Shown in pieces: positions 1 to 64,000 of a stretch of 64,000 nt of DNA (position 1 is the first letter of the stretch; the number at the start of each line of letters is the position of its first letter). Both the position numbers and the translations under genes were made by a program. Origin of the DNA: Cohnella sp. OV330 (GTDB taxonomy: Bacteria; Bacillota; Bacilli; Paenibacillales; Paenibacillaceae); contig NZ_FOKE01000002.1 in the NCBI RefSeq assembly GCF_900112065.1, positions 316,236-380,235 on the forward strand, written 5' to 3'. Below the pieces are notes generated by a model, which saw nothing but the letters and a program-made list of their open reading frames with translations, was not told the origin of the DNA and did no database searches.

Positions 1-949
1 CGTCCTGGTTCGCCTGGCGGAATACCTTGAGCCACTTCACGTATTCCTCGTTGTCGACGAGTGCATACTTGTCGTTCAACTTGCCGTCGACGTCGCGCGG
101 AATGGCCAGGAAGTCGGCCAGATAATCCTCGAGCGAATAGTTGCCCGTCGGCGTGAATTCGTGGAGGCCGAGCGGAATGAGCGGCTGGCCGTTGACGTCC
201 TTGAACTTTTCCTTCGCGGCCTTGAGGGCGGCGAGGAAGCCTTCCGGCGTGCGCATATCCGGCTTGCCCAGCGCCTCGTACATGTCCTTGCGGACGAGGA
301 ACGTCTGGTTGGACGTGAAATTCGTGCCGTACGTCTCGTAATCCTTCGGCGAGGACGACGCGTTCGGATAGCCGTAGACGTTGCCGTCAGGCTGGGTGTA
401 CCAGCTCAGCTTCGCGGGGTCGGCGACCTTGAAGAAGTACGGATCGTATTCCTTGGCCAGCTCGTTGAGCGGCAGCACGAGCCCGCCCTCCTGCATTTTC
501 TTGACCGCGTCCTCGTACCAGCCGAGCGTGATGAAGTCCGGCAGCTTGCCCGAAGCGATCATCGTGTTCATCTTCTCGTTTTCGTTGCCCGCCGGGACGA
601 TGAAGTTGATGTTGACGCCCGTCTTCTTCGTGACGTACTGGGAGGTCGGATCGACGCCCCACTTGTTCGGGAACCAGGAGAAATTCAGGTACCAGTCGAA
701 CGTAATCGGCTTGGCGGCGTCCGCCTGCCAGCCGGGCGCGTCGGCGGACGCTTCGCCGCCGTCCGCGCTCGCGGAGGCGGTAGCCGAAGCCGAAGGCGCG
801 CTGGCGGACGGACTGGCGCTGCTGGAAGCAGAGGCGCTCGGGCTCGCCTGATTCTCGTTGTTGCCGCCGCCGGCGCAGGCCGACAGCGAGAACGTCAGCG
901 CGAGCAGCAGCGTGGAAGCGATCGTTTTGTTGGATACGCGTTTGTTCAT
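1..949 (-). CDS. Sugar ABC transporter substrate-binding lipoprotein, partial (C-terminus beyond left edge)
   Basis: The reading frame is open from an ATG at 949 to the left edge (about 316 codons). It starts with a lipoprotein signal peptide: MNKR, a hydrophobic stretch, then lipobox LSAC with Cys25. A long Ser/Ala/Pro-rich linker follows, then an extracellular solute-binding fold of the LplA/YtcQ type. An AAAGGGG-like ribosome site precedes the start. It is the third gene of an operon behind two permeases (1038-2928), so it should deliver an oligosaccharide to them at the outer membrane face. The substrate cannot be read from sequence. The family usually runs to about 500-560 residues, so roughly 200 are missing beyond the window edge. 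Confidence 0.9.
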   Translation of the reverse strand, partial: MNKRVSNKTIASTLLLALTFSLSACAGGGNNENQASPSASASSSASPSASAPSASATASASADGGEASADAPGWQADAAKPITFDWYLNFSWFPNKWGVDPTSQYVTKKTGVNINFIVPAGNENEKMNTMIASGKLPDFITLGWYEDAVKKMQEGGLVLPLNELAKEYDPYFFKVADPAKLSWYTQPDGNVYGYPNASSSPKDYETYGTNFTSNQTFLVRKDMYEALGKPDMRTPEGFLAALKAAKEKFKDVNGQPLIPLGLHEFTPTGNYSLEDYLADFLAIPRDVDGKLNDKYALVDNEEYVKWLKVFRQANQD

Positions 950-1037
950 GTTCGTTCCCCTTTGCGATCTAATTGACAGTCTTCTATGTGGTGAGTCGTC
1001 GTTGCCCTCTTTATAATGGAAGCGGCGTCCACCCGGA

Positions 1038-1928
1038 TCAACCCTTGATCGAACCGATCATAAGCCCCTTCACGAAGTACCGCTGCAGAAACGGATACGC
1101 GAGCACGATCGGCAGCGTCGTGACGACCATCGTCGCCATTTTCACCGAATTGGACGTGACGGACTTCGTGATGCCGCCCGCAGCCGCCGTAACCATCTGG
1201 CTCGTATCGTTCTGCGCGACGACGCGGTACAGGAACGTCTGGATCGGCTGCAGCTCGGTGTTCTGCGTGATGTAGATGACGCCCGCGAAGTAGTCGTTCC
1301 ACTGCCACACCCCGTGGAACAGCGCGATCGTCGCGACGACCGGCAGCGAGACCGGGATGACGACCCGAAGGAACAGCACCAGGTCGTTGGCGCCGTCGAT
1401 CTTGGCGGCTTCCTCGAGTCCTTGCGGCAGCTCGCGGAAAAACGAGACGAAGATGATCAGGTCGAAAAAGCTGAACATGGCCGGGATGATGTAGACGAAA
1501 AAGTTGTCCAGCAGCTGCAGGTCGCGGATGAGCAGGAAGGTTGGGATGAGCCCGCCGTTGAAGATCATCGTGACCGTGCCGAGGATCATGTACAGATTGC
1601 GTCCGATCAGCTCCCGCCGGGAGAACGCGTAGGCGACCATCGCCGTGAAAAAGACGTGCAGGACGGTGCCGGCGAGCGTCTTGGCGACCGTGATCCCCAT
1701 CGCGGTCACGATGCCGGGATTGTCGACGACCGCCGCGTAGTTGTCCAGGGTGAAAACGCGGGGCAGCCAGTAGATGCCGCCGCGCATGGCGTCCTGCCCG
1801 CTGTTCAGCGAGTTGACGAGCACGTACCAGACCGGGTAGATCGTCACGAAGCAGATGACGAGCATCAGCAGGACGTTGACCCCGTCGAAGACGGCCTCGC
1901 CTCTCGTTCTTCGTTTTAATGCGAACAT
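1038..1928 (-). CDS. Carbohydrate ABC transporter permease, LplC/MalG type
   Basis: This 296-residue inner-membrane protein has about six transmembrane segments. The EAA loop that contacts the ATPase reads EEAAKIDGANDLVLF near residue 190, and the C-terminus is the typical GLMIGSIKG ending of the YtcP/LplC subgroup. GGGAGGG lies 8 bases before the ATG. It sits 28 bases after the LplB-type permease (1957-2928) and 88 bases before the binding lipoprotein. No ATPase gene lies nearby, as is usual where one shared MsmX-type ATPase serves many sugar importers (known for Bacillus; inferred here). Confidence 0.93.
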   Translation of the reverse strand: MFALKRRTRGEAVFDGVNVLLMLVICFVTIYPVWYVLVNSLNSGQDAMRGGIYWLPRVFTLDNYAAVVDNPGIVTAMGITVAKTLAGTVLHVFFTAMVAYAFSRRELIGRNLYMILGTVTMIFNGGLIPTFLLIRDLQLLDNFFVYIIPAMFSFFDLIIFVSFFRELPQGLEEAAKIDGANDLVLFLRVVIPVSLPVVATIALFHGVWQWNDYFAGVIYITQNTELQPIQTFLYRVVAQNDTSQMVTAAAGGITKSVTSNSVKMATMVVTTLPIVLAYPFLQRYFVKGLMIGSIKG

Positions 1929-1956
1929 CGGATGCCCTCCCTTCCATAGTTCTCGG

Positions 1957-2928
1957 TCAGAACAATGTGGATTGATTCATGCGCTTCAGGATGCCGTTCG
2001 CGCCGAGCAGCAGGCCGAGCGTGATGACGGACTTGATCAGGCCGACGGCGGTCGCGTACGAATAGCGGGATTGGGAGATGCCCGTCTGGTACACGAAGAT
2101 GTCGATGACGTTGCTCGTGCTGTCGTTCAGCGCGTTGCGCATGACGAAGATCTGGTCGAAGTTGGAGTTCAGGAGACCGCTGACCGCCAGAATGAACAGG
2201 ATCGAGATCGTGCCGGCAATGCCGGGCAGCGTCACGTACCGCATCTTCTGGAAGCGTCCGGCGCCGTCGATCGTCGCGGCCTCGTACATTTCCGGGGACA
2301 CGCTCGCCATCGCCGCCAGATAGATGATCGCCGACCAGCCGAGCTCCTTCCAAATATCCGAGCTCACCACGATCGTCCAGAAGTAGCCCGGACTGGCCAG
2401 GTAATCGACCGGATCGCGGATGAGGCCGAGCGCGAGCAGCACCTTGTTGATGACGCCCACGTCCGACAGCCAGGTCGTCAGGATGCCGCCCAGGATGACC
2501 CAGGACAGGAAGTGCGGCAGATACGAGATCGTCTGCACGGCCTTCTTGAACCGAATCGACCGGAGCTCGTTCAGGAAGAGGGCGAACAGGATCGGCAGCG
2601 GGAATCCGACGATCAGCTTGAGCAGGCTGATGCCGATCGTATTGCGGATGACGCCCGGCAGCTGTTCGTCCGAGAAAAATTCGCGGAAATGCGTCAGCCC
2701 CGCCCAAGGCGCCTCGCCGACCGACTTGATGATGTTGTATTCCTTGAACGCGATGATGAGGCCGTACATCGGGATGTAGTTGAACACGAGCATCCAGGCT
2801 ACGCCGAGCAAGGCCATCGCTTGGAGGTAGCGCTGGGCGAGCAGCTTCCTGGCCCATCCGGCCGCCCCGCCCCGGCGCGCGCGCGCCGGCGTTCGCTGCG
2901 CTTCCAGCGCCTCCGCCCGGGCATCCAT
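1957..2928 (-). CDS. Carbohydrate ABC transporter permease, LplB type
   Basis: This 323-residue protein is the first gene of the left-hand operon. A cytoplasmic N-terminus rich in Ala and Arg (residues 1-35) precedes six predicted membrane spans. The EAA loop reads YEAATIDGAGRFQKM. The stretch MYGLIIAFKEYN after the first span is characteristic of LplB-like permeases that pair with LplC partners. The ribosome site is AGGAGG, 8 bases before the ATG. A cre-like site lies 30 bases upstream. Transport of an oligosaccharide is supported by family; the sugar is unknown. Confidence 0.93.
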   Translation of the reverse strand: MDARAEALEAQRTPARARRGGAAGWARKLLAQRYLQAMALLGVAWMLVFNYIPMYGLIIAFKEYNIIKSVGEAPWAGLTHFREFFSDEQLPGVIRNTIGISLLKLIVGFPLPILFALFLNELRSIRFKKAVQTISYLPHFLSWVILGGILTTWLSDVGVINKVLLALGLIRDPVDYLASPGYFWTIVVSSDIWKELGWSAIIYLAAMASVSPEMYEAATIDGAGRFQKMRYVTLPGIAGTISILFILAVSGLLNSNFDQIFVMRNALNDSTSNVIDIFVYQTGISQSRYSYATAVGLIKSVITLGLLLGANGILKRMNQSTLF

Positions 2929-2957
2929 ACGATCGACCTCCTGTCTTTTTCAAGCGT

Positions 2958-2971
2958 TGTAAGTGTTTTCA
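2958..2971. promoter_or_regulatory. cre-like catabolite-repression site upstream of the left ABC operon
   Basis: TGTAAGTGTTTTCA differs from the cre consensus TGWAARCGYTWNCW at one position (T for C at position 7). It lies 30 bases before the permease start, and a possible -10 hexamer TACAAT (minus strand) lies just upstream of it, so CcpA binding would block early transcription. This is a consensus comparison by eye, with no binding evidence. Confidence 0.5.
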
Positions 2972-3128
2972 TCTGTTTGTATTGTACGATCCCTCCCGCG
3001 GCGTGGGTAGGCTCGATATTTCGTATTGCGTCTTCGTTTTTCGGAACTTGACGCGTGTCCGGACGGCATTCGCTTATTTGCGCAAAGGCTTCTGACCGAT
3101 TTGCTCCTACGACTTCCAAGCGACAAGT

Positions 3129-3158
3129 CAAAAACGCCCCCGTATACGGAGGGCGTTC
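3129..3158 (-). terminator. Intrinsic terminator of the alpha-mannan operon
   Basis: On the minus strand AACGCCCTCCGTATACGG pairs with the following CCGTATACGG/GGGCGTT arm. This makes a near-perfect GC-rich hairpin (one A/C mismatch) ending in GTTTTTGAC. It lies 20 bases after the last gene of the mannan operon (stop at 3178). Confidence 0.85.
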
Positions 3159-3177
3159 TAAAAAAGCATGGACAAAT

Positions 3178-4269
3178 TCAGCTATCCGTGTGGGAGGCGA
3201 AGGCGGCATCCGCAGCGGGCAACAGCTCGCGCTTCTCCAACGCTGCCAGCCGCTCGAACAGGAAGACGCCGCTGAGCTGCGCGCTAAGCGTCACCTTCCC
3301 GGCAGGCGCGGAGCGCCAATCCGTACCGAACAAATGACGGCCTTCGTCTTGCGCGCCATGCGTCGCCGCCCATAGCGTCACCCCATTGCGGAACAACCAG
3401 GCCGCCGGCGCGGACATCGCCTCCTGTGTCTCCAGGATGAGCTCGGACAAGTACCGGACGAGAATGCCCTTGAACAAACCGCCGTCTCCGTCGCCTTCGT
3501 CCGGGAGAATGGCGCCGGCCCACTCGGCAGACGCAGCAGCTGCGGTCCGATTCGCGTCGGCGAGGTATGCCGCATCCCCCGTCGCCCGGAACAGCTCGAC
3601 CGCGGCGCCGATAAAGACGCCTTGGCAATACGTGAAGCGCCATTCCTTGTCGATCGCCCCGTCGCCCAGACGATTCATCCCATCCCACACGAAGCCGGTC
3701 TCCGGATCGACGAGATGCCGCTTAAGCCAATCGTAGATTCGGATTGCCCAAGACAAGTCTTCCTCCCGGCCGAAACTCCTATAGAGCCGGACGGCCAGAA
3801 TCGCGGCAGGCCCGTTGGCCGGGGCGTTTTTGTACCCTAGCTGCTCCTTGTGCCAAGCGATGCCGCCGCCCATCGTATCGTTCCATCCCGTACGGATATC
3901 GGCCCAGAGCGACAGCGCCGTCTGCTTGTACCGTTCCTCGCCTGTCGCGTCATATGCGCGGAGCCAGGCGATCGCCATCCATTCCATATCGTCGTACAGC
4001 AGATTGGGGAACGCTCCGCCGTTTTTCGTGCGGATACCCTCGTGAAGCTCGGACAGCCGGTCGGCATACCGGTCGTCGCCCGTGCGCAGCAGACCGTCCG
4101 CCAGACCGTCCGCGGCATGCGCCATCCACCAGTAATGAAAGATCGTATTGCACGTTCCGTCCGGGCACGGCGTCTCGATATCGTACATCCGAATGGATGG
4201 ATTCCAAAATTCCCTGTCTAACGCTTGTTGCGCTTTTTCGGCCCGCTCGTTCCACAACATGTCGCTCAC
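3178..4269 (-). CDS. GH76-family alpha-1,6-mannanase, no signal peptide (copy 1)
   Basis: The predicted 363-residue protein has the alpha/alpha-barrel motifs of glycoside hydrolase family 76, which cuts alpha-1,6-mannan backbones internally. The invariant catalytic Asp pair is in LYDDMEWMA (Asp93 and Asp94). Other family signatures are YWWMAHAADGL (about 46-56), GFVWDGMNR and the glycine-rich GWNDTMGGGIAW. No secretion signal is present, so the enzyme should act in the cytoplasm on imported oligosaccharides. The start is either the GTG at 4269 or the ATG at 4260; each has a weak GA-rich ribosome site. It is the last gene of the operon and a paralogue of the genes at 4339 and 10231. Confidence 0.9.
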   Translation of the reverse strand: MSDMLWNERAEKAQQALDREFWNPSIRMYDIETPCPDGTCNTIFHYWWMAHAADGLADGLLRTGDDRYADRLSELHEGIRTKNGGAFPNLLYDDMEWMAIAWLRAYDATGEERYKQTALSLWADIRTGWNDTMGGGIAWHKEQLGYKNAPANGPAAILAVRLYRSFGREEDLSWAIRIYDWLKRHLVDPETGFVWDGMNRLGDGAIDKEWRFTYCQGVFIGAAVELFRATGDAAYLADANRTAAAASAEWAGAILPDEGDGDGGLFKGILVRYLSELILETQEAMSAPAAWLFRNGVTLWAATHGAQDEGRHLFGTDWRSAPAGKVTLSAQLSGVFLFERLAALEKRELLPAADAAFASHTDS

Positions 4270-4338
4270 GCTCCCTGTTCCTCAATGCTGCCTTTATTTT
4301 CGCGGCTCTCCGTCGACTTCCGGCCGAAGCGCCTAGCG

Positions 4339-5550
4339 CTATTTCAACAGGCCTGCCCGTTCCAGGCGGGCGACCGTCTCGAGCAGCATAACGCCGCTAA
4401 GATCGGCGCTCAGCCCGACGACCGTCTCGGGCGGCTGCGACCAGGCGGGTCCGAACAAACCGTTCCCTTTTGCGTCGCCTTCGATCTCTCCATCGGAATC
4501 GCCCTCCGGACGGCCCGTCGCCTGTCCGTCCGTCCATAGACTGCTCGCGTTCGCCAAGAGCAGCTTCGCCTGCCCGGACGACGCGCCGTCCGCTTCGATC
4601 AGCTCGCCCAGATAGCGAACGAATACGCCTTTGAACAAGGCGCCGTCGCCGTCCCCTTCGGACGGAAGCATGCCTGCCGGGCCTCCGGCCAGCACTGCTG
4701 CCGCCGCATCTGCCGTCCGCCTGGCCGACGCCAGGTACGCTTCATCCTTCGTCGCGCGGTACAGTTCCACTGCGGCGCCGATGTAGACGCCTTGGTTGTA
4801 CGAGAATTGCCACGCCTTGTCGATCGCGCCGTCGCCCGTCCGGTTGATGCCGTCCCAGACGAAGCCGGTGTCGGGATCGACCAGCGTACGGCTTTCCCAT
4901 TCATAGATGCGCTTTGCCCAACTCAGATCCTCGGGGTTTTGGAAACGCTCGTACAAGCGGGCCGCGAGAATGGCTGACGGCGCGTTCGCCGGCGTGTTCT
5001 TGTAGTCCGTCTGCGCCTTGCGCCAAGCGATACCGCCGCCGGCCTCGTCGTTCCAGCCGCCCCGGATATCTCCCCACAGCGTCAGCGCGGCTTCCTTGTA
5101 TCGAGTTTCGCCCGTAGCGTCGAACGCGCGGAGCCAGGCCAGTCCCATCCACGCCATGTCGTCGTAATAATCGTTCGGCCACACTTCCGCGTTGCGCGCG
5201 AGCAGTCCGTCGTACAGGGAGGCGAGGCGCTCCGCGTACTTGGCTTCGCCTGTCCGTTCGTACCCGTCCGTCAGTACGTCCGCTGCATGCGCCATCCACC
5301 AGTAATTAAAAGGATCCGTGCACATTTGCAAAATGCAAGGCGCGGCGTTGTTGTACAGCCCGCGCTTGGCATCCCAAAAAGCCCCGTCCAGCGCGGACTG
5401 CGCGGCTTCCGCGCGCTCCGCCCACACGCCGGCGCGGGAATCGTCCGCCCCGGCGGCTCCGTGCAGTGCGCCTGTCCGCCACGCCCAGCCTGCGGCCGCC
5501 AGCAGCAAGGCGGCGACGGCGACGAGCATCCATCCGGTCATCCTCGTCAT
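4339..5550 (-). CDS. GH76-family alpha-1,6-mannanase with N-terminal membrane anchor or signal peptide (copy 2)
   Basis: Starting at the ATG 5550 the protein has 403 residues. It opens with a positively charged tip and a strong hydrophobic helix (about residues 6-22: WMLVAVAALLLAAAGWAW). This is a signal peptide or membrane anchor with no lipobox. The GH76 domain follows, with the catalytic pair in YYDDMAWMG (about Asp130/Asp131), NYWWMAHAADVL and GFVWDGINR. It is thus the only one of the three GH76 copies exported, and probably makes the first cuts in mannan outside the cell. A GTG at 5556 is possible but too close to the AAGG ribosome site. The permease stop is 10 bases upstream. Confidence 0.9.
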   Translation of the reverse strand: MTRMTGWMLVAVAALLLAAAGWAWRTGALHGAAGADDSRAGVWAERAEAAQSALDGAFWDAKRGLYNNAAPCILQMCTDPFNYWWMAHAADVLTDGYERTGEAKYAERLASLYDGLLARNAEVWPNDYYDDMAWMGLAWLRAFDATGETRYKEAALTLWGDIRGGWNDEAGGGIAWRKAQTDYKNTPANAPSAILAARLYERFQNPEDLSWAKRIYEWESRTLVDPDTGFVWDGINRTGDGAIDKAWQFSYNQGVYIGAAVELYRATKDEAYLASARRTADAAAAVLAGGPAGMLPSEGDGDGALFKGVFVRYLGELIEADGASSGQAKLLLANASSLWTDGQATGRPEGDSDGEIEGDAKGNGLFGPAWSQPPETVVGLSADLSGVMLLETVARLERAGLLK

Positions 5551-5559
5551 CCGCACGCC

Positions 5560-6489
5560 TTAACCCTTCGTGCCGCTGAACGCGATGCCTTGAACGAAGT
5601 ACTTTTGCAGGGCGAGGAACAGTAGCAGAATCGGCAGAATCGCGATCAACGCGCCCGCCATCATCGGACCGAAGTCGGTCTGATGGTTGTAGGAGAACGC
5701 CTGCAGTCCCATTTGAATCGTCGCCTTGTCCGGGTCGTTGAGAATAATCATCGGCCAGAGGAAGCTGTTCCACCCCGCCTGGAAGGTGAAGATGCCAAGC
5801 GTGGCCAGCGCCGGCTTCGTAAGCGGCCAATAGATATTCCAGAAAATCCGGAATTCTCCCGCCCCCTCGATCCGGGCCATCTCCATCATGTCGGACGGCA
5901 AGGTGAGGAAAAATTGGCGCATGAAAAACACCGCGAACGATCCGGATGCGCCGGGAAGGATAATCCCCCAAAACGAGTTAAGGAACCCGTTGCCTCCGGC
6001 TCCGTACCAGTCGTTCCCCCCGGCGAACGGAAAATGCTTCAGCACGTAGAAGCTCGGAATCATCGTCACGATGCCCGGTATCATCATCGCGGCGAGCAGC
6101 ACGCGGAACAGCGGCTTGTTCAGCTTGAAATTCAGCTTCGCGAACGCAAACCCGCTGAGCGAGCCGAAGAACAGGTTCGCCGCCACGCCCGCTACGGCAA
6201 GCACGAGCGAGTTCCAGAAGTACAGGCCGAACGGAACGGTCGTAAACGCCGCGCGATAATGCTCAAGCGTCAGGCGCGACGGCAGCCATCTGATCGGCAT
6301 GGAGAAAATCTCGTCGCTCGGCTTGAGCGAGGTGATCAGGCTCCAGAAGAACGGGAGAAACATGAATACCGAGATCGCGATGCTGACCGCGTAGAAAACG
6401 ATCCGCCATAATACGCGCGAAGCGGACGCCGAGACGGCGGGCCTGCGGCTTGCGCGAGCGGCCCCTGCGGCCGCAGATTTGACACTCAT
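5560..6489 (-). CDS. Carbohydrate ABC transporter permease, MalG type
   Basis: This 309-residue protein has an Ala/Arg-rich cytoplasmic tip (1-30), six membrane spans and the EAA loop MEMARIEGAGEFRIFW. It ends in the usual ALQKYFVQGI...GTKG tail of MalG/AraQ-like permeases. GAGGAGGG precedes the ATG. It forms the transporter of the alpha-mannan operon with the permease at 6503 and the lipoprotein at 7478, and probably imports alpha-1,6-manno-oligosaccharides (inferred from the GH76/GH125 neighbours). Confidence 0.93.
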   Translation of the reverse strand: MSVKSAAAGAARASRRPAVSASASRVLWRIVFYAVSIAISVFMFLPFFWSLITSLKPSDEIFSMPIRWLPSRLTLEHYRAAFTTVPFGLYFWNSLVLAVAGVAANLFFGSLSGFAFAKLNFKLNKPLFRVLLAAMMIPGIVTMIPSFYVLKHFPFAGGNDWYGAGGNGFLNSFWGIILPGASGSFAVFFMRQFFLTLPSDMMEMARIEGAGEFRIFWNIYWPLTKPALATLGIFTFQAGWNSFLWPMIILNDPDKATIQMGLQAFSYNHQTDFGPMMAGALIAILPILLLFLALQKYFVQGIAFSGTKG

Positions 6490-6502
6490 ATCCGCACCCT
6501 CC

Positions 6503-7390
6503 TCATACGACCGACTCTTCGGATTTGTTGAAGCGCATGTTGACGATCGAGAAGATCAGGATCGCGAGCGCCAGGATGAATGCCTGCGCCGAAGCATATC
6601 CCATCTGCAATTGATTGAAGCCTTGCTGGTAGATGAGGTAGACCGGCGTCTTCGTGACGTTGCCCGGACCGCCTTGGGTGAGCACGAACGCCTGGTCGAA
6701 CAATTGCAGCGCGCCGATGATCGACATCGTGCTCACGAGAAAAGTCGTCGGCCGCAGCTGCGGCCACGTGATATAGCGGAACCGCTGGAGCGCGTTCGCG
6801 CCGTCGAGCTTCGCGGATTCGTAGAGATAATCCGGCACGCCCTGGAGGCCTGCGATATAGATGATCATATTCGAGCCGATCGACTGCCATAGCGTCACGA
6901 GAATGATCGACAGCATCGCCGTCTCCGTCTGAGCGAGCCAGGCGGGACCGGTAATGCCGACATAGCCGAGCAACGTATTCACGAGGCCGTACTCCGGATG
7001 GAGCAGCCATACCCATACCGTGGCCGCGGCGACCGCGGAAGTGAGCGTCGGCATGTAGTTCATCGTGCGGAACAGCCGGATGCCCAGCCGCCGGAAGTTG
7101 AGCAGCATCGCGATGCCGAGCGAGATCAGGATGTTGAGCGGCACGAAAATAACCGTATAATACGCGACGTTTTTGAAGGTGGTCCAAAAGAGGTCGTCGT
7201 GCAGCAGTCGCTTGTAGTTGTCGAAGTTCACCCAATCGCGGTTTTTGACTACGTCATAATTCGTGAAGCTGAAATAAAACGCCATGACGACGGGAACGAC
7301 GGTGAAGATCACGAATAAGAGAATCGTCGGCGCGATGAACAGGTATGCGGTTCTGGCCTGATGGCGGTTCAGTTTGCTGATGGAAGCCAT
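6503..7390 (-). CDS. Carbohydrate ABC transporter permease, MalF/UgpA type
   Basis: This 295-residue protein has six membrane spans and the EAA loop YESAKLDGANALQRF. A short cytoplasmic tip leads into AYLFIAPTILLFVIF, the typical first span of MalF/UgpA-like permeases. AGGAGG lies 8 bases before the ATG. It overlaps neither neighbour: 13 bases separate it from the MalG-type partner and about 87 from the binding lipoprotein. It should form the heterodimeric channel of the mannan operon transporter. Confidence 0.93.
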   Translation of the reverse strand: MASISKLNRHQARTAYLFIAPTILLFVIFTVVPVVMAFYFSFTNYDVVKNRDWVNFDNYKRLLHDDLFWTTFKNVAYYTVIFVPLNILISLGIAMLLNFRRLGIRLFRTMNYMPTLTSAVAAATVWVWLLHPEYGLVNTLLGYVGITGPAWLAQTETAMLSIILVTLWQSIGSNMIIYIAGLQGVPDYLYESAKLDGANALQRFRYITWPQLRPTTFLVSTMSIIGALQLFDQAFVLTQGGPGNVTKTPVYLIYQQGFNQLQMGYASAQAFILALAILIFSIVNMRFNKSEESVV

Positions 7391-7477
7391 TGGCGCTCCT
7401 CCTTTCGGATCGGGCGGTCGAATTCGTGCGGCCGTGCCGTCCGCGACAGAGAAAAGGGAGGTCGCCCTCCCTCTTCG

Positions 7478-8812
7478 TCACTCGACGACCGCGTTATCCT
7501 GCAGCAACTTGTCGCCTTGCTGCTGCGCTTTTTTCAGCGTATCCTCCGCGCTCTGCTTGCCTTGCTGGAACAGCTGCACGTTCGGGATAAGCGCGTCGCC
7601 TTCCATGACGGAGTAGCCCGGGTGCGTCGGACGGATCTTCGCGATCTCCAGCGTCTCGAGGAACGGCTTCCAGAACGGATCGTCTTGGAAGAACGCGTCT
7701 TCGATCGCCGGCTTGAAGCCGGGAATGTTCAAGCTCGTCTTGGCCCACAGGAGCGCGTTGTCCTTGTTCGCCGTCCACCACTTGATGAATTCCCACGCCT
7801 CTTGTTGATGCTTGGAGCCTTCCGGAATGACGAGTCCGAAGCCGCCCATGACGCTTCCTTTGTCTCCGTTCGGTCCGGCCGGAGGCGGCACGACGCCGAA
7901 GTCGAGGTCTTTGCCGTACTTCTTGTACGTCGTCAGCATCCAGGGCCCATTGTAGGTCATCGCGAGCTTGCCCGTCGCGAACGCGTCGGTCGATTCGCCG
8001 AGACCTTGCTCGAAGCCGGTTTTGTACACTTTGTCTTGGTTCAGCAGACGATCCCAATAGTCGAGCACGGCTTTGCCCTTGTCGTTGTTGAAGTTTGTCT
8101 TGCCGTCGTCGGTCAGCATCGTGCCGCCCGCCTGCTGCAGATACATGTTGAACAAGCCCGCGTCGCCCAACGAAAAGCCTGCGACCTGAAGCTTGCTGCC
8201 GTTCCACTTCGTCGTCTTGATCGCGGCGTCCTCGAGCTCCTGCCAGTTCGTCGGCGGATTGGCTACGCCCGCGTCGGCGAGCAGCTTCTTGTTGTAGAAC
8301 AACGCACGCGCATCGACGGTGAGCGGCAAGCCGTACAATTGATCTTTGTAAGTCAGTTCCTTCAGGGCTTCGCCGTAGAAGTCGTCCTTGTTGACGCCGT
8401 CCTTGGCCAGGAATTCGTCAAGCGGGTGCAGCACGTTTTTCGGCGCGTAGAGCGACGTGCGCCAGCGGTCCCAGAACAAGATGTCGGGCGAGCCGCCGGA
8501 GGTGGCCGCGGTCAGAAACTTCGTGATCATATCCTGCTGGAGGACATACTTCACCTTAATGCGGTCTTGGGACTTATTGAAGGCGTCGACCATCGTCTCG
8601 AACTGCTTCTGGCCTTCGCCGCTCCAGTCGCCCCAGAATGTCAGCTCGACGGGTTTGCCCGAGGTCTTGCCGGCAGGCTCGCTAGCGGACGAAGCTGCGG
8701 TAGAGGAAGGGTTGGCGTTGGCGTCGTCATTTCCGGATGAGCCGCCGCTGCAGCCTGCGAGCGCTGCTGCGGAGATGCTTGCGATAGCCATAAGCGAGAT
8801 CCATTTTTTCAT
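7478..8812 (-). CDS. Sugar ABC transporter substrate-binding lipoprotein of the alpha-mannan operon
   Basis: The predicted 444-residue protein has a lipoprotein signal peptide with lipobox LAGC (Cys21) and a Gly/Ser/Asn linker. A family 1 extracellular solute-binding fold follows (MalE/UgpB-like; motif DILFWDRWRT, and PPPAGPNGDKG near the hinge). It would be tethered outside the membrane and hand manno-oligosaccharides to the permeases at 5560-7390. It lies between the GH125 gene and the permeases, 79 bases after the former. No promoter is obvious in that gap. Confidence 0.93.
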   Translation of the reverse strand: MKKWISLMAIASISAAALAGCSGGSSGNDDANANPSSTAASSASEPAGKTSGKPVELTFWGDWSGEGQKQFETMVDAFNKSQDRIKVKYVLQQDMITKFLTAATSGGSPDILFWDRWRTSLYAPKNVLHPLDEFLAKDGVNKDDFYGEALKELTYKDQLYGLPLTVDARALFYNKKLLADAGVANPPTNWQELEDAAIKTTKWNGSKLQVAGFSLGDAGLFNMYLQQAGGTMLTDDGKTNFNNDKGKAVLDYWDRLLNQDKVYKTGFEQGLGESTDAFATGKLAMTYNGPWMLTTYKKYGKDLDFGVVPPPAGPNGDKGSVMGGFGLVIPEGSKHQQEAWEFIKWWTANKDNALLWAKTSLNIPGFKPAIEDAFFQDDPFWKPFLETLEIAKIRPTHPGYSVMEGDALIPNVQLFQQGKQSAEDTLKKAQQQGDKLLQDNAVVE

Positions 8813-8891
8813 GCGTGAAGCCTCCCTTTTTTATCATCGGACTTGCTATCTCAATACGAGGGCGTGTTCCCCGTCTGAAACCCGTGGCCTG

Positions 8892-10205
8892 CTATGCGCG
8901 GACCTCGCGGTCGTGCACGGCGACGCGAATGCCGCAGTAGTCCATGAGCAGCTCGCAAAACATCATGTTCGCCCAGGAGAACCAAGGCCTGGAATAGACT
9001 GTCGGATCGTCCGCCGAAAAACCTTCGTGCATCATCTCAGTGCCGGCATCGGTGTCGGCCATAAGGAGCAGCAGTCGCAGCTTTTCCGTCCGGTCGGTCG
9101 CGGTGAGACCTTGCATCGCGAGCGCGATATGCCAGATATAGCCTTCCGGCGTATGCCGGCTGCCGACGCCCCGGGCTGCAGTTCCCTCATAATAGTAAGG
9201 ATTGTCGGAGCTAAGGACGAATCGTCGCGTATTCGCATAGATTGGATCCTCGGCGGAGACATAGCCGAGATACGGGATGGAGAGCAGGCTCGGCACATTG
9301 GCGTCGTCCATCAAGCCATGCGCGCCCAAGCCGTCCGTCTCGTAGGCGAAAATGCGGCCGTGCTTCGGATGCTCCACGATCGCGTGCGCGCGGATGCCTC
9401 CGTCGATCTCGCTTAGCAGCGCAGCGGCTTCTTCGGCCAGCCGCTCGTCGCCGAGCACCTCCCTCGCCATCTCCGCGAGTTGCCGAAGCGCGACGACCGC
9501 GAACATATTCGCCGGCACCAGATAGCCGTACGTGCAGGCGTCGTCGCTCGGACGGAAGCCGGACCAGGTCATTCCGGTGTAGCCGACTGCCGCGCCCCGA
9601 CCGTCCCGGGTCAACGTATCGGTGGGCGGACAATCGGTTCGTTCGAAGCGGTACGGAGATTGCGATTCGTGATGCTGCTCCGTGCGCCAGACCGCAAGAA
9701 TCCGCCTGGCCGCCTCCGCGAACGACGGCGTGAGGTGGGCGGTCCGCCCGGTGTTTTTCCATTGCAGGTAGGCCAGTTGGACCGGGTAGCAGAGCGAGTC
9801 GATCTCGTACTTGCGCTCCCATAGCCACGGGCTCATCTCGGTGCGGTCGGCCTGATGCCCCTTCCCCGTCGGACCGTCATTGAACGCATTCGCATACGGG
9901 TCCTGCAGGATGCAGTCGGTCTGCCGGCGGACGAGCCCTTCGATCATGTCGGCAAGCTCGGGGGCCTCGGCCGCGAGCGCGAGGAACGGCCGGACCTGCG
10001 CGGCCGAGTCCCGCAGCCACATCGCGGGGATGTCGCCGGTGATGACGAAGGTCGTGCCGTCCTCCATCCGCCGAACCGTCGTCTGCAGCGTGTTCAGCAG
10101 CGCATTTTGAAAGATGCGGGCCAGCTTAGGATGCGCTTGCGTTGCGGCTGCGACGCGGTCCACTAAAATTGTAAGCGCTTGCTTTGTAGCGGGCGATAAC
10201 TCCAT
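8892..10205 (-). CDS. GH125 exo-alpha-1,6-mannosidase
   Basis: This 437-residue protein closely fits glycoside hydrolase family 125 (formerly DUF1237), inverting enzymes that remove alpha-1,6-linked mannose from the non-reducing end. Visible signatures are GDIPAMWLRDSAAQ (57-70), KYEIDSLCYP, the acid region GFRPSDDACTYGY (Asp221/Asp222) and the base region MMHEGF (Glu394). In the characterised Clostridium perfringens enzyme the corresponding residues are Asp220 and Glu393. Full length for the family, no signal peptide, so cytoplasmic. Its product mannose would complete breakdown of the oligosaccharides made by the GH76 enzymes. AGGAGG precedes the ATG. A perfect cre sits inside the 5' end. 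Confidence 0.95.
   Translation of the reverse strand: MELSPATKQALTILVDRVAAATQAHPKLARIFQNALLNTLQTTVRRMEDGTTFVITGDIPAMWLRDSAAQVRPFLALAAEAPELADMIEGLVRRQTDCILQDPYANAFNDGPTGKGHQADRTEMSPWLWERKYEIDSLCYPVQLAYLQWKNTGRTAHLTPSFAEAARRILAVWRTEQHHESQSPYRFERTDCPPTDTLTRDGRGAAVGYTGMTWSGFRPSDDACTYGYLVPANMFAVVALRQLAEMAREVLGDERLAEEAAALLSEIDGGIRAHAIVEHPKHGRIFAYETDGLGAHGLMDDANVPSLLSIPYLGYVSAEDPIYANTRRFVLSSDNPYYYEGTAARGVGSRHTPEGYIWHIALAMQGLTATDRTEKLRLLLLMADTDAGTEMMHEGFSADDPTVYSRPWFSWANMMFCELLMDYCGIRVAVHDREVRA
10170..10183. promoter_or_regulatory. Perfect-consensus cre site inside the GH125 gene
   Basis: TGTAAGCGCTTGCT matches all positions of the cre consensus TGWAARCGYTWNCW. It lies 22 bases inside the GH125 coding region (codons for about residues 8-12). 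Intragenic cre sites can act as roadblocks for CcpA in Bacillus (known). Function here is inferred. Confidence 0.6.
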
Positions 10206-10230
10206 CTGCCAGCCTCCTCTCTAGTTGTCG

Positions 10231-11322
10231 TCAAGCATTCGTCTCGTCCGCGCGGATACTGCCGGCAGGAAGCGCGGCGGCCATCTCGAGCAGCATCAGC
10301 CCGCTCAGCTGGGCGCAGAGCTGAACCTTCGGCTCCACAGGCGACGTCCAAGAACGGCTGATGAGTCCTCGCTCGCTGCGCCCGGCGTCCCACAGCGCAT
10401 TCGCATTTCGCAGCAGCAGCTCGCGGATGTCGCGGCGCTCCGGGCGAAGCTTCAGAAGCTCGTGCAGGTAGCGGACGAAAATGCCTTTGAAAAGTCCGCA
10501 GTCGTCCTCTCCCTCGTTCGGGAGGAGCCCGGTATCCGGCTGCGCGAACCGCTCGATCGCGGTGTCGGCCGTACGGACCGCGTCTTTCAGGTAGTCCGGG
10601 TTCCCGGTGCAGCGGTACAGCTCCAGACCCGCTCCGATAAACACGCCCTGGCAGTATGTATAATGCCAGTCGTAGTCGATCTTCCCGTCGCCGAGCCGAT
10701 TCATGCCGTCCCAGACGAAGCCGGTGGCGGGATCGACGAGATTGGCTTTGGTCCATTCGTAGATCCGCACGGCCCAAGCCAAATCTGCCGGATCCTCGAA
10801 CCGCTGGTAGAGGCGCGCGGCCAGGATCGCCGCCGGGGCATTAGCCGGCGTGTTTTTGTAATCCAGCTGGTCCTTTTTCCATGCCATGCCGCCGCCCATA
10901 TGCCCGTTCCAGGCGGTCCGAATGCTTGACCAGAGCACGCCGGCGTCTGTCCGGTACCGCTCCTGCCTGGTCGCGTCGTACACGCGGAGCAGCGCTAGCG
11001 CCATCCACTCCATATCGTCATAGTAATTGTGCAGTAGCGTGCTCCCGTTCAATCGGCGGACCCCTTCGACGACCCGATCGATCCGTGCCAAGTAAGCGGC
11101 GTCGCGCGTGCGTTCGTAGCCGTCAACGAGCGCGTCGACGACATGCGCATGCCACCAGTAAATAAAATGATCGTTGCAATCCGGTTCGAACGGAGCCAGT
11201 TGGTTCATGATCCCGAGCTTCTCGTTCCAAAAGTTGTATAGCAGCTCTTCCTGGGCGGCCTCGGCGCGGGCTTGCCGCTGTCCGACTGTCGTAACTTCGA
11301 TCGGGAGCTTCGTCACATTCAT
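10231..11322 (-). CDS. GH76-family alpha-1,6-mannanase, no signal peptide (copy 3, first gene of operon)
   Basis: This 363-residue GH76 protein has the catalytic Asp pair in YYDDMEWMA (Asp102/Asp103), with IYWWHAHVVDALVDGYE and GFVWDGMNRLGDGKIDYDW. The pattern of conserved blocks matches copies 1 and 2, so the three arose by duplication. It has no signal peptide and should act inside the cell. It is the first gene behind the main promoter (11367-11395), with AGGAGG 12 bases before the ATG. An overlapping ATG at 11329 in another frame is nearer the ribosome site but does not lead into the GH76 frame. Confidence 0.9.
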   Translation of the reverse strand: MNVTKLPIEVTTVGQRQARAEAAQEELLYNFWNEKLGIMNQLAPFEPDCNDHFIYWWHAHVVDALVDGYERTRDAAYLARIDRVVEGVRRLNGSTLLHNYYDDMEWMALALLRVYDATRQERYRTDAGVLWSSIRTAWNGHMGGGMAWKKDQLDYKNTPANAPAAILAARLYQRFEDPADLAWAVRIYEWTKANLVDPATGFVWDGMNRLGDGKIDYDWHYTYCQGVFIGAGLELYRCTGNPDYLKDAVRTADTAIERFAQPDTGLLPNEGEDDCGLFKGIFVRYLHELLKLRPERRDIRELLLRNANALWDAGRSERGLISRSWTSPVEPKVQLCAQLSGLMLLEMAAALPAGSIRADETNA

Positions 11323-11346
11323 GCGCCATTATTCCCTCCTTGCGTT

Positions 11347-11360
11347 ATGAAACGCTTACA
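11347..11360. promoter_or_regulatory. cre-like site at the start of the alpha-mannan operon
   Basis: On the minus strand TGTAAGCGTTTCAT matches TGWAARCGYTWNCW at all but one position. It begins just downstream of the predicted -10 box, overlapping the expected transcription start, where CcpA would repress the operon in the presence of preferred sugars. Confidence 0.6.
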
Positions 11361-11366
11361 AAATCG

Positions 11367-11395
11367 AGTATAATATCATGTAAATAATATGTCAA
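11367..11395 (-). promoter_or_regulatory. Consensus sigma-A promoter of the alpha-mannan operon
   Basis: On the minus strand TTGACA (11395-11390) and TATACT (11372-11367) are separated by exactly 17 bases, an ideal housekeeping promoter. The spacer holds CATGATAT, also found in the palindrome upstream of the GntR/LacI regulator gene, suggesting that the regulator binds between the boxes. The wider 11370-11450 region is extremely AT-rich compared with the rest of the window. Confidence 0.75.
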
Positions 11396-11483
11396 TATAT
11401 ATTATAATCAAAATAACAATTAAATTTTATATTAATATATTAATGTCGTGAATAATACCTTCGAACTTTTCCTTCATGCAAAT

Positions 11484-11524
11484 ACAAACAACCGTCAGGC
11501 ACGGTCTTCCTGACGGTTGTTTGT
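11484..11524. terminator. Terminator after the GntR/LacI regulator gene
   Basis: A perfect 16-base stem (ACAAACAACCGTCAGG pairing with CCTGACGGTTGTTTGT) encloses a 9-base loop. It lies 32 bases after the regulator stop and separates it from the mannan operon promoter. The trailing T-tract on the minus strand is weak (ATTTG), so efficiency is uncertain. Confidence 0.8.
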
Positions 11525-11555
11525 TTTCATTCGATTGATGCGGCTCATCTGCAGC

Positions 11556-12725
11556 CTATTCTTTTTGCGATAGCTGCTCGATCCCGGACGGCGACAGCAC
11601 AGCCGTGGATTTGCCTACGATCAGCTCCGCCTCGAGCGCGATTTTGTGCGGAACCGTCTTGCCGTCGCGCAGTTGCAGCACGTTCTCGAAGGCCGAGCGT
11701 CCCATTTCTTCTTGGTTTTGGCGCAGGTGCGTGAAGGAGAACCCGCTTCCGTTGTCCGGGCAGTCGAAGCAGATGATCGACAAGTCCCGCGGCACGTCCA
11801 GGCTCAACTGCCGGGCCGCTTCTCTGACGAGCAGCGCTAGATTGTACTCCATCGCGAAGAAGGCGGAGATCTCCGGGTGGTCGAGCAGATGCCGCTTGAT
11901 CTTCTCGATATCCTTGGCTTTATTCTCCTCCGTGTAGGCGTTTGGAAGCGTGGACGTGACGCTGAGCCAGAGCTCGCGGTCGACGACGATCCCTTTCTCC
12001 GCGTGCGCTTGCACGTATCCCTCGATCCTGTCCTCGACCGCCGTCGTATCCGTCGGCGGGGGAGTGATAATCGCGATATGCTTGTGCCCCAGCTCGAACA
12101 AATAATCCATGCCGCGCTTCGCCCCGGACACGTTGTCCGTGCTAATGGACCCTGCGGATATCCCCTTCAAATGCCGATCGACGAGCACGAACGGGAATTT
12201 GTCGATGACGAGCTTCAGAATCTCCGCGTTAAAATACTCTCCCTGCGCGGGGAAGATGATCAGTCCGTCTACGCCGAGCTCCAGCATGCTCTGGATCGCT
12301 TTCTCCTCGAGTGACGGGATGCCGAACGAGCGGCGCAGGACGAGAAACGCATCATGCTCCCTGGAAGCTTCCTCCATCCCGTAGACGAGACCGGTGCCGT
12401 AACTGTCGCTGAAGTCGGTCATGACCAGCCCGATCATCGGCCTTGCGCCCGGCATCCCTCCGCGCGCGTTGCCCTTGCCCGGCGCCGCTGAAGCTGCCTC
12501 GGCCTTCGAAGCCGGATCCGCCACGAATGAGCCGCGCCCGGGGCGTCGGACGATGATTCCGCCGTCGGCGAGCAGTTCCAGCGCCTTCTTGCTCGTGATG
12601 CGGCTGACGTTATACGCTTCCGCTAGCTCCTTCTCCGAAGGCACGCGGTCTCCGACCTGGTAATGGCCTGTCCGAATCTCTTCCCGGAGCTTTTCGTATA
12701 TTTGCTCATACATGGAGCTCGACAT
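11556..12725 (-). CDS. GntR-type DNA-binding / LacI-type sugar-sensing transcriptional regulator
   Basis: Read from the ATG at 12725 the protein has 389 residues. Residues 1-70 form a GntR winged helix (PSEKELAEAYNVSRITSKKALELL). About 95-385 form a LacI/PurR periplasmic-binding-protein-like sensor (GLVMTDFSDSYG, FVLVDRHLKG, GHKHIAIITPP). This AraR-like fusion normally represses sugar operons until an oligosaccharide binds. It lies directly upstream of the alpha-mannan operon and is its likely repressor (inference). An ATG at 12758 would add 11 residues but has no ribosome site; AAGGGGAAGG precedes 12725. It is probably autoregulated through the palindrome at 12772. Confidence 0.88.
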   Translation of the reverse strand: MSSSMYEQIYEKLREEIRTGHYQVGDRVPSEKELAEAYNVSRITSKKALELLADGGIIVRRPGRGSFVADPASKAEAASAAPGKGNARGGMPGARPMIGLVMTDFSDSYGTGLVYGMEEASREHDAFLVLRRSFGIPSLEEKAIQSMLELGVDGLIIFPAQGEYFNAEILKLVIDKFPFVLVDRHLKGISAGSISTDNVSGAKRGMDYLFELGHKHIAIITPPPTDTTAVEDRIEGYVQAHAEKGIVVDRELWLSVTSTLPNAYTEENKAKDIEKIKRHLLDHPEISAFFAMEYNLALLVREAARQLSLDVPRDLSIICFDCPDNGSGFSFTHLRQNQEEMGRSAFENVLQLRDGKTVPHKIALEAELIVGKSTAVLSPSGIEQLSQKE

Positions 12726-12771
12726 GGTTCCTTCCCCTTTCCAACAATGCCTCCACACCTTATATATAACA

Positions 12772-12787
12772 ATATATCATGATATAT
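12772..12787. promoter_or_regulatory. Candidate operator palindrome upstream of the GntR/LacI regulator
   Basis: ATATATCATGATATAT is a perfect 16-base palindrome, 47 bases before the regulator start. Its half-site CATGATAT recurs in the promoter spacer of the mannan operon. GntR/LacI fusions such as AraR bind AT-rich palindromes of this size (known); binding here is inferred. Confidence 0.5.
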
Positions 12788-12898
12788 ATATCTTGTGAAG
12801 AACATGCGGGCCGAAAGAACCGATCGGTAGACGCTGCCGCAAAAAATAGCATCGACAATTCGGATGACCGATCCTAATCGTTGCCGCATTGCCAACGC

Positions 12899-13693
12899 TT
12901 AGAAAATCGTCGGAACCATGCCTCCGTCCATCCGGATGGGCGATCCCTTGAACGCGGACGCGTAAGGACTGCATACGAAGGCGGCCAGCCTGCCGATCTC
13001 CATCGGTTTGATAAACCGCCGGATTTCGGATTGCGGCAGGTTCGCGGCCATAAACTTCTTTTCTTTTTCGGAAAATGACAGATTCTCTTCCGGATACATG
13101 CCCGCTATGATTCGATGCACCTTCTCGGAGAGCGTAGGACCCGGCATGATCGTGTTCACCGTAACCTCTGTTCCGATCGTCAGTTTGGACAAGCTTTTCG
13201 CCAGCGACAGCAGCATCGATTTGGTCATCGCGTACTGCGGCATTTGGCTCGACGGCATGATCGCCTCCTCGCTCGCGATGAAGATCACGCGGCCGTACGC
13301 TTTCTCCAGCATTTTCGGCAAATAAAATCGCGTCAAGGCGTTGGCGGCAAGCACGTTCGTGCGAAAGTATGTCTCCCATACGTCGTCGTCCACGTCTTCA
13401 TACCGCATGAGCTCGTAAATCCCCATGTTGTTGACGAGGATGTCGATGTCGGGGTGTTTTTCGAACAGCGCTTCTCTTTGTTCCTTATCGGTCAGGTCGG
13501 CGGCGGCGTTTCGAGGCGCGGTCGACGGGAATCGCGCCTTGATCTCATGGACGGTCCGCTCGACCTCCTCGCGCTCGCGTCCGTTCACGAGCACGTCTAC
13601 GCCTTCCTGGGCGAGTTCGATTGCGATGGCTTTTCCGATGCCTTTCGTGGATCCTGTTACTAATGCTTTTTTATGGTTTAATCCCAATTCCAT
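12899..13693 (-). CDS. SDR-family oxidoreductase
   Basis: This 264-residue classical short-chain dehydrogenase/reductase has a Rossmann nucleotide-binding motif TGSTKGIG (14-21) and the NNMG structural motif (about 88-91). The catalytic Ser lies in IFIASEEA, with YAMTK (Tyr/Lys) following. The C-terminus has the usual RMDGGM ending. It should be a soluble NAD(P)-dependent enzyme; the substrate is unknown. AAAGGAG precedes the ATG. It lies alone between the AraC-type regulator gene (stop 13828) and the GntR/LacI gene, all on the same strand. Confidence 0.92.
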   Translation of the reverse strand: MELGLNHKKALVTGSTKGIGKAIAIELAQEGVDVLVNGREREEVERTVHEIKARFPSTAPRNAAADLTDKEQREALFEKHPDIDILVNNMGIYELMRYEDVDDDVWETYFRTNVLAANALTRFYLPKMLEKAYGRVIFIASEEAIMPSSQMPQYAMTKSMLLSLAKSLSKLTIGTEVTVNTIMPGPTLSEKVHRIIAGMYPEENLSFSEKEKKFMAANLPQSEIRRFIKPMEIGRLAAFVCSPYASAFKGSPIRMDGGMVPTIF

Positions 13694-13827
13694 GCTGCCA
13701 ATCTCCTTTTCATTCAGCCGTCGATGATATCAAGCATGCCGGCGGTCCGGGCAACCATGATCTTACCTCGTCGGGCCCGTCAGGTAACTAGCGGGCGGCG
13801 CCAACCTGCTCGCCGAACCCGCCAACT

Positions 13828-14853
13828 TTAACGCTCGGATGCATGCTGCGCGACTGAATGATCGGCGCGCCAGCAGGTCGGCGTCCTGCCTTCCCAGCGG
13901 CGAAAGGCGCGAAAGAAGGAGTTCTGGTCCTTATAGCCGATCAAAAATGCGACTTCCTTCATGCTGAGCGACGGGTCGGCCAGGTAGGCGCAGGCCTGCT
14001 CGCGTCTGGCTTGCGCCAGCAGTTGCTTGAAGCCCGTGCCCTCCCCCTCAAGCCGGCGCTGCAGCGTGCGATCGCTGACTCCCAGCGACTTCGCGACGGC
14101 TCGTACGTCGAGACGTCCGCTTGCGAGATTGCGCTTCACTTCTTGCTTGACCGCATCCGTCATGGAGCGGCCGCTCAGCCGTTCGTCCAGCGAACGGTCC
14201 AAGGCGGGCGTCAGCAGTTGAACCATCTCTTCATTAAATGAAACGAAGCGACGATCCAGGTCGCTCCGCCGCAGCGTCAAACGGTCGCGCTTCGCGCCGA
14301 TCCGGACCGGACAGCCGAAGTAAGCTTCAAGTGTCCGCACATCGCCCATCGGCTGCGCGAATTCGACGCGCTGCGCCGTCAACCGCAGGCCCGTGCCCCG
14401 GCGCCCGAGCTCCAGCAAATAGGCCAAGGTAACGCCGATCAATACCGGCGGACCGGCAAGAACGGCATCCGACCAGCCCAGGTCGATCATGCAGCGCTCG
14501 CCTTCCTCTTGGATGCTTAGGCTCTCGGGCGGACAGAACTGTTTGTATCGAACGGTTCGATACAGCGCATCCCGGTAATCGCTGGCGTGGTAAGTGGCCA
14601 GAACGGTTGGCGGATACTGCGCGGTTTCGAACGCGGTCGCCAGATCGACGATTCCTTTGGCCAAGTCGCCTGCGAGTTCGGCATAAGCCGTCCAGATGGC
14701 GAAATATTGGGCGGCGGTGACAGCCGATTCATTTATAATCGCATCCGGTAATCCGGCTACGCGGGTCACGTCGCGGCCGGCAATCCCCAAGCGAAACAAC
14801 GCCGACCAAAATCCCGGCGCAATCTTGATAAGTTCGGTCGCATGTTCGTTCAT
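13828..14853 (-). CDS. AraC-family transcriptional regulator (OruR/VirS-like N-terminal domain)
   Basis: This 341-residue protein has an N-terminal region (about 15-205) like the 'arabinose-binding' domain of OruR/ToxT-like AraC regulators. The C-terminal double helix-turn-helix lies at about 235-335 (VRAVAKSLGVSDRTLQRRL; MKEVAFLIGYKDQNSFFRAF). The second helix-turn-helix is the strongly conserved AraC signature. It is divergent from the TetR gene and tandem with the SDR gene at 12899, so either may be its target (inference). AAGGAGCC precedes the ATG. Confidence 0.9.
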   Translation of the reverse strand: MNEHATELIKIAPGFWSALFRLGIAGRDVTRVAGLPDAIINESAVTAAQYFAIWTAYAELAGDLAKGIVDLATAFETAQYPPTVLATYHASDYRDALYRTVRYKQFCPPESLSIQEEGERCMIDLGWSDAVLAGPPVLIGVTLAYLLELGRRGTGLRLTAQRVEFAQPMGDVRTLEAYFGCPVRIGAKRDRLTLRRSDLDRRFVSFNEEMVQLLTPALDRSLDERLSGRSMTDAVKQEVKRNLASGRLDVRAVAKSLGVSDRTLQRRLEGEGTGFKQLLAQARREQACAYLADPSLSMKEVAFLIGYKDQNSFFRAFRRWEGRTPTCWRADHSVAQHASER

Positions 14854-15012
14854 GAACAGGGCTCCTTCAGTCGCTTTCGATTCCTAAATCAATGGCCAAA
14901 TTATAGTCCCTTCCCGCTGTCGCCGCAAAGGATTAAAAATCAAGAGAGGATCCCGACGACGATTGCTCTGCTGGCGTTCACAAATCCGTAATACGTTACT
15001 CATTGTGCAACT

Positions 15013-15027
15013 TTGCCCTTTGGGCAA
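15013..15027. promoter_or_regulatory. Candidate TetR operator in its own promoter
   Basis: TTGCCCTTTGGGCAA is a perfect inverted repeat of six-base arms around TTT. It lies in a likely promoter (TTGTGC, then AATAAT/TATAAA) 42 bases before the TetR start. TetR regulators commonly bind such palindromes in their own promoter; this assignment is inferred from position and symmetry. Confidence 0.5.
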
Positions 15028-15068
15028 TAATATAAATAAGAGAAACGAGGTGTACGAACGAGGACGAT

Positions 15069-15686
15069 ATGATGATCAAACAAAATTTACGCGACCTGAA
15101 GAGAGAGGCGACCGCGCATGCGCTGGCGGATGCGGCCTACGAGCTTGCGCTGGAGCGCGGGCTGGACGGCTTCGTGGTCGACGATATCGCGCAGCGCGCC
15201 GGCTATTCGAGAAGAACGTTCGCCAACCATTTTTCTTGCAAAGAGGAAGCCGTCGTCATGGCGACCGTCGCCTTCAAGGAAAAACACGAGCCGGAGCGTT
15301 TGCTGGCCACCATACCGTCGGACGCCCATCCGCTCGATACGCTGCACCACTTGTTGAAAATGCGACTGACCGCGGAGCTGTTCCGAAAGCTGCGCACGCT
15401 CGTGACCATGTCGAAGGAAGCGCCGACGCTCGAGCCCTACATTCTTATCGTTCTTCGCAAGCTGCAATTCGAAGCGCAGTCGATCTTAAGCGAACTGTCG
15501 GGCGGACGTTATCCGGAGAGCTATTCCCATCTGCTGGCCGGCGCGACCTACGGCGTCATGCTGCCGCTCATCGACGGCAGTCTCAAGGTGCTCCTGCCGG
15601 GCGAGCCCGCAGCCGATGCGCCAGATGCGATAACGTTCGAGCAATACCTGGACACGGCTTTCAGCTACTTGCGCCAAGGCTTCTAA
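15069..15686 (+). CDS. TetR-family transcriptional regulator
   Basis: This 205-residue protein has an N-terminal TetR helix-turn-helix (about 15-60: GFVVDDIAQRAGYSRRTFANHF) and an all-helical ligand/dimer domain. The stop lies 51 bases before the MMPL exporter start, so the two form a unit. The regulator presumably represses the pump until a toxic or lipidic ligand binds, the usual TetR arrangement. The start is one of two adjacent ATG codons at 15069/15072 after GAGGACG. Confidence 0.92.
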   Translation: MMIKQNLRDLKREATAHALADAAYELALERGLDGFVVDDIAQRAGYSRRTFANHFSCKEEAVVMATVAFKEKHEPERLLATIPSDAHPLDTLHHLLKMRLTAELFRKLRTLVTMSKEAPTLEPYILIVLRKLQFEAQSILSELSGGRYPESYSHLLAGATYGVMLPLIDGSLKVLLPGEPAADAPDAITFEQYLDTAFSYLRQGF

Positions 15687-15737
15687 CTTCGGTTTTCCGC
15701 ACAGATTTCGTATATATAAAGGAGAGAATCCCCTGTT

Positions 15738-18098
15738 ATGTCGACATTCCTTTACAAAGTGGGCAAGACAGCCTACGGCAAACCTTGGCCGTTCATCGCC
15801 GGCTGGATCGTCATCCTTGCCGTCGTCCTCGCCCTGCTCGGCGTGAACGGCATCCACGTCAGCTCCGAGATGAAGATCGAGGGCACGGAATCGCAAAAGG
15901 TGCTGGACCAGCTGGCCGAGGAGCTGCCGGCGGCATCCGGCGGTCAAGCCAGCATCGTGTTCACCGCGCCGAAGGGCGAACGCCTCGATACCGCGGAACG
16001 CGGCGCCTTGATTCAAAAGGCGGTGAATGACGTTTACACGAACAAGTACGTCATCAATCCGGCGGAGCTGGCCCAGCAGGCAGCCGCGGGAGCTTCGGCG
16101 GAGGCGGGCCAGGCAAGCGGCCAAGCGGACGGCCAGACGGACGGCAAGGCGGACGGCAAGGCCGCCGCGAACGCGTCCCAAGATAGCGGAGCCGGCCAAG
16201 CCGCCGCCGCAGCGGCGCCATACGGGCCGATGATGATCGACGGCGCGCCGGTGCCCGGCGTCCTGATCGCCGCGGACGGCAGCGTCGCGCTGTTCCAATT
16301 CCAATTCACCATACAGCAGACGTCGCTGCCCGAAGAAGTTCCGGATCAAATCATCGAAGCCGCGGAGAGCGTCCAGCAGGGCGGCTCCGGCATCACCGCG
16401 CTGCCCAGCGACTCGCTGAAGAGCAAACCCGCGATCGGCTCCACCGAAGCGGTCGGCATCGTCGTCGCGGCCGTCGTGCTGCTCATGACGCTCGGCTCGG
16501 TCGTCGCAGCCGGCCTGCCGCTCCTGATCGCCATCCTCGGCGTCGGGATTAGCGTCGGCGCAGCTTTCGCTTTCTCCAAATTCATCACGATGACCGACAT
16601 TACGCCGGTACTCGCGCTTATGGTCGGACTCGCGGTCGGCATCGACTACGCGCTGTTCATCGTCAACCGGCAGCGTCGCATGATTCTCGACCAGGACTTA
16701 AGCGCGCGCGAAGCCGCCAGCCGGGCGGTCGGCACGGCCGGCAGCGCCGTCTTTTTCGCCGGGCTGACCGTCATCATCGCCCTGTGCGGCATGCTCGTCA
16801 TCGGCATCACGTTCTTGTCGGCCATGGCATTGGTTGCAGCGGCGACCGTCCTCGTCAACGTGCTCATCGCCCTGACCTTGCTGCCTGCGCTGCTCGGCCT
16901 CATCGGCGAGCGCATCTGCACGGCCAAGGCGCGCGCCAAAAAGAAAACCTCCGCTTCCGAAAAGCACGGATTCGCGCACGCCTGGGTCAAAGGCATCGTC
17001 AAGGCGCGCTGGCTCGTCGTGGTCCTCGTCATCGTCGTCCTCGGCTTCGCCGCGATACCCGTCGCCGAGATGAAAATGGGCATTCCGTCCGGCGCGACGG
17101 CGAACCTGGACACGGGCGCCCGTCAGAGCTACGACGCCATCTCCGCCGGCTTCGGCGAAGGCTACAACGGACCGCTGCTGCTCGTCGCCGAGCCGCGCGC
17201 CGAATCGGGCAAGATCACGATGGAGACGCTAGGCGCGATCGTTCAGGGCCTCCAGCAGCAGAAGGGCGTCGCGATCGTCTCGCCGATGGGCGTGAACGAA
17301 GCCGGCGACATCGGCATCATCAGCCTGATCCCGACGACCGGACCGACGGACGACGCGACCAAGGATCTCGTGCAGGCGCTCCGCGACGCCGATTCGCCGA
17401 TCGCGAAGGCCAGCGACGTGAAGCTCGGCGTCACGGGCTTCACCGCCATCAACATCGACATGTCCGCCAAGCTGGCGGAGGCGTTCCCGGTCTATATCGT
17501 CATCATCGTGATTTTGTCCCTGATCATCCTGCTGCTCGTCTTCCGGTCGATCATCGTGCCGATCAAGGCGACGGTCGGCTTCCTGCTCAGCGTACTCGCC
17601 ACGTTTGGGATCACGACGGCCGTCTACCAATGGGGCTGGCTCCATTCGTTGTTCGGCTTCGACACCGGCGGACCGCTGCTCAGCTTCATGCCGATTCTGG
17701 TGACAGGCATTCTGTACGGCCTGGCCATGGACTATCAGGTGTTCCTGGTCAGCTCGATGCGCGAATCCTACGTTCACGGGCATAAAGGAATCGACGGCGT
17801 CGTGCACGGCTACGAGCAGGCCAGCCGCGTCGTCGTCGCCGCCGCCGTCATCATGGTATCCGTATTCGCCGGCTTTATATTCGCGCCCGACATCATGATC
17901 AAGCAGATCGGGTTCGCCCTTGCCGTCGGCATCCTCGTCGACGCCTTCATCGTTCGCATGGCCCTCGTCCCCGCGGTCATGGCGATCTTCGGCAACGCCG
18001 CTTGGCGTCTGCCCAAGTGGCTCGACCGTCTCCTGCCCAATCTGGACGTCGAAGGCGACAAGCTGCTCGCGCAGCTAAAAGCCAAAGGCGAAAACTGA
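15738..18098 (+). CDS. MMPL/RND-type membrane exporter
   Basis: This 786-residue protein has the double MMPL layout. A first membrane span (about 18-38) is followed by an extracellular loop, then five spans (about 235-395). A second extracellular loop and a second set of five spans (about 575-770) follow. Signatures include GLAVGIDYALFIVNRQR (first half) and GILYGLAMDYQVFLVS (second half), the proton-relay Asp regions of this family. The first outer loop has a low-complexity Ala/Gln/Gly/Asp stretch (about 113-165), unlike most homologues. Substrate unknown; Firmicute relatives (YdfJ, FarE) export lipids or drugs. GGAGAG lies upstream of the ATG. Confidence 0.93.
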   Translation: MSTFLYKVGKTAYGKPWPFIAGWIVILAVVLALLGVNGIHVSSEMKIEGTESQKVLDQLAEELPAASGGQASIVFTAPKGERLDTAERGALIQKAVNDVYTNKYVINPAELAQQAAAGASAEAGQASGQADGQTDGKADGKAAANASQDSGAGQAAAAAAPYGPMMIDGAPVPGVLIAADGSVALFQFQFTIQQTSLPEEVPDQIIEAAESVQQGGSGITALPSDSLKSKPAIGSTEAVGIVVAAVVLLMTLGSVVAAGLPLLIAILGVGISVGAAFAFSKFITMTDITPVLALMVGLAVGIDYALFIVNRQRRMILDQDLSAREAASRAVGTAGSAVFFAGLTVIIALCGMLVIGITFLSAMALVAAATVLVNVLIALTLLPALLGLIGERICTAKARAKKKTSASEKHGFAHAWVKGIVKARWLVVVLVIVVLGFAAIPVAEMKMGIPSGATANLDTGARQSYDAISAGFGEGYNGPLLLVAEPRAESGKITMETLGAIVQGLQQQKGVAIVSPMGVNEAGDIGIISLIPTTGPTDDATKDLVQALRDADSPIAKASDVKLGVTGFTAINIDMSAKLAEAFPVYIVIIVILSLIILLLVFRSIIVPIKATVGFLLSVLATFGITTAVYQWGWLHSLFGFDTGGPLLSFMPILVTGILYGLAMDYQVFLVSSMRESYVHGHKGIDGVVHGYEQASRVVVAAAVIMVSVFAGFIFAPDIMIKQIGFALAVGILVDAFIVRMALVPAVMAIFGNAAWRLPKWLDRLLPNLDVEGDKLLAQLKAKGEN

Positions 18099-18121
18099 TC
18101 GCGTACCCAAACGCAACATTG

Positions 18122-18162
18122 AAAACCGCCTGCAGCGTTCCATGGCTGCAGGCGGTTTTTTG
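18122..18162 (+). terminator. Terminator after the MMPL gene
   Basis: AACCGCCTGCAGC pairs with GCTGCAGGCGGTT around an 8-base loop and is followed by TTTTTT. It lies 24 bases after the MMPL stop and ends the TetR-MMPL transcript. Confidence 0.92.
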
Positions 18163-18255
18163 CCCGTTATTTTCAAGTGCCGTTCCGGCATAGTTCGCTG
18201 CCGCAATCGGAAACCTATTTACGCTGTTCCACTTTAAGATCGGGAGGTGCAACAC

Positions 18256-18408
18256 ATGCCGAACAACAAGCAAAACGGAACGACCCGCAAAGGCCAAAAC
18301 GTTCAAGCGAACAAGGCTCCGGTCTCGTCCCAATTCGACACGGAATTCGCGTCCGAGCAATCCCCTGGCACCGGTTCCGTGACGAAGCTGCCTAGCCGCA
18401 AAGGCTAA
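18256..18408 (+). CDS. Gamma-type small acid-soluble spore protein
   Basis: This 50-residue ORF starts at an ATG, 6 bases after a strong GGGAGGTG ribosome site. The sequence is hydrophilic and rich in Asn, Gln, Lys and Thr. It contains GQNVQANKAP and SSQFDTEFASEQS, the signature of gamma-type SASPs (SspE family, typically GTNVQ... and GQFGTEFASET). Those proteins are spore-core amino-acid reserves degraded at germination by the GPR protease. It is shorter than SspE (84 residues in B. subtilis), with one unit of the FxTEFASE repeat rather than two. It lies just upstream of the germination operon, fitting late forespore expression. Confidence 0.85.
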   Translation: MPNNKQNGTTRKGQNVQANKAPVSSQFDTEFASEQSPGTGSVTKLPSRKG

Positions 18409-18487
18409 CGCATGACCCATGGATGTGCCGCCGCCTGGTCAAAATAGCCAGCTGCGAACGACTGCGTCCATGCTCTCCCGACAAGCA

Positions 18488-18534
18488 TTGAAAGCGATAG
18501 GGCTGTCCCGACCGGGGACGGCCCTTTCGCTTGC
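18488..18534 (+). terminator. Probable terminator after the gamma-SASP gene
   Basis: GAAAGCGATAGGGCTGTCCC pairs with GGGGACGGCCCTTTCGC, a long GC-rich hairpin with a small bulge and loop, followed by TTGCTTGC. The weak T-tract lowers confidence. Position fits the end of the small spore gene, 80 bases upstream. Confidence 0.6.
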
Positions 18535-18545
18535 TTGCGCACGGC

Positions 18546-18575
18546 GCATAATTTCACCCCCTTTTATCCACAATA
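18546..18575 (+). promoter_or_regulatory. Candidate sigma-G (forespore) promoter of the ger operon
   Basis: GCATA (18546-18550) and CACAATA (18569-18575) are 18 bases apart. They match the known sigma-G consensus (-35 GHATR; -10 CATNHTA) at 5/5 and 6/7 positions. The start codon follows 40 bases later. Germinant receptor operons are normally sigma-G dependent. Confidence 0.5.
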
Positions 18576-18615
18576 CAAGGGTTCCATTTTTACCCTGCCG
18601 AGGGAGGTGCGATCC

Positions 18616-19707
18616 ATGGTCCAGTACAGCCGCTTCCAATTGTCAGCCCTGATCATTCTTTTTCAGATCGGCAGCTCCTCGTTGTTCCTGCTGGCCAGCG
18701 ACGCCAAGCGCGACGCCTGGATCGCCACGCTCTTCGCCATGCTCGTCGGCTTCGCGCTGCTCGCGTTCGTCACCCTGACGATCCAAAAGCTCGCGCCTCG
18801 CCAGAATCTCATCGACATCCTGCTGGCCCACTTCGGACGGTATGCGGGCACGCTGCTTGCCATTTCTTACGTCTTCTACTTCAGCTATAAATCGATCCGG
18901 AATTTCCGCGAATTCAGCGATCTCATGATCGTTTATTTGCTGCCGCATACCCCGCTTGCCGTCGTTTTGCTCTTATTAATTCTATTGTCCGCCTATGCGG
19001 TTTATCAGGGGGTGGAGGTGTTTTTCCGCCTGGCCGAGGTTCTCCTGCCGGTCGTTTTGATCGTCTATTGCGCGCTGATCTTCTTGCTGATCGGCGCAGA
19101 TATCGTTCATTTCGACCGGCTACAGCCGATGATGGAGGAGGGCGTGCGGCCGGTTTTCGACGCCGCCATTCCCGAGGTCATTTCTTTTCCGTTCGGAGAG
19201 ATGGTCGTTTTTCTGATGCTCTGGCAATATTACGGCGACCGCAAGACGTTAAGCCGGGTCACTTTATACAGCTATTTGTTCGCGGGCGTCTTCATCGTCA
19301 TCACCAATATGGCCATCATCGGCAGCCTCGGTCCGGTGTCGCTGATCAGCTCCATACCGTTCATGATGGGCACGAGCTTCGTCCAGATCGCGAGCATCAT
19401 CGAACGGATGGATCCCTTCGTCGCCCTGCTTCTTTTCACCGGCGTCTTCATGAAGCAAACGACTTATTTTTTGGCCGCGACGCTGGCCGCGTCCCGGCTG
19501 CTCAAGCTGAACCACCGCACCATGATTGTCCCGGTCGGGATGGCGATCTTCTGCGGCTCGCTGATGTTCCGCAGCCAAATGGCGCAGGTGTGGGTCGGCT
19601 TCAAATACAACTTGAAATATCACTTTCCGATCTTTCAAATCGCCATTCCCTTGCTCCTGCTTCTGATCATGCTGGCGAAAAACCGACGAATGAAGGTGCG
19701 CGCGTGA
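18616..19707 (+). CDS. Spore germination protein, GerAB family (permease-like subunit, first copy)
   Basis: This 363-residue integral membrane protein has ten predicted spans of the amino-acid permease fold typical of GerAB/endospore germination permeases. Family signatures include the N-terminal SALIILFQIGSSSLFL and ISFPFGEMVVFLMLW. An upstream in-frame ATG exists at 18535, but AGGGAGGTG lies 6 bases before 18616, which decides the start. GerAB subunits bind germinant amino acids and sit in the spore inner membrane with GerAA and GerAC (known). Unusually, this copy precedes GerAA and a second GerAB follows (21251). Confidence 0.9.
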   Translation: MVQYSRFQLSALIILFQIGSSSLFLLASDAKRDAWIATLFAMLVGFALLAFVTLTIQKLAPRQNLIDILLAHFGRYAGTLLAISYVFYFSYKSIRNFREFSDLMIVYLLPHTPLAVVLLLLILLSAYAVYQGVEVFFRLAEVLLPVVLIVYCALIFLLIGADIVHFDRLQPMMEEGVRPVFDAAIPEVISFPFGEMVVFLMLWQYYGDRKTLSRVTLYSYLFAGVFIVITNMAIIGSLGPVSLISSIPFMMGTSFVQIASIIERMDPFVALLLFTGVFMKQTTYFLAATLAASRLLKLNHRTMIVPVGMAIFCGSLMFRSQMAQVWVGFKYNLKYHFPIFQIAIPLLLLLIMLAKNRRMKVRA

Positions 19708-21254
19708 CCGAACGACGTTCAACCCCGATTTCCGAATCGTCCGCGTCCGCGCTGGAATGGATCATGGACGAGCTGGGCCACGGCGCGGATATCGTGACCC
19801 GCGCGTTTGCCTGCGGCGGCGCGGACGATCAGCCGCTCATAACGCTCGTCTATATCGAAGGACTCGTCGATCCGATGGCCGTCAACGGGAGGATCGTCGA
19901 CCGCATTCTGGATGCGTCGCAAACGCTTGGCGAAGCGGCTTCCGCCCCGGAACGATTGCGGCTGCTCAAGGAGAAGGTATTGGCCGTCGGCGGCATCACG
20001 GAGGTGCAATCCGGCGAACACATCCTGAAGTCGCTCCTTGAGGGCCATTCGATCGTGCTTGCCGAAGGCAGTGCGAACGCCATATGCGCGAATACGGCGG
20101 GCGGCGAGCATCGCGGCGTCGAAGAACCGAGCTCCCAGACCGTCATCCGCGGTCCGAAGGAAGGCTTCACCGAAAGCATTCGAACGAACGTTTCGCTCAT
20201 CCGGAGAAAAATCAAGTCGCCGAAGCTGAGGATCGATTATAAAAGCATCGGAACGGTGACGCAAACCCAAATCGCCGTCGTCTACCTGAAGGACATCGCG
20301 AACCAAAAAATCGTCGACGAAATTCACGAACGGCTCGACGGCATCGATACCGACAGCATTCTGGAGAGCGGCTATATCGAAGAGTTCATCCAGGACCGTA
20401 CGTTCACGCCGTTTCCGACGCTGCAAAACCTGGAGCGCCCCGACGCGATCGTCGGCGGGATTCTGGAAGGCCAGATCGCGGTCATCGTGGACGGCACGCC
20501 GTTCGTGCTGCTCGCGCCGGTGACGTTCAACCGTTTTTTTCAATCGAGCGAGGACTATTATCAACGCTTCGACATCGCTTCCTTTCTGCGATTGATCCGG
20601 TTCGGTTCCTTCCTCGTGTCGATGCTGCTCCCTTCGCTGTACATCGCGATCACGACCTTTCATCAGGAAATGATTCCGACGACGCTGCTGGTCAGCTTGG
20701 CCGCGCAGCGGGAGGGAACGCCGTTCCCGGCGATCGTGGAAGCCTTCATCATGGAGATTACCTTCGAAGTGCTCCGCGAAGCCGGGGTACGCATGCCGAG
20801 GGCGATGGGTTCGGCGATCTCGATCGTCGGCGCTCTCGTGCTCGGTCAAGCCGCCGTGCAGGCAGGGCTCGTATCGGCGGCGATGGTCATCGTCGTTTCC
20901 TTTACGGCCATCGCGAACTTCGTCATCCCGGCGATCAACATGGCGACGGCCTCCCGGCTCATCCGCTTCGCCATGATGATATTGGGCGGTACCTTCGGCT
21001 TGTTCGGCGTCATGACCGGACTGATGTTTTTGCTGATTCACATGGTCAGCCTGCGGTCGTTCGGCATTCCGTTCATGCTGCCGATGTCGCCGCTCTCGAT
21101 CTCCAATCTGAAGGATGTATTCATCCGGCTGCCGTGGTGGGCCCTCTCGACCAGGCCGCGGCTGATCGCGGATCCGAAGGCGAACGTACGGCAAGGAAAA
21201 AATCAGAAGCCCGCTCCGCCCTCGTCATCTGCCGGCGAAAGGAACGACGAATGA
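19704..21254 (+). CDS. Spore germination protein, GerAA family
   Basis: Read from the GTG at 19704, which overlaps the preceding stop (GTGA), the protein has 516 residues, close to the family length (about 480-530). An AAGGTG ribosome site precedes it. The N-terminal soluble domain (1-260) contains TESIRTNVSLIRRKIKSP, which is near-invariant in GerAA proteins, and the EGQIAVIVDGTPFVLLAP block. The rest is membrane spans (about 285-480). GerAA forms a pentameric ion channel that opens in response to germinant (known). The reading frame is open upstream, but there it overlaps the GerAB gene in another frame. Confidence 0.93.
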   Translation: MTERRSTPISESSASALEWIMDELGHGADIVTRAFACGGADDQPLITLVYIEGLVDPMAVNGRIVDRILDASQTLGEAASAPERLRLLKEKVLAVGGITEVQSGEHILKSLLEGHSIVLAEGSANAICANTAGGEHRGVEEPSSQTVIRGPKEGFTESIRTNVSLIRRKIKSPKLRIDYKSIGTVTQTQIAVVYLKDIANQKIVDEIHERLDGIDTDSILESGYIEEFIQDRTFTPFPTLQNLERPDAIVGGILEGQIAVIVDGTPFVLLAPVTFNRFFQSSEDYYQRFDIASFLRLIRFGSFLVSMLLPSLYIAITTFHQEMIPTTLLVSLAAQREGTPFPAIVEAFIMEITFEVLREAGVRMPRAMGSAISIVGALVLGQAAVQAGLVSAAMVIVVSFTAIANFVIPAINMATASRLIRFAMMILGGTFGLFGVMTGLMFLLIHMVSLRSFGIPFMLPMSPLSISNLKDVFIRLPWWALSTRPRLIADPKANVRQGKNQKPAPPSSSAGERNDE

Positions 21255-22366
21255 AAGAGAAAATCACGTCCTTTCAAGTGTCGGCGCTTATCATGTTCAC
21301 GATCGCGCCGACGGGCATCCTGCTGGTTCCCGGCGCGATCACGGCGTTCGCGAAGCAAAACGCCTGGCAATCGGCGGTGCTCGGCACGCTTATCGGAATT
21401 GGGATCGCGGCGCTGATCGGCTACATATGCAATCAAAACCCCGGCATGCCCCTGATGACCTGGCTGGAAAGACGATTCGGACGATGGGCTTGCGTCTTGA
21501 TCGGCCTGTTCCTGGCCCGCTACTATATCACGGTCTCCGTGATCACGCTGAGCGAGTTTTCGAACTTTATATCCGACGAAGTGCTGCACCGCACGCCTCA
21601 ATGGCTGACGATGACGATCATCATGCTGGTCGTGCTTTATGCGGTCGGCCAAGGCATCGAGACGATCGTCAGGGTGAATATGATCACGTTTCTCGTCTCG
21701 GCCCTGCTGATCGCCGCAGGCTCTCTCCTGATCGTGGAAAACATGCATGCGAAGCCGCTGCTCCCGTTGTGGGAAGGTTCGTTCGCGCCCGTGCTGAAAG
21801 GCAGTCTCCTGCCCGCCAGCTGGCTGTCCGAGGTCGCCGTACTGCTGCTGCTGGCGCCTTATATCAAGGAAAAAAACAGCGCGATTCGAACGGGAGTCGC
21901 CGGCGTAGCGCTGGCCGGCGCGGCGATCAGCGCCACCGTCGCCGTCTCGATCGCGACATTCGGCCCGAAGCTCGTACCGCTCATCACCTATCCCGGTTTT
22001 TTTATTGTGAGCGTCGTCGAGATCGGCAGCCTGCTCGAGCGTCTCGAGATCGTGTTCATCTCGATCTGGCTGCTGACGATGTATTTGAAGCTCTCGGTGC
22101 TGATGTTCGGGGCCGCCCAGTGCCTGATTCAAACCTTCCGGATCCGCAGCGAGCGGCCGTTCCTGCTCGCGCTCGGCCTGTTTGTCGTGCTGAACGCGAT
22201 TTGTTCGTGGGGCAATGCCGCGGATTTTTATTCATTCACGGTTAAAGCCGGATTTTTGGACCTGCTGTTCAGCAACGTGCTGCTGCCGGCGCTTATCGCG
22301 GCCGGCCTGCTGGTCACCGCCAAAGGAACGAGGAGGCAACGGTCCTATGACGCGAACGATTCGTAA
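21251..22366 (+). CDS. Spore germination protein, GerAB family (second copy)
   Basis: The start ATG overlaps the GerAA stop (ATGA), giving a 371-residue permease-like protein. The opening KEKITSFQVSALIMFTIAPTGILLVPG and PLMTWLERRFGRW are typical of GerAB. It differs strongly from the copy at 18616, so the operon holds two unlike germinant-binding subunits around one GerAA. Downstream it overlaps the GerAC start. Confidence 0.92.
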   Translation: MKEKITSFQVSALIMFTIAPTGILLVPGAITAFAKQNAWQSAVLGTLIGIGIAALIGYICNQNPGMPLMTWLERRFGRWACVLIGLFLARYYITVSVITLSEFSNFISDEVLHRTPQWLTMTIIMLVVLYAVGQGIETIVRVNMITFLVSALLIAAGSLLIVENMHAKPLLPLWEGSFAPVLKGSLLPASWLSEVAVLLLLAPYIKEKNSAIRTGVAGVALAGAAISATVAVSIATFGPKLVPLITYPGFFIVSVVEIGSLLERLEIVFISIWLLTMYLKLSVLMFGAAQCLIQTFRIRSERPFLLALGLFVVLNAICSWGNAADFYSFTVKAGFLDLLFSNVLLPALIAAGLLVTAKGTRRQRSYDANDS

Positions 22367-23579
22367 AGGCATGTTGGCTGCAGCCTGCCTGGCCGTCTGC
22401 CTCATGCTGTCCGGCTGCTGGGACCGGACCGAGCTCAACGAGCTCGCCATCACTTCCGCCACGAGCTTCGACAAGACCGATAAGGGATGGACCATCTCCT
22501 ACCAGGTCATCATTCCGTCCGCGATCTCCTCCGGCTACGGCAGCGGCGCCTCGGGCGGCGGAAGCGCGCCGATCACTGTCTACACGACGTCGGGAAAGAC
22601 AATCCGGGAGGCGGTGTCCCGCAGTGTCCTGGAAAGTCCGAGGCAGCTCTATTTTGCGCATAACCGCGTGCTGATCGTGAGCGAGAGAGCCGCCCGCGCC
22701 GGTATGAACGCCATCCTGGACGTGTATTTCAGGCAGCCGGAAGCGCGGGAGACCGTCAATATTTTGATTGCAGAGGGGGATCCTTCGCGAATGCTCCGTC
22801 AATTGTTCGCCATGCAGCGCATCAGCGGAGAGGGGCTGCAGTCGCTGATCGCGAAGGAAAGCAGGATCGATTCGATGCTGCCCGCCGTCAAGGTATACGA
22901 ATTCGCGATGAGCATCGTGGGGGACGCCCGGAGCGGCGTATTGCCCGAAATCTACATCGGCGGCTCGCCGGACGTGAACGGGACGGATCAACTGTCGAAG
23001 ACCAGCTTGACGGCGAGACTTAAGCTCGGACGCCTGGCGTTGTTCAAAGCCGATCAGATGGTCGGCTGGCTGAACCAGCGGGAAGCGCTCGGCGTCTCCT
23101 TTATCGCCGACCGCATCAAATTTGCCACCTTCGCTTTTCCATGCGGCAACAGGGGCCAGACGGAGCAGCTGGGAACCTTCCGAATCACGAAGTCTTCGAC
23201 GAAGCTCGTGCCGAGGCGAGCCGGCGATCGGCTGACGATGGACGTTCGCATTCGGACGGAAGGCGCGCTCGAAGAGATGAACTGTGCGCTCGATCTGCTG
23301 GATCCGAGCGTCCTCCAACAATTGGAAGCCCGGTTAAAGGAGGAAATCGAAAATTTCGTCGACGAGGCCTGGGAGGCCGTCAGAACGCAAAAAACCGACG
23401 TTCTCGGCTTCGCGGACGCCGTCCATCGGCATGATCCGAAATACTGGAAGAAATTGAAGAAAAACTGGGACGAGCAGTTCGCGGCGATCTCGATGAAGAC
23501 CGACGTCAAAGTGAAAATCGAGCGGGTCGGCGTCAGCACCAAATCGTTCAAAAAGCTCGAGGAGCAGGATACCGAATGA
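22347..23579 (+). CDS. Spore germination lipoprotein, Ger(x)C (GerAC) family
   Basis: This 410-residue protein has a lipoprotein signal peptide with lipobox LSGC (Cys24), followed at once by WDRTELNELAI, the hallmark of GerAC proteins. The C-terminal region has the usual GerAC three-domain pattern, ending in Lys-rich helices. The start ATG at 22347 follows AGGAGG by 10 bases and overlaps the end of gerAB by 20 bases. It is the third receptor subunit, anchored to the outer face of the spore inner membrane. Confidence 0.93.
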   Translation: MTRTIRKGMLAAACLAVCLMLSGCWDRTELNELAITSATSFDKTDKGWTISYQVIIPSAISSGYGSGASGGGSAPITVYTTSGKTIREAVSRSVLESPRQLYFAHNRVLIVSERAARAGMNAILDVYFRQPEARETVNILIAEGDPSRMLRQLFAMQRISGEGLQSLIAKESRIDSMLPAVKVYEFAMSIVGDARSGVLPEIYIGGSPDVNGTDQLSKTSLTARLKLGRLALFKADQMVGWLNQREALGVSFIADRIKFATFAFPCGNRGQTEQLGTFRITKSSTKLVPRRAGDRLTMDVRIRTEGALEEMNCALDLLDPSVLQQLEARLKEEIENFVDEAWEAVRTQKTDVLGFADAVHRHDPKYWKKLKKNWDEQFAAISMKTDVKVKIERVGVSTKSFKKLEEQDTE

Positions 23580-23824
23580 AGCTGACCCTGCTCCTCGGAA
23601 TTGCCGCAGTTGGCTTGTTCCTGTTCGCTTATATCGGATGCAAAGCGATGCTGGCGCACGGCAGAAAAAGCGAATCCGCCGGCTTCCTCGCGCTGATCGC
23701 CTGGAGCGCCTACATGGGTCTGGCCAACTTGAACGAATGGCCCAGCCTGACGCTGATCAGCCTGCAACAATCCGTGATCAATCCGGCCGGCGGTTGGCTC
23801 TTGCATTTGATTCATTACCGGTGA
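23576..23824 (+). CDS. Small membrane protein at the end of the ger operon
   Basis: The ATG overlaps the GerAC stop (ATGA), showing translational coupling. The 82-residue product has one clear N-terminal span (about 3-24) and a second hydrophobic segment (about 36-50), joined by a short basic loop. Small D-subunit-like proteins are known at the ends of some ger operons, and this may be one. No homology was recognised with certainty. Confidence 0.75.
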   Translation: MKLTLLLGIAAVGLFLFAYIGCKAMLAHGRKSESAGFLALIAWSAYMGLANLNEWPSLTLISLQQSVINPAGGWLLHLIHYR

Positions 23825-23844
23825 CGGCGCGGCCCGACGGTAGG

Positions 23845-23904
23845 CAAGCAAAAGCCGTCGTCGCCGCGGGGAAGTCCCCGGGTCGACGAACGGCTCTTTG
23901 CTTG
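23845..23904. terminator. Long bidirectional hairpin between the ger operon and the convergent secreted-protein gene
   Basis: GCAAAAGCCGTCGTCG and CGACGAACGGCTCTTTGC form the outer stem, with CGGGGAAGTCCCCG as an inner hairpin. It lies 20 bases after the ger operon and 35 bases after the convergent gene's stop at 23940. There is no good T-tract, so termination may rely on hairpin strength from both sides. Confidence 0.6.
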
Positions 23905-23939
23905 CTTGAGGTTCTTCTTGCTTGCGGTGCTGTTTCCTT

Positions 23940-26729
23940 TTAGTTGTAAACCTTGAACTCGAAGCTCGACGCGCTGCCGCCGCTATAACTTGAACCCGTG
24001 ACGGTTACTCTCACGTACCGGTACGTCGCGCTGAACGTATCGGTCGTCGTTCCCTGCGTCGTATTGTTCGACCGGTCCAGTATGGTCGTGTACGTCGCAT
24101 CGTCGTTGCTCCCCTCGATCTTGTACTGATAAGATCTCGGATACGTCGCGCTGTTGTACCAGCTGCTCTCGAGCTTGGTGAGGTTCATGCTGCTGCCGAG
24201 GTCCACCTTCCACCACTGCGGGTAGGTGTTGGTCGCCGCCGCCCAGCGGGTGCCGCCGCTGCCGTCGTTCGCGTAGTCGGCCTCGTTGCCCGGCTGGACC
24301 GAACTGACGGTGACCGGCTTGCCTTGCGATACGATGCCGGTCGAGGTCGCCGCACCGACCGTCGCGCTCCATAAGCTGGCGCCCGAGGCATTGATGGCCC
24401 GTACCTGATACGTATGCGAGGAGCCTGCCGCAAGTCCCGAATGGGCATACGGTCTGCTCGCCCCGGTCACCAGCGTCCCGTCCACGATCAGGTCGTAACT
24501 CGCGGCGCCCGATACCGAATTCCAATTCACGTTGATCTGGGATTGGCCGGCCGCAGCAGCGATCAGACCCGTCGGCGCGGACGGCGCGCCGGTATTCGGC
24601 GTGGCCAGGGAGATCGTCAGCGCTTGCGGATTGCCGGCGCCGAACTTCATGCTCTGCAGCTTGGCCTGGCCTGAGACGAACTCTACGGCAAGGTCGCCTG
24701 AACGGCTGACCAACCGGTACTTCGCGATGCCGCTTAGACTCGTATTCGTCGCAGCGGCGATCGCCGATGCCGTGGAGGCCGGCGTCAAATACGCCGGCGT
24801 CGCGTTGCCGACCGGCAGCAGGTACCATTGGTCGCTCCCCGACGCGGCGCCGTTGCCGCCGTTGCCGTTCGGATCGGCGTTCGGCTCCGCTGGACCGTAG
24901 ATTAAGGAAGCGCCTATCGCGCGCGTCGCCGCGGGCGTCGAGCCGGCGACCTTCAAATAATGGCCGGTGGACACGTTCTGGAGCCGGTAGTATCCGCTGT
25001 TTTTCGAGCCGTCGAATTCGTCCGGCACGGGAATGAATTGCCACTTGTCGGACGTGCCTTCTTTGAGCGCGGTGCCGCCGATGGAGACGGTATAGGCGGA
25101 CGCTTGGGAGATCGCGGCGCCGCCGTTGTCCTTGGGCGGTTGATAAGCGGAATAATAAGTCTGTCCGGCAGCGGGGTCCGCCGCCGAGTAAGAGATCTGT
25201 TTGCCCGACAAGTCCGAGATCGTGCGGAACGAGTAGCCGCTCGTCTGTTGATTGGCGAGGCTGCCCGAATCGATCTGAGACAGGTAGCTGCCGACGAGCG
25301 CGGGCAGCTTGCCGACGACCCTGAACGTGTCGGGAGCGCCCAGATCGTCCGTCTCGTAGACGTAGCCGTCATAGCCCACCGATCTGTATTTGCCGCTGTA
25401 CACGTTGTACGAGAAGGCATTCTCGTATTGCGTGTTGACCGGCACGAACAGCCTGTCGGTCGCCGTATTTTTGAAAACGGCGTTGCCTGCTCCGACTTTG
25501 ACGTTCGTAACGTAGCCGGTCGCGTTGTTCTCTTGCTTGAGCCAGATCGCGCCGCCGTCGGCATACACGGTCATCGTCGCGCCCAAGGCCGGGTCGGAAT
25601 AAGAAACGGAAGGCACGCTGCCGCCTGTTCCAGAGATCGCGCCGCTGACCGCATTGGCGTTGTACGCGTTGCCGGCTGCGTCCTTAAACGTGAAGCTGCC
25701 GCCGCTTGGCACCTTCGTATAGCCGATATTCAACGCGGAACCGTCCATGCCCGTCCCGGTCAACGTGAGCTGGTCCGTCGCCGGCGTGTAGTTGACGGTG
25801 AGATTGTGGTCGCTGCCCGCCCCCATCGGGCTGCCGATCCAGCCGGCATAGCCCTTGAGCGCGGAGCGGGTCCAGGTGCCGTTGTACCAGACGTCCCAGG
25901 AGCCTTCGGCCATCTTGGCGCTGATCGGCGAACGGGCGAGGCTGAAAAACGTCAGTATGTTGCCGTAGCCAGGCTTCCAGTTGATATGGTTGTTGTACAG
26001 CACGTAGAAATAACCGTTCACGTTGTCGACGAACAGCCGGGTGCCTGCCACGCCGTACGACCACGTCGTGCCCGGGAAATTCGCGGCCGTGGCCGCTTCG
26101 TTGGCGTCGTTCCAAGGGGACGTGGCGACCTGGCCGATCAGGTTCCACGTCGCGCCTTTGTCCGTCGAATACATGGACATGACGCGGTTGTTGTGGATGC
26201 CGGTCGCGATTCGCTCGTTGTTGGTCGGACTGCCGGCGGCGAACGGCGCGAATTGATATTCGTCGTTCGTGAGCGAATACCAATAGCCGTTCGACGGATC
26301 GACCCAGATGCCGATCCCGTCGTTGTGATCGTCCTGATAGGGCGTCGGGATGCCGTAGGCGTCGTCAATCTTGTAGTTGATCGTGCCCGGACGATTCCAA
26401 TACGAATTGTAGGTGACCGCAGTACCCCAAGAAGTATTCAGCTTGCCGAGGTCCGTGCTCGTGTTGTACTTAATCCAGGAGCCGCCCGCGTCCGACTGCT
26501 CGTAGTTGGCGACAGAGTACATCCAGTGAAACTGACCGTCCTGGTCGACGAACGCGGTGCCGGCGATATCGGCCGTGCCGGTGGACAGGCTGGGGACGGC
26601 ATGCTGGACGTATGTCGGGAACTTCTCCGTCGCGGCGTGCGCCGTCTGCGTCCCTACAGCCGCCTGGGATGCGATCAGCGCCGGGATGGCCAGCAGCGCC
26701 GCGAGCTTTGCTCTTCTTTTAACCTGCAT
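23940..26729 (-). CDS. Large secreted multidomain protein: BNR beta-propeller, ricin-type lectin, fibronectin III, CBM32
   Basis: The predicted 929-residue protein starts at the ATG 26729, 8 bases after AGGAGG; a GTG at 26735 is too close to that site. The signal peptide runs to about AHA-ATEKFP. The N-terminal half resembles a BNR-type propeller, with an Asp-box STDKGATW near residue 200. A ricin-like beta-trefoil part follows (GYYRLQNVSTGHYLKV and SDQWYLLP), then a fibronectin III domain (APSAPTGLIAAAAG onward). It ends in an F5/8 type C (CBM32) domain (WWKVDLGSSMNLTKLE). It probably binds or cuts a glycan outside the cell; no catalytic family is recognised. It is the last gene behind the GH95-like gene. 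Confidence 0.85.
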   Translation of the reverse strand: MQVKRRAKLAALLAIPALIASQAAVGTQTAHAATEKFPTYVQHAVPSLSTGTADIAGTAFVDQDGQFHWMYSVANYEQSDAGGSWIKYNTSTDLGKLNTSWGTAVTYNSYWNRPGTINYKIDDAYGIPTPYQDDHNDGIGIWVDPSNGYWYSLTNDEYQFAPFAAGSPTNNERIATGIHNNRVMSMYSTDKGATWNLIGQVATSPWNDANEAATAANFPGTTWSYGVAGTRLFVDNVNGYFYVLYNNHINWKPGYGNILTFFSLARSPISAKMAEGSWDVWYNGTWTRSALKGYAGWIGSPMGAGSDHNLTVNYTPATDQLTLTGTGMDGSALNIGYTKVPSGGSFTFKDAAGNAYNANAVSGAISGTGGSVPSVSYSDPALGATMTVYADGGAIWLKQENNATGYVTNVKVGAGNAVFKNTATDRLFVPVNTQYENAFSYNVYSGKYRSVGYDGYVYETDDLGAPDTFRVVGKLPALVGSYLSQIDSGSLANQQTSGYSFRTISDLSGKQISYSAADPAAGQTYYSAYQPPKDNGGAAISQASAYTVSIGGTALKEGTSDKWQFIPVPDEFDGSKNSGYYRLQNVSTGHYLKVAGSTPAATRAIGASLIYGPAEPNADPNGNGGNGAASGSDQWYLLPVGNATPAYLTPASTASAIAAATNTSLSGIAKYRLVSRSGDLAVEFVSGQAKLQSMKFGAGNPQALTISLATPNTGAPSAPTGLIAAAAGQSQINVNWNSVSGAASYDLIVDGTLVTGASRPYAHSGLAAGSSHTYQVRAINASGASLWSATVGAATSTGIVSQGKPVTVSSVQPGNEADYANDGSGGTRWAAATNTYPQWWKVDLGSSMNLTKLESSWYNSATYPRSYQYKIEGSNDDATYTTILDRSNNTTQGTTTDTFSATYRYVRVTVTGSSYSGGSASSFEFKVYN

Positions 26730-26768
26730 AAACACAACCTCCTGTCAGATGATAGATTGCCAAACTAC

Positions 26769-26782
26769 AGAAAGCGCCTGCA
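26769..26782. promoter_or_regulatory. Weak cre-like site before the secreted multidomain protein
   Basis: AGAAAGCGCCTGCA matches the cre consensus at 12 of 14 positions and lies 40 bases upstream of the start codon. Similar placement at other operons in this window supports it, but two mismatches make it uncertain. Confidence 0.3.
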
Positions 26783-26832
26783 AGCATTGCCCGACCGTTC
26801 GCGGCATCCCCTCCTCTCCAAGCAGCCTCGCG

Positions 26833-29800
26833 CTACAAATACGTGTAATTTTTGTTGATCACGAGCAGGTTCAGCCGCCAAGGCAAGCCCGCGTCGGGCC
26901 GGAAACGCAGGGAGACCGGTCCGTCCCGCCGATGCGTCAGCGGGAGGATATCCGTCGAAAATTCGCCCGCCCGAAGCGCTGGCTCCGTTCGCCATGGGAA
27001 GGCACCGGGAATCTCCATCACCGTGCAGGACGGCTCCGCGGCATCTCCTGACACGATGAGCAGATCGTACCTGCCCTTCGGCAGCTCGACGACAAGGACC
27101 GCTTCTTCCGTTCCCCCGATGAAGTCCCTGCGCAAAAGGTCCGGTCCGCCGCGGTCGACGGCTTCGATGCTGTCGCCGTGCGTCCAACCGATGCCGGTTC
27201 GCGGAGAGAAGACGTTATCCGCCGATATTTTGCGGAAGGTCTGGCCGGGAACGCCTTCCGCGTGCATCTGCCTCGGAAGCGCCTCGCCATAGTCCTTGGC
27301 TAGCAGCTCCGGCCTCACGCCAAAGTCGAGCCGGTAGACGGCAACCCGGGATTCCCGGCGATTGCCCGCGTAATAGTCGAACGTGAAGTGATCGAGCATG
27401 CGAAAATGGTGCGTATCGCGATCCTTGCCAAGGAAGACGCGTCGCCGCGTATGGGCCTCATGAATGCGCGGAGCGCGGCGGGGTTCCGGAGCGGGAGCGA
27501 CGTCCTCCCCGACATCCGCCAGCATCTCCTGCCTGTCGGGCCGCGCTGCGTCCGCTCGCGGATAGATCTCGTACTCGCCGCCTAGTTCCGTCTCGAAGCG
27601 CAGGCATCCGTCGTCGTCCGTTACATGCTCCGTCTCCGATCGGGACGATCCGGTCAGCCTCGCGACGACGACGCGCGCGGCTTCCCCGAACGGACGCCGC
27701 AGGATGGCCTGGCCTCCGGCCAAGCTGCGAACGCCGATCCAAGCCGTGCGTCCGTCCTGCAGGCGCGCGCTCACTTCGAAGCCGCCGACGGCCAGCAGTC
27801 CCCGGAACGCGCAGTCGTTCCATTTTCCGTACGCCCGGAGGTAATCTCCAGCGAGATGATCGTAGCGTCCGGCTGCGCGCTCGCGACCGACTTCCCCCTT
27901 CGGCACGGCGGGGAAGACGTCGATCGCGCCGTCATAGCTCTGCAGCAGCATCTCGTTCACGGCCGCGACGAGCTCGCCGGAGGCCTCCATCATGCACGGA
28001 TGGTACAGCGGCTCGTTCGTAATGTTGCAATAGTTGATCCAGCGCTCCGTCTCTTCGGCGAACAAGCCGTTGCAGCGGAGCGACAGATCGATGCCCTGCT
28101 CGTACAGTAGCCGAAGCGCGGCGTCCCCCTTGCCCAGCCGCGAGGCCACGCACGACAGCCAGCCGAACTGGAACATGCCGAACTCGGTATTTTCCTCGGC
28201 GTAGCGAAGCGTATTTTCCGCTCTTCGGCGAACTGGCGCCTCGCCGTGTCGGTCGATCTCTCCGATCGGATAAATCGGCATAAGGAGCGAAGGGTGCCGC
28301 AGATGCAGATCGGCGGGCGCCCATTCGGAGTCGAGCAGCGTATCGCCGTACCGCGGGGAATCCGCATGCGGATAAGGCGCTAGCCGTTCGGCGAGAAGCC
28401 TCCATCGGACGCGCTCTTCCTCCGCAGTACCGAGCAGCTCGCCCGCCTCCGCCGCCCGAAGCAGCATGTACTTCACCGATGCCAGCGTACAGGTGGAATT
28501 GCGCGTCAGCGGGCCTTGCTCAGGGGAGATGTCCGGGAAGATGACGTACGCGCCGCTGTCGGCCTCGTACTGCGCGTAGCCTTCGAAAAACAGCGCGATC
28601 TTCCGCAGCAAGGGATAAGCCGTATCCCGTAAAAACGCCGCATCCATGCTATACCGGTAATAATCCCACACAAACTGCGCGCACCAGGGCCAGATGCTAA
28701 GATACAACGCATGCGGATAATCGCCGGCCACGCCGTCCAGTCCGTGAAATTGCCGGGCCATCCGCTCGGCTTCGCCGACGTACGCGAGCAGGCCGTCGTT
28801 GAACGCCTGCGCGAGATCCAGACGATTCGCCGTATACAGCGGCCAAAACGCGGCTTGGATGTTGACGTCCCAGTACCACATACTGCCCCATTTGGTCGGC
28901 TGCTTGATGTCCCATAGGCCGTTCAAGCCGCACGCCTGCTCAGGCATCGTACCGCCCCTGCCGTTGCTGCAAGCGATGGCATACAGATTGATATGCCACA
29001 GGTCCTCTATCAGCTTGTCGGGCAGCGACACGTCAGACCGGGCCCAAAATTGCCGCCAGTATTCGCGATGGCCGGCCTCAAGCTCCCCGATCCGCGCCCC
29101 GGCCCGTTCCATGCGGCGCATCGCTTCGGACAATAGGTCGTCGGTCTGCGCCTCCGTCACGACCGTCGTCAGGAGCGTGACGCGTCTGCCCGCTTCGCGA
29201 AGCCGGATGCGGGCGCCCCCGGACGGCAAAAGCTCGAAGTCCCCCGCCGCGCCGAGCAGCCGCGTCATGACGATAAAGGAAAACGGCGCGTATCTCTCCT
29301 TGTCTTCCCCGTCGGGATAGAAGGAGCCTATATAGTAAAAGGTGGAGGCATCCTGCCGCTCGTAGGCGACTTCCATCTCCGCATACCGCCGAGCAGGGAC
29401 GGAGAGCGCGATGGCGCTTAACAAGCCGTCGTCCGTCTGGCTGACTTGCGTCACCGCATAATCGCCCGCCTCGGCGACGAACGTGCTCGCCTCGAGCCTT
29501 TTCCCTTCCTTTTCGATCTGATATCGAACGAGGGCCCGCCGAACGTCCAGCTGCAGGAAGCAGTCGTCCGGCCGGTCCAGCTCCGCCGAAGGATGCAGAT
29601 GGAGCTCGCCTGTCGGATAATGGGACACGCCGCCGGGCGCCTTGCCGTAGGCCCGGTGCATGCTATGCTCGGACAGCGCGTCGCCGTACAGAAAAATCGG
29701 TTCCTTGGCCGGATCGCGATACGAATCGCGCGCCCGCTGCTCGAGCTCCTCGAACGTGCGGCCGTATTGGCGGCCGTAATCGGGCGCCTCGCTCTCCTTG

Positions 29801-29967
29801 TACTTGCGGCTGTAGCGATGGAGCTTGCGGTAATACACTTCGTAATGATTGAGCGCGATCGCGAGCCGCCGGTCCTCGCAATAAACCATGCCGCCGAAGT
29901 GCCCGTTGCCGAGCGGCAGCGCCTCGTTCCATCCGCATGGCGCGTTGTCGAACGTTACGGTCGTCAC
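26833..29967 (-). CDS. GH95-like glycoside hydrolase with C-terminal galactose-binding-like domain
   Basis: This 1044-residue protein starts at a GTG, with GGAGGGAAG before it. The N-terminal block WNEALPLGNGHFGGMVY matches the opening of GH95 alpha-L-fucosidase/galactosidase enzymes. An alpha/alpha-barrel (about 290-720) follows, with AFWPLY and WINYCNITNEPLYHP. A GH95-style C-terminal block has the DVFPAVPKGE motif. Residues from about 850 resemble the galactose-binding-like domain of rhamnogalacturonan acetylesterases (YRLDFG, RTGIGW, LPKGRYDLLIVSGD). No signal peptide, so cytoplasmic. The added domain hints at a pectin-like substrate, but that is speculative. The gene is 12 bases after the permease at 29980. 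Confidence 0.75.
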   Translation of the reverse strand: MTTVTFDNAPCGWNEALPLGNGHFGGMVYCEDRRLAIALNHYEVYYRKLHRYSRKYKESEAPDYGRQYGRTFEELEQRARDSYRDPAKEPIFLYGDALSEHSMHRAYGKAPGGVSHYPTGELHLHPSAELDRPDDCFLQLDVRRALVRYQIEKEGKRLEASTFVAEAGDYAVTQVSQTDDGLLSAIALSVPARRYAEMEVAYERQDASTFYYIGSFYPDGEDKERYAPFSFIVMTRLLGAAGDFELLPSGGARIRLREAGRRVTLLTTVVTEAQTDDLLSEAMRRMERAGARIGELEAGHREYWRQFWARSDVSLPDKLIEDLWHINLYAIACSNGRGGTMPEQACGLNGLWDIKQPTKWGSMWYWDVNIQAAFWPLYTANRLDLAQAFNDGLLAYVGEAERMARQFHGLDGVAGDYPHALYLSIWPWCAQFVWDYYRYSMDAAFLRDTAYPLLRKIALFFEGYAQYEADSGAYVIFPDISPEQGPLTRNSTCTLASVKYMLLRAAEAGELLGTAEEERVRWRLLAERLAPYPHADSPRYGDTLLDSEWAPADLHLRHPSLLMPIYPIGEIDRHGEAPVRRRAENTLRYAEENTEFGMFQFGWLSCVASRLGKGDAALRLLYEQGIDLSLRCNGLFAEETERWINYCNITNEPLYHPCMMEASGELVAAVNEMLLQSYDGAIDVFPAVPKGEVGRERAAGRYDHLAGDYLRAYGKWNDCAFRGLLAVGGFEVSARLQDGRTAWIGVRSLAGGQAILRRPFGEAARVVVARLTGSSRSETEHVTDDDGCLRFETELGGEYEIYPRADAARPDRQEMLADVGEDVAPAPEPRRAPRIHEAHTRRRVFLGKDRDTHHFRMLDHFTFDYYAGNRRESRVAVYRLDFGVRPELLAKDYGEALPRQMHAEGVPGQTFRKISADNVFSPRTGIGWTHGDSIEAVDRGGPDLLRRDFIGGTEEAVLVVELPKGRYDLLIVSGDAAEPSCTVMEIPGAFPWRTEPALRAGEFSTDILPLTHRRDGPVSLRFRPDAGLPWRLNLLVINKNYTYL

Positions 29968-29979
29968 GCGGCTTCCCTC

Positions 29980-30855
29980 CTACCCTTTCACGGCGCCGAC
30001 CAGGACGCCTTTGACGAAGTACTTTTGCAAAAACGGGTACAGGCAAATGATCGGCAGCGTCGAGACGATGATCGTCGCGTATTTGATCGTCTCCCCGATG
30101 GCGTATTTGTCGTCGCTCGCCGAACCGGCCATCATCGTATCGGTATTGTTGGCGATCAGAATGTCGCGAAGCACGAGCTGAAGCGGATACTTCTCGCTGT
30201 CTCGCAAATAGACGAGCGCGGCGAAGTAGGAATTCCAGTGGCCGACCGCATACCAGAGGATCATGACGGCCACGACCGGCATCGACAGCGGCAGCACGAT
30301 CCGGAACAGGATCGTCCAGTCGCCGGCGCCGTCCAATCGGGCCGACTCCTCCAGGCTGACCGGCACGCTCTGGAACGCGGTCCGCATGATGATCAGGTTG
30401 AACGTATTGATCGCGACGGGGACGAGCAGCGCCCACATCGAATTCATCATGCCAAGCTCGTTGACCAGCAGGTAGCTTGGAATGAGACCGCCTTGAAACA
30501 CCATCGTCACCACGATCAGAAACATCAGAATTTTATTGAAGTACAGCTGGGATCTCGACGTGACATAGGCGCCGATCGCCGTCATGACCAGATTGATCGC
30601 CGTTCCCAGCGTCACGTAGATGAGCGTGTTCCCGTAGCCCTTCATGATCATCGGATTGTGGAACACCGCGCGATAAGCGCCGAGGTCGAAGCCCGCCGGC
30701 CTGAACAGCAGGCCGCTGCTCTGTAGGAAGGACGTCGCATCGCTGAACGATGCGAACAGCACGTACAAGAACGGATAAAGCGTAATGAAGCACAGACCGA
30801 TCATGAGCAGCGCGTTCAGCCAGCCGAACGCGCGCTCGCCCGCCGAAGTTTTCAT
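29980..30855 (-). CDS. Carbohydrate ABC transporter permease, LplC/YtcP type
   Basis: This 291-residue protein has six spans and the EAA loop EESARLDGAGDWTILF. The C-terminus GVLVGAVKG is of the LplC subgroup. It is 12 bases from the LplB partner (30868) and 12 bases from the GH95-like gene, so it is in one operon with both. It should import the glycan fragments that the GH95-like enzyme then cleaves (inference). Confidence 0.93.
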   Translation of the reverse strand: MKTSAGERAFGWLNALLMIGLCFITLYPFLYVLFASFSDATSFLQSSGLLFRPAGFDLGAYRAVFHNPMIMKGYGNTLIYVTLGTAINLVMTAIGAYVTSRSQLYFNKILMFLIVVTMVFQGGLIPSYLLVNELGMMNSMWALLVPVAINTFNLIIMRTAFQSVPVSLEESARLDGAGDWTILFRIVLPLSMPVVAVMILWYAVGHWNSYFAALVYLRDSEKYPLQLVLRDILIANNTDTMMAGSASDDKYAIGETIKYATIIVSTLPIICLYPFLQKYFVKGVLVGAVKG

Positions 30856-30867
30856 GCGCGATTCTCC

Positions 30868-31800
30868 TTACCACAGTTTGTTGTCGCCCAGGCGCCGGGA
30901 CAGGCTGTTGGCCGCCACGATCAGAATGAGGCTTACGACCGAGTTGAACAGGCCTACGGCCGCCGTGAAGCTGTAGCTGGCCTCCAGCACGCCTTTGCGG
31001 TATACGTAGGTCGAGATGACATCGGCCGTCGAATACGTGAGCGGATTGTACAGGAGCAGCACCTTCTCGCTCCCGACCGTCATCATATGGCCCATCTGTA
31101 AAATGAACAGGATCGCGATCGTCGGCATGATGCCCGGCAGCGTCACGTGGAGCGTTTGCTTCCATCGTCCTGCGCCGTCTATCCTCGCCGCCTCGTACAG
31201 CGTCGAATCGATCGTCGTGATCGCCGCCAGATAGATGATCGATCCCCACCCGACGCTCTGCCAGATGCCCGACGAGACGAACAGGAACCTGAACCAGCCC
31301 GCTTCCTTCAGGAAGTCGACCGGCGTCATGCCGAAGCTTGAGAGGATCTGGTTGACGAGACCGGCGCGGCTTAAGAAATCGGCCATCATCCCGGCCACGA
31401 CGACGATGGAGATAAAGTGCGGCAAATAGGATACCGTCTGCACGAACCGCTTGAACAGGCGGCCGCGAATCTCGTTGAGCAGCAGCGCCAGCACGATCGG
31501 CGCCGGAAAGCCGAACAGCAAATCGTAGGCGTTGATCAGCAGCGTATTCTTGATCAAGCGCCAGAAGTAGATCCCATTGAAGAAATGGTTGAAATGCTCA
31601 AAACCGACCCAGGGGCTTCCCCCAATGCCTTTCGTCGGCTGAAAGTCTTTGAAGGCGATCTGCAAGCCGTACATCGGTCCGTACTGAAATATCGCATAGT
31701 AAGCGATGACGGGCATCGCCATCATATAAATGGACCAGTGCCGCCTCAAGTCGGTTCTGATCGTCCGCCATGCTGCCGGATGGCCTGCGCTTTTCGGCAT
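30868..31800 (-). CDS. Carbohydrate ABC transporter permease, LplB type
   Basis: This 310-residue protein has six spans and the EAA loop YEAARIDGAGRWKQT. The conserved MYGLQIAFKDF segment follows the first span. CAGGAG precedes the ATG. It is the second gene of the operon behind the binding lipoprotein (stop 31881), 80 bases downstream. Confidence 0.93.
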   Translation of the reverse strand: MPKSAGHPAAWRTIRTDLRRHWSIYMMAMPVIAYYAIFQYGPMYGLQIAFKDFQPTKGIGGSPWVGFEHFNHFFNGIYFWRLIKNTLLINAYDLLFGFPAPIVLALLLNEIRGRLFKRFVQTVSYLPHFISIVVVAGMMADFLSRAGLVNQILSSFGMTPVDFLKEAGWFRFLFVSSGIWQSVGWGSIIYLAAITTIDSTLYEAARIDGAGRWKQTLHVTLPGIMPTIAILFILQMGHMMTVGSEKVLLLYNPLTYSTADVISTYVYRKGVLEASYSFTAAVGLFNSVVSLILIVAANSLSRRLGDNKLW

Positions 31801-31880
31801 CGTTTCTCCTGCCTTTCCCTTTAAGCTCGGCGCGAGGCGGGTCCGGAGTCAGGCGACGCCTCTCTCCGGACCGCCAGCAT

Positions 31881-33497
31881 TTAGCGGGCGTTGTAGCGTT
31901 CGAGCGCCGCCTGCTGGACCTGGATCGCGTCGTCGATGCCCATGCTCTCGATCTTTTTGACATAGTCGTCAAAGCCGTCGATGGGCTCGGCGCCCATGAT
32001 GAACTTCAGCAGCATCTCGTCCCTGTACGTATTGATATCCGCCATGATCGAGGCGAACTTGCTGGATTCCTCGTCCGTCGGCGTGACGAGCGGCATCTTG
32101 CGCTCGGCCGTCGGCTTCGACCAGATCGCGAGCGCGTCCTTCTGCTGCGGGAGCGCCATGTACTGGACCTGGAAGTCGTCGCTCAGGACGAACGGGGCGC
32201 TCCATGTCGCCCGGTTGTACTTGGCGATCGCCTGCTGGATGCTGACGCCGCCGGACGGATTGAGAATCTCCTTCGTCAGCGCCGGTTTGCCGTCCTGCAT
32301 CGTATAGCTCTGGCCCTCGATGCCGAAGTTGAACAGCAGCTGCCCTTGTTCGCCATAGGCGTAATCCAGCCACTTGACCGTCTCGATCGGGTTTTTGTTG
32401 CTGGCGGTGATCGCGGCGCCGATGCCGTTGAAGGCGAAGTCCTTCTGTCCCCAGATCGCCGGGTCGCCCGCCTTCAACACCGGATACGGCGCCGCGACGA
32501 GCTTGAAGCTCGGGTCGTCCTTCATGAGTCCGGCGTACTTGCCGATGCCGCCGCCATTGTAGGTGGCAGTCGAGCCGAGCAGGTCGGTCGTCATCTTGTT
32601 GTCGAGCAGCTTCGCGTTCGGCGCGGCGAAGTCCTGGTCGAGCAGGCCTTCCTTGTACCATTTGTTCATCGTCTCGAGGAACGACTTGAATTCCGGCTGA
32701 ATCGGGCCGAACTTGACCGTCCCGTTGTCCTGGTAGAAGCTGTTGTTGATCCCCCAGGCGCCGAGGAAAGGCGCATCGATATTAAACAAATCCTTGTCCA
32801 GGTAGATCGGTATCTCGTCCGCCTTGCCGTTCCCGTTCGGATCCTTTTCTTTAAACGCTTTCAGAACGTTGTACCATTCGTCGATCGTCGTCGGCATCCG
32901 CATGCCGACCTTGTCGAGCCAATCCTGCCGGATCGCCGGGCCGAAGAACACTCTCACCTTCTCGCCGCCGCGCAGGAACGGGAATGCGTAGATGCTGCCG
33001 TCGTCCGTCATGATCTGTTTTTTCCAATCGGGATTCGCGTCCAGCAGCTTCTTCAGGTTCGGCGCGTATTGATCGATCAGATCGTTCAGCTTGATGATCT
33101 TGTTGTCCTTGATCGCCTTCTGCGGCCCGCCGGGGAAGTTGATCCAGTTGTACTCGATCACGTCGGGCAATTCGTTCGAGACGATCATCAGGTTGAACTG
33201 CTCCTGCATCTGGGCGGTATCGATCGGCGGATGCTGAAAGTCGACCTTTACGCCGGTCAGCTTCTCCATCTCCTTATACATGCCCATCTCGGCGTACGTC
33301 TTCATCTGGGACGTGGCCGCGGTATGATTCGCCACCCAGTACTTCAAATCGGTCAGCTTCGGCGGATTGGCCGATTGAGACGCCGACGCCGATCCGGCTG
33401 CCGCATTCGTGCCGCCGTCCTTGCCGCTGCATGCGGCAAGCGAGCATGCGAGCGCGGCGGACATGATGATCGGAATGACCTGTTTTTTTCTGATCAT
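31881..33497 (-). CDS. Sugar ABC transporter substrate-binding lipoprotein, LplA type
   Basis: Starting at the ATG 33497 the protein has 538 residues, with a lipobox LAAC (Cys23) and Gly/Ala/Ser linker. The open frame continues 66 codons upstream, but the signal peptide and GGGAGG site fix the start. A large extracellular solute-binding fold follows (KYWVANHTAAT onward; LPDVIEYNWINFPGG). It is the first gene of the second sugar operon, ahead of LplB/LplC-type permeases and the GH95-like hydrolase. The region 33498-33697 upstream should hold its promoter; none stands out. Confidence 0.92.
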   Translation of the reverse strand: MIRKKQVIPIIMSAALACSLAACSGKDGGTNAAAGSASASQSANPPKLTDLKYWVANHTAATSQMKTYAEMGMYKEMEKLTGVKVDFQHPPIDTAQMQEQFNLMIVSNELPDVIEYNWINFPGGPQKAIKDNKIIKLNDLIDQYAPNLKKLLDANPDWKKQIMTDDGSIYAFPFLRGGEKVRVFFGPAIRQDWLDKVGMRMPTTIDEWYNVLKAFKEKDPNGNGKADEIPIYLDKDLFNIDAPFLGAWGINNSFYQDNGTVKFGPIQPEFKSFLETMNKWYKEGLLDQDFAAPNAKLLDNKMTTDLLGSTATYNGGGIGKYAGLMKDDPSFKLVAAPYPVLKAGDPAIWGQKDFAFNGIGAAITASNKNPIETVKWLDYAYGEQGQLLFNFGIEGQSYTMQDGKPALTKEILNPSGGVSIQQAIAKYNRATWSAPFVLSDDFQVQYMALPQQKDALAIWSKPTAERKMPLVTPTDEESSKFASIMADINTYRDEMLLKFIMGAEPIDGFDDYVKKIESMGIDDAIQVQQAALERYNAR

Positions 33498-33697
33498 ATT
33501 CGAACCTCCCTTTAATCGTTGGCGGGCTGTTGCGGACCCGGCCTGTTCTCGTCGTTCGTCATCAGTGTAGGCGCCGCGTCCGGATGCCGTATACGACCTC
33601 TTTTTCACATCCGTTGTACAATCGTAAGAAAAACGCCGGTGCTTAAAAAAGATCGGTCGCGCCTTTAAAAACGTCAGTCGAAAACGGCCCGGCAACG

Positions 33698-33722
33698 AAA
33701 AAAAGGGCAGTCGGCGCTGCCC
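33698..33722 (-). terminator. Terminator of the membrane-bound AraC regulator gene
   Basis: On the minus strand GGGCAG and CTGCCC enclose a 6-base loop and are followed by seven T residues. It lies 50 bases after the regulator stop at 33772. Confidence 0.85.
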
Positions 33723-33771
33723 GGTTTGCTGCCGATGCCTTTGAATTATTCCGCGCTTTGGGTCGTCGTGT

Positions 33772-36156
33772 TTATGAAGGGTCGCCGGCCGGGTCCATCG
33801 CGAACGCCTCCCGGAACTTGCCCGGCGTGACGCCTTCCAGTTTTTTGAACGCGCGGATGAACACGACGTCGTTGTTGTATCCGACCATCTGGGAGATTTG
33901 CCCGATCGTCAGCTCCTTGTCGCGCATGAGCCGCTTCGAGGATTTGATCCGTTTTTGCGTAATGTACTCGAGAAGGGTTTGCCCCTGGTGTTTCTTGAAA
34001 AACGTGGATATATATTGCGGCGTCATGCCGAGGCGCTCCGCGACCATCGCAAGTCCAAGGTTCGGATCGCCGAGACTGCCGTCTACGAGCCCGACGACCT
34101 CCTGCAGCAATTGCGCATGATGCCCCGTGCGCCCGACGTTGAAGGAGAGCGTCAGCTTGGCGTACAGCTCCTTCGTGATTCGCTGCATGCCTTCCGCGGT
34201 CTGATGGCTGAACACGGCTTTGATCGGATCGAAGTCCGAGCCGAGCTCGGCTTCCGGATTCGCGTTCGTGGCGTTCCTGATCTTCAGGAAGGTGCTGATG
34301 ACGTTAAAAAACAAGCATTTTCCAAGCTCCGGGGTGATCGGACTGGCATCGAAGTTCATCGAAAAGATTTTATCGAGCAGCTTTGCGACATTGTCGGCAT
34401 CGCCGCCGCGCACCAGGTTGATCAGCTGAACCTCGGTCTCCAGCGGATAATAATAGTGCTCGCTCGAGCCGACGATATCCCGGAAATGAATAATAACGTC
34501 GTTACCCATGATCAATCGGTATTCCAGCGCGGCGAGCGCCTCCGTGCAGGAATCGCGGACCGCCTTCGGCCCCTGATGGATGTCGCCGGCGGCGACGGTG
34601 AGGCTCATCTTGAATCTTTGCTTCAACGTGTCGAACAGCGACTCCGCGATCGTCCGAATGTCGGCTGGCCCCTCGGGCTCCCGCTCCGGCCCGATATTGA
34701 CGATGATCGCGATCCGGTCCCGGTCCAGTTCGACGGGAAATCCGGCATGGTACGGCTCGATCAGATCGACGCTGACGTTGGATACGATGAACCTCGCCAG
34801 CGCCCGCTGCCGCTCGCCTTCTTCGGAAGCGGGCGGAAGATCGTCGATATGGACGAGCAGAACGGCGAATCGGTCCCCGCTGAACTTGAGATCCATGAAC
34901 CGAAGCGTCTCCTCGCCTCCGGCCGAGAGGTCCGGCTCCGTATAGCCGTGAAGGAGCCGGGACAAGTAGTTGGCGCGGATGAACGGGGCTTGCTTGGACA
35001 AGGTGCTGCGCAGGTGCTTCTCCTCGTGGATCGAACCCTCGATCGTCTGCCGGATGAACTCGTATTCGCCGGAGGAAGGGCGCCCGCTCAGCGGCTTGCC
35101 GCTCATGATCGCGTTTAGCGTATGCTGCAATGGCTTGTAATTGCGATAGACGCTTGCGATGACGGCCAGCAGACCGAGGAGCAGACACAGAATGAGCAGC
35201 CGCACGGACCAGGTCTGAATCTGGTTCACCTGGCGCATGAAGAAATCGTTGGGCGTGACGGAAACGTAGCGAAGATGCGCCTGCTGCGAGGAGACGAACG
35301 AGACCATCTGATCGACGCCGTCCATCTTGTACGCGAACGGCGCGCTCGCCTGCTCCGTCCGCTTAAGCAGCGCTTCGGGGATCGGCGTCTCGCTCGTGCT
35401 CATGATCGTGCGGCCCTTCTCGTCGATAATATAGATCGAGCTATGGCTGGCCGACTCGAGCTGGGCGAACATTCGCTTGATCAGGTCGACGTCGATCAGC
35501 GCGACGAACTGGCCCTGGTTGTCCGACGGCGAGCGGACGGGCAACGTCTGCGAATAGACGATGACCTCCGCCGGGATGTCCTCGAGGCTTGCAAGCGGAT
35601 TCAAACCTCTCGCCAGCGATGCGACGGGCGAGTACGTCCCGGTCTGCAGGTTGTCCAGCATGCCCTTTTGCCACTGCTCGTACGATTGCCCCTTGAAGGT
35701 ATAGTTCGTCGAATAAAACGTTCGCGAGTCGGTGATCATGTCGGACTTGACGATCGTATCGCTGCGGGCGAAGTAAACAAAGTAGTCGAAAATGAAATCG
35801 CTGATCATGCTGCGGTACCGGGCCATCTTGTCCTGCATGAACTCGACGAACTTGTACCGGTCGGCGCTGCTCATTTGATCCGGAATCTTGAGCATATAGT
35901 CCAGCTTGGGGTCGAATACGACCTGACGCGCCAGGATGTCCACTTCCGACAGCTTGTTGTCGAGCATCAGCTTGAGCTGCTCCAGCAGCGCCGCATTCGA
36001 GCGGTTCGTGCTTTTCTCCAGGCTTCCCTCCGCCTTCATGTACAAAAACAGTCCCATGGACAGCGGGATCAGCAAAATGCAAAGGCTCGTGACGATCATC
36101 GTGCGAAGCGCGCTTCTGGGATTGCGAAACGGCCATAATCGAATTCGAAGCTTCAA
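33772..36156 (-). CDS. Membrane-bound AraC-type regulator with extracellular sensor domain
   Basis: The predicted 794-residue protein starts with a TTG, 7 bases after AGGTG. Span 1 (about 20-40) and span 2 (about 305-328) enclose a roughly 265-residue extracellular sensor region of the type seen in Paenibacillus AraC/YesN-like sensors. A long cytoplasmic linker region (about 350-690) is followed by a C-terminal AraC double helix-turn-helix (about 690-785: LGLAMVAERLGMTPQYISTF; IGQISQMVGYNNDVVFIRAF). It combines sensor and DNA-binding output in one chain, and lies just upstream of the ABC/GH95 operon that it probably activates. A cre-like site lies 82 bases upstream. Confidence 0.88.
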   Translation of the reverse strand: MKLRIRLWPFRNPRSALRTMIVTSLCILLIPLSMGLFLYMKAEGSLEKSTNRSNAALLEQLKLMLDNKLSEVDILARQVVFDPKLDYMLKIPDQMSSADRYKFVEFMQDKMARYRSMISDFIFDYFVYFARSDTIVKSDMITDSRTFYSTNYTFKGQSYEQWQKGMLDNLQTGTYSPVASLARGLNPLASLEDIPAEVIVYSQTLPVRSPSDNQGQFVALIDVDLIKRMFAQLESASHSSIYIIDEKGRTIMSTSETPIPEALLKRTEQASAPFAYKMDGVDQMVSFVSSQQAHLRYVSVTPNDFFMRQVNQIQTWSVRLLILCLLLGLLAVIASVYRNYKPLQHTLNAIMSGKPLSGRPSSGEYEFIRQTIEGSIHEEKHLRSTLSKQAPFIRANYLSRLLHGYTEPDLSAGGEETLRFMDLKFSGDRFAVLLVHIDDLPPASEEGERQRALARFIVSNVSVDLIEPYHAGFPVELDRDRIAIIVNIGPEREPEGPADIRTIAESLFDTLKQRFKMSLTVAAGDIHQGPKAVRDSCTEALAALEYRLIMGNDVIIHFRDIVGSSEHYYYPLETEVQLINLVRGGDADNVAKLLDKIFSMNFDASPITPELGKCLFFNVISTFLKIRNATNANPEAELGSDFDPIKAVFSHQTAEGMQRITKELYAKLTLSFNVGRTGHHAQLLQEVVGLVDGSLGDPNLGLAMVAERLGMTPQYISTFFKKHQGQTLLEYITQKRIKSSKRLMRDKELTIGQISQMVGYNNDVVFIRAFKKLEGVTPGKFREAFAMDPAGDPS

Positions 36157-36237
36157 ACCCGTTCACCTCGTTCGGCGGGGCAAGTTCGTCCCTGGCTGTT
36201 TAAATATCATAACTTCTATCAACTGCATTGGCTAGGC

Positions 36238-36251
36238 TGAAAACGCTTTAC
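36238..36251. promoter_or_regulatory. Weak cre-like site upstream of the AraC sensor gene
   Basis: TGAAAACGCTTTAC matches the cre consensus at 12 of 14 positions; the mismatches are at the last two. It is 82 bases upstream of the TTG start at 36156. Confidence 0.3.
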
Positions 36252-36257
36252 GAGAAC

Positions 36258-36305
36258 GGCAAAGCAAAGAGACACAAGCCCTCCCGCATAGGATGGCTTG
36301 TGTCT
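36258..36305 (-). terminator. Terminator after the tandem KdpD-module gene
   Basis: AGACACAAGCC pairs with GGCTTGTGTCT around a partly paired interior. It lies 13 bases after the stop at 36318. A CTTTGCTTTGC tract follows on the minus strand, only a moderate T-run. Confidence 0.7.
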
Positions 36306-36317
36306 GGCGGAGCCGCT

Positions 36318-38642
36318 TTACTCCCTGGCGCTCCGGTCGAAATCCGCGACGATCAGCATATCGGTCCCCCGCGCCCGGCGGAGCATAAAATGGACGACCG
36401 TCTCCTTCAGCAGCGAGTACCATAGCGGCCGGCGGGATTGGCCGACGATCAGCAAAGTCGCGTTGAGCTCGTTCATGCGCTGCATCAGCGCTTCGCCGAT
36501 CCGCTTGCGGCCGCCGAGGGGAGCGACTTCCATCCTGCCCCCAAGCCGTTCGCATAGCTGGCGCAGCGTATCCAGTCGTTTGGCGGCATCGCCGCCAGGC
36601 TCGGCGCTTTTCTGCACATAATGCACGTGCCATTCCGCCTTCAGCCGGTGCGCGATACGGAACCCGCGGCGAATGAGCCGCTCGGCGCGCGGGCCCGCGT
36701 CCACGCAGACGAAGATCATCTCCTGCCGGCGCCATTGGCCGCGAAGCGAGGCGTTGCGGTCCCACGCTTCCAGGCGTTCGTCCACGTCGTCCGCCAGCTC
36801 GCGGAGCGCCAGCTCCCGCAAGGCGATCAGATTACCGATTTTGAAAAAAGAGCCTAACGCTTGATCGACCTTCTCCGCCGCGTAAATCTTCCCTTCGCGC
36901 ATGCGCTGCTGCAGCATTTGCGGGGTGACGTCGATCAGCTCCACCTCGTCCGCCAGCTTCAGGATCGCGTCCGGCACCGTCTCCCGCACGCGCACGCCCG
37001 TCAACTGCTCCACCGCGTCGTTCAGGCTCTCCAGATGCTGCACGTTAACGGTAGAAATGACGGAAATGCCTTGATCCAGCAAGCGGAGGACGTCCTCGAA
37101 CCTTTTTTTGTGTCGGCTTCCCGGCACGTTCGTATGCGCCAGCTCGTCGACCAGGACGACCTCGGGCCGGCGCGCGACGATCGCGTCCGTGTCCATCTCT
37201 TCGAGCCGTGCCGATTGATAAGGGATGACGGCTCTCGGCACGATCGGCAGACCCCCGACTTGCGCCGCCGTCTCCTTTCTCCCGTGCGTCTCCAGGAGGC
37301 CGATGACGACAGCGATCCCTTTTGCGAGCAAGCTGTTGCCCTCTTGCAGCATCTTGAAGGTTTTGCCGACTCCCGGGGCCGCTCCGATATAAACCTTAAA
37401 GGTGCCGCGGCGGATCGTTTCGATTTTTTGCTCGATTTCTCCCGAGCTGAGACGGCGATACCGCTCCGCGGCCGCTTTAGGCTTCGGCTTGATCGGCAGG
37501 ATGCGCTCGCCCGTCTGTTCCGCGCGATCCGCCATAATGAACACGTCGATGTTCCTCGTTTTCCGAAGCACCCGGTTGGCGATGGAGCCCTGCCACCGCT
37601 CCTGCCAGCGGTTCTTATCGGAATGCCCCATCACGATGCGCGTGACATTGTTGTCGGTCGCGTAGCGCACGAGCAGCGACGGAAGCTGGCGCCTATTGGG
37701 GAGCGGCAGCTCCTCGAACTTGGCGTCCACCTTCTGGGCCAGCTTTTGAATGGACCGCTTGAACGCCTGCTGGTCCTTCGACAGCGCCCGCCTCGGACGC
37801 ACGAACGTAACGACGATCAAATCGCCGTTCAACCGTCTGGCAATTTGTTGTCCTCTGCGCACGTGAAGCGAGCCGTTCCAATGATACTGCGCCGAGACCA
37901 GGATACGCTCGGCGGCTCCGGACGGGCCGACGAGTCCCTGCTGCTCCCGGTGCTTTTCCAGCGAATCGTTCACGCCCTCCGCCATCAATCTGAGCGAGAT
38001 TTCCCGCAGCACGCCGAGATTGCCGCGGCGGCACATCGCGGGATGCCGCCGGCCGCCCAGAACGCCTTCGTCGATCCGCTTCAGGATCGTCTCCGGCGAC
38101 ACGTCGATCAGCCGCACCTCGTCCGCCAGCTCCAGCGTGTCGGAAGGCACCGTCTCCTCCGCGCGTATGCCGGTCAGCTTGTAGACGATCTCGTCTTCCC
38201 CTTCCAGCTCGTACACGTTGATCGTCGTGATGACGCTGATGCCGTGATCCATCAGGTAACGGATATCCTCCAGCCGCGTCTTGAACTGCGCTCCCTCGCG
38301 GTTGCGGTGGGCCAGGCCGTCGACGAGCACCACCTCCGGGTTGCGGGCGAGCAGCGCCTCGAGCGGCAGATCCTTCTGCTCCATGTCGCCCTTGCGCCAA
38401 CGGATGCTGGGCACGCGCTCGAGCTCGAGCGTCTGCTGCACCGTTTCCGCGCGCTGCATCGTCGATACCGCGCAGATGACTACGTCGATCCCTTGCTGCT
38501 TCAAGAGGTTGCCTTCGCGCAGCATATGATACGTTTTGCCCGATCCGCTTACCGCGCCGATGATGACTTTTAAGCGGCCCCGATGCAGTTTCGATATCGA
38601 ATGCAGAATCTCTTCCGGCGTTTTGCGCCGATACTCCGTCAC
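36318..38642 (-). CDS. Free-standing protein of two tandem KdpD N-terminal (KdpD + USP) modules, no kinase domain
   Basis: This 774-residue soluble protein starts at a GTG 3 bases after GGAGGGGAG. It consists of two copies, about 391 residues apart, of the N-terminal half of the potassium sensor KdpD. Copy 1 (about 10-375) has Walker A GAVSGSGKT (29-37) and VDGLAHRN. Copy 2 (about 400-770) has Walker A GAAPGVGKT (420-428) and VDELAHTNVPGS. Each copy ends in a universal-stress-protein-like domain. Copy 1 has Gly where KdpD has the acidic Walker B residue, so its ATPase may be altered. There are no membrane spans, GAF or HisKA domains; those lie in the gene at 44765. It is the last gene of the kdp operon. 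Free KdpD modules are known, but a tandem pair is unusual as far as I can judge. Confidence 0.9.
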   Translation of the reverse strand: MTEYRRKTPEEILHSISKLHRGRLKVIIGAVSGSGKTYHMLREGNLLKQQGIDVVICAVSTMQRAETVQQTLELERVPSIRWRKGDMEQKDLPLEALLARNPEVVLVDGLAHRNREGAQFKTRLEDIRYLMDHGISVITTINVYELEGEDEIVYKLTGIRAEETVPSDTLELADEVRLIDVSPETILKRIDEGVLGGRRHPAMCRRGNLGVLREISLRLMAEGVNDSLEKHREQQGLVGPSGAAERILVSAQYHWNGSLHVRRGQQIARRLNGDLIVVTFVRPRRALSKDQQAFKRSIQKLAQKVDAKFEELPLPNRRQLPSLLVRYATDNNVTRIVMGHSDKNRWQERWQGSIANRVLRKTRNIDVFIMADRAEQTGERILPIKPKPKAAAERYRRLSSGEIEQKIETIRRGTFKVYIGAAPGVGKTFKMLQEGNSLLAKGIAVVIGLLETHGRKETAAQVGGLPIVPRAVIPYQSARLEEMDTDAIVARRPEVVLVDELAHTNVPGSRHKKRFEDVLRLLDQGISVISTVNVQHLESLNDAVEQLTGVRVRETVPDAILKLADEVELIDVTPQMLQQRMREGKIYAAEKVDQALGSFFKIGNLIALRELALRELADDVDERLEAWDRNASLRGQWRRQEMIFVCVDAGPRAERLIRRGFRIAHRLKAEWHVHYVQKSAEPGGDAAKRLDTLRQLCERLGGRMEVAPLGGRKRIGEALMQRMNELNATLLIVGQSRRPLWYSLLKETVVHFMLRRARGTDMLIVADFDRSARE

Positions 38643-38665
38643 CGGCTCCCCTCCTATATCCGCGA

Positions 38666-39457
38666 TTACAGCGCCTGCCGTTCCAAAAATTGCTCGATAA
38701 CGGCATTAAAGGTTTCCGGCTGGCATAGGCTGCTCGGTTCGTTGGCATCGGGGATGATCGCCAATTTGGCTTGCGGCAGATGAGAGACGACTTCCTTCAT
38801 TCGCTCGACGCCATATACCGTGCAATCGCCGACGACGCCCAATGCAGGCCGATTAAAATCGGTTAAATGGGCCGAGTAGTCGATACGCCTGGTCGCCAGC
38901 CGCTGCCGGTATAGCTCGCGCGGTCTCCGGTCAAGCACGTTTCGTCTGAGCTCGCTGTAAGCCAGCCCCCAACGCCGGTATGCGAGGCGCAGCGAGGGGA
39001 GCAGCAGCTCGCCTGGCGCGTAGTAGTCCATCCAGCTAAGATACGCCGCCGCCAGCTGAAGCTTGCCCAAGATCGTCGAAACTTCGCTGCGGCAGAAGCT
39101 GTCGGCGATGACGATCGCCTTGACCCGCTCCGGATACTGCTTCGCGATCTGCTGAACGATCAAGCCGCCGTACGCGATGCCGACGAACACCGCTTCGCGG
39201 ATCTGGAGCGCGTTGAGCAGCATGATCAAATCCAGGCACTGCGTATCGATAATATCATCCGGAGACTGCCGCAATTCGCCGGAGCGCCCGTTGCCGCGCA
39301 GATCGCAGGCAATGACCCGGTATCGTTCGGAAAAGTAATCGAGCTGGGGCTTGAACATGCGATGCGTCCAGCCGTGCCCATGAATAAATAGAAGGGCGGG
39401 TCCGCTTCCTTGCGTTTCATAGTAGAGCGACGTTCCATTGAGATTGACGACCGGCAA
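38666..39457 (-). CDS. Alpha/beta-hydrolase-fold protein lacking catalytic Ser and His, in the kdp operon
   Basis: Starting at a TTG 6 bases after AGAGGTG the protein has 263 residues; a GTG at 39466 would overlap that ribosome site. It has the oxyanion-hole segment FIHGHGWTHRMF and CDLRGNGRSG. The nucleophile elbow (GxSxG in active enzymes) reads GIAYGG, with Ala (about residue 95) for Ser. The acid is kept (VVGDCTVYG), but the usual GH near the C-terminus reads AN (PDANEPSSLCQPETFN), replacing the catalytic His with Asn. Two of the three triad residues are thus lost and hydrolysis is unlikely. It sits between kdpC and the tandem KdpD gene, suggesting a regulatory or scaffold role. Confidence 0.88.
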   Translation of the reverse strand: MPVVNLNGTSLYYETQGSGPALLFIHGHGWTHRMFKPQLDYFSERYRVIACDLRGNGRSGELRQSPDDIIDTQCLDLIMLLNALQIREAVFVGIAYGGLIVQQIAKQYPERVKAIVIADSFCRSEVSTILGKLQLAAAYLSWMDYYAPGELLLPSLRLAYRRWGLAYSELRRNVLDRRPRELYRQRLATRRIDYSAHLTDFNRPALGVVGDCTVYGVERMKEVVSHLPQAKLAIIPDANEPSSLCQPETFNAVIEQFLERQAL

Positions 39458-39471
39458 ACTGTCCACCTCTT

Positions 39472-40119
39472 TTATTTGGGATATTCGTTATTGGCCAGCT
39501 TTTCCTTCAAAGCGAGATTGAGCTTCAGCACGTTCACCCGCTTGTCTCCGAAGACGCCCAGGTCGCGGTCCTCGGTAAAGGCGCCGACCAGCGACGTCAG
39601 ATAGGCCGCGGACAAGCCGGTCAACTTGGCGATTCTCGGAATCTGCACAAGCGCAGATTGCGGCGTAATATGGGGATCGAGCCCCGAGCCCGAATTGGTG
39701 ATCAGCGCGATGGGCAGTCGATCGGCCGGCACATCCGGATTCTCCGTTTGCCACTGCGCGATCGATGCCTTGACGCGGGCGAGGAGGTCCGGATTGGAAG
39801 GCCCGTAATTGTTCGAGCCGGAGGCCTCCGCCTTATAGTCGATGCTGGATACGCGTCCCTGAAAATAGCTCGGATCGGCGAACGACTGCCCGATCAGCTC
39901 GGAGCCGACCACGTTGCCGTCCTTATCCTTGAGCAAGCTGCCGTTCGCCTGATGGGGGAAAAGCAACTGCGCGAGACCCGTGCTGACCAACGGGTATACG
40001 ATGCCGCACAATAGGATGAACAGCAGGCTGATGCGAATGGCGATCCATAGCGTCGAGCCGCCGGAGCGCTCTTCTTGCCCGTCTTGTCCGTTTTGTCCGT
40101 TTTGTACCAACGTGCTCAT
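39472..40119 (-). CDS. kdpC: Potassium-transporting ATPase subunit KdpC
   Basis: The start at the ATG 40119 (AAGGAAC upstream) gives 215 residues; an in-frame ATG at 40194 is possible but has no ribosome site. One N-terminal span (about 25-45: IAIRISLLFILLCGIVYPLV) is followed by the conserved KdpC exterior, with GSELIGQSF, GRVSS and SGLDPHITP. KdpC stabilises the KdpFABC complex and aids K+ binding in the high-affinity pump. It is in order kdpFABC and is followed after 14 bases by the hydrolase-fold gene. A short Gln/Asn/Gly repeat (NGQNGQDGQ) at the N-terminus is unusual. Confidence 0.96.
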   Translation of the reverse strand: MSTLVQNGQNGQDGQEERSGGSTLWIAIRISLLFILLCGIVYPLVSTGLAQLLFPHQANGSLLKDKDGNVVGSELIGQSFADPSYFQGRVSSIDYKAEASGSNNYGPSNPDLLARVKASIAQWQTENPDVPADRLPIALITNSGSGLDPHITPQSALVQIPRIAKLTGLSAAYLTSLVGAFTEDRDLGVFGDKRVNVLKLNLALKEKLANNEYPK

Positions 40120-40180
40120 GGCGGGTTCCTTCTTTCCTTCAATTAGGGTCCTGTAAAATAAAAGGCATGCGCCGTCGCGA

Positions 40181-42217
40181 TCAGATCCATACATGGACGA
40201 GCAAATCGATCAGCTTGATGCCGACGAAGGGAGCTACGATCCCGCCTAATCCGTAGACGAGCAAATTGCGGCTAAGCAGGCGCGAGGCGCTCATCGGCCG
40301 GTAAGCGACGCCCTTCATCGCAAGCGGGATCAGCAGCGGAATGATGATGGCGTTGAACACGAGTGCCGACACTATGGCCGACAGCGGCGACCCGAGCTGC
40401 ATCACGTTCAGCGCGTCCATTTGGGGAATCGCCAGCATGAACATAGCCGGGATGATCGCGAAGTATTTGGCGATATCGTTGGCGATGCTGAAGGTCGTCA
40501 AGGCGCCGCGGGTCATGAGCAGCTGCTTGCCGATGGCGACCACCTCGATGATCTTGGACGGATCCGAATCGAGATCGACCATGTTGGCCGCTTCTTTGGC
40601 CGCGGTCGTGCCGCTGTTCATCGCCAGTCCGACGTCCGCTTGCGCGAGCGCCGGCGCGTCGTTCGTCCCGTCTCCGGTCATGGCGACCAGCTTGCCGTCG
40701 GCCTGCTCGCGCCGGATGACCGCGATCTTGTCCTCCGGCTTGCTCTCCGCGATAAAGTCGTCCACGCCCGCTTCCCTGGCGATCGTCGCCGCCGTCAGCG
40801 GATTGTCGCCCGTGCACATGATCGTCTTGATGCCCATCGCGCGCAGCTGGTCGAACCGCTCCTTCATCCCCGGCTTCACCGTGTCCTTCAGGTAGATGAC
40901 GCCGAACACCCGCTTGTCGACCGCCACGGCCAGCGGCGTGCCGCCCTCCGAGGCGATGCGGTCCGCTTGCCTGCCGAGATCGTCGGGAACGGCGCCGCCC
41001 TGCGCCGACACCCACTTGCGGATCGCGTCGACCGCGCCTTTGCGGACCTGGCGTCCGTCAGGCAGATCGATGCCGCTCATCCGTGTTTCCGCCTTGAATT
41101 CCACGAAGCTGCCGCCCACGCCCAGCGAAGCGTCGTAGGTTTTTCCGTTTCTCTTCATCCATTCCAGCACGGAACGGCCCTCAGGCGTCTCGTCCTGAGT
41201 CGAAGCGATCGCCGCCCAGGCTGCCGTCTCGTCGATGCGGGCTTCGCCGACCGGCACGATATCGCCGGCCATCCGGTTGCCGAAGGTGATCGTGCCGGTC
41301 TTGTCGAGGATCATCGTATTGATATCGCCCGCGGCCTCGACCGCCTTGCCCGACATCGCGAGCACGTTGAACTGCGTCACCCGGTCCATGCCGGCGATGC
41401 CGATCGCCGACAGCAGCCCGCCGATCGTCGTCGGGATGAGGCAGACCAGCAGCGCGATCAGCACCGGCACCTCCAGCTCGACGTCCACGTAGGAGGCGAT
41501 CGGCCCGAGCGTGACGACGACGATCAGGAAGATGATCGTCAGGCTGATGAGCAGCGTGTTCAAGGCGATCTCGTTGGGCGTCTTCTGCCGCTTGGCGCCT
41601 TCGACGAGCGCGATCATCCGATCGATGAACGTCTCCCCCGGATCGCTCGTGATCCTCACCTTGATCCGGTCGCTGATGACGCGCGTGCCGCCCGTGACGG
41701 AGTTGAAGTCCCCGCCCGCTTCCTTGATGACGGGAGCGGATTCGCCGGTGATGGCCGATTCGTCGACGGAGGCCAGCCCCTCGATCACTTCGCCGTCTCC
41801 GGGGATCATCTCGCCCTGCGAGACGACGACGACGTCTCCTTTTCGCAGCTCGGTCGAGGGCACAGTCTTCACGCCGCCGCCGTTTACGACTTTATTCGCG
41901 GTGATTTCCTTTTTCGTCCGCTTCAGCGTGTCGGCCTGCGCTTTGCCTCTGCCCTCCGCCAGCGCTTCGGCGAAGTTGGCGAACAGCACCGTGAACAGGA
42001 GGATCAGGAATACCGCCAGATTGAAGCCGATGCGGTCCTTCGCATCGAAGTAACCGGGAAACAGCGTCATGAGCAGTACGATCGCCGTGCCGACCTCGAC
42101 GACGAACATGACGGGATTTTTCATCATGACCGCCGGATTCAGCTTGATCACGCTCGCCTTCAGGGCGTCTGCGACCAGCGGTCCGGAAAACATGCTTTTT
42201 TTGCGTTTATCGTTCAC
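40181..42217 (-). CDS. kdpB: Potassium-transporting P-type ATPase, catalytic subunit KdpB
   Basis: This 678-residue P-type ATPase has the phosphorylation motif DKTGT (Asp305), the actuator motif TGES (157-160), and the hinge [18 protein letters not shown]. Membrane spans fit KdpB. Ser160 in TGES matches the E. coli Ser162 that is phosphorylated to inhibit the pump (known in E. coli), so the inhibitory site is present. Full length for the family. It is preceded by kdpA (19 bases) and followed by kdpC. Confidence 0.97.
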
Positions 42218-42235
42218 GGCAGTTCACTCCATCTC

Positions 42236-43918
42236 TTATTGGCGAATCGTCAGATGCTCCGCGACGGGTCCGAGTACGATCGCGGGCAGGAAGGTCAGCG
42301 CGCCGATCAGAATGACCGTCCCTATTAACAGAAAAGTGAACAGCGCATTGTCCGTACGGAACGTGCCGATCGTCCCCGGCACCCACTGCTTGCGCGTCAT
42401 CGAACCGGCGACGGCCAGCAGCGCGATCATCGATACGTAGCGTCCGAAAAACATAACGAGGCCGGTCGTAATATTCCAAAACGGCGTATTGTCCGCCAGG
42501 CCCTCGAAGCCGGAGCCGTTGTTGGCGGCCGACGACGTATATTCGTAAAGCACCTGCGAGATGCCGTGAAAACCCGGATTCGAGATCGAGCCTTTGCCCA
42601 GATCGGTCAGGAAGGCGATCGCCGTCGGCGCCAATATAATGAACGGATGCGTCAATATGGCGACCGCGATCAGCTTCATCTCGCGCGGCTCGATCTTCCG
42701 CCCCAGGAACTCCGGCGTTCGGCCGACCATCAGGCCGCAGATGAACACGGCGAGCATCGCGTACATCAGCATGTTGACCAGTCCGACGCCCTTGCCGCCG
42801 AATACGACGTTCAGCATCATCTCGGAGAGCGGCACCAGTCCGCCCAGCGGGGTGAGCGTATCGTGCATATTGTTGACCGTGCCCGTCGTTGCCGCCGTCG
42901 TGACCGTAGTGAACAGCGCGGACTGGGCGATGCCGAAGCGCACTTCCTTCCCTTCCATGCTGCCCTGCGAAGCGTCGATGCCCAGCGCTTCAAGCGCGGG
43001 ATTGCCGCTCTTTTCCGTCGTATATGCAACCGTTAGAAACACGAGGAACAAAGCCATCATGGCCGAAAAAATGACCCAGCCGTGCTTGCGGCTCTTCGCG
43101 AACCGGCCGTACGTAAAGGGCAGCGCGGCAGGCAGCGCCCACATCGACAGAATCTCGATCACGTTCGTCAGCGCGCTTGGATTCTCGAACGGATGCGCCG
43201 AGTTCGCGCCGAAAAAGCCGCCGCCGTTCGTGCCCAGATGCTTGATCGCTTCCAGCGAGGCGACGGGCCCGATCGCGATCTGCTGCGCGGCGCCTTGAAG
43301 CGTCGTCACCGACAGCGTCGGATCCAGCGTCTGCGGCACTTGCAGCGCGACCAACAGCAGCGTGACGATGATCGCAAGCGGAAAAAAAATCCGGGTGTGC
43401 GCCTTGACGAAGTCCTCGAAGAAGTTGCCCAGCGTCTTGCCTCTGCTCGTAATGCCCCTGACAAAGGCCACCGCCACCGAGAAGCCGGTCGCCGCGGACG
43501 TGAACATCATCATCATGATGACCGCCATCTGCGAAAAGTAGCTTAAGCCCGTCTCGCCGCTGTAATGCTGCAGATTCGTATTCGTAATGAAGCTGATGAC
43601 CGTATTCATCACCAGCGTCGGCTCCATATTGCCGATTCCGTTCGGATTGAACGGCAACCCGTTCTGTACGCGCAGCAGGATATAACTGACCGCCACGAGC
43701 GCGAAGTTGATGGCGACGAAGCTGAACGCATACCGCTTCCAGCTCATCCCGGCGCGGACTTTAAGTCCGACGAGCGCGAAGATCGGCTTCTCGACCCAGC
43801 CGAACAGCCTGTCGGTCCGATTGGGCTCGTTCGAGAAGACGTGGAAGACGTAATTTCCGAGCGGCTGCGCGATCAGCATGAGCAAGCCGATCACGATGAC
43901 GATTTGCAAGAAATCCAT
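42236..43918 (-). CDS. kdpA: Potassium-transporting ATPase, K+-channel-like subunit KdpA
   Basis: This 560-residue protein has ten predicted spans of the SKT family. Selectivity-filter regions are visible: TNTNLQHYSGETGLS (first pore loop) and LGTNGGGFFGANSAHPFEN (second). The later repeats include AATTGTVNNMHDTLTPLGG and SSAANNGSGFEGL. It lets K+ into the KdpFABC complex before KdpB-driven transport. It is the third ORF after the riboswitch, with GGAGGAAAGGCC before the ATG. Confidence 0.97.
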   Translation of the reverse strand: MDFLQIVIVIGLLMLIAQPLGNYVFHVFSNEPNRTDRLFGWVEKPIFALVGLKVRAGMSWKRYAFSFVAINFALVAVSYILLRVQNGLPFNPNGIGNMEPTLVMNTVISFITNTNLQHYSGETGLSYFSQMAVIMMMMFTSAATGFSVAVAFVRGITSRGKTLGNFFEDFVKAHTRIFFPLAIIVTLLLVALQVPQTLDPTLSVTTLQGAAQQIAIGPVASLEAIKHLGTNGGGFFGANSAHPFENPSALTNVIEILSMWALPAALPFTYGRFAKSRKHGWVIFSAMMALFLVFLTVAYTTEKSGNPALEALGIDASQGSMEGKEVRFGIAQSALFTTVTTAATTGTVNNMHDTLTPLGGLVPLSEMMLNVVFGGKGVGLVNMLMYAMLAVFICGLMVGRTPEFLGRKIEPREMKLIAVAILTHPFIILAPTAIAFLTDLGKGSISNPGFHGISQVLYEYTSSAANNGSGFEGLADNTPFWNITTGLVMFFGRYVSMIALLAVAGSMTRKQWVPGTIGTFRTDNALFTFLLIGTVILIGALTFLPAIVLGPVAEHLTIRQ

Positions 43919-43961
43919 GGCCTTTCCTCCTTGGGCATTAGCGACTCAGACGAGAACATGT

Positions 43962-44039
43962 TTAAAACTTCTCCGGGTGCAGCAGGGCGTACACCAGGTA
44001 GATCAGCAGCAGGCCCGTGAAGATCAGCACGATCGTCAT
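43962..44039 (-). CDS. kdpF: Potassium-transporting ATPase small subunit KdpF
   Basis: This 25-residue peptide starts at ATG 44039, with GGAGAGGAG upstream, and reads MTIVLIFTGLLLIYLVYALL then HPEKF. It is a single span followed by the typical L-x-P-E-x-F ending of KdpF, which stabilises the KdpFABC complex. Its start overlaps the stop of the small ORF at 44036-44152 (ATGA). It precedes kdpA by 43 bases. Confidence 0.95.
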   Translation of the reverse strand: MTIVLIFTGLLLIYLVYALLHPEKF

Positions 44040-44152
44040 GCGCGCTCCTCTCCCGTCTTGTCGATCGATCTGTCGCACCAGATCACGAACCCGACGACAA
44101 GCGCGAAGGCGGCGATCAACGTCAACGTCATCCAAATATCAAGCAAATTCAT
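44036..44152 (-). CDS. Small membrane peptide upstream of kdpF
   Basis: This 38-residue ORF starts at an ATG 4-5 bases after AAAAGGAG, the first coding region after the riboswitch terminator. It has a single span (about 5-26: DIWMTLTLIAAFALVVGFVI) and a hydrophilic tail CDRSIDKTGEERA. The stop overlaps kdpF (ATGA), so the two are translationally coupled. I do not recognise it with certainty. It may stabilise the Kdp complex like KdpF, or be a coupled leader peptide. Confidence 0.75.
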   Translation of the reverse strand: MNLLDIWMTLTLIAAFALVVGFVIWCDRSIDKTGEERA

Positions 44153-44189
44153 ACACTCCTTTTCCTTCCGCAAGTAGAAAAAAAGCAAC

Positions 44190-44233
44190 AAAAAAGAAGC
44201 CCGGCAAAGGAGGAACCTTTACCGCGGCTTCTT
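44190..44233 (-). terminator. Riboswitch-controlled terminator of the kdp operon
   Basis: On the minus strand AGAAGCC pairs with GGCTTCT, with an inner TAAAGG/CCTTTG stem. TTTTTTGTTGC follows. It begins immediately after the aptamer P1 3' strand and lies 38 bases before the first ORF. That is the expected expression platform, which terminates when c-di-AMP is bound. Confidence 0.88.
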
Positions 44234-44452
44234 GATCAAGACCGTCGTCTTGGATCGCGCGCGACAAGCGTTGCCTCTCCGATACGCTTGCGAGGTTAGC
44301 TGTCGGATTCGGGCGCGAGAGTCGCCCTACGCCGGGCACGGTTCTTGTGCCAAGCGATTCACCCCTGGAGCCGATGATGGCTCCGGTTGGTTCCCCCGTT
44401 CCTGGTCGTACCAGGATTCAGCGTCTAACGATGCGTAAAGCGGTTCTTGATC
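44234..44452 (-). ncRNA. c-di-AMP riboswitch (ydaO/yuaA type) controlling kdp
   Basis: On the minus strand, the closing stem GATCAAGA/TCTTGATC (44452-44445 with 44241-44234) encloses the hallmark sequences of the ydaO/yuaA class. These are CGGGGGAACC (near 44396), GGGGTGAATC (near 44365), GTAGGG (near 44326) and CCGAATCCGACAGCTAACCT (44313-44294) followed by CGCAAGCG. These blocks are the c-di-AMP-binding core. The downstream terminator makes an off-switch: high c-di-AMP, which reports ample potassium, stops kdp transcription. This class is known to control K+ importers in Bacillus; regulation here is inferred from the structure. Confidence 0.93.
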
Positions 44453-44764
44453 CCTTCTTTCATCGAGCCGTCAAATCCGCGCCTCCTTGCTTGCGAGGCA
44501 TCGTTCTGCACGTATCTTAAGCCCGGCCGCAATTGCTGTAAAGGAACCCAACTTTCATTTCAGACGATATTCTATAACATTCGCTCGGGATGGAAATAAA
44601 TAGACTCTTAAGCTCCGGATTTCTCTCAAATGCTAAATATTATTACGATTATGAGTGATTTTTATAGTATTTTTACACCCTTTTACGGTTTATTTTCTCC
44701 GCTTTTTACAGTAACCTTAAGGAAAACGAGTCCGGAAAATCGAGCGGGCGGGAAGTGGAATTTC
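44453..44764. promoter_or_regulatory. Divergent promoter region between the kdp riboswitch and the kinase gene
   Basis: These 312 bases hold no gene. The AT-rich stretches 44555-44625 and 44625-44725 contrast with flanking GC-rich DNA and should carry the promoters of both transcription units. TATAGAAT on the minus strand (about 44578-44571) is a possible -10 for kdp. No clear KdpE-type operator was recognised by eye. An upstream ATG at 44630 is in frame with the kinase but lacks a ribosome site. Confidence 0.45.
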
Positions 44765-46339
44765 GTGCGGAATATGCAAGCTTTATGGGCGCTCTGGCGG
44801 CCTTATGCCAGCATCGCCCTCCTGATCGCGCTCATGACGTTGGTCATGCATCTGCTCGGACTTGCGTTCGACCTGGTGAACATTGCGCTGATCTATTTAT
44901 TTCCGATGCTGGTCAGCGCGGTGTGGTGGGGCCTTCGGCCTGCGGTCTTTGCAGCCGTGCTCGCGATCGTCGCGTTGGATTTCTTTTTTGTGCCCCCGAC
45001 GCTCAGCTTCTCGGTCGCGGACTTGCGGTATTTGGTTTCATTCGCCGTCTATGTAGCCGTCGCCGCGCTGACCGCCAGTCTGGCTTCGAGGCTCAAGCAG
45101 CAGCTGCGCTATTCCAAGCAGAGAGAAGCGCAAACGGCTGCTTTATATACGCTGAGCAGGCAGATGAACGCAATCACCGACGTGCATGCCTTATTGGATA
45201 ACGTCTCGCTCCAAGCAGCGCAGTCGATGGGCAGCGAGATCGCGATCTATATGCCAGGCCCCTCGGGACTTCTGGCGCTCACCCACCGCTCTGCTTCGGA
45301 TAGCGACTGGGGACAAGGCGATGCGGAAAAAGCGACCGCCAAGCTGGCCTTCGACCACGGCGAAGCGATCGGCTACGGTTCGTATACGCTGCGGGACTTG
45401 CCCGGCTACTACTTGCCGCTGCGAACCGAGGACCGCGTATACGGCGTGCTCGCGCTGAATCTGAAGGAGCGAAAAAGCTTTTTTAACGCCGGGCAGCGGG
45501 AAATGCTCGAGGCGCTGGGCGGACTGGCGGCCAGCGCCATCGCCCGCGCGAAGCTGGCCGAGGAGGCCAAGCTCGCCCACCTGACGGCCGAATCCGAACG
45601 TCTGCGCACGGCCATCCTCGACTCCGTATCGCATGAGCTGCGTACGCCGCTTGCTGCGATTATCGGCTCCGCCACCGTGCTGGCGGCGGACGACGATCTT
45701 TTTACGCCCGAGGACCGGAAGGAGCTCTTGATCAACATTCGCGACGGCGCGCTGCGGATGAACCGGTTGGTAAGAAATCTGCTCAGCATGGTCCAGCTGG
45801 AAAGCGGCATGCTGCGTCTGCGTAAAAACTGGTGCGGCGTGGAGGATTTGATCGGGGTGACGCTGGCTCAGGTCCAGGACTACAAGGAGCATCGCAAGCT
45901 GCAGGTACGGCTGCCCGAGCAAATTCCGTTGGTGTCCGGGGATGAAGTGCTGCTGGAGCAGATGCTGGCGAACGTGGTCGGCAATGCGATCAAGTACAGC
46001 CCGGACTACAGCGAGATCGACATCGCGGTGTCGTCCGATTCGGACACGCTCGTCATTGCCGTGGCCGATCAGGGGGTCGGACTCGCGGATGAGGAATATG
46101 CCCGGATCTTCGATAAGTTTTATCGCGCCGATGCCACCAGGCAAGTGACGGGCACGGGATTGGGGCTCGCCATCTGCAAAGGAATCGCGGAGCTGCACGG
46201 CGGTACGATATCGGGAAGGCGCAACGAGCCGCGAGGCACGGTCATGACGATCGCGCTTCCGATGAGCAAGCCGGTTGAACGGCAAACTCGGCAAGATCGA
46301 TTAAAGGAACAGGAGACGGAGGACGGTGGCAATGAATGA
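44765..46339 (+). CDS. Sensor histidine kinase with DUF4118 and GAF domains (KdpD kinase core without sensor module)
   Basis: Starting at GTG 44765 (GGGAAG upstream; ATG 44774 is an alternative) the protein has 524 residues. Four membrane spans (about 12-115; DFFFVPPTLSFSV) form the DUF4118 domain of KdpD. A GAF-like domain (about 135-265) follows, then HisKA with phospho-acceptor SVSHELRTPLAAIIGSA and an HATPase domain (NAIKYS, ADQGVG, GTGLGLAICKGIAELHGG). The KdpD and USP domains that normally precede the spans in KdpD are absent. They are encoded at 36318 instead. It overlaps the regulator gene by 8 bases, and should phosphorylate KdpE. Confidence 0.93.
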   Translation: MRNMQALWALWRPYASIALLIALMTLVMHLLGLAFDLVNIALIYLFPMLVSAVWWGLRPAVFAAVLAIVALDFFFVPPTLSFSVADLRYLVSFAVYVAVAALTASLASRLKQQLRYSKQREAQTAALYTLSRQMNAITDVHALLDNVSLQAAQSMGSEIAIYMPGPSGLLALTHRSASDSDWGQGDAEKATAKLAFDHGEAIGYGSYTLRDLPGYYLPLRTEDRVYGVLALNLKERKSFFNAGQREMLEALGGLAASAIARAKLAEEAKLAHLTAESERLRTAILDSVSHELRTPLAAIIGSATVLAADDDLFTPEDRKELLINIRDGALRMNRLVRNLLSMVQLESGMLRLRKNWCGVEDLIGVTLAQVQDYKEHRKLQVRLPEQIPLVSGDEVLLEQMLANVVGNAIKYSPDYSEIDIAVSSDSDTLVIAVADQGVGLADEEYARIFDKFYRADATRQVTGTGLGLAICKGIAELHGGTISGRRNEPRGTVMTIALPMSKPVERQTRQDRLKEQETEDGGNE

Positions 46340-47030
46340 GCAAGGCGCACGGATCCTGATCGTGGACGACGAGCCGCAAATCCGCAAGCTGCTTCGCGTG
46401 ACGCTGCAGGCCTATCGATTCGTCATTCACGAAGCGGCGACAGGCGAGGAAGGGCTGGAGCAAGCGGCCTTGGTTTGTCCGGATTTGATCCTGCTCGACC
46501 TCGGGCTGCCTGATCTGTCCGGCCTGGAGGTGCTGAGCCGCATCCGGGAATGGTCGCTTGCGCCGATCATCGTGCTGACGGCCAAGGACAGGGAGGAAGA
46601 CAAGATCGTGGCGCTGGACGGCGGCGCGGACGACTACGTGACCAAGCCGTTCAGCATGGGCGAGCTGGTCGCCCGCATCCGGGTGGCGCTGCGGCATGCG
46701 GCGGCCCATTCGGTTAACGAGCCTGTCCTATCGTTCGGCGCGCTGACGATCGATCTCGTTCGCCGCGTCGTCGAGTTGAACGGCGAGCGAGTGAAGCTGA
46801 CTCCGACCGAGTACGACCTGCTTAAGCTTCTGGCCGTGAGCGCCGGCAAGGTCGTCACGCAGCGGCAGCTGCTGCAGCAGGTGTGGGGCGACCAGCACGG
46901 CGAGTCCGACAGCCACTACCTGCGAGTATACATCGGCCATCTGCGCAAAAAACTGGAGGCGGATTCCACGCAGCCTCAGTATATATTAACGGAGCCGGGA
47001 GTCGGATATCGGTTTCGCTCTCGCGAATAG
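46332..47030 (+). CDS. kdpE: Response regulator KdpE (OmpR/PhoB family)
   Basis: The predicted 232-residue protein starts at the ATG 46332, 9 bases after GGAGG and inside the end of the kinase gene. The receiver domain (1-120) has the DDE pair IVDDEP, the acceptor Asp in LILLDLGLPDLSG, and AKD and KPF. The C-terminal winged helix (about 130-230) has KLTPTEYDLLKLLAV and TEPGVGYRFRSRE. Together with the kinase at 44765 it forms the Kdp two-component system that would turn on the divergent kdp operon at low K+. Confidence 0.94.
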   Translation: MNEQGARILIVDDEPQIRKLLRVTLQAYRFVIHEAATGEEGLEQAALVCPDLILLDLGLPDLSGLEVLSRIREWSLAPIIVLTAKDREEDKIVALDGGADDYVTKPFSMGELVARIRVALRHAAAHSVNEPVLSFGALTIDLVRRVVELNGERVKLTPTEYDLLKLLAVSAGKVVTQRQLLQQVWGDQHGESDSHYLRVYIGHLRKKLEADSTQPQYILTEPGVGYRFRSRE

Positions 47031-47126
47031 CATGATCCCTGCAAACGCAAGATTCGACGAGATTTATCGCAAAAAAACTATTTTATATGGCAAGCCGTCG
47101 CGGCTCGAAGGGAGAGATACCGCAAC

Positions 47127-47537
47127 ATGTCCGTGCAAGTCGCTGAATCGTTGCCGAAGCTGGCCAACCGATTGCAGGCCGTTCAGATCGCGAAGCTGGA
47201 GATCTTCATCGTGCCCCTCGCCGAGAAGAACCGCTGCCGCTATCGCGTCCATTTGCTTTTATCCACGAATGCCGGACCGCTTGCGAGCGAATTGACGCTC
47301 GAAGCCTGCGATAAGCCGTCCGACTGGGTAACCTGGTCGTATGGCTTCCGAAAGATGCTGAATGCCAAGGAACCGTACGACGCGCACGGGTTGAAGCGGC
47401 AATGCCTTGAAAACAGCGTTTATTCGCGCTTGGCACTCGCTGCGCTGCAGCAGCCGATAGACATGCCAAGGCCTATCCGCGCGGATCAACGATCCATTTT
47501 GATAGAGCGCGCGACCCAGTACGTCTGTTTGTTTTAG
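47127..47537 (+). CDS. Hypothetical 136-residue soluble protein
   Basis: It starts at an ATG, 11 bases after GGGAGAG, and is 96 bases after kdpE on the same strand, ending before a strong terminator. The product has no membrane span or signal peptide. It is predicted mixed alpha/beta, with a run of strands near 25-60 (LEIFIVPLAEKNRCRYRVHL). I do not recognise a family. Codon use is like its neighbours, and the frame is clean, so I take it as real. It could share the kdpE transcript. Confidence 0.6.
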   Translation: MSVQVAESLPKLANRLQAVQIAKLEIFIVPLAEKNRCRYRVHLLLSTNAGPLASELTLEACDKPSDWVTWSYGFRKMLNAKEPYDAHGLKRQCLENSVYSRLALAALQQPIDMPRPIRADQRSILIERATQYVCLF

Positions 47538-47591
47538 AAAAGGCTCGCCGAACAATGACGCCCGCTACATAAACATATCTTGACGCAAACA

Positions 47592-47646
47592 AACAGCAAC
47601 AGCCATGGACGCAATTAAAAGTCCTGGACCTGTCGCTGTTTTTTTT
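47592..47646 (+). terminator. Terminator after the hypothetical gene
   Basis: AACAGCAACAG pairs with CTGTCGCTGTT, enclosing an inner CCATGGAC/GTCCTGG stem, with T8 immediately downstream (one mismatch). It lies 55 bases after the 47127-47537 ORF. Confidence 0.88.
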
Positions 47647-47842
47647 GCAAATGAATTGGCCGAAAGACCGGCAAACGCGTTTCTTCCCACAACGCAAAAA
47701 GGAGCGGAAATAATTGGCAGTTCGCGAATTGCTGCCAATGTCTTCATGCCGCACTTTATCGGGTCGATATTCATTTTACAGACCTGTCACTCCGTCATTA
47801 CCCGCTCTGCCAATCTTTCAAACATGCGATGGAGGTTTTTTC
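47647..47842 (+). promoter_or_regulatory. Leader and promoter region of the secreted beta-helix gene
   Basis: This AT-richer leader of about 196 bases has a hairpin ATTGGCAG/CTGCCAAT (47713-47739) with an 11-base loop containing TTCGCGAA, and GGCCGAAAGACCGG (about 47660). GGAGG lies 7 bases before the TTG start. The paired segments could form a structured leader, but I could not match any known riboswitch class, including c-di-GMP-I. Confidence 0.35.
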
Positions 47843-49663
47843 TTGAAAAAGTTTAATTCGGTGGCTTTGGCGCTTGTTGTGGCTCTCAGTGTCATTTATG
47901 GTCTCTCGTCCAATGCCGACAAGACGGCCTATGCGCTCTCCGGCAATATCTCGCAGGTCTTCACCGCCGCCGCCGACTTCAATAATGTGCAAGGCGAGCA
48001 TCAATGGTACTATCAAAAGCTCGTAGGCTCCGTTTATTCGGATCTCGTCTATAACGCCGAGAACGAGCGCTGGCAGCCGACGAACGGCGATTATCCCTGG
48101 GTATCCAAGGATCAGCTGCATCCGGACGAGAACGCCGACGCCGTCCTGAAGTGGGTGTCGCCGGGCAAGGGGACGATCGCGATTACCGGAGAAGTATCCA
48201 GAAGCTCCGAACTCGGAGACGGCATCGTGGTCACGGTCTTGAAGGACAGCAAGATGCTGTGGAAAAATACGTTGACGTACGTGAAAGGCTACGCGCCGAA
48301 GAGCGTCGGCAGCGTCCCCGTCGAAAAAGGATCGGCCATCTACTTTATCGTGAATCGCAAAAACACCACAGTCGGCGATAACGCGCTTTGGAGTCCGACC
48401 ATCGCGTTCACGTCCGCTGAGCCTGTCGTCTCCGCAACGCCGGCCGCAACCGCTACGTCGACACCTACACCTACACCTACACCTACACCTACACCTACAC
48501 CTACACCTACACCTACACCTACTCCTACACCTACAGTAAAACCGACCGCATCGCCAACGCCTACAGCTACGCCGACGCCTACAGCTACGCCAACGCCTCC
48601 GGTCAATCCGGCCGCAACGGCTGCGCCGACGCAAATCGCTACGCCTGCTCCCGCCGGCATCGACGTGACAAGCTGCGGCGCTGCGGCCGACGACGGCAAG
48701 GACGACTATGCCGCCTTCGCTGCCTGCGTGACCAAGGCCAAGACGCTAGGCAAGCTCGTGACCGTGCCGGCGGGCAGCTTCACGCTCGGCAAGATTCTGA
48801 CGCTTGACGGCGTGAGCCTGAGCGGCGCGGGCATGGACAAGACGACGCTGACCTCGACCGACCCGCAGAACGGCTCCATCGACATCAAGGGCGACGGCGT
48901 CACGCTGAGCGGCATCAAGCATGCGTACGCCACGACGGTCGCGCGGGGCAACGGCGCCAACGAGAAGAACAACATCACCGTCCGCAGCGCTACGAATTTC
49001 GTCATCGACCATGTTTATGTCTATAAGTCCAGCACGGCCGGAATCTTGGTTACCTATCAAGCCAAGGGCGGCCGGATTGCCAATAATATCGTCGATTCGA
49101 CCGGCGCCGACGGCATTCATATGACGAACGGCAGCAGCGATATCACGGTCGAAGGCAACCTTGTGAAGGGCGTCGGCGACGACACGATCGCGGTCGTCAG
49201 CTACGACTTGCCGGCCGTCAAGAACATCACGATCCGCAACAACGATGTCGGATACGGCTCCCTGGCGCGCGGCATCTCCGTCGTCGGCGGCAGCGACGTA
49301 TTGATCGAAGGCAATTCCGTCAAGGATACGCAAATGGCGGGCATTTATATCGCCAGCGAAGGCTCCTACAATACGACCGACGTCAACAACGTGACGGTTA
49401 AGGGCAATACGGTCGACCATACGGGCATCCATGAGCCCGAGAACCACCCGAACGTGCTCGTCTACTCTTCGCAAGGCATGATCGACAACGTCACCTTCAC
49501 GGGAAACACGATCCAAAACGCCGCGCATCGCGGAATCGGCGTATGGGGCGACGGTCAAATCAAGGACATTTACTTTACGGGCAATACGCTGATCAACGAC
49601 AAGGGCGCCAACACGACGTTCAAGAACGGCATTATCCACTTGCTGGACAATATCGGCTTCTAG
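47843..49663 (+). CDS. Secreted right-handed beta-helix protein with Thr-Pro linker
   Basis: The start is a TTG at 47843, 7 bases after GGAGG; longer in-frame starts lack a ribosome site. The 606-residue product has a signal peptide (KKFNSVALALVVALSVIYG). An unrecognised N-terminal domain (about 35-190: EHQWYYQKLVGSVYSDL) follows. Next is a Thr-Pro linker (about 205-255) encoded by tandem hexamers, then a beta-helix (about 275-606) with repeated NNITVRSAT, GNTV and DGIHMTNGSSD turns of the pectate-lyase/NosD type. It probably binds or cleaves a polysaccharide outside the cell; no catalytic residues were assigned. Confidence 0.88.
   Translation: MKKFNSVALALVVALSVIYGLSSNADKTAYALSGNISQVFTAAADFNNVQGEHQWYYQKLVGSVYSDLVYNAENERWQPTNGDYPWVSKDQLHPDENADAVLKWVSPGKGTIAITGEVSRSSELGDGIVVTVLKDSKMLWKNTLTYVKGYAPKSVGSVPVEKGSAIYFIVNRKNTTVGDNALWSPTIAFTSAEPVVSATPAATATSTPTPTPTPTPTPTPTPTPTPTPTPTVKPTASPTPTATPTPTATPTPPVNPAATAAPTQIATPAPAGIDVTSCGAAADDGKDDYAAFAACVTKAKTLGKLVTVPAGSFTLGKILTLDGVSLSGAGMDKTTLTSTDPQNGSIDIKGDGVTLSGIKHAYATTVARGNGANEKNNITVRSATNFVIDHVYVYKSSTAGILVTYQAKGGRIANNIVDSTGADGIHMTNGSSDITVEGNLVKGVGDDTIAVVSYDLPAVKNITIRNNDVGYGSLARGISVVGGSDVLIEGNSVKDTQMAGIYIASEGSYNTTDVNNVTVKGNTVDHTGIHEPENHPNVLVYSSQGMIDNVTFTGNTIQNAAHRGIGVWGDGQIKDIYFTGNTLINDKGANTTFKNGIIHLLDNIGF
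48461..48535 (+). repeat. Tandem hexamer ACACCT tract encoding the Thr-Pro linker
   Basis: About 12 near-perfect copies of ACACCT run through the beta-helix gene with one variant (ACTCCT) near the end. A two-copy 17-base repeat with CTACAGCTACGCC follows. The copy number can change by slippage in whole codons, lengthening or shortening the linker without a frameshift. Confidence 0.95.
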
Positions 49664-49686
49664 ACGGCCTCGTCTGAAGCTGACCG

Positions 49687-49718
49687 ACACCGATCCGGGT
49701 CACCGGGTTGGTGTTTTT
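49687..49718 (+). terminator. Terminator after the beta-helix gene
   Basis: ACACCGATCCGG pairs with CCGGGTTGGTGT around GTCA, followed by TTTTT. It lies 24 bases after the stop at 49663. Confidence 0.85.
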
Positions 49719-49794
49719 AATGCGCGTGCAAGTCGGCTGCCCCATTGGTCGAATTGCCTATTATATAAGATTGCCGATTGCCTTCGTGAACGCA

Positions 49795-51081
49795 TTAATC
49801 CCCTATGGCTCGCAATTTCCGGAGAACCTCGAGCAGCATCACGTGGAGACTGACCCACGCGCCGCCGAACACATATCCGGCGAAGACGTCGCTGGGGTAC
49901 TGCACCCCGAAATATATCCGGCTGACGCCCACCGCCAGACAGATCAGAATCGCGCCCAGAACAAGGGGAACCCGGATATAACGAAAGTGGTAATAGCGCA
50001 GAAGCAGAAAAGCCGAAAATCCGCAAACCGTCAAGGAGATCAGCGTCTCCTCGCTGGGAAACGTATTGAAAAGCTGCACGCCTGCCGCTACGGGGCCGGG
50101 GCGATGGAAGACCGCGCGCAAAATCTCGTCAAGGAGCTCCGCTCCGACGACGACCCATACCAGTAAAGTCAGGTCGAGCCTTCGCTCCTTGCTGTGAAGC
50201 ATGATCCAAAGCGCGGAGAGCACTAGCACGGGGCCATATAAATAAAGCGTGCCGAGCTTCTCGAAGGCATGCATCCAACCGCTCCAACTTGGACCGAAGG
50301 ACGCCGTGACCAAAAACGATGCGATCTCGTCGAATTGTCCGAATTCCTGCGCCAAAAAGTCCTGAATCACGCCCAGCATCAGCGAGAAAAAGAGGACGAA
50401 CACGGCAAAAGAAGCCAACAGCAGCAACCGAACCTTGCCGAACGAATGAAAACGGCGCACCCCATGCGTTAGCAATTGCATAAGCGCTTCGACAACTTGC
50501 CGCTTGTACTTCCCGTACACGTAAATCAAGCCTGTTACAAGTGCCGAGGCGATGCCGAAAATAATCATGTAACGGTTGACCGTCGCGTGGTACAGTTCCC
50601 ACTTGGGCCCCAGCACTTTGCCCAGGGAGATGAACAACCCCACCCAGAAGATCGCGCCGGTATACGCAAAAAGCGCGTAACGCCGGAAAGGCATGCGGGT
50701 AACGCCGCAAAAATAACCGGTAATATGCCGGACGCCGGGAATAAAATAAGCGACGAATAGCAGCTTGGCTCCATATTTTTCAAACCAAAGGGTCAGCTTG
50801 TCGATGCGCGCTTCCGTCAGATGGACGCGATGCCCGTACCGAACGATAAACGGCCTGCCTAGCCGATATCCGATCCAATAGGAGAGCGTCACGCCCGTCA
50901 AGACGCCCGAGCCGGCCGATACGATGCTGAACGGCCAGCTTAGTTTTTGTTCATAAACGAAGAGCCCGATTTAGCTCATCATCATCTCGCCGGGAAGCGG
51001 CAGCGCGAGCATCTCCAGACATAGGAACAAGAAGATAAGACCATATCCATAATGCGCAAGCAAGTTTGTCAGCATGTCCAA
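49795..51081 (-). pseudogene. DedA-PAP2 membrane fusion interrupted by an in-frame stop codon
   Basis: From TTG 51081 (GGGAGG upstream) the frame reads a DedA-type start (MDMLTNLLAHYGYGLIF; LPLPGEMMMS). It then hits TAA at 50971-50973, where homologues would have a residue such as Tyr. The same frame continues with IGLFVYEQKLSW through the rest of DedA (FIPGVRHITGY) and a C-terminal PAP2-like domain, to 428 codons in all. The PAP2 motifs are degraded: PSGH reads PSEE, the His after SR is Gln (SRIYFGVQYP), and RPRP reads RPGP. The intact 3' part could start at 50901. It is divergent from mprF. A sequencing error in the stop codon is possible. Confidence 0.8.
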
Positions 51082-51279
51082 TGATAATCGCCTCCCGGAT
51101 GCGCATGCGCGGCGAGCTTGTTGGTATCATTCCTACTTACGCCGGCTTTTAACACTTTGTCTCCCTTACCTAACAAATGACTTCGAAATATAGGAGGTTG
51201 TTCGTCGCGAAAAATATTTTTTTCTAGACGATCGGTAAGGGTATACTTGGTATACGATCACCGGACGAGGAGAACGAGG

Positions 51280-53946
51280 ATGGCCAAAAACAAAAAGGAG
51301 CTCCCTCGCCTAAAGGCGCTAAAGCTCCTATCAACGCTTTACCGTTTAAAAATCATACAAATTTTGATTCCGCTCGCTATTATCGGGCTGATAATATGGG
51401 AAGGCCAAGCCGAGTTCCGACGGATCGACTGGGCGGCCACGCTGCATATTCTGCGGCACATCGAGCCGTCCAGACTGCTTCTGCTCATCGCATCGTCCCT
51501 GGTCGCGGTCGCGTCGGTCGGCGGCTATGAATTCGTGCTGCGCCGGCACTTTCGGCTTTCTATCAGGCGATGGACGACTTTTCGCATCGCCTGGATCGCC
51601 AATAGCACGAATAGCGTCATCGGATTCGCCGGCGTCGCCGGCGCCGCGCTGCGGACCTACTTGTACCGCAACCGCGGCCTTTCCGTTCCGACGATAACGG
51701 CTTGCATCGCCTTCCTGTCGACCATTACCATTACGGGGATATCGCTGCTGGCTTGGGGCGGCCTCGGCGGGCTTTTTCCGATCGATGCCGTGATTCGGAC
51801 GCATCGCTGGACCCTCTATGCCGTCTGGGCGATTGCGCTTTATTTGCCTGGCTACTTGCTGTTCCAACGCACCTCTTTTTACGCCAAATGGCTGAACCGC
51901 GACCTGCCGCGGATGAATCCGTCCACGATCGCCGCATCCGTGATCGTCTCCGTGGCGGAATGGGCTTTAGCCGGCGCGGCGTTTTGGTTGATCGCCTCGA
52001 CTCTGCTTCCGGATCTCCCATTCCGTACGACGCTCGGCATCTATACCGTCGCCGCCGCGGCCGGACTCGTGAGCTTGGCGCCCGGCGGCATCGGCGGCTT
52101 CGATCTGATCGCGCTGTTCGGCCTGCAAACGCTCGGCTATGCGCCTGAGAATACGGCCGCCGCGCTTGTCCTCTATCGCATCCTCTACTATCTGATCCCA
52201 TGGCTCATCGGGCTCGTCCTGGGCGTCTTGGAGTTTGCCCAGAACCGGCAGAAGCCGGCGGAGACCGATTCGCGCACGGTCGAGGACTCGCTGAACGGCT
52301 GGCAACGACTGTGGGAATTTCCCGGCCAGCACGCCTGGATCGCCGAATTCGGCGCATGGGCGCTTGGCAAGCTGGTGTTCCTGAGCGGAGCCGTTCTGCT
52401 CCTGTCGGCCGCGACGCCGGGCTTGCTCGGTCGGCTCGAGTTTGCCGAGGAGCTGCTATCCGCGCCGCTCATGCGCCTGTCTCACCAATTGAGCCTTACC
52501 GTCGGATTGATGCTGATCGTTCTGTCGTGGGGCATCTCCCGCAGAATCCAACGCGCCTACCCATGGACGCTCGGCCTGCTGTGCGCCGGCGCCTTGTTTA
52601 CCTTCACCAAAGCGTTCGACTTCGAAGAAGCGATCTTTTTGCTTTTTGTCGCGCTTTTGCTTTATTTATCGCGGGCGCGCTTCTACAGAATCGGCGCGCC
52701 GATCCCTCGGGAGCGCTTGGCTGTCTGGGCCGCGACCACCCTTCTCATCGCCTATGTCTACGATATCGTCGCCGCGGGCACCGTGCCCGAATTTATGCAT
52801 CGGCTCCCTGACAATCGCTATCTTCACTTGATCCTGAACCCGACCCAACATACGATCGCCGTCGTCACGGGTCTCGGCGTGACATGGCTGCTCCTGTCGC
52901 TCGCGCTCCTGCTGCGACCGAACAAGATAACGGCAAGCAGCGCTTCCGCAGAGGAACTGGACCGGGTGCGCGGCTTTTTGAACGGCGCGAACGGCAACCT
53001 GCTCACCCATATGCTTTTCGCAGGGGACAAGCGCTTTTTCTGGGCATGCGACGGCCGCGTCCTCATTCCTTATTCGATCATTCGCAACAAGTTCGTGGTG
53101 CTTGGAGACCCGCTCGGCGACCCGGCGCTGATCAGCGGCGGCATTCAGGAATGCCAACGGCATGCCGATCTATACGATCTGGAAGTCGTTTTTTACCAGG
53201 TCTCCCCCGCCTATCTGCCGATTTATCACGAAAACGGGTATCGGTTTTTCAAATTGGGCGAAGAAGCGCTCGTGAACCTAACGACGTTTTCGCTAGCCGG
53301 AAAAGCCAATACCAACCTTCGCACCGTGATCAATCGCTTTGACCGCGAGGGATACCGGTTCGAGGTCATTCAGCCTCCGCATGATCCGCAAGCGTTGGAG
53401 CGACTTCGCCGGATCTCGGACGCCTGGCTTAAAGGCCGGCGGGAAAAAGGCTTCTCGCTGGGCTGGTTCGATCCCGCCTATTTGCAGAAGGCGCCGATCG
53501 CGGTGCTGTTGGCGCCGGACGGGCAGGAGATCGCCTTTGCGACGCTCGCGCCAAGCTACGACGGCGGGCGGACGACGTCCATCGACCTCATGCGCCATCT
53601 GGCGGATACGCCGAACGGGACCATGGACTTTTTGTTTATTCGCCTGATCGAGTGGTCCCGGGATCAAGGGTATTCCGTCTTTAATCTGGGTATGGCTCCC
53701 TTGGCCAGCGTCGGCGAAGCGCGCGCCGCCATGCGCGAGGAGAAGCTGGCGAACCGGCTCTATGAATACGGCGGGTATTGGTACGGCTTTAAGGGGCTGC
53801 GCAAATACAAAGAAAAATTTCGTCCGGCCTGGGAGCCGCGATACCTCGCCTATCCCGCGCGCGTATCGCTGCCCGTTCTTCTGGTCGAATTGATCCTTTT
53901 GATTGCCCGGCGGCCGAACAAAGGCCGCAGGGTTAAGGTTAAGTAA
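51280..53946 (+). CDS. mprF: Phosphatidylglycerol lysyltransferase/flippase MprF
   Basis: The predicted 888-residue protein starts at ATG 51280, 7 bases after GAGGAG, rather than at an earlier in-frame GTG-type start. The N-terminal half (about 15-560) has about 14 membrane spans (flippase), including SLAPGGIGGFDLIALFGL. The C-terminal soluble DUF2156 synthase domain (about 575-870) has FWACDGRVLIPYS, GDPLGDPALI, and DFLFIRLIEWSRDQGYSVFNLGM. It attaches an amino acid, usually lysine, from aminoacyl-tRNA to phosphatidylglycerol and flips it. This makes the surface less negative and protects against cationic peptides and daptomycin (known). Two GGTATAC copies lie 25-40 bases upstream. Confidence 0.94.
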   Translation: MAKNKKELPRLKALKLLSTLYRLKIIQILIPLAIIGLIIWEGQAEFRRIDWAATLHILRHIEPSRLLLLIASSLVAVASVGGYEFVLRRHFRLSIRRWTTFRIAWIANSTNSVIGFAGVAGAALRTYLYRNRGLSVPTITACIAFLSTITITGISLLAWGGLGGLFPIDAVIRTHRWTLYAVWAIALYLPGYLLFQRTSFYAKWLNRDLPRMNPSTIAASVIVSVAEWALAGAAFWLIASTLLPDLPFRTTLGIYTVAAAAGLVSLAPGGIGGFDLIALFGLQTLGYAPENTAAALVLYRILYYLIPWLIGLVLGVLEFAQNRQKPAETDSRTVEDSLNGWQRLWEFPGQHAWIAEFGAWALGKLVFLSGAVLLLSAATPGLLGRLEFAEELLSAPLMRLSHQLSLTVGLMLIVLSWGISRRIQRAYPWTLGLLCAGALFTFTKAFDFEEAIFLLFVALLLYLSRARFYRIGAPIPRERLAVWAATTLLIAYVYDIVAAGTVPEFMHRLPDNRYLHLILNPTQHTIAVVTGLGVTWLLLSLALLLRPNKITASSASAEELDRVRGFLNGANGNLLTHMLFAGDKRFFWACDGRVLIPYSIIRNKFVVLGDPLGDPALISGGIQECQRHADLYDLEVVFYQVSPAYLPIYHENGYRFFKLGEEALVNLTTFSLAGKANTNLRTVINRFDREGYRFEVIQPPHDPQALERLRRISDAWLKGRREKGFSLGWFDPAYLQKAPIAVLLAPDGQEIAFATLAPSYDGGRTTSIDLMRHLADTPNGTMDFLFIRLIEWSRDQGYSVFNLGMAPLASVGEARAAMREEKLANRLYEYGGYWYGFKGLRKYKEKFRPAWEPRYLAYPARVSLPVLLVELILLIARRPNKGRRVKVK

Positions 53947-53956
53947 GAAAATCGCT

Positions 53957-53996
53957 AAAAACCCCTTCTCCGTTAAAAATCCGGAGAAGGGGTTTT
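53957..53996. terminator. Bidirectional terminator between mprF and the PL8 lyase gene
   Basis: AAAACCCCTTCTCCG pairs with CGGAGAAGGGGTTTT around an 8-base loop, with T-tracts on both strands. It lies between convergent genes, 10 bases after mprF and 28 bases after the lyase stop. Confidence 0.93.
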
Positions 53997-54024
53997 GGCG
54001 AACATCGCTTATTTAATTCGTCTC

Positions 54025-57000
54025 TTACGCCTGATCCTTGGCTGCCAGCATCCGGAACAGAACCGTGACCGTCTCCGCTCTCGTCGCGACATCCTTCGGG
54101 AAGAAGCCGTTGCCGCCCTTCCCCTGCATGATGCCCAGCTTCTTCATCTCGGCGGCCGCGCCGACGGCCCAGACAGGAATGTCGCGATCGTCCGCGAAGC
54201 CGGCAGAGGATGCATCAGGAGCCAGATTCAACGCTCTCGCGAGCATGACGGCCATTTCGGATCTCGTCATCGGCGCGTCCGGGCGGAAACTATCGTTCGC
54301 ATCGCCCTGGATCAGCCCCATGCTTACGGCTTGCGCAACGGCCGTCCGGGCCCACTGGCCGATTCGGTCCGCGTCCTTGAAGGACAGGACCGACGCTTCG
54401 TTCTGAAGCTTCAGCGCCTTGACCAGCATGACCGCGAATTCGGCGCGCGTCACCGTACGGTAGGGACGGAACGAGCCGTCCGGATAACCTGTAATAATCC
54501 CTTTTTTTGCAGCTTCCATAATACTCGCTTGCGCCCAGTGACCGGCGATGTCCGAGAACTCGCGGCCGGGAACGTCCGGCGTGTCCGGACGATCGCTTGG
54601 CTCGTCGGGCTTGGCCGGCGGCGTCACGGTCGTTCCTCCGTCCGGATTGCCGCCGTTCGGACGCTCGTGGACAGAAATGCTTATTTTGCCGGTCACGGAA
54701 GGCGCGGCGGATAACACTGCCGTGATCGTCGCCTCACCGGCTGCGGAAGGCGCCGTGAAGCGTACGCTGAACCGGCCGTTCGCATCCGTTGTCGCTTTGG
54801 ACGCCTGAATGCTGCCTGCCGAAGCCGCGAGCTCAACCGCTGCGCCTTGCACCGGCAGACGGTCGCGATCCGTTACGATGCCCGTCACGGTCGCTTCGTC
54901 TCCGGTCCACACGGCGGATGGCGCAGCCTGCATGTCGATTCGGACAGGCACTTGCTCGGCTTGGCCGACGGACACCTTAATCGCGCTCGTCACGGACGGA
55001 TAAGCAGTCAAGGCGGCCGTGACCGTCGCTTCTCCGGCTGCGGACGGTGCCGTATACACCGTGCCGAACCGTCCGTTCGCATCCGTTACCAGCCTGGCAG
55101 TCTTGACGCTGCCAGGCGAAGCCGAGACTTCGACCTCTACGCCGGGGACAGGCAGATCGTCGCCGTCATAGACAATGCCCGAGACGGACGATTCGCCTCC
55201 CGCCGTCACGGCAGACGGCATCGCCTGCAGCTCTATGCGAACGGGCGCTTGCACGTCCTCATGGATCGAAACGGAAATCGTATTCGCCACGGACGGATTC
55301 GCGGCCGAAGCGGCCGTAATCGTCACCTCTCCGGCGACGGACGGTGCCTTAAAGATCGCGCTGAACTCGCCGTTCGCGTCCGTTACCGCTGTAGCCGGTT
55401 GGAAGATGCCCGCCGAAGCCGCGAGCTCGACCTCTGCGCCCGGAACGGGCAGATCGTCGCCGTCGTAGACGGTTCCCGTCACGGATATGGCGCCGCCTAC
55501 CGCCACGGAAGACGGCGTCGCCTTCAGCTTGATGCCAACGGGCACCTGCTGAGCCTGCTTTACCGGCACGACGATCGTTCCCGTCACGGACGGACTCGAA
55601 GGCAGGACGACCGAGATCGTCATGTCGCCGGCAATCCCCGGCGCCGCATAAATATGGCTGAACAGGCCGTTTTCGTCCGTGATCGCGCGAACGGTGTCCG
55701 CGCTTCCCGGCGCTGCCGAAATTTCGACGACCGTGCCGGATATCGGAAGCCCGTCGCCGTCATATACGACGCCCGAGACGGACACGTCTTCGCCGACCGT
55801 CGCGGAAGACGGCGTCGCCTTCAGCTCGACCCGGGCGGGTATCCGCTCCGCAGTCTCGGCCCCGTACACTTTAAATTCCCAGAGCGAATAGCCGTAGGTG
55901 CTCCCTCTTTTTAAGCCGTTCATCTTGACGTATCGTGCATTCACCGGTTCGAAGCCGATCTCGTCGATATCGCCGTCCCCGTTCGCGGTGCTGTACACGG
56001 TCGTCCAATCCGCCGCATTGTCGGATACCTGGATCTGATACTCCTTGCCGTACGCGGCCTCCCACTGCAGCACGACCTTCGCGATCGTCCGGCTTGCGCC
56101 CAGATCGACGTAAATCGACTGCTGATCCGTGTAGTTGGACCCCCAGCGGGTCGTCAGCGAGCCGTCGACCGCATTGCTCGCCGGTACGTCGGCCGCCTTG
56201 ATCGAGCTCGCTACCACATTCTTGCCTTCCGCGAGATTGGGCGCGACTGCCTCGTAGACGTTGAATTCGGCCAGCGAATAGCCGGCCGCGTTCCCCTGCC
56301 GGACGCCCTGCATGCGGACGTACCTGGCGTTTACCTTGCCGAAGGAAATGTCGTCGATGCCGCCGTCTCCCAGCGAGGTGGCGTAGACGTCCGTCCAGGC
56401 GACGGTATCGTTCGAAACTTGAATTTTGTAGCTTTTCCCGTAGGCCGACTCCCACTTCAATCGGACTTTATTGATCGTATACTGGTCCTGCAAATCCACG
56501 TAAAGCCACTCGTCGTCCGAAGCGTTCGAATGCCAGAAGGACGTTCTGTACAAATCCGTCGCGTTCGAGGCGAATTGCTTGCCTTGACTGGAGGAAGCAG
56601 CCGCGCCTTTGCTGTAGGCAAGGTCAAATCCGCTGTCGTCGAGGGCGGCTCCCTCGTTTAAAGTCACGCTTCGGCCGGCGAAGATGTCTTTGCCGAGCCG
56701 ATACGTTGTCGTCGTCTTTTCCCCGTCCCGATTCAGCGTCACGTTCACCGTAACTCCTGGGGTTTCGGGATTGGCGACCGAGATGCGGGCAGGCGCCTTG
56801 GACTCGTCGACGATCACCATGGCGGGCTTATCCACCGCAACCGTAAGCCCGTCTCTTACCGTCACCGTTCCCGGCTGATAGAACAGCATTTCCGACAGGC
56901 CCAGCGTTTCGTGCCGAACGGCCTGAACCGACGGCGTATTCGAAAGGATTCGAATCGGATTGTCGTTCGCGTAGCTGCCGACCTCTTCGGCGGATTTGTC

Positions 57001-58836
57001 CGGCAGCAAGATGTATTGGTAGGAAGCGCCGGTGGGCTTCACGCCATGATCGAGCCAGATCGAGAAGATCGGCTTGGTGATCGGCTCCGTCGCGCTGCCC
57101 GTGACGACGTCGCTCCATTTGCCCGTCTTCGTCTCCAGCTTCACTTGAAAATCCGTCGGGTTCGGGAATACATAGCCGATGCGATCGTTATAGGCCCATT
57201 TCCCGTTCGTCTGCTTCGTTCCGTCCGTCATCGGCTGGCCGTCCACGCTCGCGTCGCCTGCCGCCATACTTTGGTTCAATGTCGTGTGGATCGCGGCGGC
57301 ATTCGTCGAAGCGATCCCTGCGCCAAGCGCCACCATTTCGTCATCGAAGAAGAAGTAGCCTTTTTTGCCGCTGGTGCTCAGCTTGTTGAAGTCGAATGCG
57401 GTGGCTCCATAACGCTCATTGGTCACGCCGCCCACAAACGTCTTGGGATTGTTGAAATTCCCGTCCTTCGTGAATACGTATGGGGCCGTCGTGCCGGGAA
57501 CATGGGCCCAGTCCATCAATGGGTAGACTGGCTTGTATTCTTCGCCGGTCCGCTGAATGGCGGTGGCTCCTTGCGGCGTCCAGTACAGCAGGTTGTATCC
57601 GCTCGGATTAATCGTTCTCCATTCGCCGCCCTTCACCGTGCTGGAGGACATCTTGACCGTAATGCCGTAGCCGGCTCGCATATGGGACGAGACGAGCGTC
57701 TGCCATTGCGTCATATTGTTGTCGTTCAGTCCGTTGCTCGTGCTCGTGCCGATCTGGCGAATATTGTTCAGAAAGCTTGCAAACTCCGAAGCGCGCTTCG
57801 GATTGGCCGCCTCCATCCACTGCATCGGATCTTCATAGAAGGTCAAGGCCGCGCTTGTATAGTCCGGCCAATCCGGTCCGTTCATCCCCATGCCCAGGTC
57901 GGCGACGTCGCCTCTCACTTGATACCTGGTGCCGTCCAGCAGGTAGGACGATAACGAATCGATCGCCGCCTCGCTGTAGGAGAAGAGCGTGCCCGAAGTA
58001 ATGTAGGCCCAAAACGACATGTCTCTGGCGAAGCTTCTGCCATAGCCCGTCGTATAGTTGGTTTTGCCGTGCTGGAAAAAGGACATGTCCGACTGGATTC
58101 CGGTCACCGTCGTCGTCACGGCCGACAGCACGTTAAACGCATCGACGGCGCTCCGGACGTTCTGGGCATCCTCCAGCAATAAGCCCCGGTACATATAGTT
58201 TTGGTTGTACCAGGACGAATTGGCGCCATCGACGGTGTTCGGGCTGCTGTCCAGCGTGCCTACGATATTGGAGGCTTGCGTTGCCGTTAAGTAGCCCTCG
58301 CATAATAGCCCGATCTTCTCCAATCTTAATTGGGTTCCGATCGTGTTCTCCCACCAATTGGTCGAAGTCGGCTTGACCGTGAACCAATGATCCAGCGCCC
58401 GCTTGATGCCGTCCAGCAGCGCTTCGCTATGATAGTTCGGACCCTTCGGATCGGCGAACGCAGCGGCCATCGACTGCATCCGATCCAATGCGAGGTAGGA
58501 CGGCCAGCCTCGTCCGTTGGCGGCGGATTGCTTGCTCGCGTAATCCACGTCCGCCCAGCTTCCATCCGCTTGCTGGCTGGATAAGTAAGCGGTAGCCTGC
58601 GATTTGAACGTCCATTCGACCCGGCCGTTCGTTCCGTCGTTGATGATATCCTTGGAAACGTAAAACTCGACCATCCGCTCTTTCATCAATTTCATATCGG
58701 CAATCTCTTGCGCGGCGTTCGTCTGCTCTGGCATGCTAGCCGATGCGGACGAGGTTAGCCAGACGGACGATAGCATCGAACCGACAAGGACAAGACAAAT
58801 CCACTTTCTCACAAACCTTTGCATGTGGTCAGTCAT
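54025..58836 (-). CDS. S-layer-anchored polysaccharide lyase family 8 (PL8) with two F5/8 C, four Ig-like and three SLH domains
   Basis: Starting at ATG 58836, 7 bases after AGGAGGG, the protein has 1603 residues. A signal peptide (about 8-36) precedes a PL8 lyase of the hyaluronate/chondroitin/xanthan type. By spacing and context the catalytic residues match Asn206, His256 and Tyr265 (GANSSW; QHGKTNYTTGYG). The strand usually RGR..SR reads RGDVADLG, so the substrate may differ from hyaluronate. Two F5/8 type C domains follow (DNA 55866-56620), then four tandem Big-1-like domains of about 99 residues (54660-55845). Three SLH domains come last (TRAEF, TRSEM, TRAET), anchoring it to the cell wall. 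GH130 and an ABC transporter are upstream in one operon. Confidence 0.92.
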   Translation of the reverse strand: MTDHMQRFVRKWICLVLVGSMLSSVWLTSSASASMPEQTNAAQEIADMKLMKERMVEFYVSKDIINDGTNGRVEWTFKSQATAYLSSQQADGSWADVDYASKQSAANGRGWPSYLALDRMQSMAAAFADPKGPNYHSEALLDGIKRALDHWFTVKPTSTNWWENTIGTQLRLEKIGLLCEGYLTATQASNIVGTLDSSPNTVDGANSSWYNQNYMYRGLLLEDAQNVRSAVDAFNVLSAVTTTVTGIQSDMSFFQHGKTNYTTGYGRSFARDMSFWAYITSGTLFSYSEAAIDSLSSYLLDGTRYQVRGDVADLGMGMNGPDWPDYTSAALTFYEDPMQWMEAANPKRASEFASFLNNIRQIGTSTSNGLNDNNMTQWQTLVSSHMRAGYGITVKMSSSTVKGGEWRTINPSGYNLLYWTPQGATAIQRTGEEYKPVYPLMDWAHVPGTTAPYVFTKDGNFNNPKTFVGGVTNERYGATAFDFNKLSTSGKKGYFFFDDEMVALGAGIASTNAAAIHTTLNQSMAAGDASVDGQPMTDGTKQTNGKWAYNDRIGYVFPNPTDFQVKLETKTGKWSDVVTGSATEPITKPIFSIWLDHGVKPTGASYQYILLPDKSAEEVGSYANDNPIRILSNTPSVQAVRHETLGLSEMLFYQPGTVTVRDGLTVAVDKPAMVIVDESKAPARISVANPETPGVTVNVTLNRDGEKTTTTYRLGKDIFAGRSVTLNEGAALDDSGFDLAYSKGAAASSSQGKQFASNATDLYRTSFWHSNASDDEWLYVDLQDQYTINKVRLKWESAYGKSYKIQVSNDTVAWTDVYATSLGDGGIDDISFGKVNARYVRMQGVRQGNAAGYSLAEFNVYEAVAPNLAEGKNVVASSIKAADVPASNAVDGSLTTRWGSNYTDQQSIYVDLGASRTIAKVVLQWEAAYGKEYQIQVSDNAADWTTVYSTANGDGDIDEIGFEPVNARYVKMNGLKRGSTYGYSLWEFKVYGAETAERIPARVELKATPSSATVGEDVSVSGVVYDGDGLPISGTVVEISAAPGSADTVRAITDENGLFSHIYAAPGIAGDMTISVVLPSSPSVTGTIVVPVKQAQQVPVGIKLKATPSSVAVGGAISVTGTVYDGDDLPVPGAEVELAASAGIFQPATAVTDANGEFSAIFKAPSVAGEVTITAASAANPSVANTISVSIHEDVQAPVRIELQAMPSAVTAGGESSVSGIVYDGDDLPVPGVEVEVSASPGSVKTARLVTDANGRFGTVYTAPSAAGEATVTAALTAYPSVTSAIKVSVGQAEQVPVRIDMQAAPSAVWTGDEATVTGIVTDRDRLPVQGAAVELAASAGSIQASKATTDANGRFSVRFTAPSAAGEATITAVLSAAPSVTGKISISVHERPNGGNPDGGTTVTPPAKPDEPSDRPDTPDVPGREFSDIAGHWAQASIMEAAKKGIITGYPDGSFRPYRTVTRAEFAVMLVKALKLQNEASVLSFKDADRIGQWARTAVAQAVSMGLIQGDANDSFRPDAPMTRSEMAVMLARALNLAPDASSAGFADDRDIPVWAVGAAAEMKKLGIMQGKGGNGFFPKDVATRAETVTVLFRMLAAKDQA
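54660..55845 (-). repeat. Four tandem Ig-like (Big-1/invasin type) repeats in the PL8 lyase
   Basis: About 297-base units repeat four times. Each starts near PVRIELQA-PSAVTAG and contains VYDGDDLPVPGAEVE, VTDANGRFS and APSAAGEATIT. Copies 2, 3 and 4 share most residues, a recent duplication signature. They probably hold the lyase away from the cell wall. Confidence 0.85.
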
Positions 58837-58869
58837 GCACAAGCCCTCCTTTGTTAAACGAATCGCGAT

Positions 58870-58883
58870 TGAAAGCGCCTTCC
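58870..58883. promoter_or_regulatory. Weak cre-like site upstream of the PL8 lyase
   Basis: TGAAAGCGCCTTCC matches the cre consensus at 12 of 14 positions and lies 34 bases before the start codon, similar to the placement at 2958 and 11347. Uncertain because of two mismatches. Confidence 0.35.
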
Positions 58884-58927
58884 AAATCAGAGAAGGAAGA
58901 AGGCAGCTCGCACTGCCCCCCGACCTT

Positions 58928-59974
58928 TTAAAAAAGCGTGTTGTATATATCCTCCAACGGGATGTCTACGCCGGCCATCACTTCATCCGCGGCCCCATAA
59001 TACATGCGGATCGTTCGATCCAGCAGCAGGGCTCCGCACGAAAAGACGACCCGGCCGAAAAATCCGTTCACCTCGTATTCCGCTTCCGGCTCTAAGATCG
59101 GCACGCGGGCTCTTGCGATGACCTTAGCCGGATCTTCCAGGTCCAGCAGCAGCGCGCCCATGCAATAACGGTCCGTCGCGTCCGCTCCGTGATACAGGAC
59201 AAGCCAGCCTTCGGGCATTTTGATCGGAACGGCTCCGCCGCCGATTCGCCCTCCGTCCCATTGCCCCTCCCGCAGACCGATTAGGAACCGATGCCGTCCC
59301 CAGTGAACGAGATCGGGTGATTGGGCGAGCCACATCTCGGGGGAGCCGATCGCCTTCGGCACGGGACGATGAAGCGCATAATAGCTGCCGCCGATTTTCT
59401 CGGGAAAAATCGCAACGTCTTTATTCTCGGGAGGAAGCATCGTGCCGGTCCGCGCAAAAGTAACGAAGTCCTCCGTCACGGCGACGCCGACGCTCACGCC
59501 CTTTGACGAGATCGCGCTGTACGTAATGTAATATTGACGGCCGATCTGCGTAATCCGCGGATCTTCGATGCCCCAGGCCTCCAGCGGGCCGTTCGGCAGC
59601 ATCGCCGGACCGGCATCCACTTTGAAGCGGATGCCGTCCGTGCTTCTGGCAATGCGCAAATAGGATAGGGAGGTTAAATACGCGTACTTTCCCCCTTGCT
59701 TAACGACCCGGGAGTCCGTCAGATCGTACCGGTCGTCCGACTTGGCGATGCGGACGATCTCCAGCTCGCCGTTTGTCTCGCTCAGCACGGGGACCAGCAC
59801 CTGATCGTCGTCGGATTGAACCGGCATCTCCGCGACCCGCAGCAATAAGATAATCTCGTCTCCAAAGGTCGCCACCCCTGCGTTAAAAACGCCGACGACC
59901 TGAAAATCGGGATGGATCGGCTTTACGTCGTTCGTTGCTACGATCGGATTGTGCGCAAACCTGCTCAAGGCCAT
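58928..59974 (-). CDS. GH130-family beta-mannoside phosphorylase
   Basis: This 348-residue protein has the five-bladed propeller motifs of GH130. RFAHNPIV is at the start, then FNAGVATFGDEIILLLR, and GIEDPRITQIGRQYYITYSA with the Asp used as proton donor in this family. FGRVVFSCGALL follows. GH130 enzymes phosphorolyse beta-mannosides such as mannosyl-glucose, mannobiose or mannosyl-N-acetylglucosamine; which one is not clear. No signal peptide, so cytoplasmic. AAGGAG precedes the ATG. It is between the binding lipoprotein (12 bases) and the PL8 gene. Confidence 0.9.
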   Translation of the reverse strand: MALSRFAHNPIVATNDVKPIHPDFQVVGVFNAGVATFGDEIILLLRVAEMPVQSDDDQVLVPVLSETNGELEIVRIAKSDDRYDLTDSRVVKQGGKYAYLTSLSYLRIARSTDGIRFKVDAGPAMLPNGPLEAWGIEDPRITQIGRQYYITYSAISSKGVSVGVAVTEDFVTFARTGTMLPPENKDVAIFPEKIGGSYYALHRPVPKAIGSPEMWLAQSPDLVHWGRHRFLIGLREGQWDGGRIGGGAVPIKMPEGWLVLYHGADATDRYCMGALLLDLEDPAKVIARARVPILEPEAEYEVNGFFGRVVFSCGALLLDRTIRMYYGAADEVMAGVDIPLEDIYNTLF

Positions 59975-59986
59975 TTTCGAATCTCC

Positions 59987-61522
59987 TTATTTCTGCGCCG
60001 CCAGATAAGCATCCAGCTGCTTTTGATATTCCGCTTGTATCTTTTTCAGGTCCGCGCCGTACTTGGCTTCGAAGTCGGCAAAGGATTTGTCCGGATCGAG
60101 CGAGCCGAGGAGAATCGGATAGACGTACGAGTTCGCCTTCAGCCTTGCCATCTCTTGCAGCACCGGCTCCGGATTAAAGGTAAAGCCCGAGTCCTTCGAC
60201 TTCGTAAAGTTGGCCGCATCCTTCGCCCAGTTCCACCATTTCAGCTCATCCGGCGACAAGGAAGCGTCATAACGTTCGTACGTCGGATTCCAGATCCAGT
60301 CGAAGCCGAAGTTCGGATAATCGCCGTTTAATGCTTTGAACCCGTCTTCGCCGACAGCCTCCCAGTTCTTCCCCTCCAGGCCGTAGCTGAGCAAATCGTA
60401 ATTTTCTTTTTCGTTCGCCCAGTTCAGGAACATAATGGCGCGCTCTTTATTTTTGCTGCTCTTCGGCACGCTGATGAAATTCCACTGCTTGAAGTCGGTC
60501 TGGTACTTTTGGGACGGATCCATAAAGGTGACCCATTCGGCCGACCCGCCGAGCTTGCCTACGGCGTCCTGGATCGATGACGGGATGCCGACGTCCGCGG
60601 AGGTGATCGCCGCCGTTTTTCCCGCCGTGAACAAATCCCGCTCGTTCTGCACCGCCAGGTTATCCTTGTTGACGATGCCGTCCTGATACCATTTGCGCAT
60701 GCCCTGAATGCCCGACCAGATGCCCTCGTCCTTATTTTCGAACAGCGTGTAGATTTTTCCGTCATTGTTTTTCTTATAGAAGAAGGGGTACATCTCGGGA
60801 ATTTCCTGCTTGACGTCGTAGGCCGAATCGAAATAGAAGGGATACGCGTTCGTGATGCGGTCCGTCGACACGAGCGTCGTCAGGGGACTCATCCCCTGCT
60901 CGTTCTCTTTTACCTTGTACAAGTATTGCGAGAGATCGTCGAACGTTTTCAGCGGCTGCATGCCGTATTTCTCTCTCAGGTCTTTGCGAATATAGAAGCC
61001 TTTGATCTGATATTGAGAGACGCCGAGCGGGATGCCGTAAATATGGCCGTTAAACTTGTTCGCGTCCCACATTTCCTGCGGCCGGGTTTTCAGTATCGTT
61101 GGCCCGTACTGCTGCAGCAGCGGCTCCAGATCCTCGTACGTATCGGATGCGACCATCTTGTTCATATGGAGCCAGGGCGCATCGAAGATCAGGTCGACGG
61201 CTTCCCCGGAAGCAAGCGCGAGCGAGGTTTTGTTGTCCAGATCCGACCACGGAATGAATGTGATATTAAGCTTGACGTTGAGCGTTCCGGCCATCCGCTT
61301 TTCCGCTTCGGCGATGACGGCATCCATATCTTTGGGACGGTCTCCGGGAATATAAATCTTTAATGTAGCGGGGCTGAGCGCCTTATCTTGTTCCGCTTTC
61401 TGAGTCCCTGCCGCGCTCGAGCCCGCCGCCTCTTTGGTGTCGTTGCCGCTGCTGCAGCCGGCCAGCGCGCCCGAAGCGGTCAGCGTCGTCAAGCAAGCCA
61501 GCAGCATCCATTTTCTTTTCAT
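59987..61522 (-). CDS. Sugar ABC transporter substrate-binding lipoprotein
   Basis: This 511-residue protein has lipobox LAGC (Cys23) and an Ala/Gly/Ser linker. A large solute-binding fold of the LplA/DUF3502-like group follows (IPGDRPKDMDAVIAEAEKRM; WNPTYERYD near the C-terminus). GGGAGG precedes the ATG. It is the third gene of the operon that also codes for LplB- and LplC-type permeases (61584-63400), GH130 and PL8. It would bind the mannose-containing product of the lyase (inference). Confidence 0.93.
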   Translation of the reverse strand: MKRKWMLLACLTTLTASGALAGCSSGNDTKEAAGSSAAGTQKAEQDKALSPATLKIYIPGDRPKDMDAVIAEAEKRMAGTLNVKLNITFIPWSDLDNKTSLALASGEAVDLIFDAPWLHMNKMVASDTYEDLEPLLQQYGPTILKTRPQEMWDANKFNGHIYGIPLGVSQYQIKGFYIRKDLREKYGMQPLKTFDDLSQYLYKVKENEQGMSPLTTLVSTDRITNAYPFYFDSAYDVKQEIPEMYPFFYKKNNDGKIYTLFENKDEGIWSGIQGMRKWYQDGIVNKDNLAVQNERDLFTAGKTAAITSADVGIPSSIQDAVGKLGGSAEWVTFMDPSQKYQTDFKQWNFISVPKSSKNKERAIMFLNWANEKENYDLLSYGLEGKNWEAVGEDGFKALNGDYPNFGFDWIWNPTYERYDASLSPDELKWWNWAKDAANFTKSKDSGFTFNPEPVLQEMARLKANSYVYPILLGSLDPDKSFADFEAKYGADLKKIQAEYQKQLDAYLAAQK

Positions 61523-61583
61523 TTCGATTGCCTCCCTGGAATCTTTCTTTATATGCTCAACCGTGTACCGGTTATAGCCCGAA

Positions 61584-62474
61584 TTAGCCCTTGACGGAGC
61601 CGATCGTCAGCCCTTTGACGAAGTAACGCTGCAGGAAAGGATACAACAATACGATCGGCCCGATGGTCACGCAGACGGTCGCCAGCTGCACGCCATAAGA
61701 CGGAATCTGCTGAAGCTGGCTTGTCGACGCGCCTTGAATGTAAGCTGCGGCGTTCATATTGGAGATCAGCTGACGAATCATGATCTGAAGCGGGTGCAGC
61801 GTATAGTCGTCGACAAACAAAAGCGCGAGCCACCAGTCGTTCCAATACTGCAAGGCGTACAGGAGCGTCGTCGTGGCGAGGACCGGCGTGGTGATCGGCA
61901 ATATGATGCGGAAAAACGTTCGCCATTCGCCCGAGCCGTCGACCGTCGCGGCTTCATTCAGCTCGTACGGCACCGTACGAAAAAAGGAAACCAGAACGAA
62001 CGTATTGAACGGGTTCAAGAGATACGGCAGGATTAAAGCCCACAGCGTATCCTTCAGATGCAGCCAGTTAACGACCAAAATGTAAAAGCCGACAAGCCCC
62101 GAACCGAACAGCATCGTAAAATAAGTGAGAAACGACAACGCGTTTTTGTATTTGATCTTGCGGTGGGCGAGCACATAGGCGAACATGGCGCTGATCAGGA
62201 CCGCCGCAAGCGTGCCGATGACGGTCGTCTCGATCGTCACGAGATAGCTTCGGTACACTTGCCCGCCGCGCAGCAGAAATTCATAAGCGTACAGGCTAAG
62301 CTTGCTGGGGATCAACTTGAATCCTTCCGCTCTAAGACTGCTCTCGTCCGTAAAGGACCCGATAATGACCATCCAGAACGGGATGAAGCAAAAGAGCGCA
62401 AAAAGCGTCGCGATCAGGTAAGCGGAACCGTTGACGAGCCAATCGCCGATACTCTTTTTCGAACGTCGTTGCAT
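61584..62474 (-). CDS. Carbohydrate ABC transporter permease, LplC type
   Basis: This 296-residue protein has six spans and the EAA loop NEAATVDGSGEWRTFF. It ends in GLTIGSVKG, typical of the LplC/YtcP subgroup. GGAG lies 8-9 bases upstream of the ATG. It is 14 bases downstream of the LplB-type gene and 61 bases before the binding lipoprotein. Confidence 0.94.
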   Translation of the reverse strand: MQRRSKKSIGDWLVNGSAYLIATLFALFCFIPFWMVIIGSFTDESSLRAEGFKLIPSKLSLYAYEFLLRGGQVYRSYLVTIETTVIGTLAAVLISAMFAYVLAHRKIKYKNALSFLTYFTMLFGSGLVGFYILVVNWLHLKDTLWALILPYLLNPFNTFVLVSFFRTVPYELNEAATVDGSGEWRTFFRIILPITTPVLATTTLLYALQYWNDWWLALLFVDDYTLHPLQIMIRQLISNMNAAAYIQGASTSQLQQIPSYGVQLATVCVTIGPIVLLYPFLQRYFVKGLTIGSVKG

Positions 62475-62488
62475 TTGCTGGATCTCCT

Positions 62489-63400
62489 TTAGAAAAGCCT
62501 GGAATCAGGATCGTATTTTTTCACGAGTCCGTTAAACAACAGAATGGTAATCAGACCCATGACGGATTGGTAGAGTGCCACCGAAGAAGCCATGCCAAAG
62601 TCGCCCAACCCGCGAAGCGCGCGGAACGTGAAGGTATCGATCACGTCGGTCGTCGGATAAAGCAGCGAATTTTCGCCGACAATGCCGTAGATCATGCCGA
62701 AGTCCCCATAGAAGATCCGTCCGACCGCAAGCAGCGTCAAAATGACCAAGGTGGGTCTCAGCAGGGGAAACGTGATGTAAAAGATTTGTTGAAGCCGATT
62801 GGCCCCGTCGATTCGCGCGCTCTCATAGAGTTCGTCCGAGATGCCCGATATGGCTGCCAAAAAGATAATCGAGTTGTACCCGGCAAACTTCCAGATGGAG
62901 ATGACGGTCAGGATGATCGGCCAATACGAAGGGGAACTGTACCAATCGATCGCGCCGAGCTGGAGCGACTTCAGCTCGTGATTGACCATCCCGTTGGTCG
63001 AATTGAGCAAGCCGAACACCATCAGGCTGACCACCAGCCAGGATACGAAGTAAGGCAGAAAAATAACGGATTGCGCCAGCTTCTTGTAGAACCGGGCTCG
63101 AATCTCGTTCAGCGAGATGGAAAGAATCACGGCAAGACCGAGACCGAAGACGAGGAACAGCGCATTAAGTCCAATCGTATTAAGCGTTACATGGATCCAA
63201 TCGTCGCTGCCGAAAAAAAACTTGAAGTTATTGAAGCCGTTCCATTCGCTCCCCCATATGCCCTTCGAGACGGAAAACTTCTTAAAGGCGATCACGTGGC
63301 CCACCATGGGCAGGTAGGCGAACACGAGCAGGAATAGAAGACCGGGCAACGCCATCGCATAAATACTTTTGTTTTTGTGAAGCTCTCGCAACAAACTCAA
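62489..63400 (-). CDS. Carbohydrate ABC transporter permease, LplB type
   Basis: This 303-residue protein starts with a TTG after AAGGAGAGG. It has six spans and the EAA loop YESARIDGANRLQQIF. MVGHVIAFKKFS follows the first span, as in LplB homologues. First gene of the PL8/GH130 operon. The promoter should lie in 63401-63518, where no clear boxes stand out. Confidence 0.94.
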   Translation of the reverse strand: MSLLRELHKNKSIYAMALPGLLFLLVFAYLPMVGHVIAFKKFSVSKGIWGSEWNGFNNFKFFFGSDDWIHVTLNTIGLNALFLVFGLGLAVILSISLNEIRARFYKKLAQSVIFLPYFVSWLVVSLMVFGLLNSTNGMVNHELKSLQLGAIDWYSSPSYWPIILTVISIWKFAGYNSIIFLAAISGISDELYESARIDGANRLQQIFYITFPLLRPTLVILTLLAVGRIFYGDFGMIYGIVGENSLLYPTTDVIDTFTFRALRGLGDFGMASSVALYQSVMGLITILLFNGLVKKYDPDSRLF

Positions 63401-63518
63401 TTGTGCCCTCTCCTTTCGATGTCCTCATCGTATCGGAAGGCGCGCGGTTCTGGATAGTTCTGGTTCTACCAAAACGCCGTTCTTATGCGGTTTTTCAGGT
63501 TCTCGTTATAACGAAACG

Positions 63519-63566
63519 CAAAAAAGAACCCCCATTTCATCGGTTCATGAAATCGAGGTTCTTCCT
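63519..63566 (-). terminator. Terminator of the AraC-type regulator gene
   Basis: On the minus strand AAGAACCTCGATTTCAT pairs with ATGAAATGGGGGTTCTT around a 6-base loop, followed by TTTTTTG. It lies 12 bases after the regulator stop (63578) and isolates it from the sugar operon. Confidence 0.9.
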
Positions 63567-63577
63567 TGCATTTTCTA

Positions 63578-64000
63578 TCATCGGAGTTCGTCCGCTTCGA
63601 ATCTGAATTGCATGGGAGTCATCCCTGTCGCCTTCTTGAACACCGTGAAGAAGTGACTCTTCGTCTGGAAGCCCGCGGAATCCATGATTTGCGTGATCGG
63701 CCATTCCGTCGAGTGCAGCAGTTTTTTAGCCTTCTCGATCCGCAAGCCGAGTATAAAGTCCGAGAGCGAGATCTGCAAAATATCCTTGAATATCGTTCGC
63801 ACATAGTTCGGAGATAGACCGATATGTTCGGCAATCTCTTCTATGGTTAACACCGTTTCCTGCAAATGCTGGCTCACGTAATCGACGACGGAGGCGACGA
63901 CATCCTCCTTGCGCGTCTCGCGGCTCGGCTTCTGGTTTCGTTCCTTGAAGGCGATCATTTCCTTCTTCAGCCAGGCATAAACTTCGTTCAGGTTGGCGAA
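63578..64000 (-). CDS. AraC-type helix-turn-helix regulator, partial (N-terminus beyond right edge)
   Basis: The frame is open to the right edge, leaving 140 C-terminal residues. These hold the double AraC helix-turn-helix (TIEEIAEHIGLSPNYVRTIFKD; ITQIMDSAGFQTKSHFFTVF, then KKATGMTPMQFR). In homologous loci such a tail belongs to a YesN-like response regulator with an N-terminal receiver domain, or a membrane sensor; the missing part decides which. It is upstream of the PL8/GH130 operon and is its likely activator. Confidence 0.88.
   Translation of the reverse strand, partial: FANLNEVYAWLKKEMIAFKERNQKPSRETRKEDVVASVVDYVSQHLQETVLTIEEIAEHIGLSPNYVRTIFKDILQISLSDFILGLRIEKAKKLLHSTEWPITQIMDSAGFQTKSHFFTVFKKATGMTPMQFRFEADELR

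Follow-up and report, generated by a model that had tools for sequence, protein, structure and literature searches.

Many Gram-positive bacteria depend on cyclic di-AMP (c-di-AMP) for viability, largely through potassium. Among the described systems closest to the locus reported here is that of Bacillus thuringiensis BMB171, in which a ydaO-type riboswitch, an off-switch, lies before kdpFABC and a KdpD of 365 residues that lacks the kinase domains is encoded behind kdpC (PMC6488665). In the available text of that paper no kdpE was found in the strain, and the riboswitch and KdpDE are called mutually exclusive for the control of kdp. According to the available part of another report, the N-domain of KdpD works as an atypical serine kinase with KdpB Ser162 as its target, a short KdpD-USP protein phosphorylates the KdpB serine under c-di-AMP control, and the serine and histidine kinases can reside on separate chains (PMC11018627).

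Organization of the kdp locus in Cohnella sp. OV330

The DNA analysed, hereafter the window, is a stretch of 64,000 nucleotides of Cohnella sp. OV330 (GCF_900112065.1, NZ_FOKE01000002.1, positions 316,236-380,235 of the forward strand). The features relevant to this study are as follows.

44270..44433, minus strand: c-di-AMP (ydaO/yuaA) riboswitch aptamer (Rfam RF00379, 90.2 bits, gathering score 38)
44202..44224, minus strand: intrinsic terminator-like stem-loop 3′ of the aptamer, the expression platform (9-pair stem followed by a T-run)
44036..44152, minus strand: 38-codon hydrophobic microORF overlapping the kdpF start (by eye, 20 of 22 kdp loci have a similar ORF ahead of kdpF)
43962..44039, minus strand: kdpF (PF09604, E 1.7e-7)
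42236..43918, minus strand: kdpA (PF03814, TIGR00680)
40181..42217, minus strand: kdpB (TIGR01497)
39472..40194, minus strand: kdpC (PF02669, TIGR00681)
38666..39457, minus strand: HYD, putative alpha/beta-hydrolase-fold pseudoenzyme (Abhydrolase_1, 6e-21; catalytic columns; start with Shine-Dalgarno sequence; dN/dS)
36318..38642, minus strand: DN, tandem KdpD-USP protein without transmembrane or histidine-kinase domains (PF02702 twice, Usp twice, NF038185 twice)
37458..38642, minus strand: DN module 1, P-loop kept, Gly at the Glu110 equivalent, USP domain with a conserved QYHWNGS
36318..37457, minus strand: DN module 2, serine-kinase residues K37, T38, D109, E110 and R190 kept, Phe at W39
44630..46339, plus strand: membrane histidine kinase core DUF4118-GAF-HisKA-HATPase, the C-terminal part of KdpD, divergent (Pfam)
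46326..47030, plus strand: kdpE-like response regulator (Pfam Response_reg, Trans_reg_C)

The aptamer is full-length (model positions 1-134 of 134) and is followed by the terminator-like stem, in agreement with a preliminary description of this DNA that placed a riboswitch and terminator before kdpF-A-B-C; the terminator scan by itself was not above chance (one found; shuffles had a mean of 0.7 and sd 0.9). The genome carries seven such riboswitches, and an assembly search located two diadenylate cyclase domains. The microORF, which the preliminary description did not remark on, had no match over the cut-off in a Pfam search. All four pump genes are present. The true start of kdpC is probably internal, near 40119, as read from alignments, and KdpB keeps the TGES motif (from residue 157, hence Ser160) whose serine is the target of KdpD in E. 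coli.

Pfam and NCBIfam also bore out the divergent kinase core and regulator. The kinase may start later than annotated, and the best NCBIfam match of the regulator was the KdpE model, at 268.9 bits, under its cut-off of 325. No complete KdpD was found elsewhere in the assembly (29 contigs, 99.94% complete), as the preliminary interpretation presupposed: the only two KdpD-domain matches are the modules of DN, and the single DUF4118 match is the divergent kinase. No single chain was found that combines KdpD and USP domains with transmembrane segments, GAF, HisKA and HATPase; these parts are distributed over two genes.

The locus resembles that of BMB171 in the ydaO-type off-switch before kdpFABC and in having, behind kdpC, a short KdpD that lacks kinase domains. 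It differs in having a kinase and KdpE, in the tandem structure of DN, and in the HYD gene between kdpC and DN, no hydrolase gene being mentioned for BMB171 in the available text (PMC6488665). A riboswitch, kinase and KdpE occur together in the window and at three further loci (L266, L268, L271). The window locus contradicts the published exclusivity of riboswitch and KdpDE control of kdp.

The tandem KdpD-USP protein

That one protein of the operon consists of two KdpD-USP modules, as had been proposed, was confirmed by Pfam and NCBIfam; its gene has the Shine-Dalgarno sequence GGAGGGG. Both modules match NF038185, KdpD_non_kinase (753.5 bits in two stretches, against a cut-off of 550), although this model represents one module of 373 positions; its name would be misleading if the serine-kinase activity holds. 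Lys37, Thr38, Asp109 and Arg190 are kept in both modules of all 48 tandem proteins. The modules part at Glu110, which module 2 retains in 48 of 48 and module 1 lacks in every one, the replacements being Gly in 41, Ala in three, and Asp, Asn, Ser and His in one each. Module 2 has Walker A, the Walker B Asp/Glu pair and Arg190, and departs from the serine-kinase residues only at W39, a position occupied by Tyr or Phe in 30 single-module relatives. Module 1 lacks the catalytic Glu. The short KdpD of Deinococcus geothermalis, as far as it is described in the available text, is likewise a KdpD-USP protein without a histidine kinase, sharing Walker A, Asp109/Glu110, Arg190 and the KdpB TGES serine (PMC11018627). 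DN differs from it by its tandem arrangement, the loss of the catalytic Glu in module 1 and the distinctive USP pocket of that module.

The available text on S. aureus gives the c-di-AMP motif of the USP domain as (A/G/C)xSxSxxN(Y/F) (PMC8214093). This motif is absent from both USP domains of DN, which read SAQYHWNG in module 1 and CVDAGPRA in module 2, so the proposed binding of c-di-AMP by DN gains no support from it. The absence is not decisive, because the full motif is also missing from all 30 single-module short KdpDs examined from other Bacilli, yet the short KdpD of B. anthracis is reported, in the part of the source available, to bind c-di-AMP (PMC11302148).

HYD, its family and its neighbours

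The HYD frame of 266 residues opens at 39466, on which the numbering used here is based, but reading of the DNA makes TTG at 39457, preceded by AGAGGTGG, the more likely start. The fold is assigned by sequence profile alone (PF00561, 6e-21; PDB profile matches). The nucleophile Ser is replaced by Ala98, so that GxSxG reads GIAYG, and Glu243 occupies the position where generic homologs carry the catalytic His; the description of a hydrolase-fold protein without catalytic Ser and His was therefore correct. HYD shares its fold by profile, and the DxRGxGxS motif, with esterases and enol-lactonases (PDB 5egn, 4uhc; PcaD and RutD models). It is set apart from them by the loss of Ser in the window copy, by family-specific residues and a PS(N/H)LCQP motif, and by the loss of the His, which is missing in 70 of the 71 family members that could be read and kept in all 34 generic homologs left after cleaning. 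Among 60 core members the nucleophile is Ser in 44 and Asp in four, while Cys248 and His35 are invariant. Q76, D122, Y163, W166, Y170, R181, Q188 and C248 are near-invariant in the core and rare in generic homologs. Pfam and NCBIfam recognise HYD as a generic alpha/beta hydrolase only.

The family set comprised 73 unique sequences, from which the 63-member core omits L212, a fragment, and nine deep members (L113, L114, L116, L120, L123, L127, L130, L131, L133). The residue survey omitted L078, L079, L132 and 12 of 46 generic rows, the latter being fragments or from loci that contain misfiled pieces; the rows of L078, L136 and L135 filed as generic are fragments of HYD family members. L212 and L130 were left out of the tree, whose outgroup was six generic sequences. 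The assemblies behind L072 and L078 have frame breaks in other genes too, which could reflect sequencing errors in these assemblies.

HYD is under purifying selection, with a dN/dS of 0.083 in the window pair and 0.04-0.14 across four pairs (one row was computed on L207 and L208). Samples of 245, 392 and 348 genomes were searched, with 80 named loci of 160 relatives. The recurrence of the order kdpC-HYD-DN, suggested as a check in the preliminary description, was observed in relatives, in addition to the orders kdpC-DN-HYD and HYD-KdpD (full length). Of the 63 members of the core clade, 62 have a cation-transport gene in the operon, a c-di-AMP riboswitch directly before HYD, or both. A cation-transport gene, of one of five kinds, shares the operon in 42, HYD lies directly behind the riboswitch in 32, and 12 show both links; the riboswitch stands at the head of a kdp operon in eight of the 63, including the window. 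Stand-alone HYD genes mostly carry their own c-di-AMP riboswitch. We rejected the idea that such linkage is a trait of any alpha/beta hydrolase, since a riboswitch was found at none of 39 generic control loci (L137 and L233 are the same gene). The Fisher value of 1.7e-27 is no true probability, because the sequences are related. At one generic locus, L162, the third gene downstream matches KdpD by BLAST, as probably any histidine kinase would. Comparison of coordinates showed that none of this genome's five weaker hydrolase matches adjoins its seven riboswitches. HYD as a mobile passenger was also rejected, as it had no match of at least 60% identity in plasmid or phage collections.

Neither link was found for core member L088 and the nine deep members. 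Ahead of kdp, no riboswitch was found in six kdp-linked loci whose operon head is covered (L073, L077, L080, L081, L099, L100), nor in L200, the longer copy of L100, where the head is well in view; in the longer copies L210 and L222 none was in view, within only about 300 bases before kdpA. In eight further kdp-linked loci the sequence stretch ends at or short of the operon head. None was found beside HYD in the KimA-like, KhtTU and five Mrp/Ktr loci. Transporter labels came from BLAST against reference proteins drawn from the study's own loci, with examples checked by Pfam (MNHE, PhaG_MnhG_YufB, TrkH, TrkA_N/TrkA_C, TrkA_C, Na_H_Exchanger, AA_permease_2, KdpD); the assignments to KimA, KhtT and KhtU are presumptive. 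Of the 30 aptamers used to build the riboswitch model R1, 11 came from in front of HYD genes and match it by construction, having first been found by Rfam at gathering score; the other 21 of the 32 direct loci lay outside the model. Two expression platforms precede HYD. In one the aptamer ends 5-10 nt ahead of the conserved start, and in the other it ends 90-172 nt ahead with a terminator-like hairpin between in the six inspected. The existence of two different platforms makes HYD itself look like the regulated gene.

Proposed mechanism and alternatives

Taken as a whole, the locus is best explained as a potassium-limitation operon of the c-di-AMP regulon in which DN is a serine kinase of KdpB and HYD a binding pseudoenzyme, a sequence-based reading to which we assign a probability of roughly one half. 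Low c-di-AMP, under low potassium, would permit read-through of the riboswitch into kdp, and the divergent kinase and KdpE would add transcriptional activation. When potassium returns, DN, as a soluble atypical serine kinase, would phosphorylate the TGES serine of KdpB and shut the pump; this role of a short KdpD and the off-switching by c-di-AMP are carried over from published work. Module 2 would be the kinase and module 1 a nucleotide-binding pseudokinase that probably regulates it. HYD, of a His-less fold that here is also Ser-less, may have been retained as a receptor or an adaptor whose binding of a ligand or partner adjusts cation transport or the sensor for it. Plant hormone receptors of the GID1 type arose from an alpha/beta hydrolase after loss of the catalytic His; being plant proteins, they serve only as an analogy for a possible mode of action of HYD.

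The preliminary description had instead cast DN as a sensor of c-di-AMP, controlling KdpE through docking in trans on the truncated kinase. DN and the kinase do correspond to two halves of KdpD, the kinase gene directly follows DN in L021, L027, L030, L033 and L037, and S. aureus KdpD-USP binds c-di-AMP according to the available text (PMC4686210, PMC8214093). We nonetheless consider this model unlikely, given the lack of the S. aureus motif in both USP domains and of any kinase gene within the 16 kb searched around DN in L267, L269 and L273. In addition, the available text reports that deletion of the short KdpD in B. thuringiensis left kdp transcription unchanged (PMC6488665), and the activity demonstrated for the domain, whose residues module 2 keeps, targets KdpB (PMC11018627). 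Docking as the main role is therefore unsupported as stated and the motif is lacking, while the riboswitch, the separate KdpD-USP protein, the non-catalytic hydrolase and the recurrence of the gene order stand.

Some HYD members might still do chemistry, since the nucleophile Ser survives in most of the core. An enzyme whose catalytic set has changed (Ser or Asp as nucleophile with another base, or Cys chemistry) and whose substrate belongs to the small molecules of the potassium or osmotic response would suit these residues and the invariant Cys248 and His35. It is improbable in view of the Ala in the window copy, the replacement of the nucleophile by Ala, Asp and Gly in separate branches of an already His-less family, and a catalytic-acid region that is also altered, as judged by eye. 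A place for HYD in an envelope or osmolyte branch of the regulon, rather than in potassium transport, is suggested by other riboswitches of this genome, which precede cell-wall type genes (NlpC/P60-like and G5/3D-like frames, by eye). We regard it as less probable still, because two thirds of the core (42 of 63) lie in operons with cation-transport genes and the predicted start, MPxxxxNGT, reads as having no signal peptide. Lastly, the few broken or shortened copies (L078/L102, L079/L104, L132, L212) would fit a passenger gene decaying after loss of catalysis, an explanation that we rejected as very improbable on account of the purifying selection and the repeated linkage to the same regulon.

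Riboswitch control of kdp and the short KdpD were already known; HYD is the new part. In the literature searched on c-di-AMP/ydaO, alpha/beta hydrolases and potassium we did not find the gene described; Block 2010 and Nelson 2013, whose gene lists lay outside that search, may contain an earlier listing. The available text of one paper lists a cell-wall-associated hydrolase behind a ydaO riboswitch, without describing HYD. With odds somewhat below even, HYD could be the first known of a group of hydrolase-derived, His-less receptors in c-di-AMP-controlled potassium and sodium homeostasis, binding a small molecule or c-di-AMP and acting on several transporters that are unrelated to one another (Kdp, Ktr, KimA, KhtTU, Mrp) or on a sensor common to them, with DN as a kinase-pseudokinase pair whose dead half gates the live half. 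Ranging from a single kinase module, by way of two intact ones, to a dead-live pair, the DN proteins form a series provided by nature in which the regulation of the KdpD serine kinase, a recent discovery, can be tested directly. The occurrence of the HYD family beside potassium and sodium transporters of five kinds, or behind its own c-di-AMP switch, points to a new element in potassium signalling and makes the family a strong candidate for a part still missing from the c-di-AMP/potassium network.

The Kdp locus and its genome

On the minus strand of the window, a c-di-AMP riboswitch is followed by a terminator-like stem, a microORF, kdpF, kdpA, kdpB, kdpC, the hydrolase-fold gene HYD and DN, which encodes two KdpD-USP modules. 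HYD probably starts at TTG 39457, 14 bases after the preceding gene, and DN starts 23 bases after its predecessor; given these short gaps and their own Shine-Dalgarno sequences (AGAGGTGG and GGAGGGG, respectively), both look like parts of the operon. The KdpB TGES serine is present. A DUF4118-GAF-HisKA-HATPase kinase, then a KdpE-like regulator, are encoded divergently. The genome assembly (7.47 Mb, 29 contigs) yielded no KdpD domains other than the two of DN and no second DUF4118 domain, the divergent kinase carrying the sole one. The nearest named relatives of HYD were from Paenibacillus and Cohnella. The genome encodes two diadenylate cyclase domains and contains seven c-di-AMP riboswitches, including the following (genes behind the last three recognised by eye):

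44270-44433, minus strand: c-di-AMP riboswitch of the kdp operon, 90.2 bits
G000:C29:1586-1744 (L003): c-di-AMP riboswitch before a KimA-like gene
G000:C12:77444-77655 (L005): c-di-AMP riboswitch before a G5/3D-domain-like gene
G000:C23:88299-88442 (L009): c-di-AMP riboswitch before an NlpC/P60-like gene

The 38-codon microORF (44036-44152, minus strand) is hydrophobic, contains the motif WCDR and extends over the start of kdpF; it matched no Pfam family above the cut-off. By eye, 20 of 22 kdp loci have such an ORF ahead of kdpF, and a W-C pair occurs in 15 of these.

Riboswitch-kdp arrangements with truncated KdpD have already been described in PMC6488665, which also states that the riboswitch and KdpDE are mutually exclusive. 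Contrary to that statement, riboswitch, kinase and KdpE occur together at the window locus and in L266, L268 and L271. Six Kdp-linked loci whose operon head was covered (L073, L077, L080, L081, L099, L100) yielded no riboswitch upstream of kdp. Tandem c-di-AMP aptamers on one strand precede kdp in L265, L267, L269, L272 and L286.

Two modules of DN

KdpD proteins of DN length are common in the family of the host; short KdpD proteins are already known as a family, NF038185. The NF038185 model matched in 200 of 245 family genomes (E ≤0.001, some matches weak), with open frames of 759-915 residues among the strong matches listed (to ~1e-126). Across the class, 123 of 348 genomes had a KdpD-type match at E 1e-60; frame lengths among the matches listed were ~363-465 (single-module), ~754-843 (tandem) and 897-943 (full-length-like). 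In G632 and G622, both from a single family, the two modules are separate adjoining frames. Short KdpD as a serine kinase and split chains were already described in PMC11018627, according to which the E. coli KdpD N-domain phosphorylates KdpB Ser162.

Kinase residues were assigned by mapping onto E. coli KdpD. All 48 tandem proteins retain Lys37, Thr38, Asp109 and Arg190 in each module. The catalytic Glu110 is present in every module 2 and lost from every module 1 (Gly in 41, Ala in 3; Asp, Asn, Ser and His once each). Among further Bacilli, a second class comprised 10 tandem proteins with Glu in both modules; in the class with the QYHWNGS-like signature, Glu is kept in L289 and L297 and lost in L285, L286, L287, L290, L292, L296 and L300. 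A tree of 67 tandem proteins requires at least 3 changes between kept and lost Glu and 10 changes of residue. From this survey and tree, module 1 is most likely a former kinase module that lost its catalytic base and retained its nucleotide site. DN would then most likely be a pseudokinase fused to a kinase, and we infer that module 1 regulates module 2.

Degenerate serine-kinase residues were also seen in the full-length KdpD beside HYD in L080:4756-7461 and L081:5078-7783 (Gln in place of Glu110, and substitution of the P-loop Thr or the Walker B Asp), and in an 885-residue frame, L270:11805-14387, a second KdpD-type protein lying directly behind the tandem DN and followed by KdpE. Genes for the kinase, DN or HYD are split over two frames in the Cohnella-type assemblies L072/L284 and L078, either by sequencing error or by real breaks.

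Neither USP domain of DN carries the S. aureus KdpD c-di-AMP motif, (A/G/C)xSxSxxN(Y/F) (PMC8214093, PMC4686210). Module 1 carries a strongly conserved QY(H/Y)WNGS in most of the 48 tandem proteins; module 2 varies. None of 30 single-module proteins from other Bacilli has the full motif either, yet a B. anthracis short KdpD is reported as a c-di-AMP binder (PMC11302148), so the motif does not decide c-di-AMP binding.

The HYD family and its operons

A profile built from 18 homologs separated 73 unique HYD sequences (at least 190 bits) from generic alpha/beta-hydrolases (at most 156). Of the 73 loci surveyed, 22 are Kdp-linked, in the orders kdpC-HYD-DN (14 loci, window included), kdpC-DN-HYD (L103, L108-L110, L128, L129) and HYD-full-length KdpD-KdpE-KdpA-KdpB (L080, L081). 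Mrp antiporter genes and/or KtrB-type TrkH accompany another set of 17, genes read as khtT-khtU 2, and a gene read as kimA 1; examples of these neighbours were verified by Pfam at family level. Where such neighbours are lacking, HYD is mostly preceded directly by a c-di-AMP riboswitch. In the core clade (63 members, SH-aLRT 99), 42 lie in operons with cation-transport genes, 32 directly behind a riboswitch and 12 in both situations; 62 have at least one link, L088 being the sole exception. Neither link was found for any of the nine deep members. The tree requires at least 11 changes of context and 8 of direct riboswitch: HYD has repeatedly joined operons of the c-di-AMP/K+ regulon.

Near-identical kdp-DN-HYD stretches in records of an uncultured Brevibacillus MAG, Paenibacillus sp. 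32O-W and Siminovitchia terrae (L108, L109, L110) reflect either transfer or misassigned contigs. Directly behind HYD, L118 (6835-7110) and L112 (6809-7120) encode a small protein (92-104 residues) with no Pfam match, which in L118 separates HYD from KtrB.

Direct riboswitches were identified first with Rfam (11 loci) and then with a model from 30 aptamers run over 74 loci; 21 of the 32 core loci with a direct riboswitch did not contribute aptamers to it, and it matched none of 39 generic-hydrolase loci. In 15 core loci, 5-10 bases separate the end of the aptamer from the conserved HYD start, and a purine-rich ribosome-binding stretch lies within the 3' strand of the aptamer in the nine inspected; in 17, the interval is 90-172 bases, with an intervening terminator-like hairpin in the six inspected (both by eye). 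These two off-switch constructions before the same gene argue for HYD itself being the regulated target. Tandem aptamers on one strand precede HYD in L086, L094, L111, L115, L199 and L204. The surroundings of HYD yielded no riboswitch in the KimA-like locus, the KhtTU loci, L087, L117, L118, L126 and L132.

Of 71 readable members, 70 lack the catalytic His (Asp in 28, Tyr in 26, others); after cleaning, it is present in 1 of 60 core members versus 34 of 34 generic homologs. At the nucleophile position the 60 core members have Ser 44, Ala 11, Asp 4 and Gly 1, the window protein having Ala. In most members the retained Ser could still support catalysis. By profile, ordinary esterases (5egn, 4uhc) are the closest solved structures. 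Near-invariant in the core and rare in generic homologs are Q76, D122, Y163, W166, Y170, R181, Q188 and C248, together with P244 and L247 of a PS(N/H)LCQP motif. These residues lie partly at the former catalytic-His site and partly in 145-191, usually the lid region of this fold. HYD is a maintained, not a decaying, protein: dN/dS against the closest relative is 0.083 (DN 0.084, KdpC 0.137, KdpB 0.064). Copies are broken or shortened in a few family loci.

Proposed regulation of the pump

As far as the literature was searched, two points are new: the putative pseudokinase-kinase architecture of DN and the probable membership of the His-less HYD family in the c-di-AMP/K+ regulon. Under K+ limitation, c-di-AMP would fall and the riboswitch would open, and, together with KdpE, this would lead to production of kdpFABC, HYD and DN. 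Once K+ returns, module 2 would phosphorylate the KdpB TGES serine and the pump would stop, module 1 gating the kinase by its nucleotide and USP state. The gibberellin receptor GID1 arose from a hydrolase that lost its catalytic His but kept its fold, as seen in HYD. Produced under the same condition as the pump and, in relatives, with several other transporters, HYD would most likely be a hydrolase-derived binding protein, a putative receptor or adaptor.
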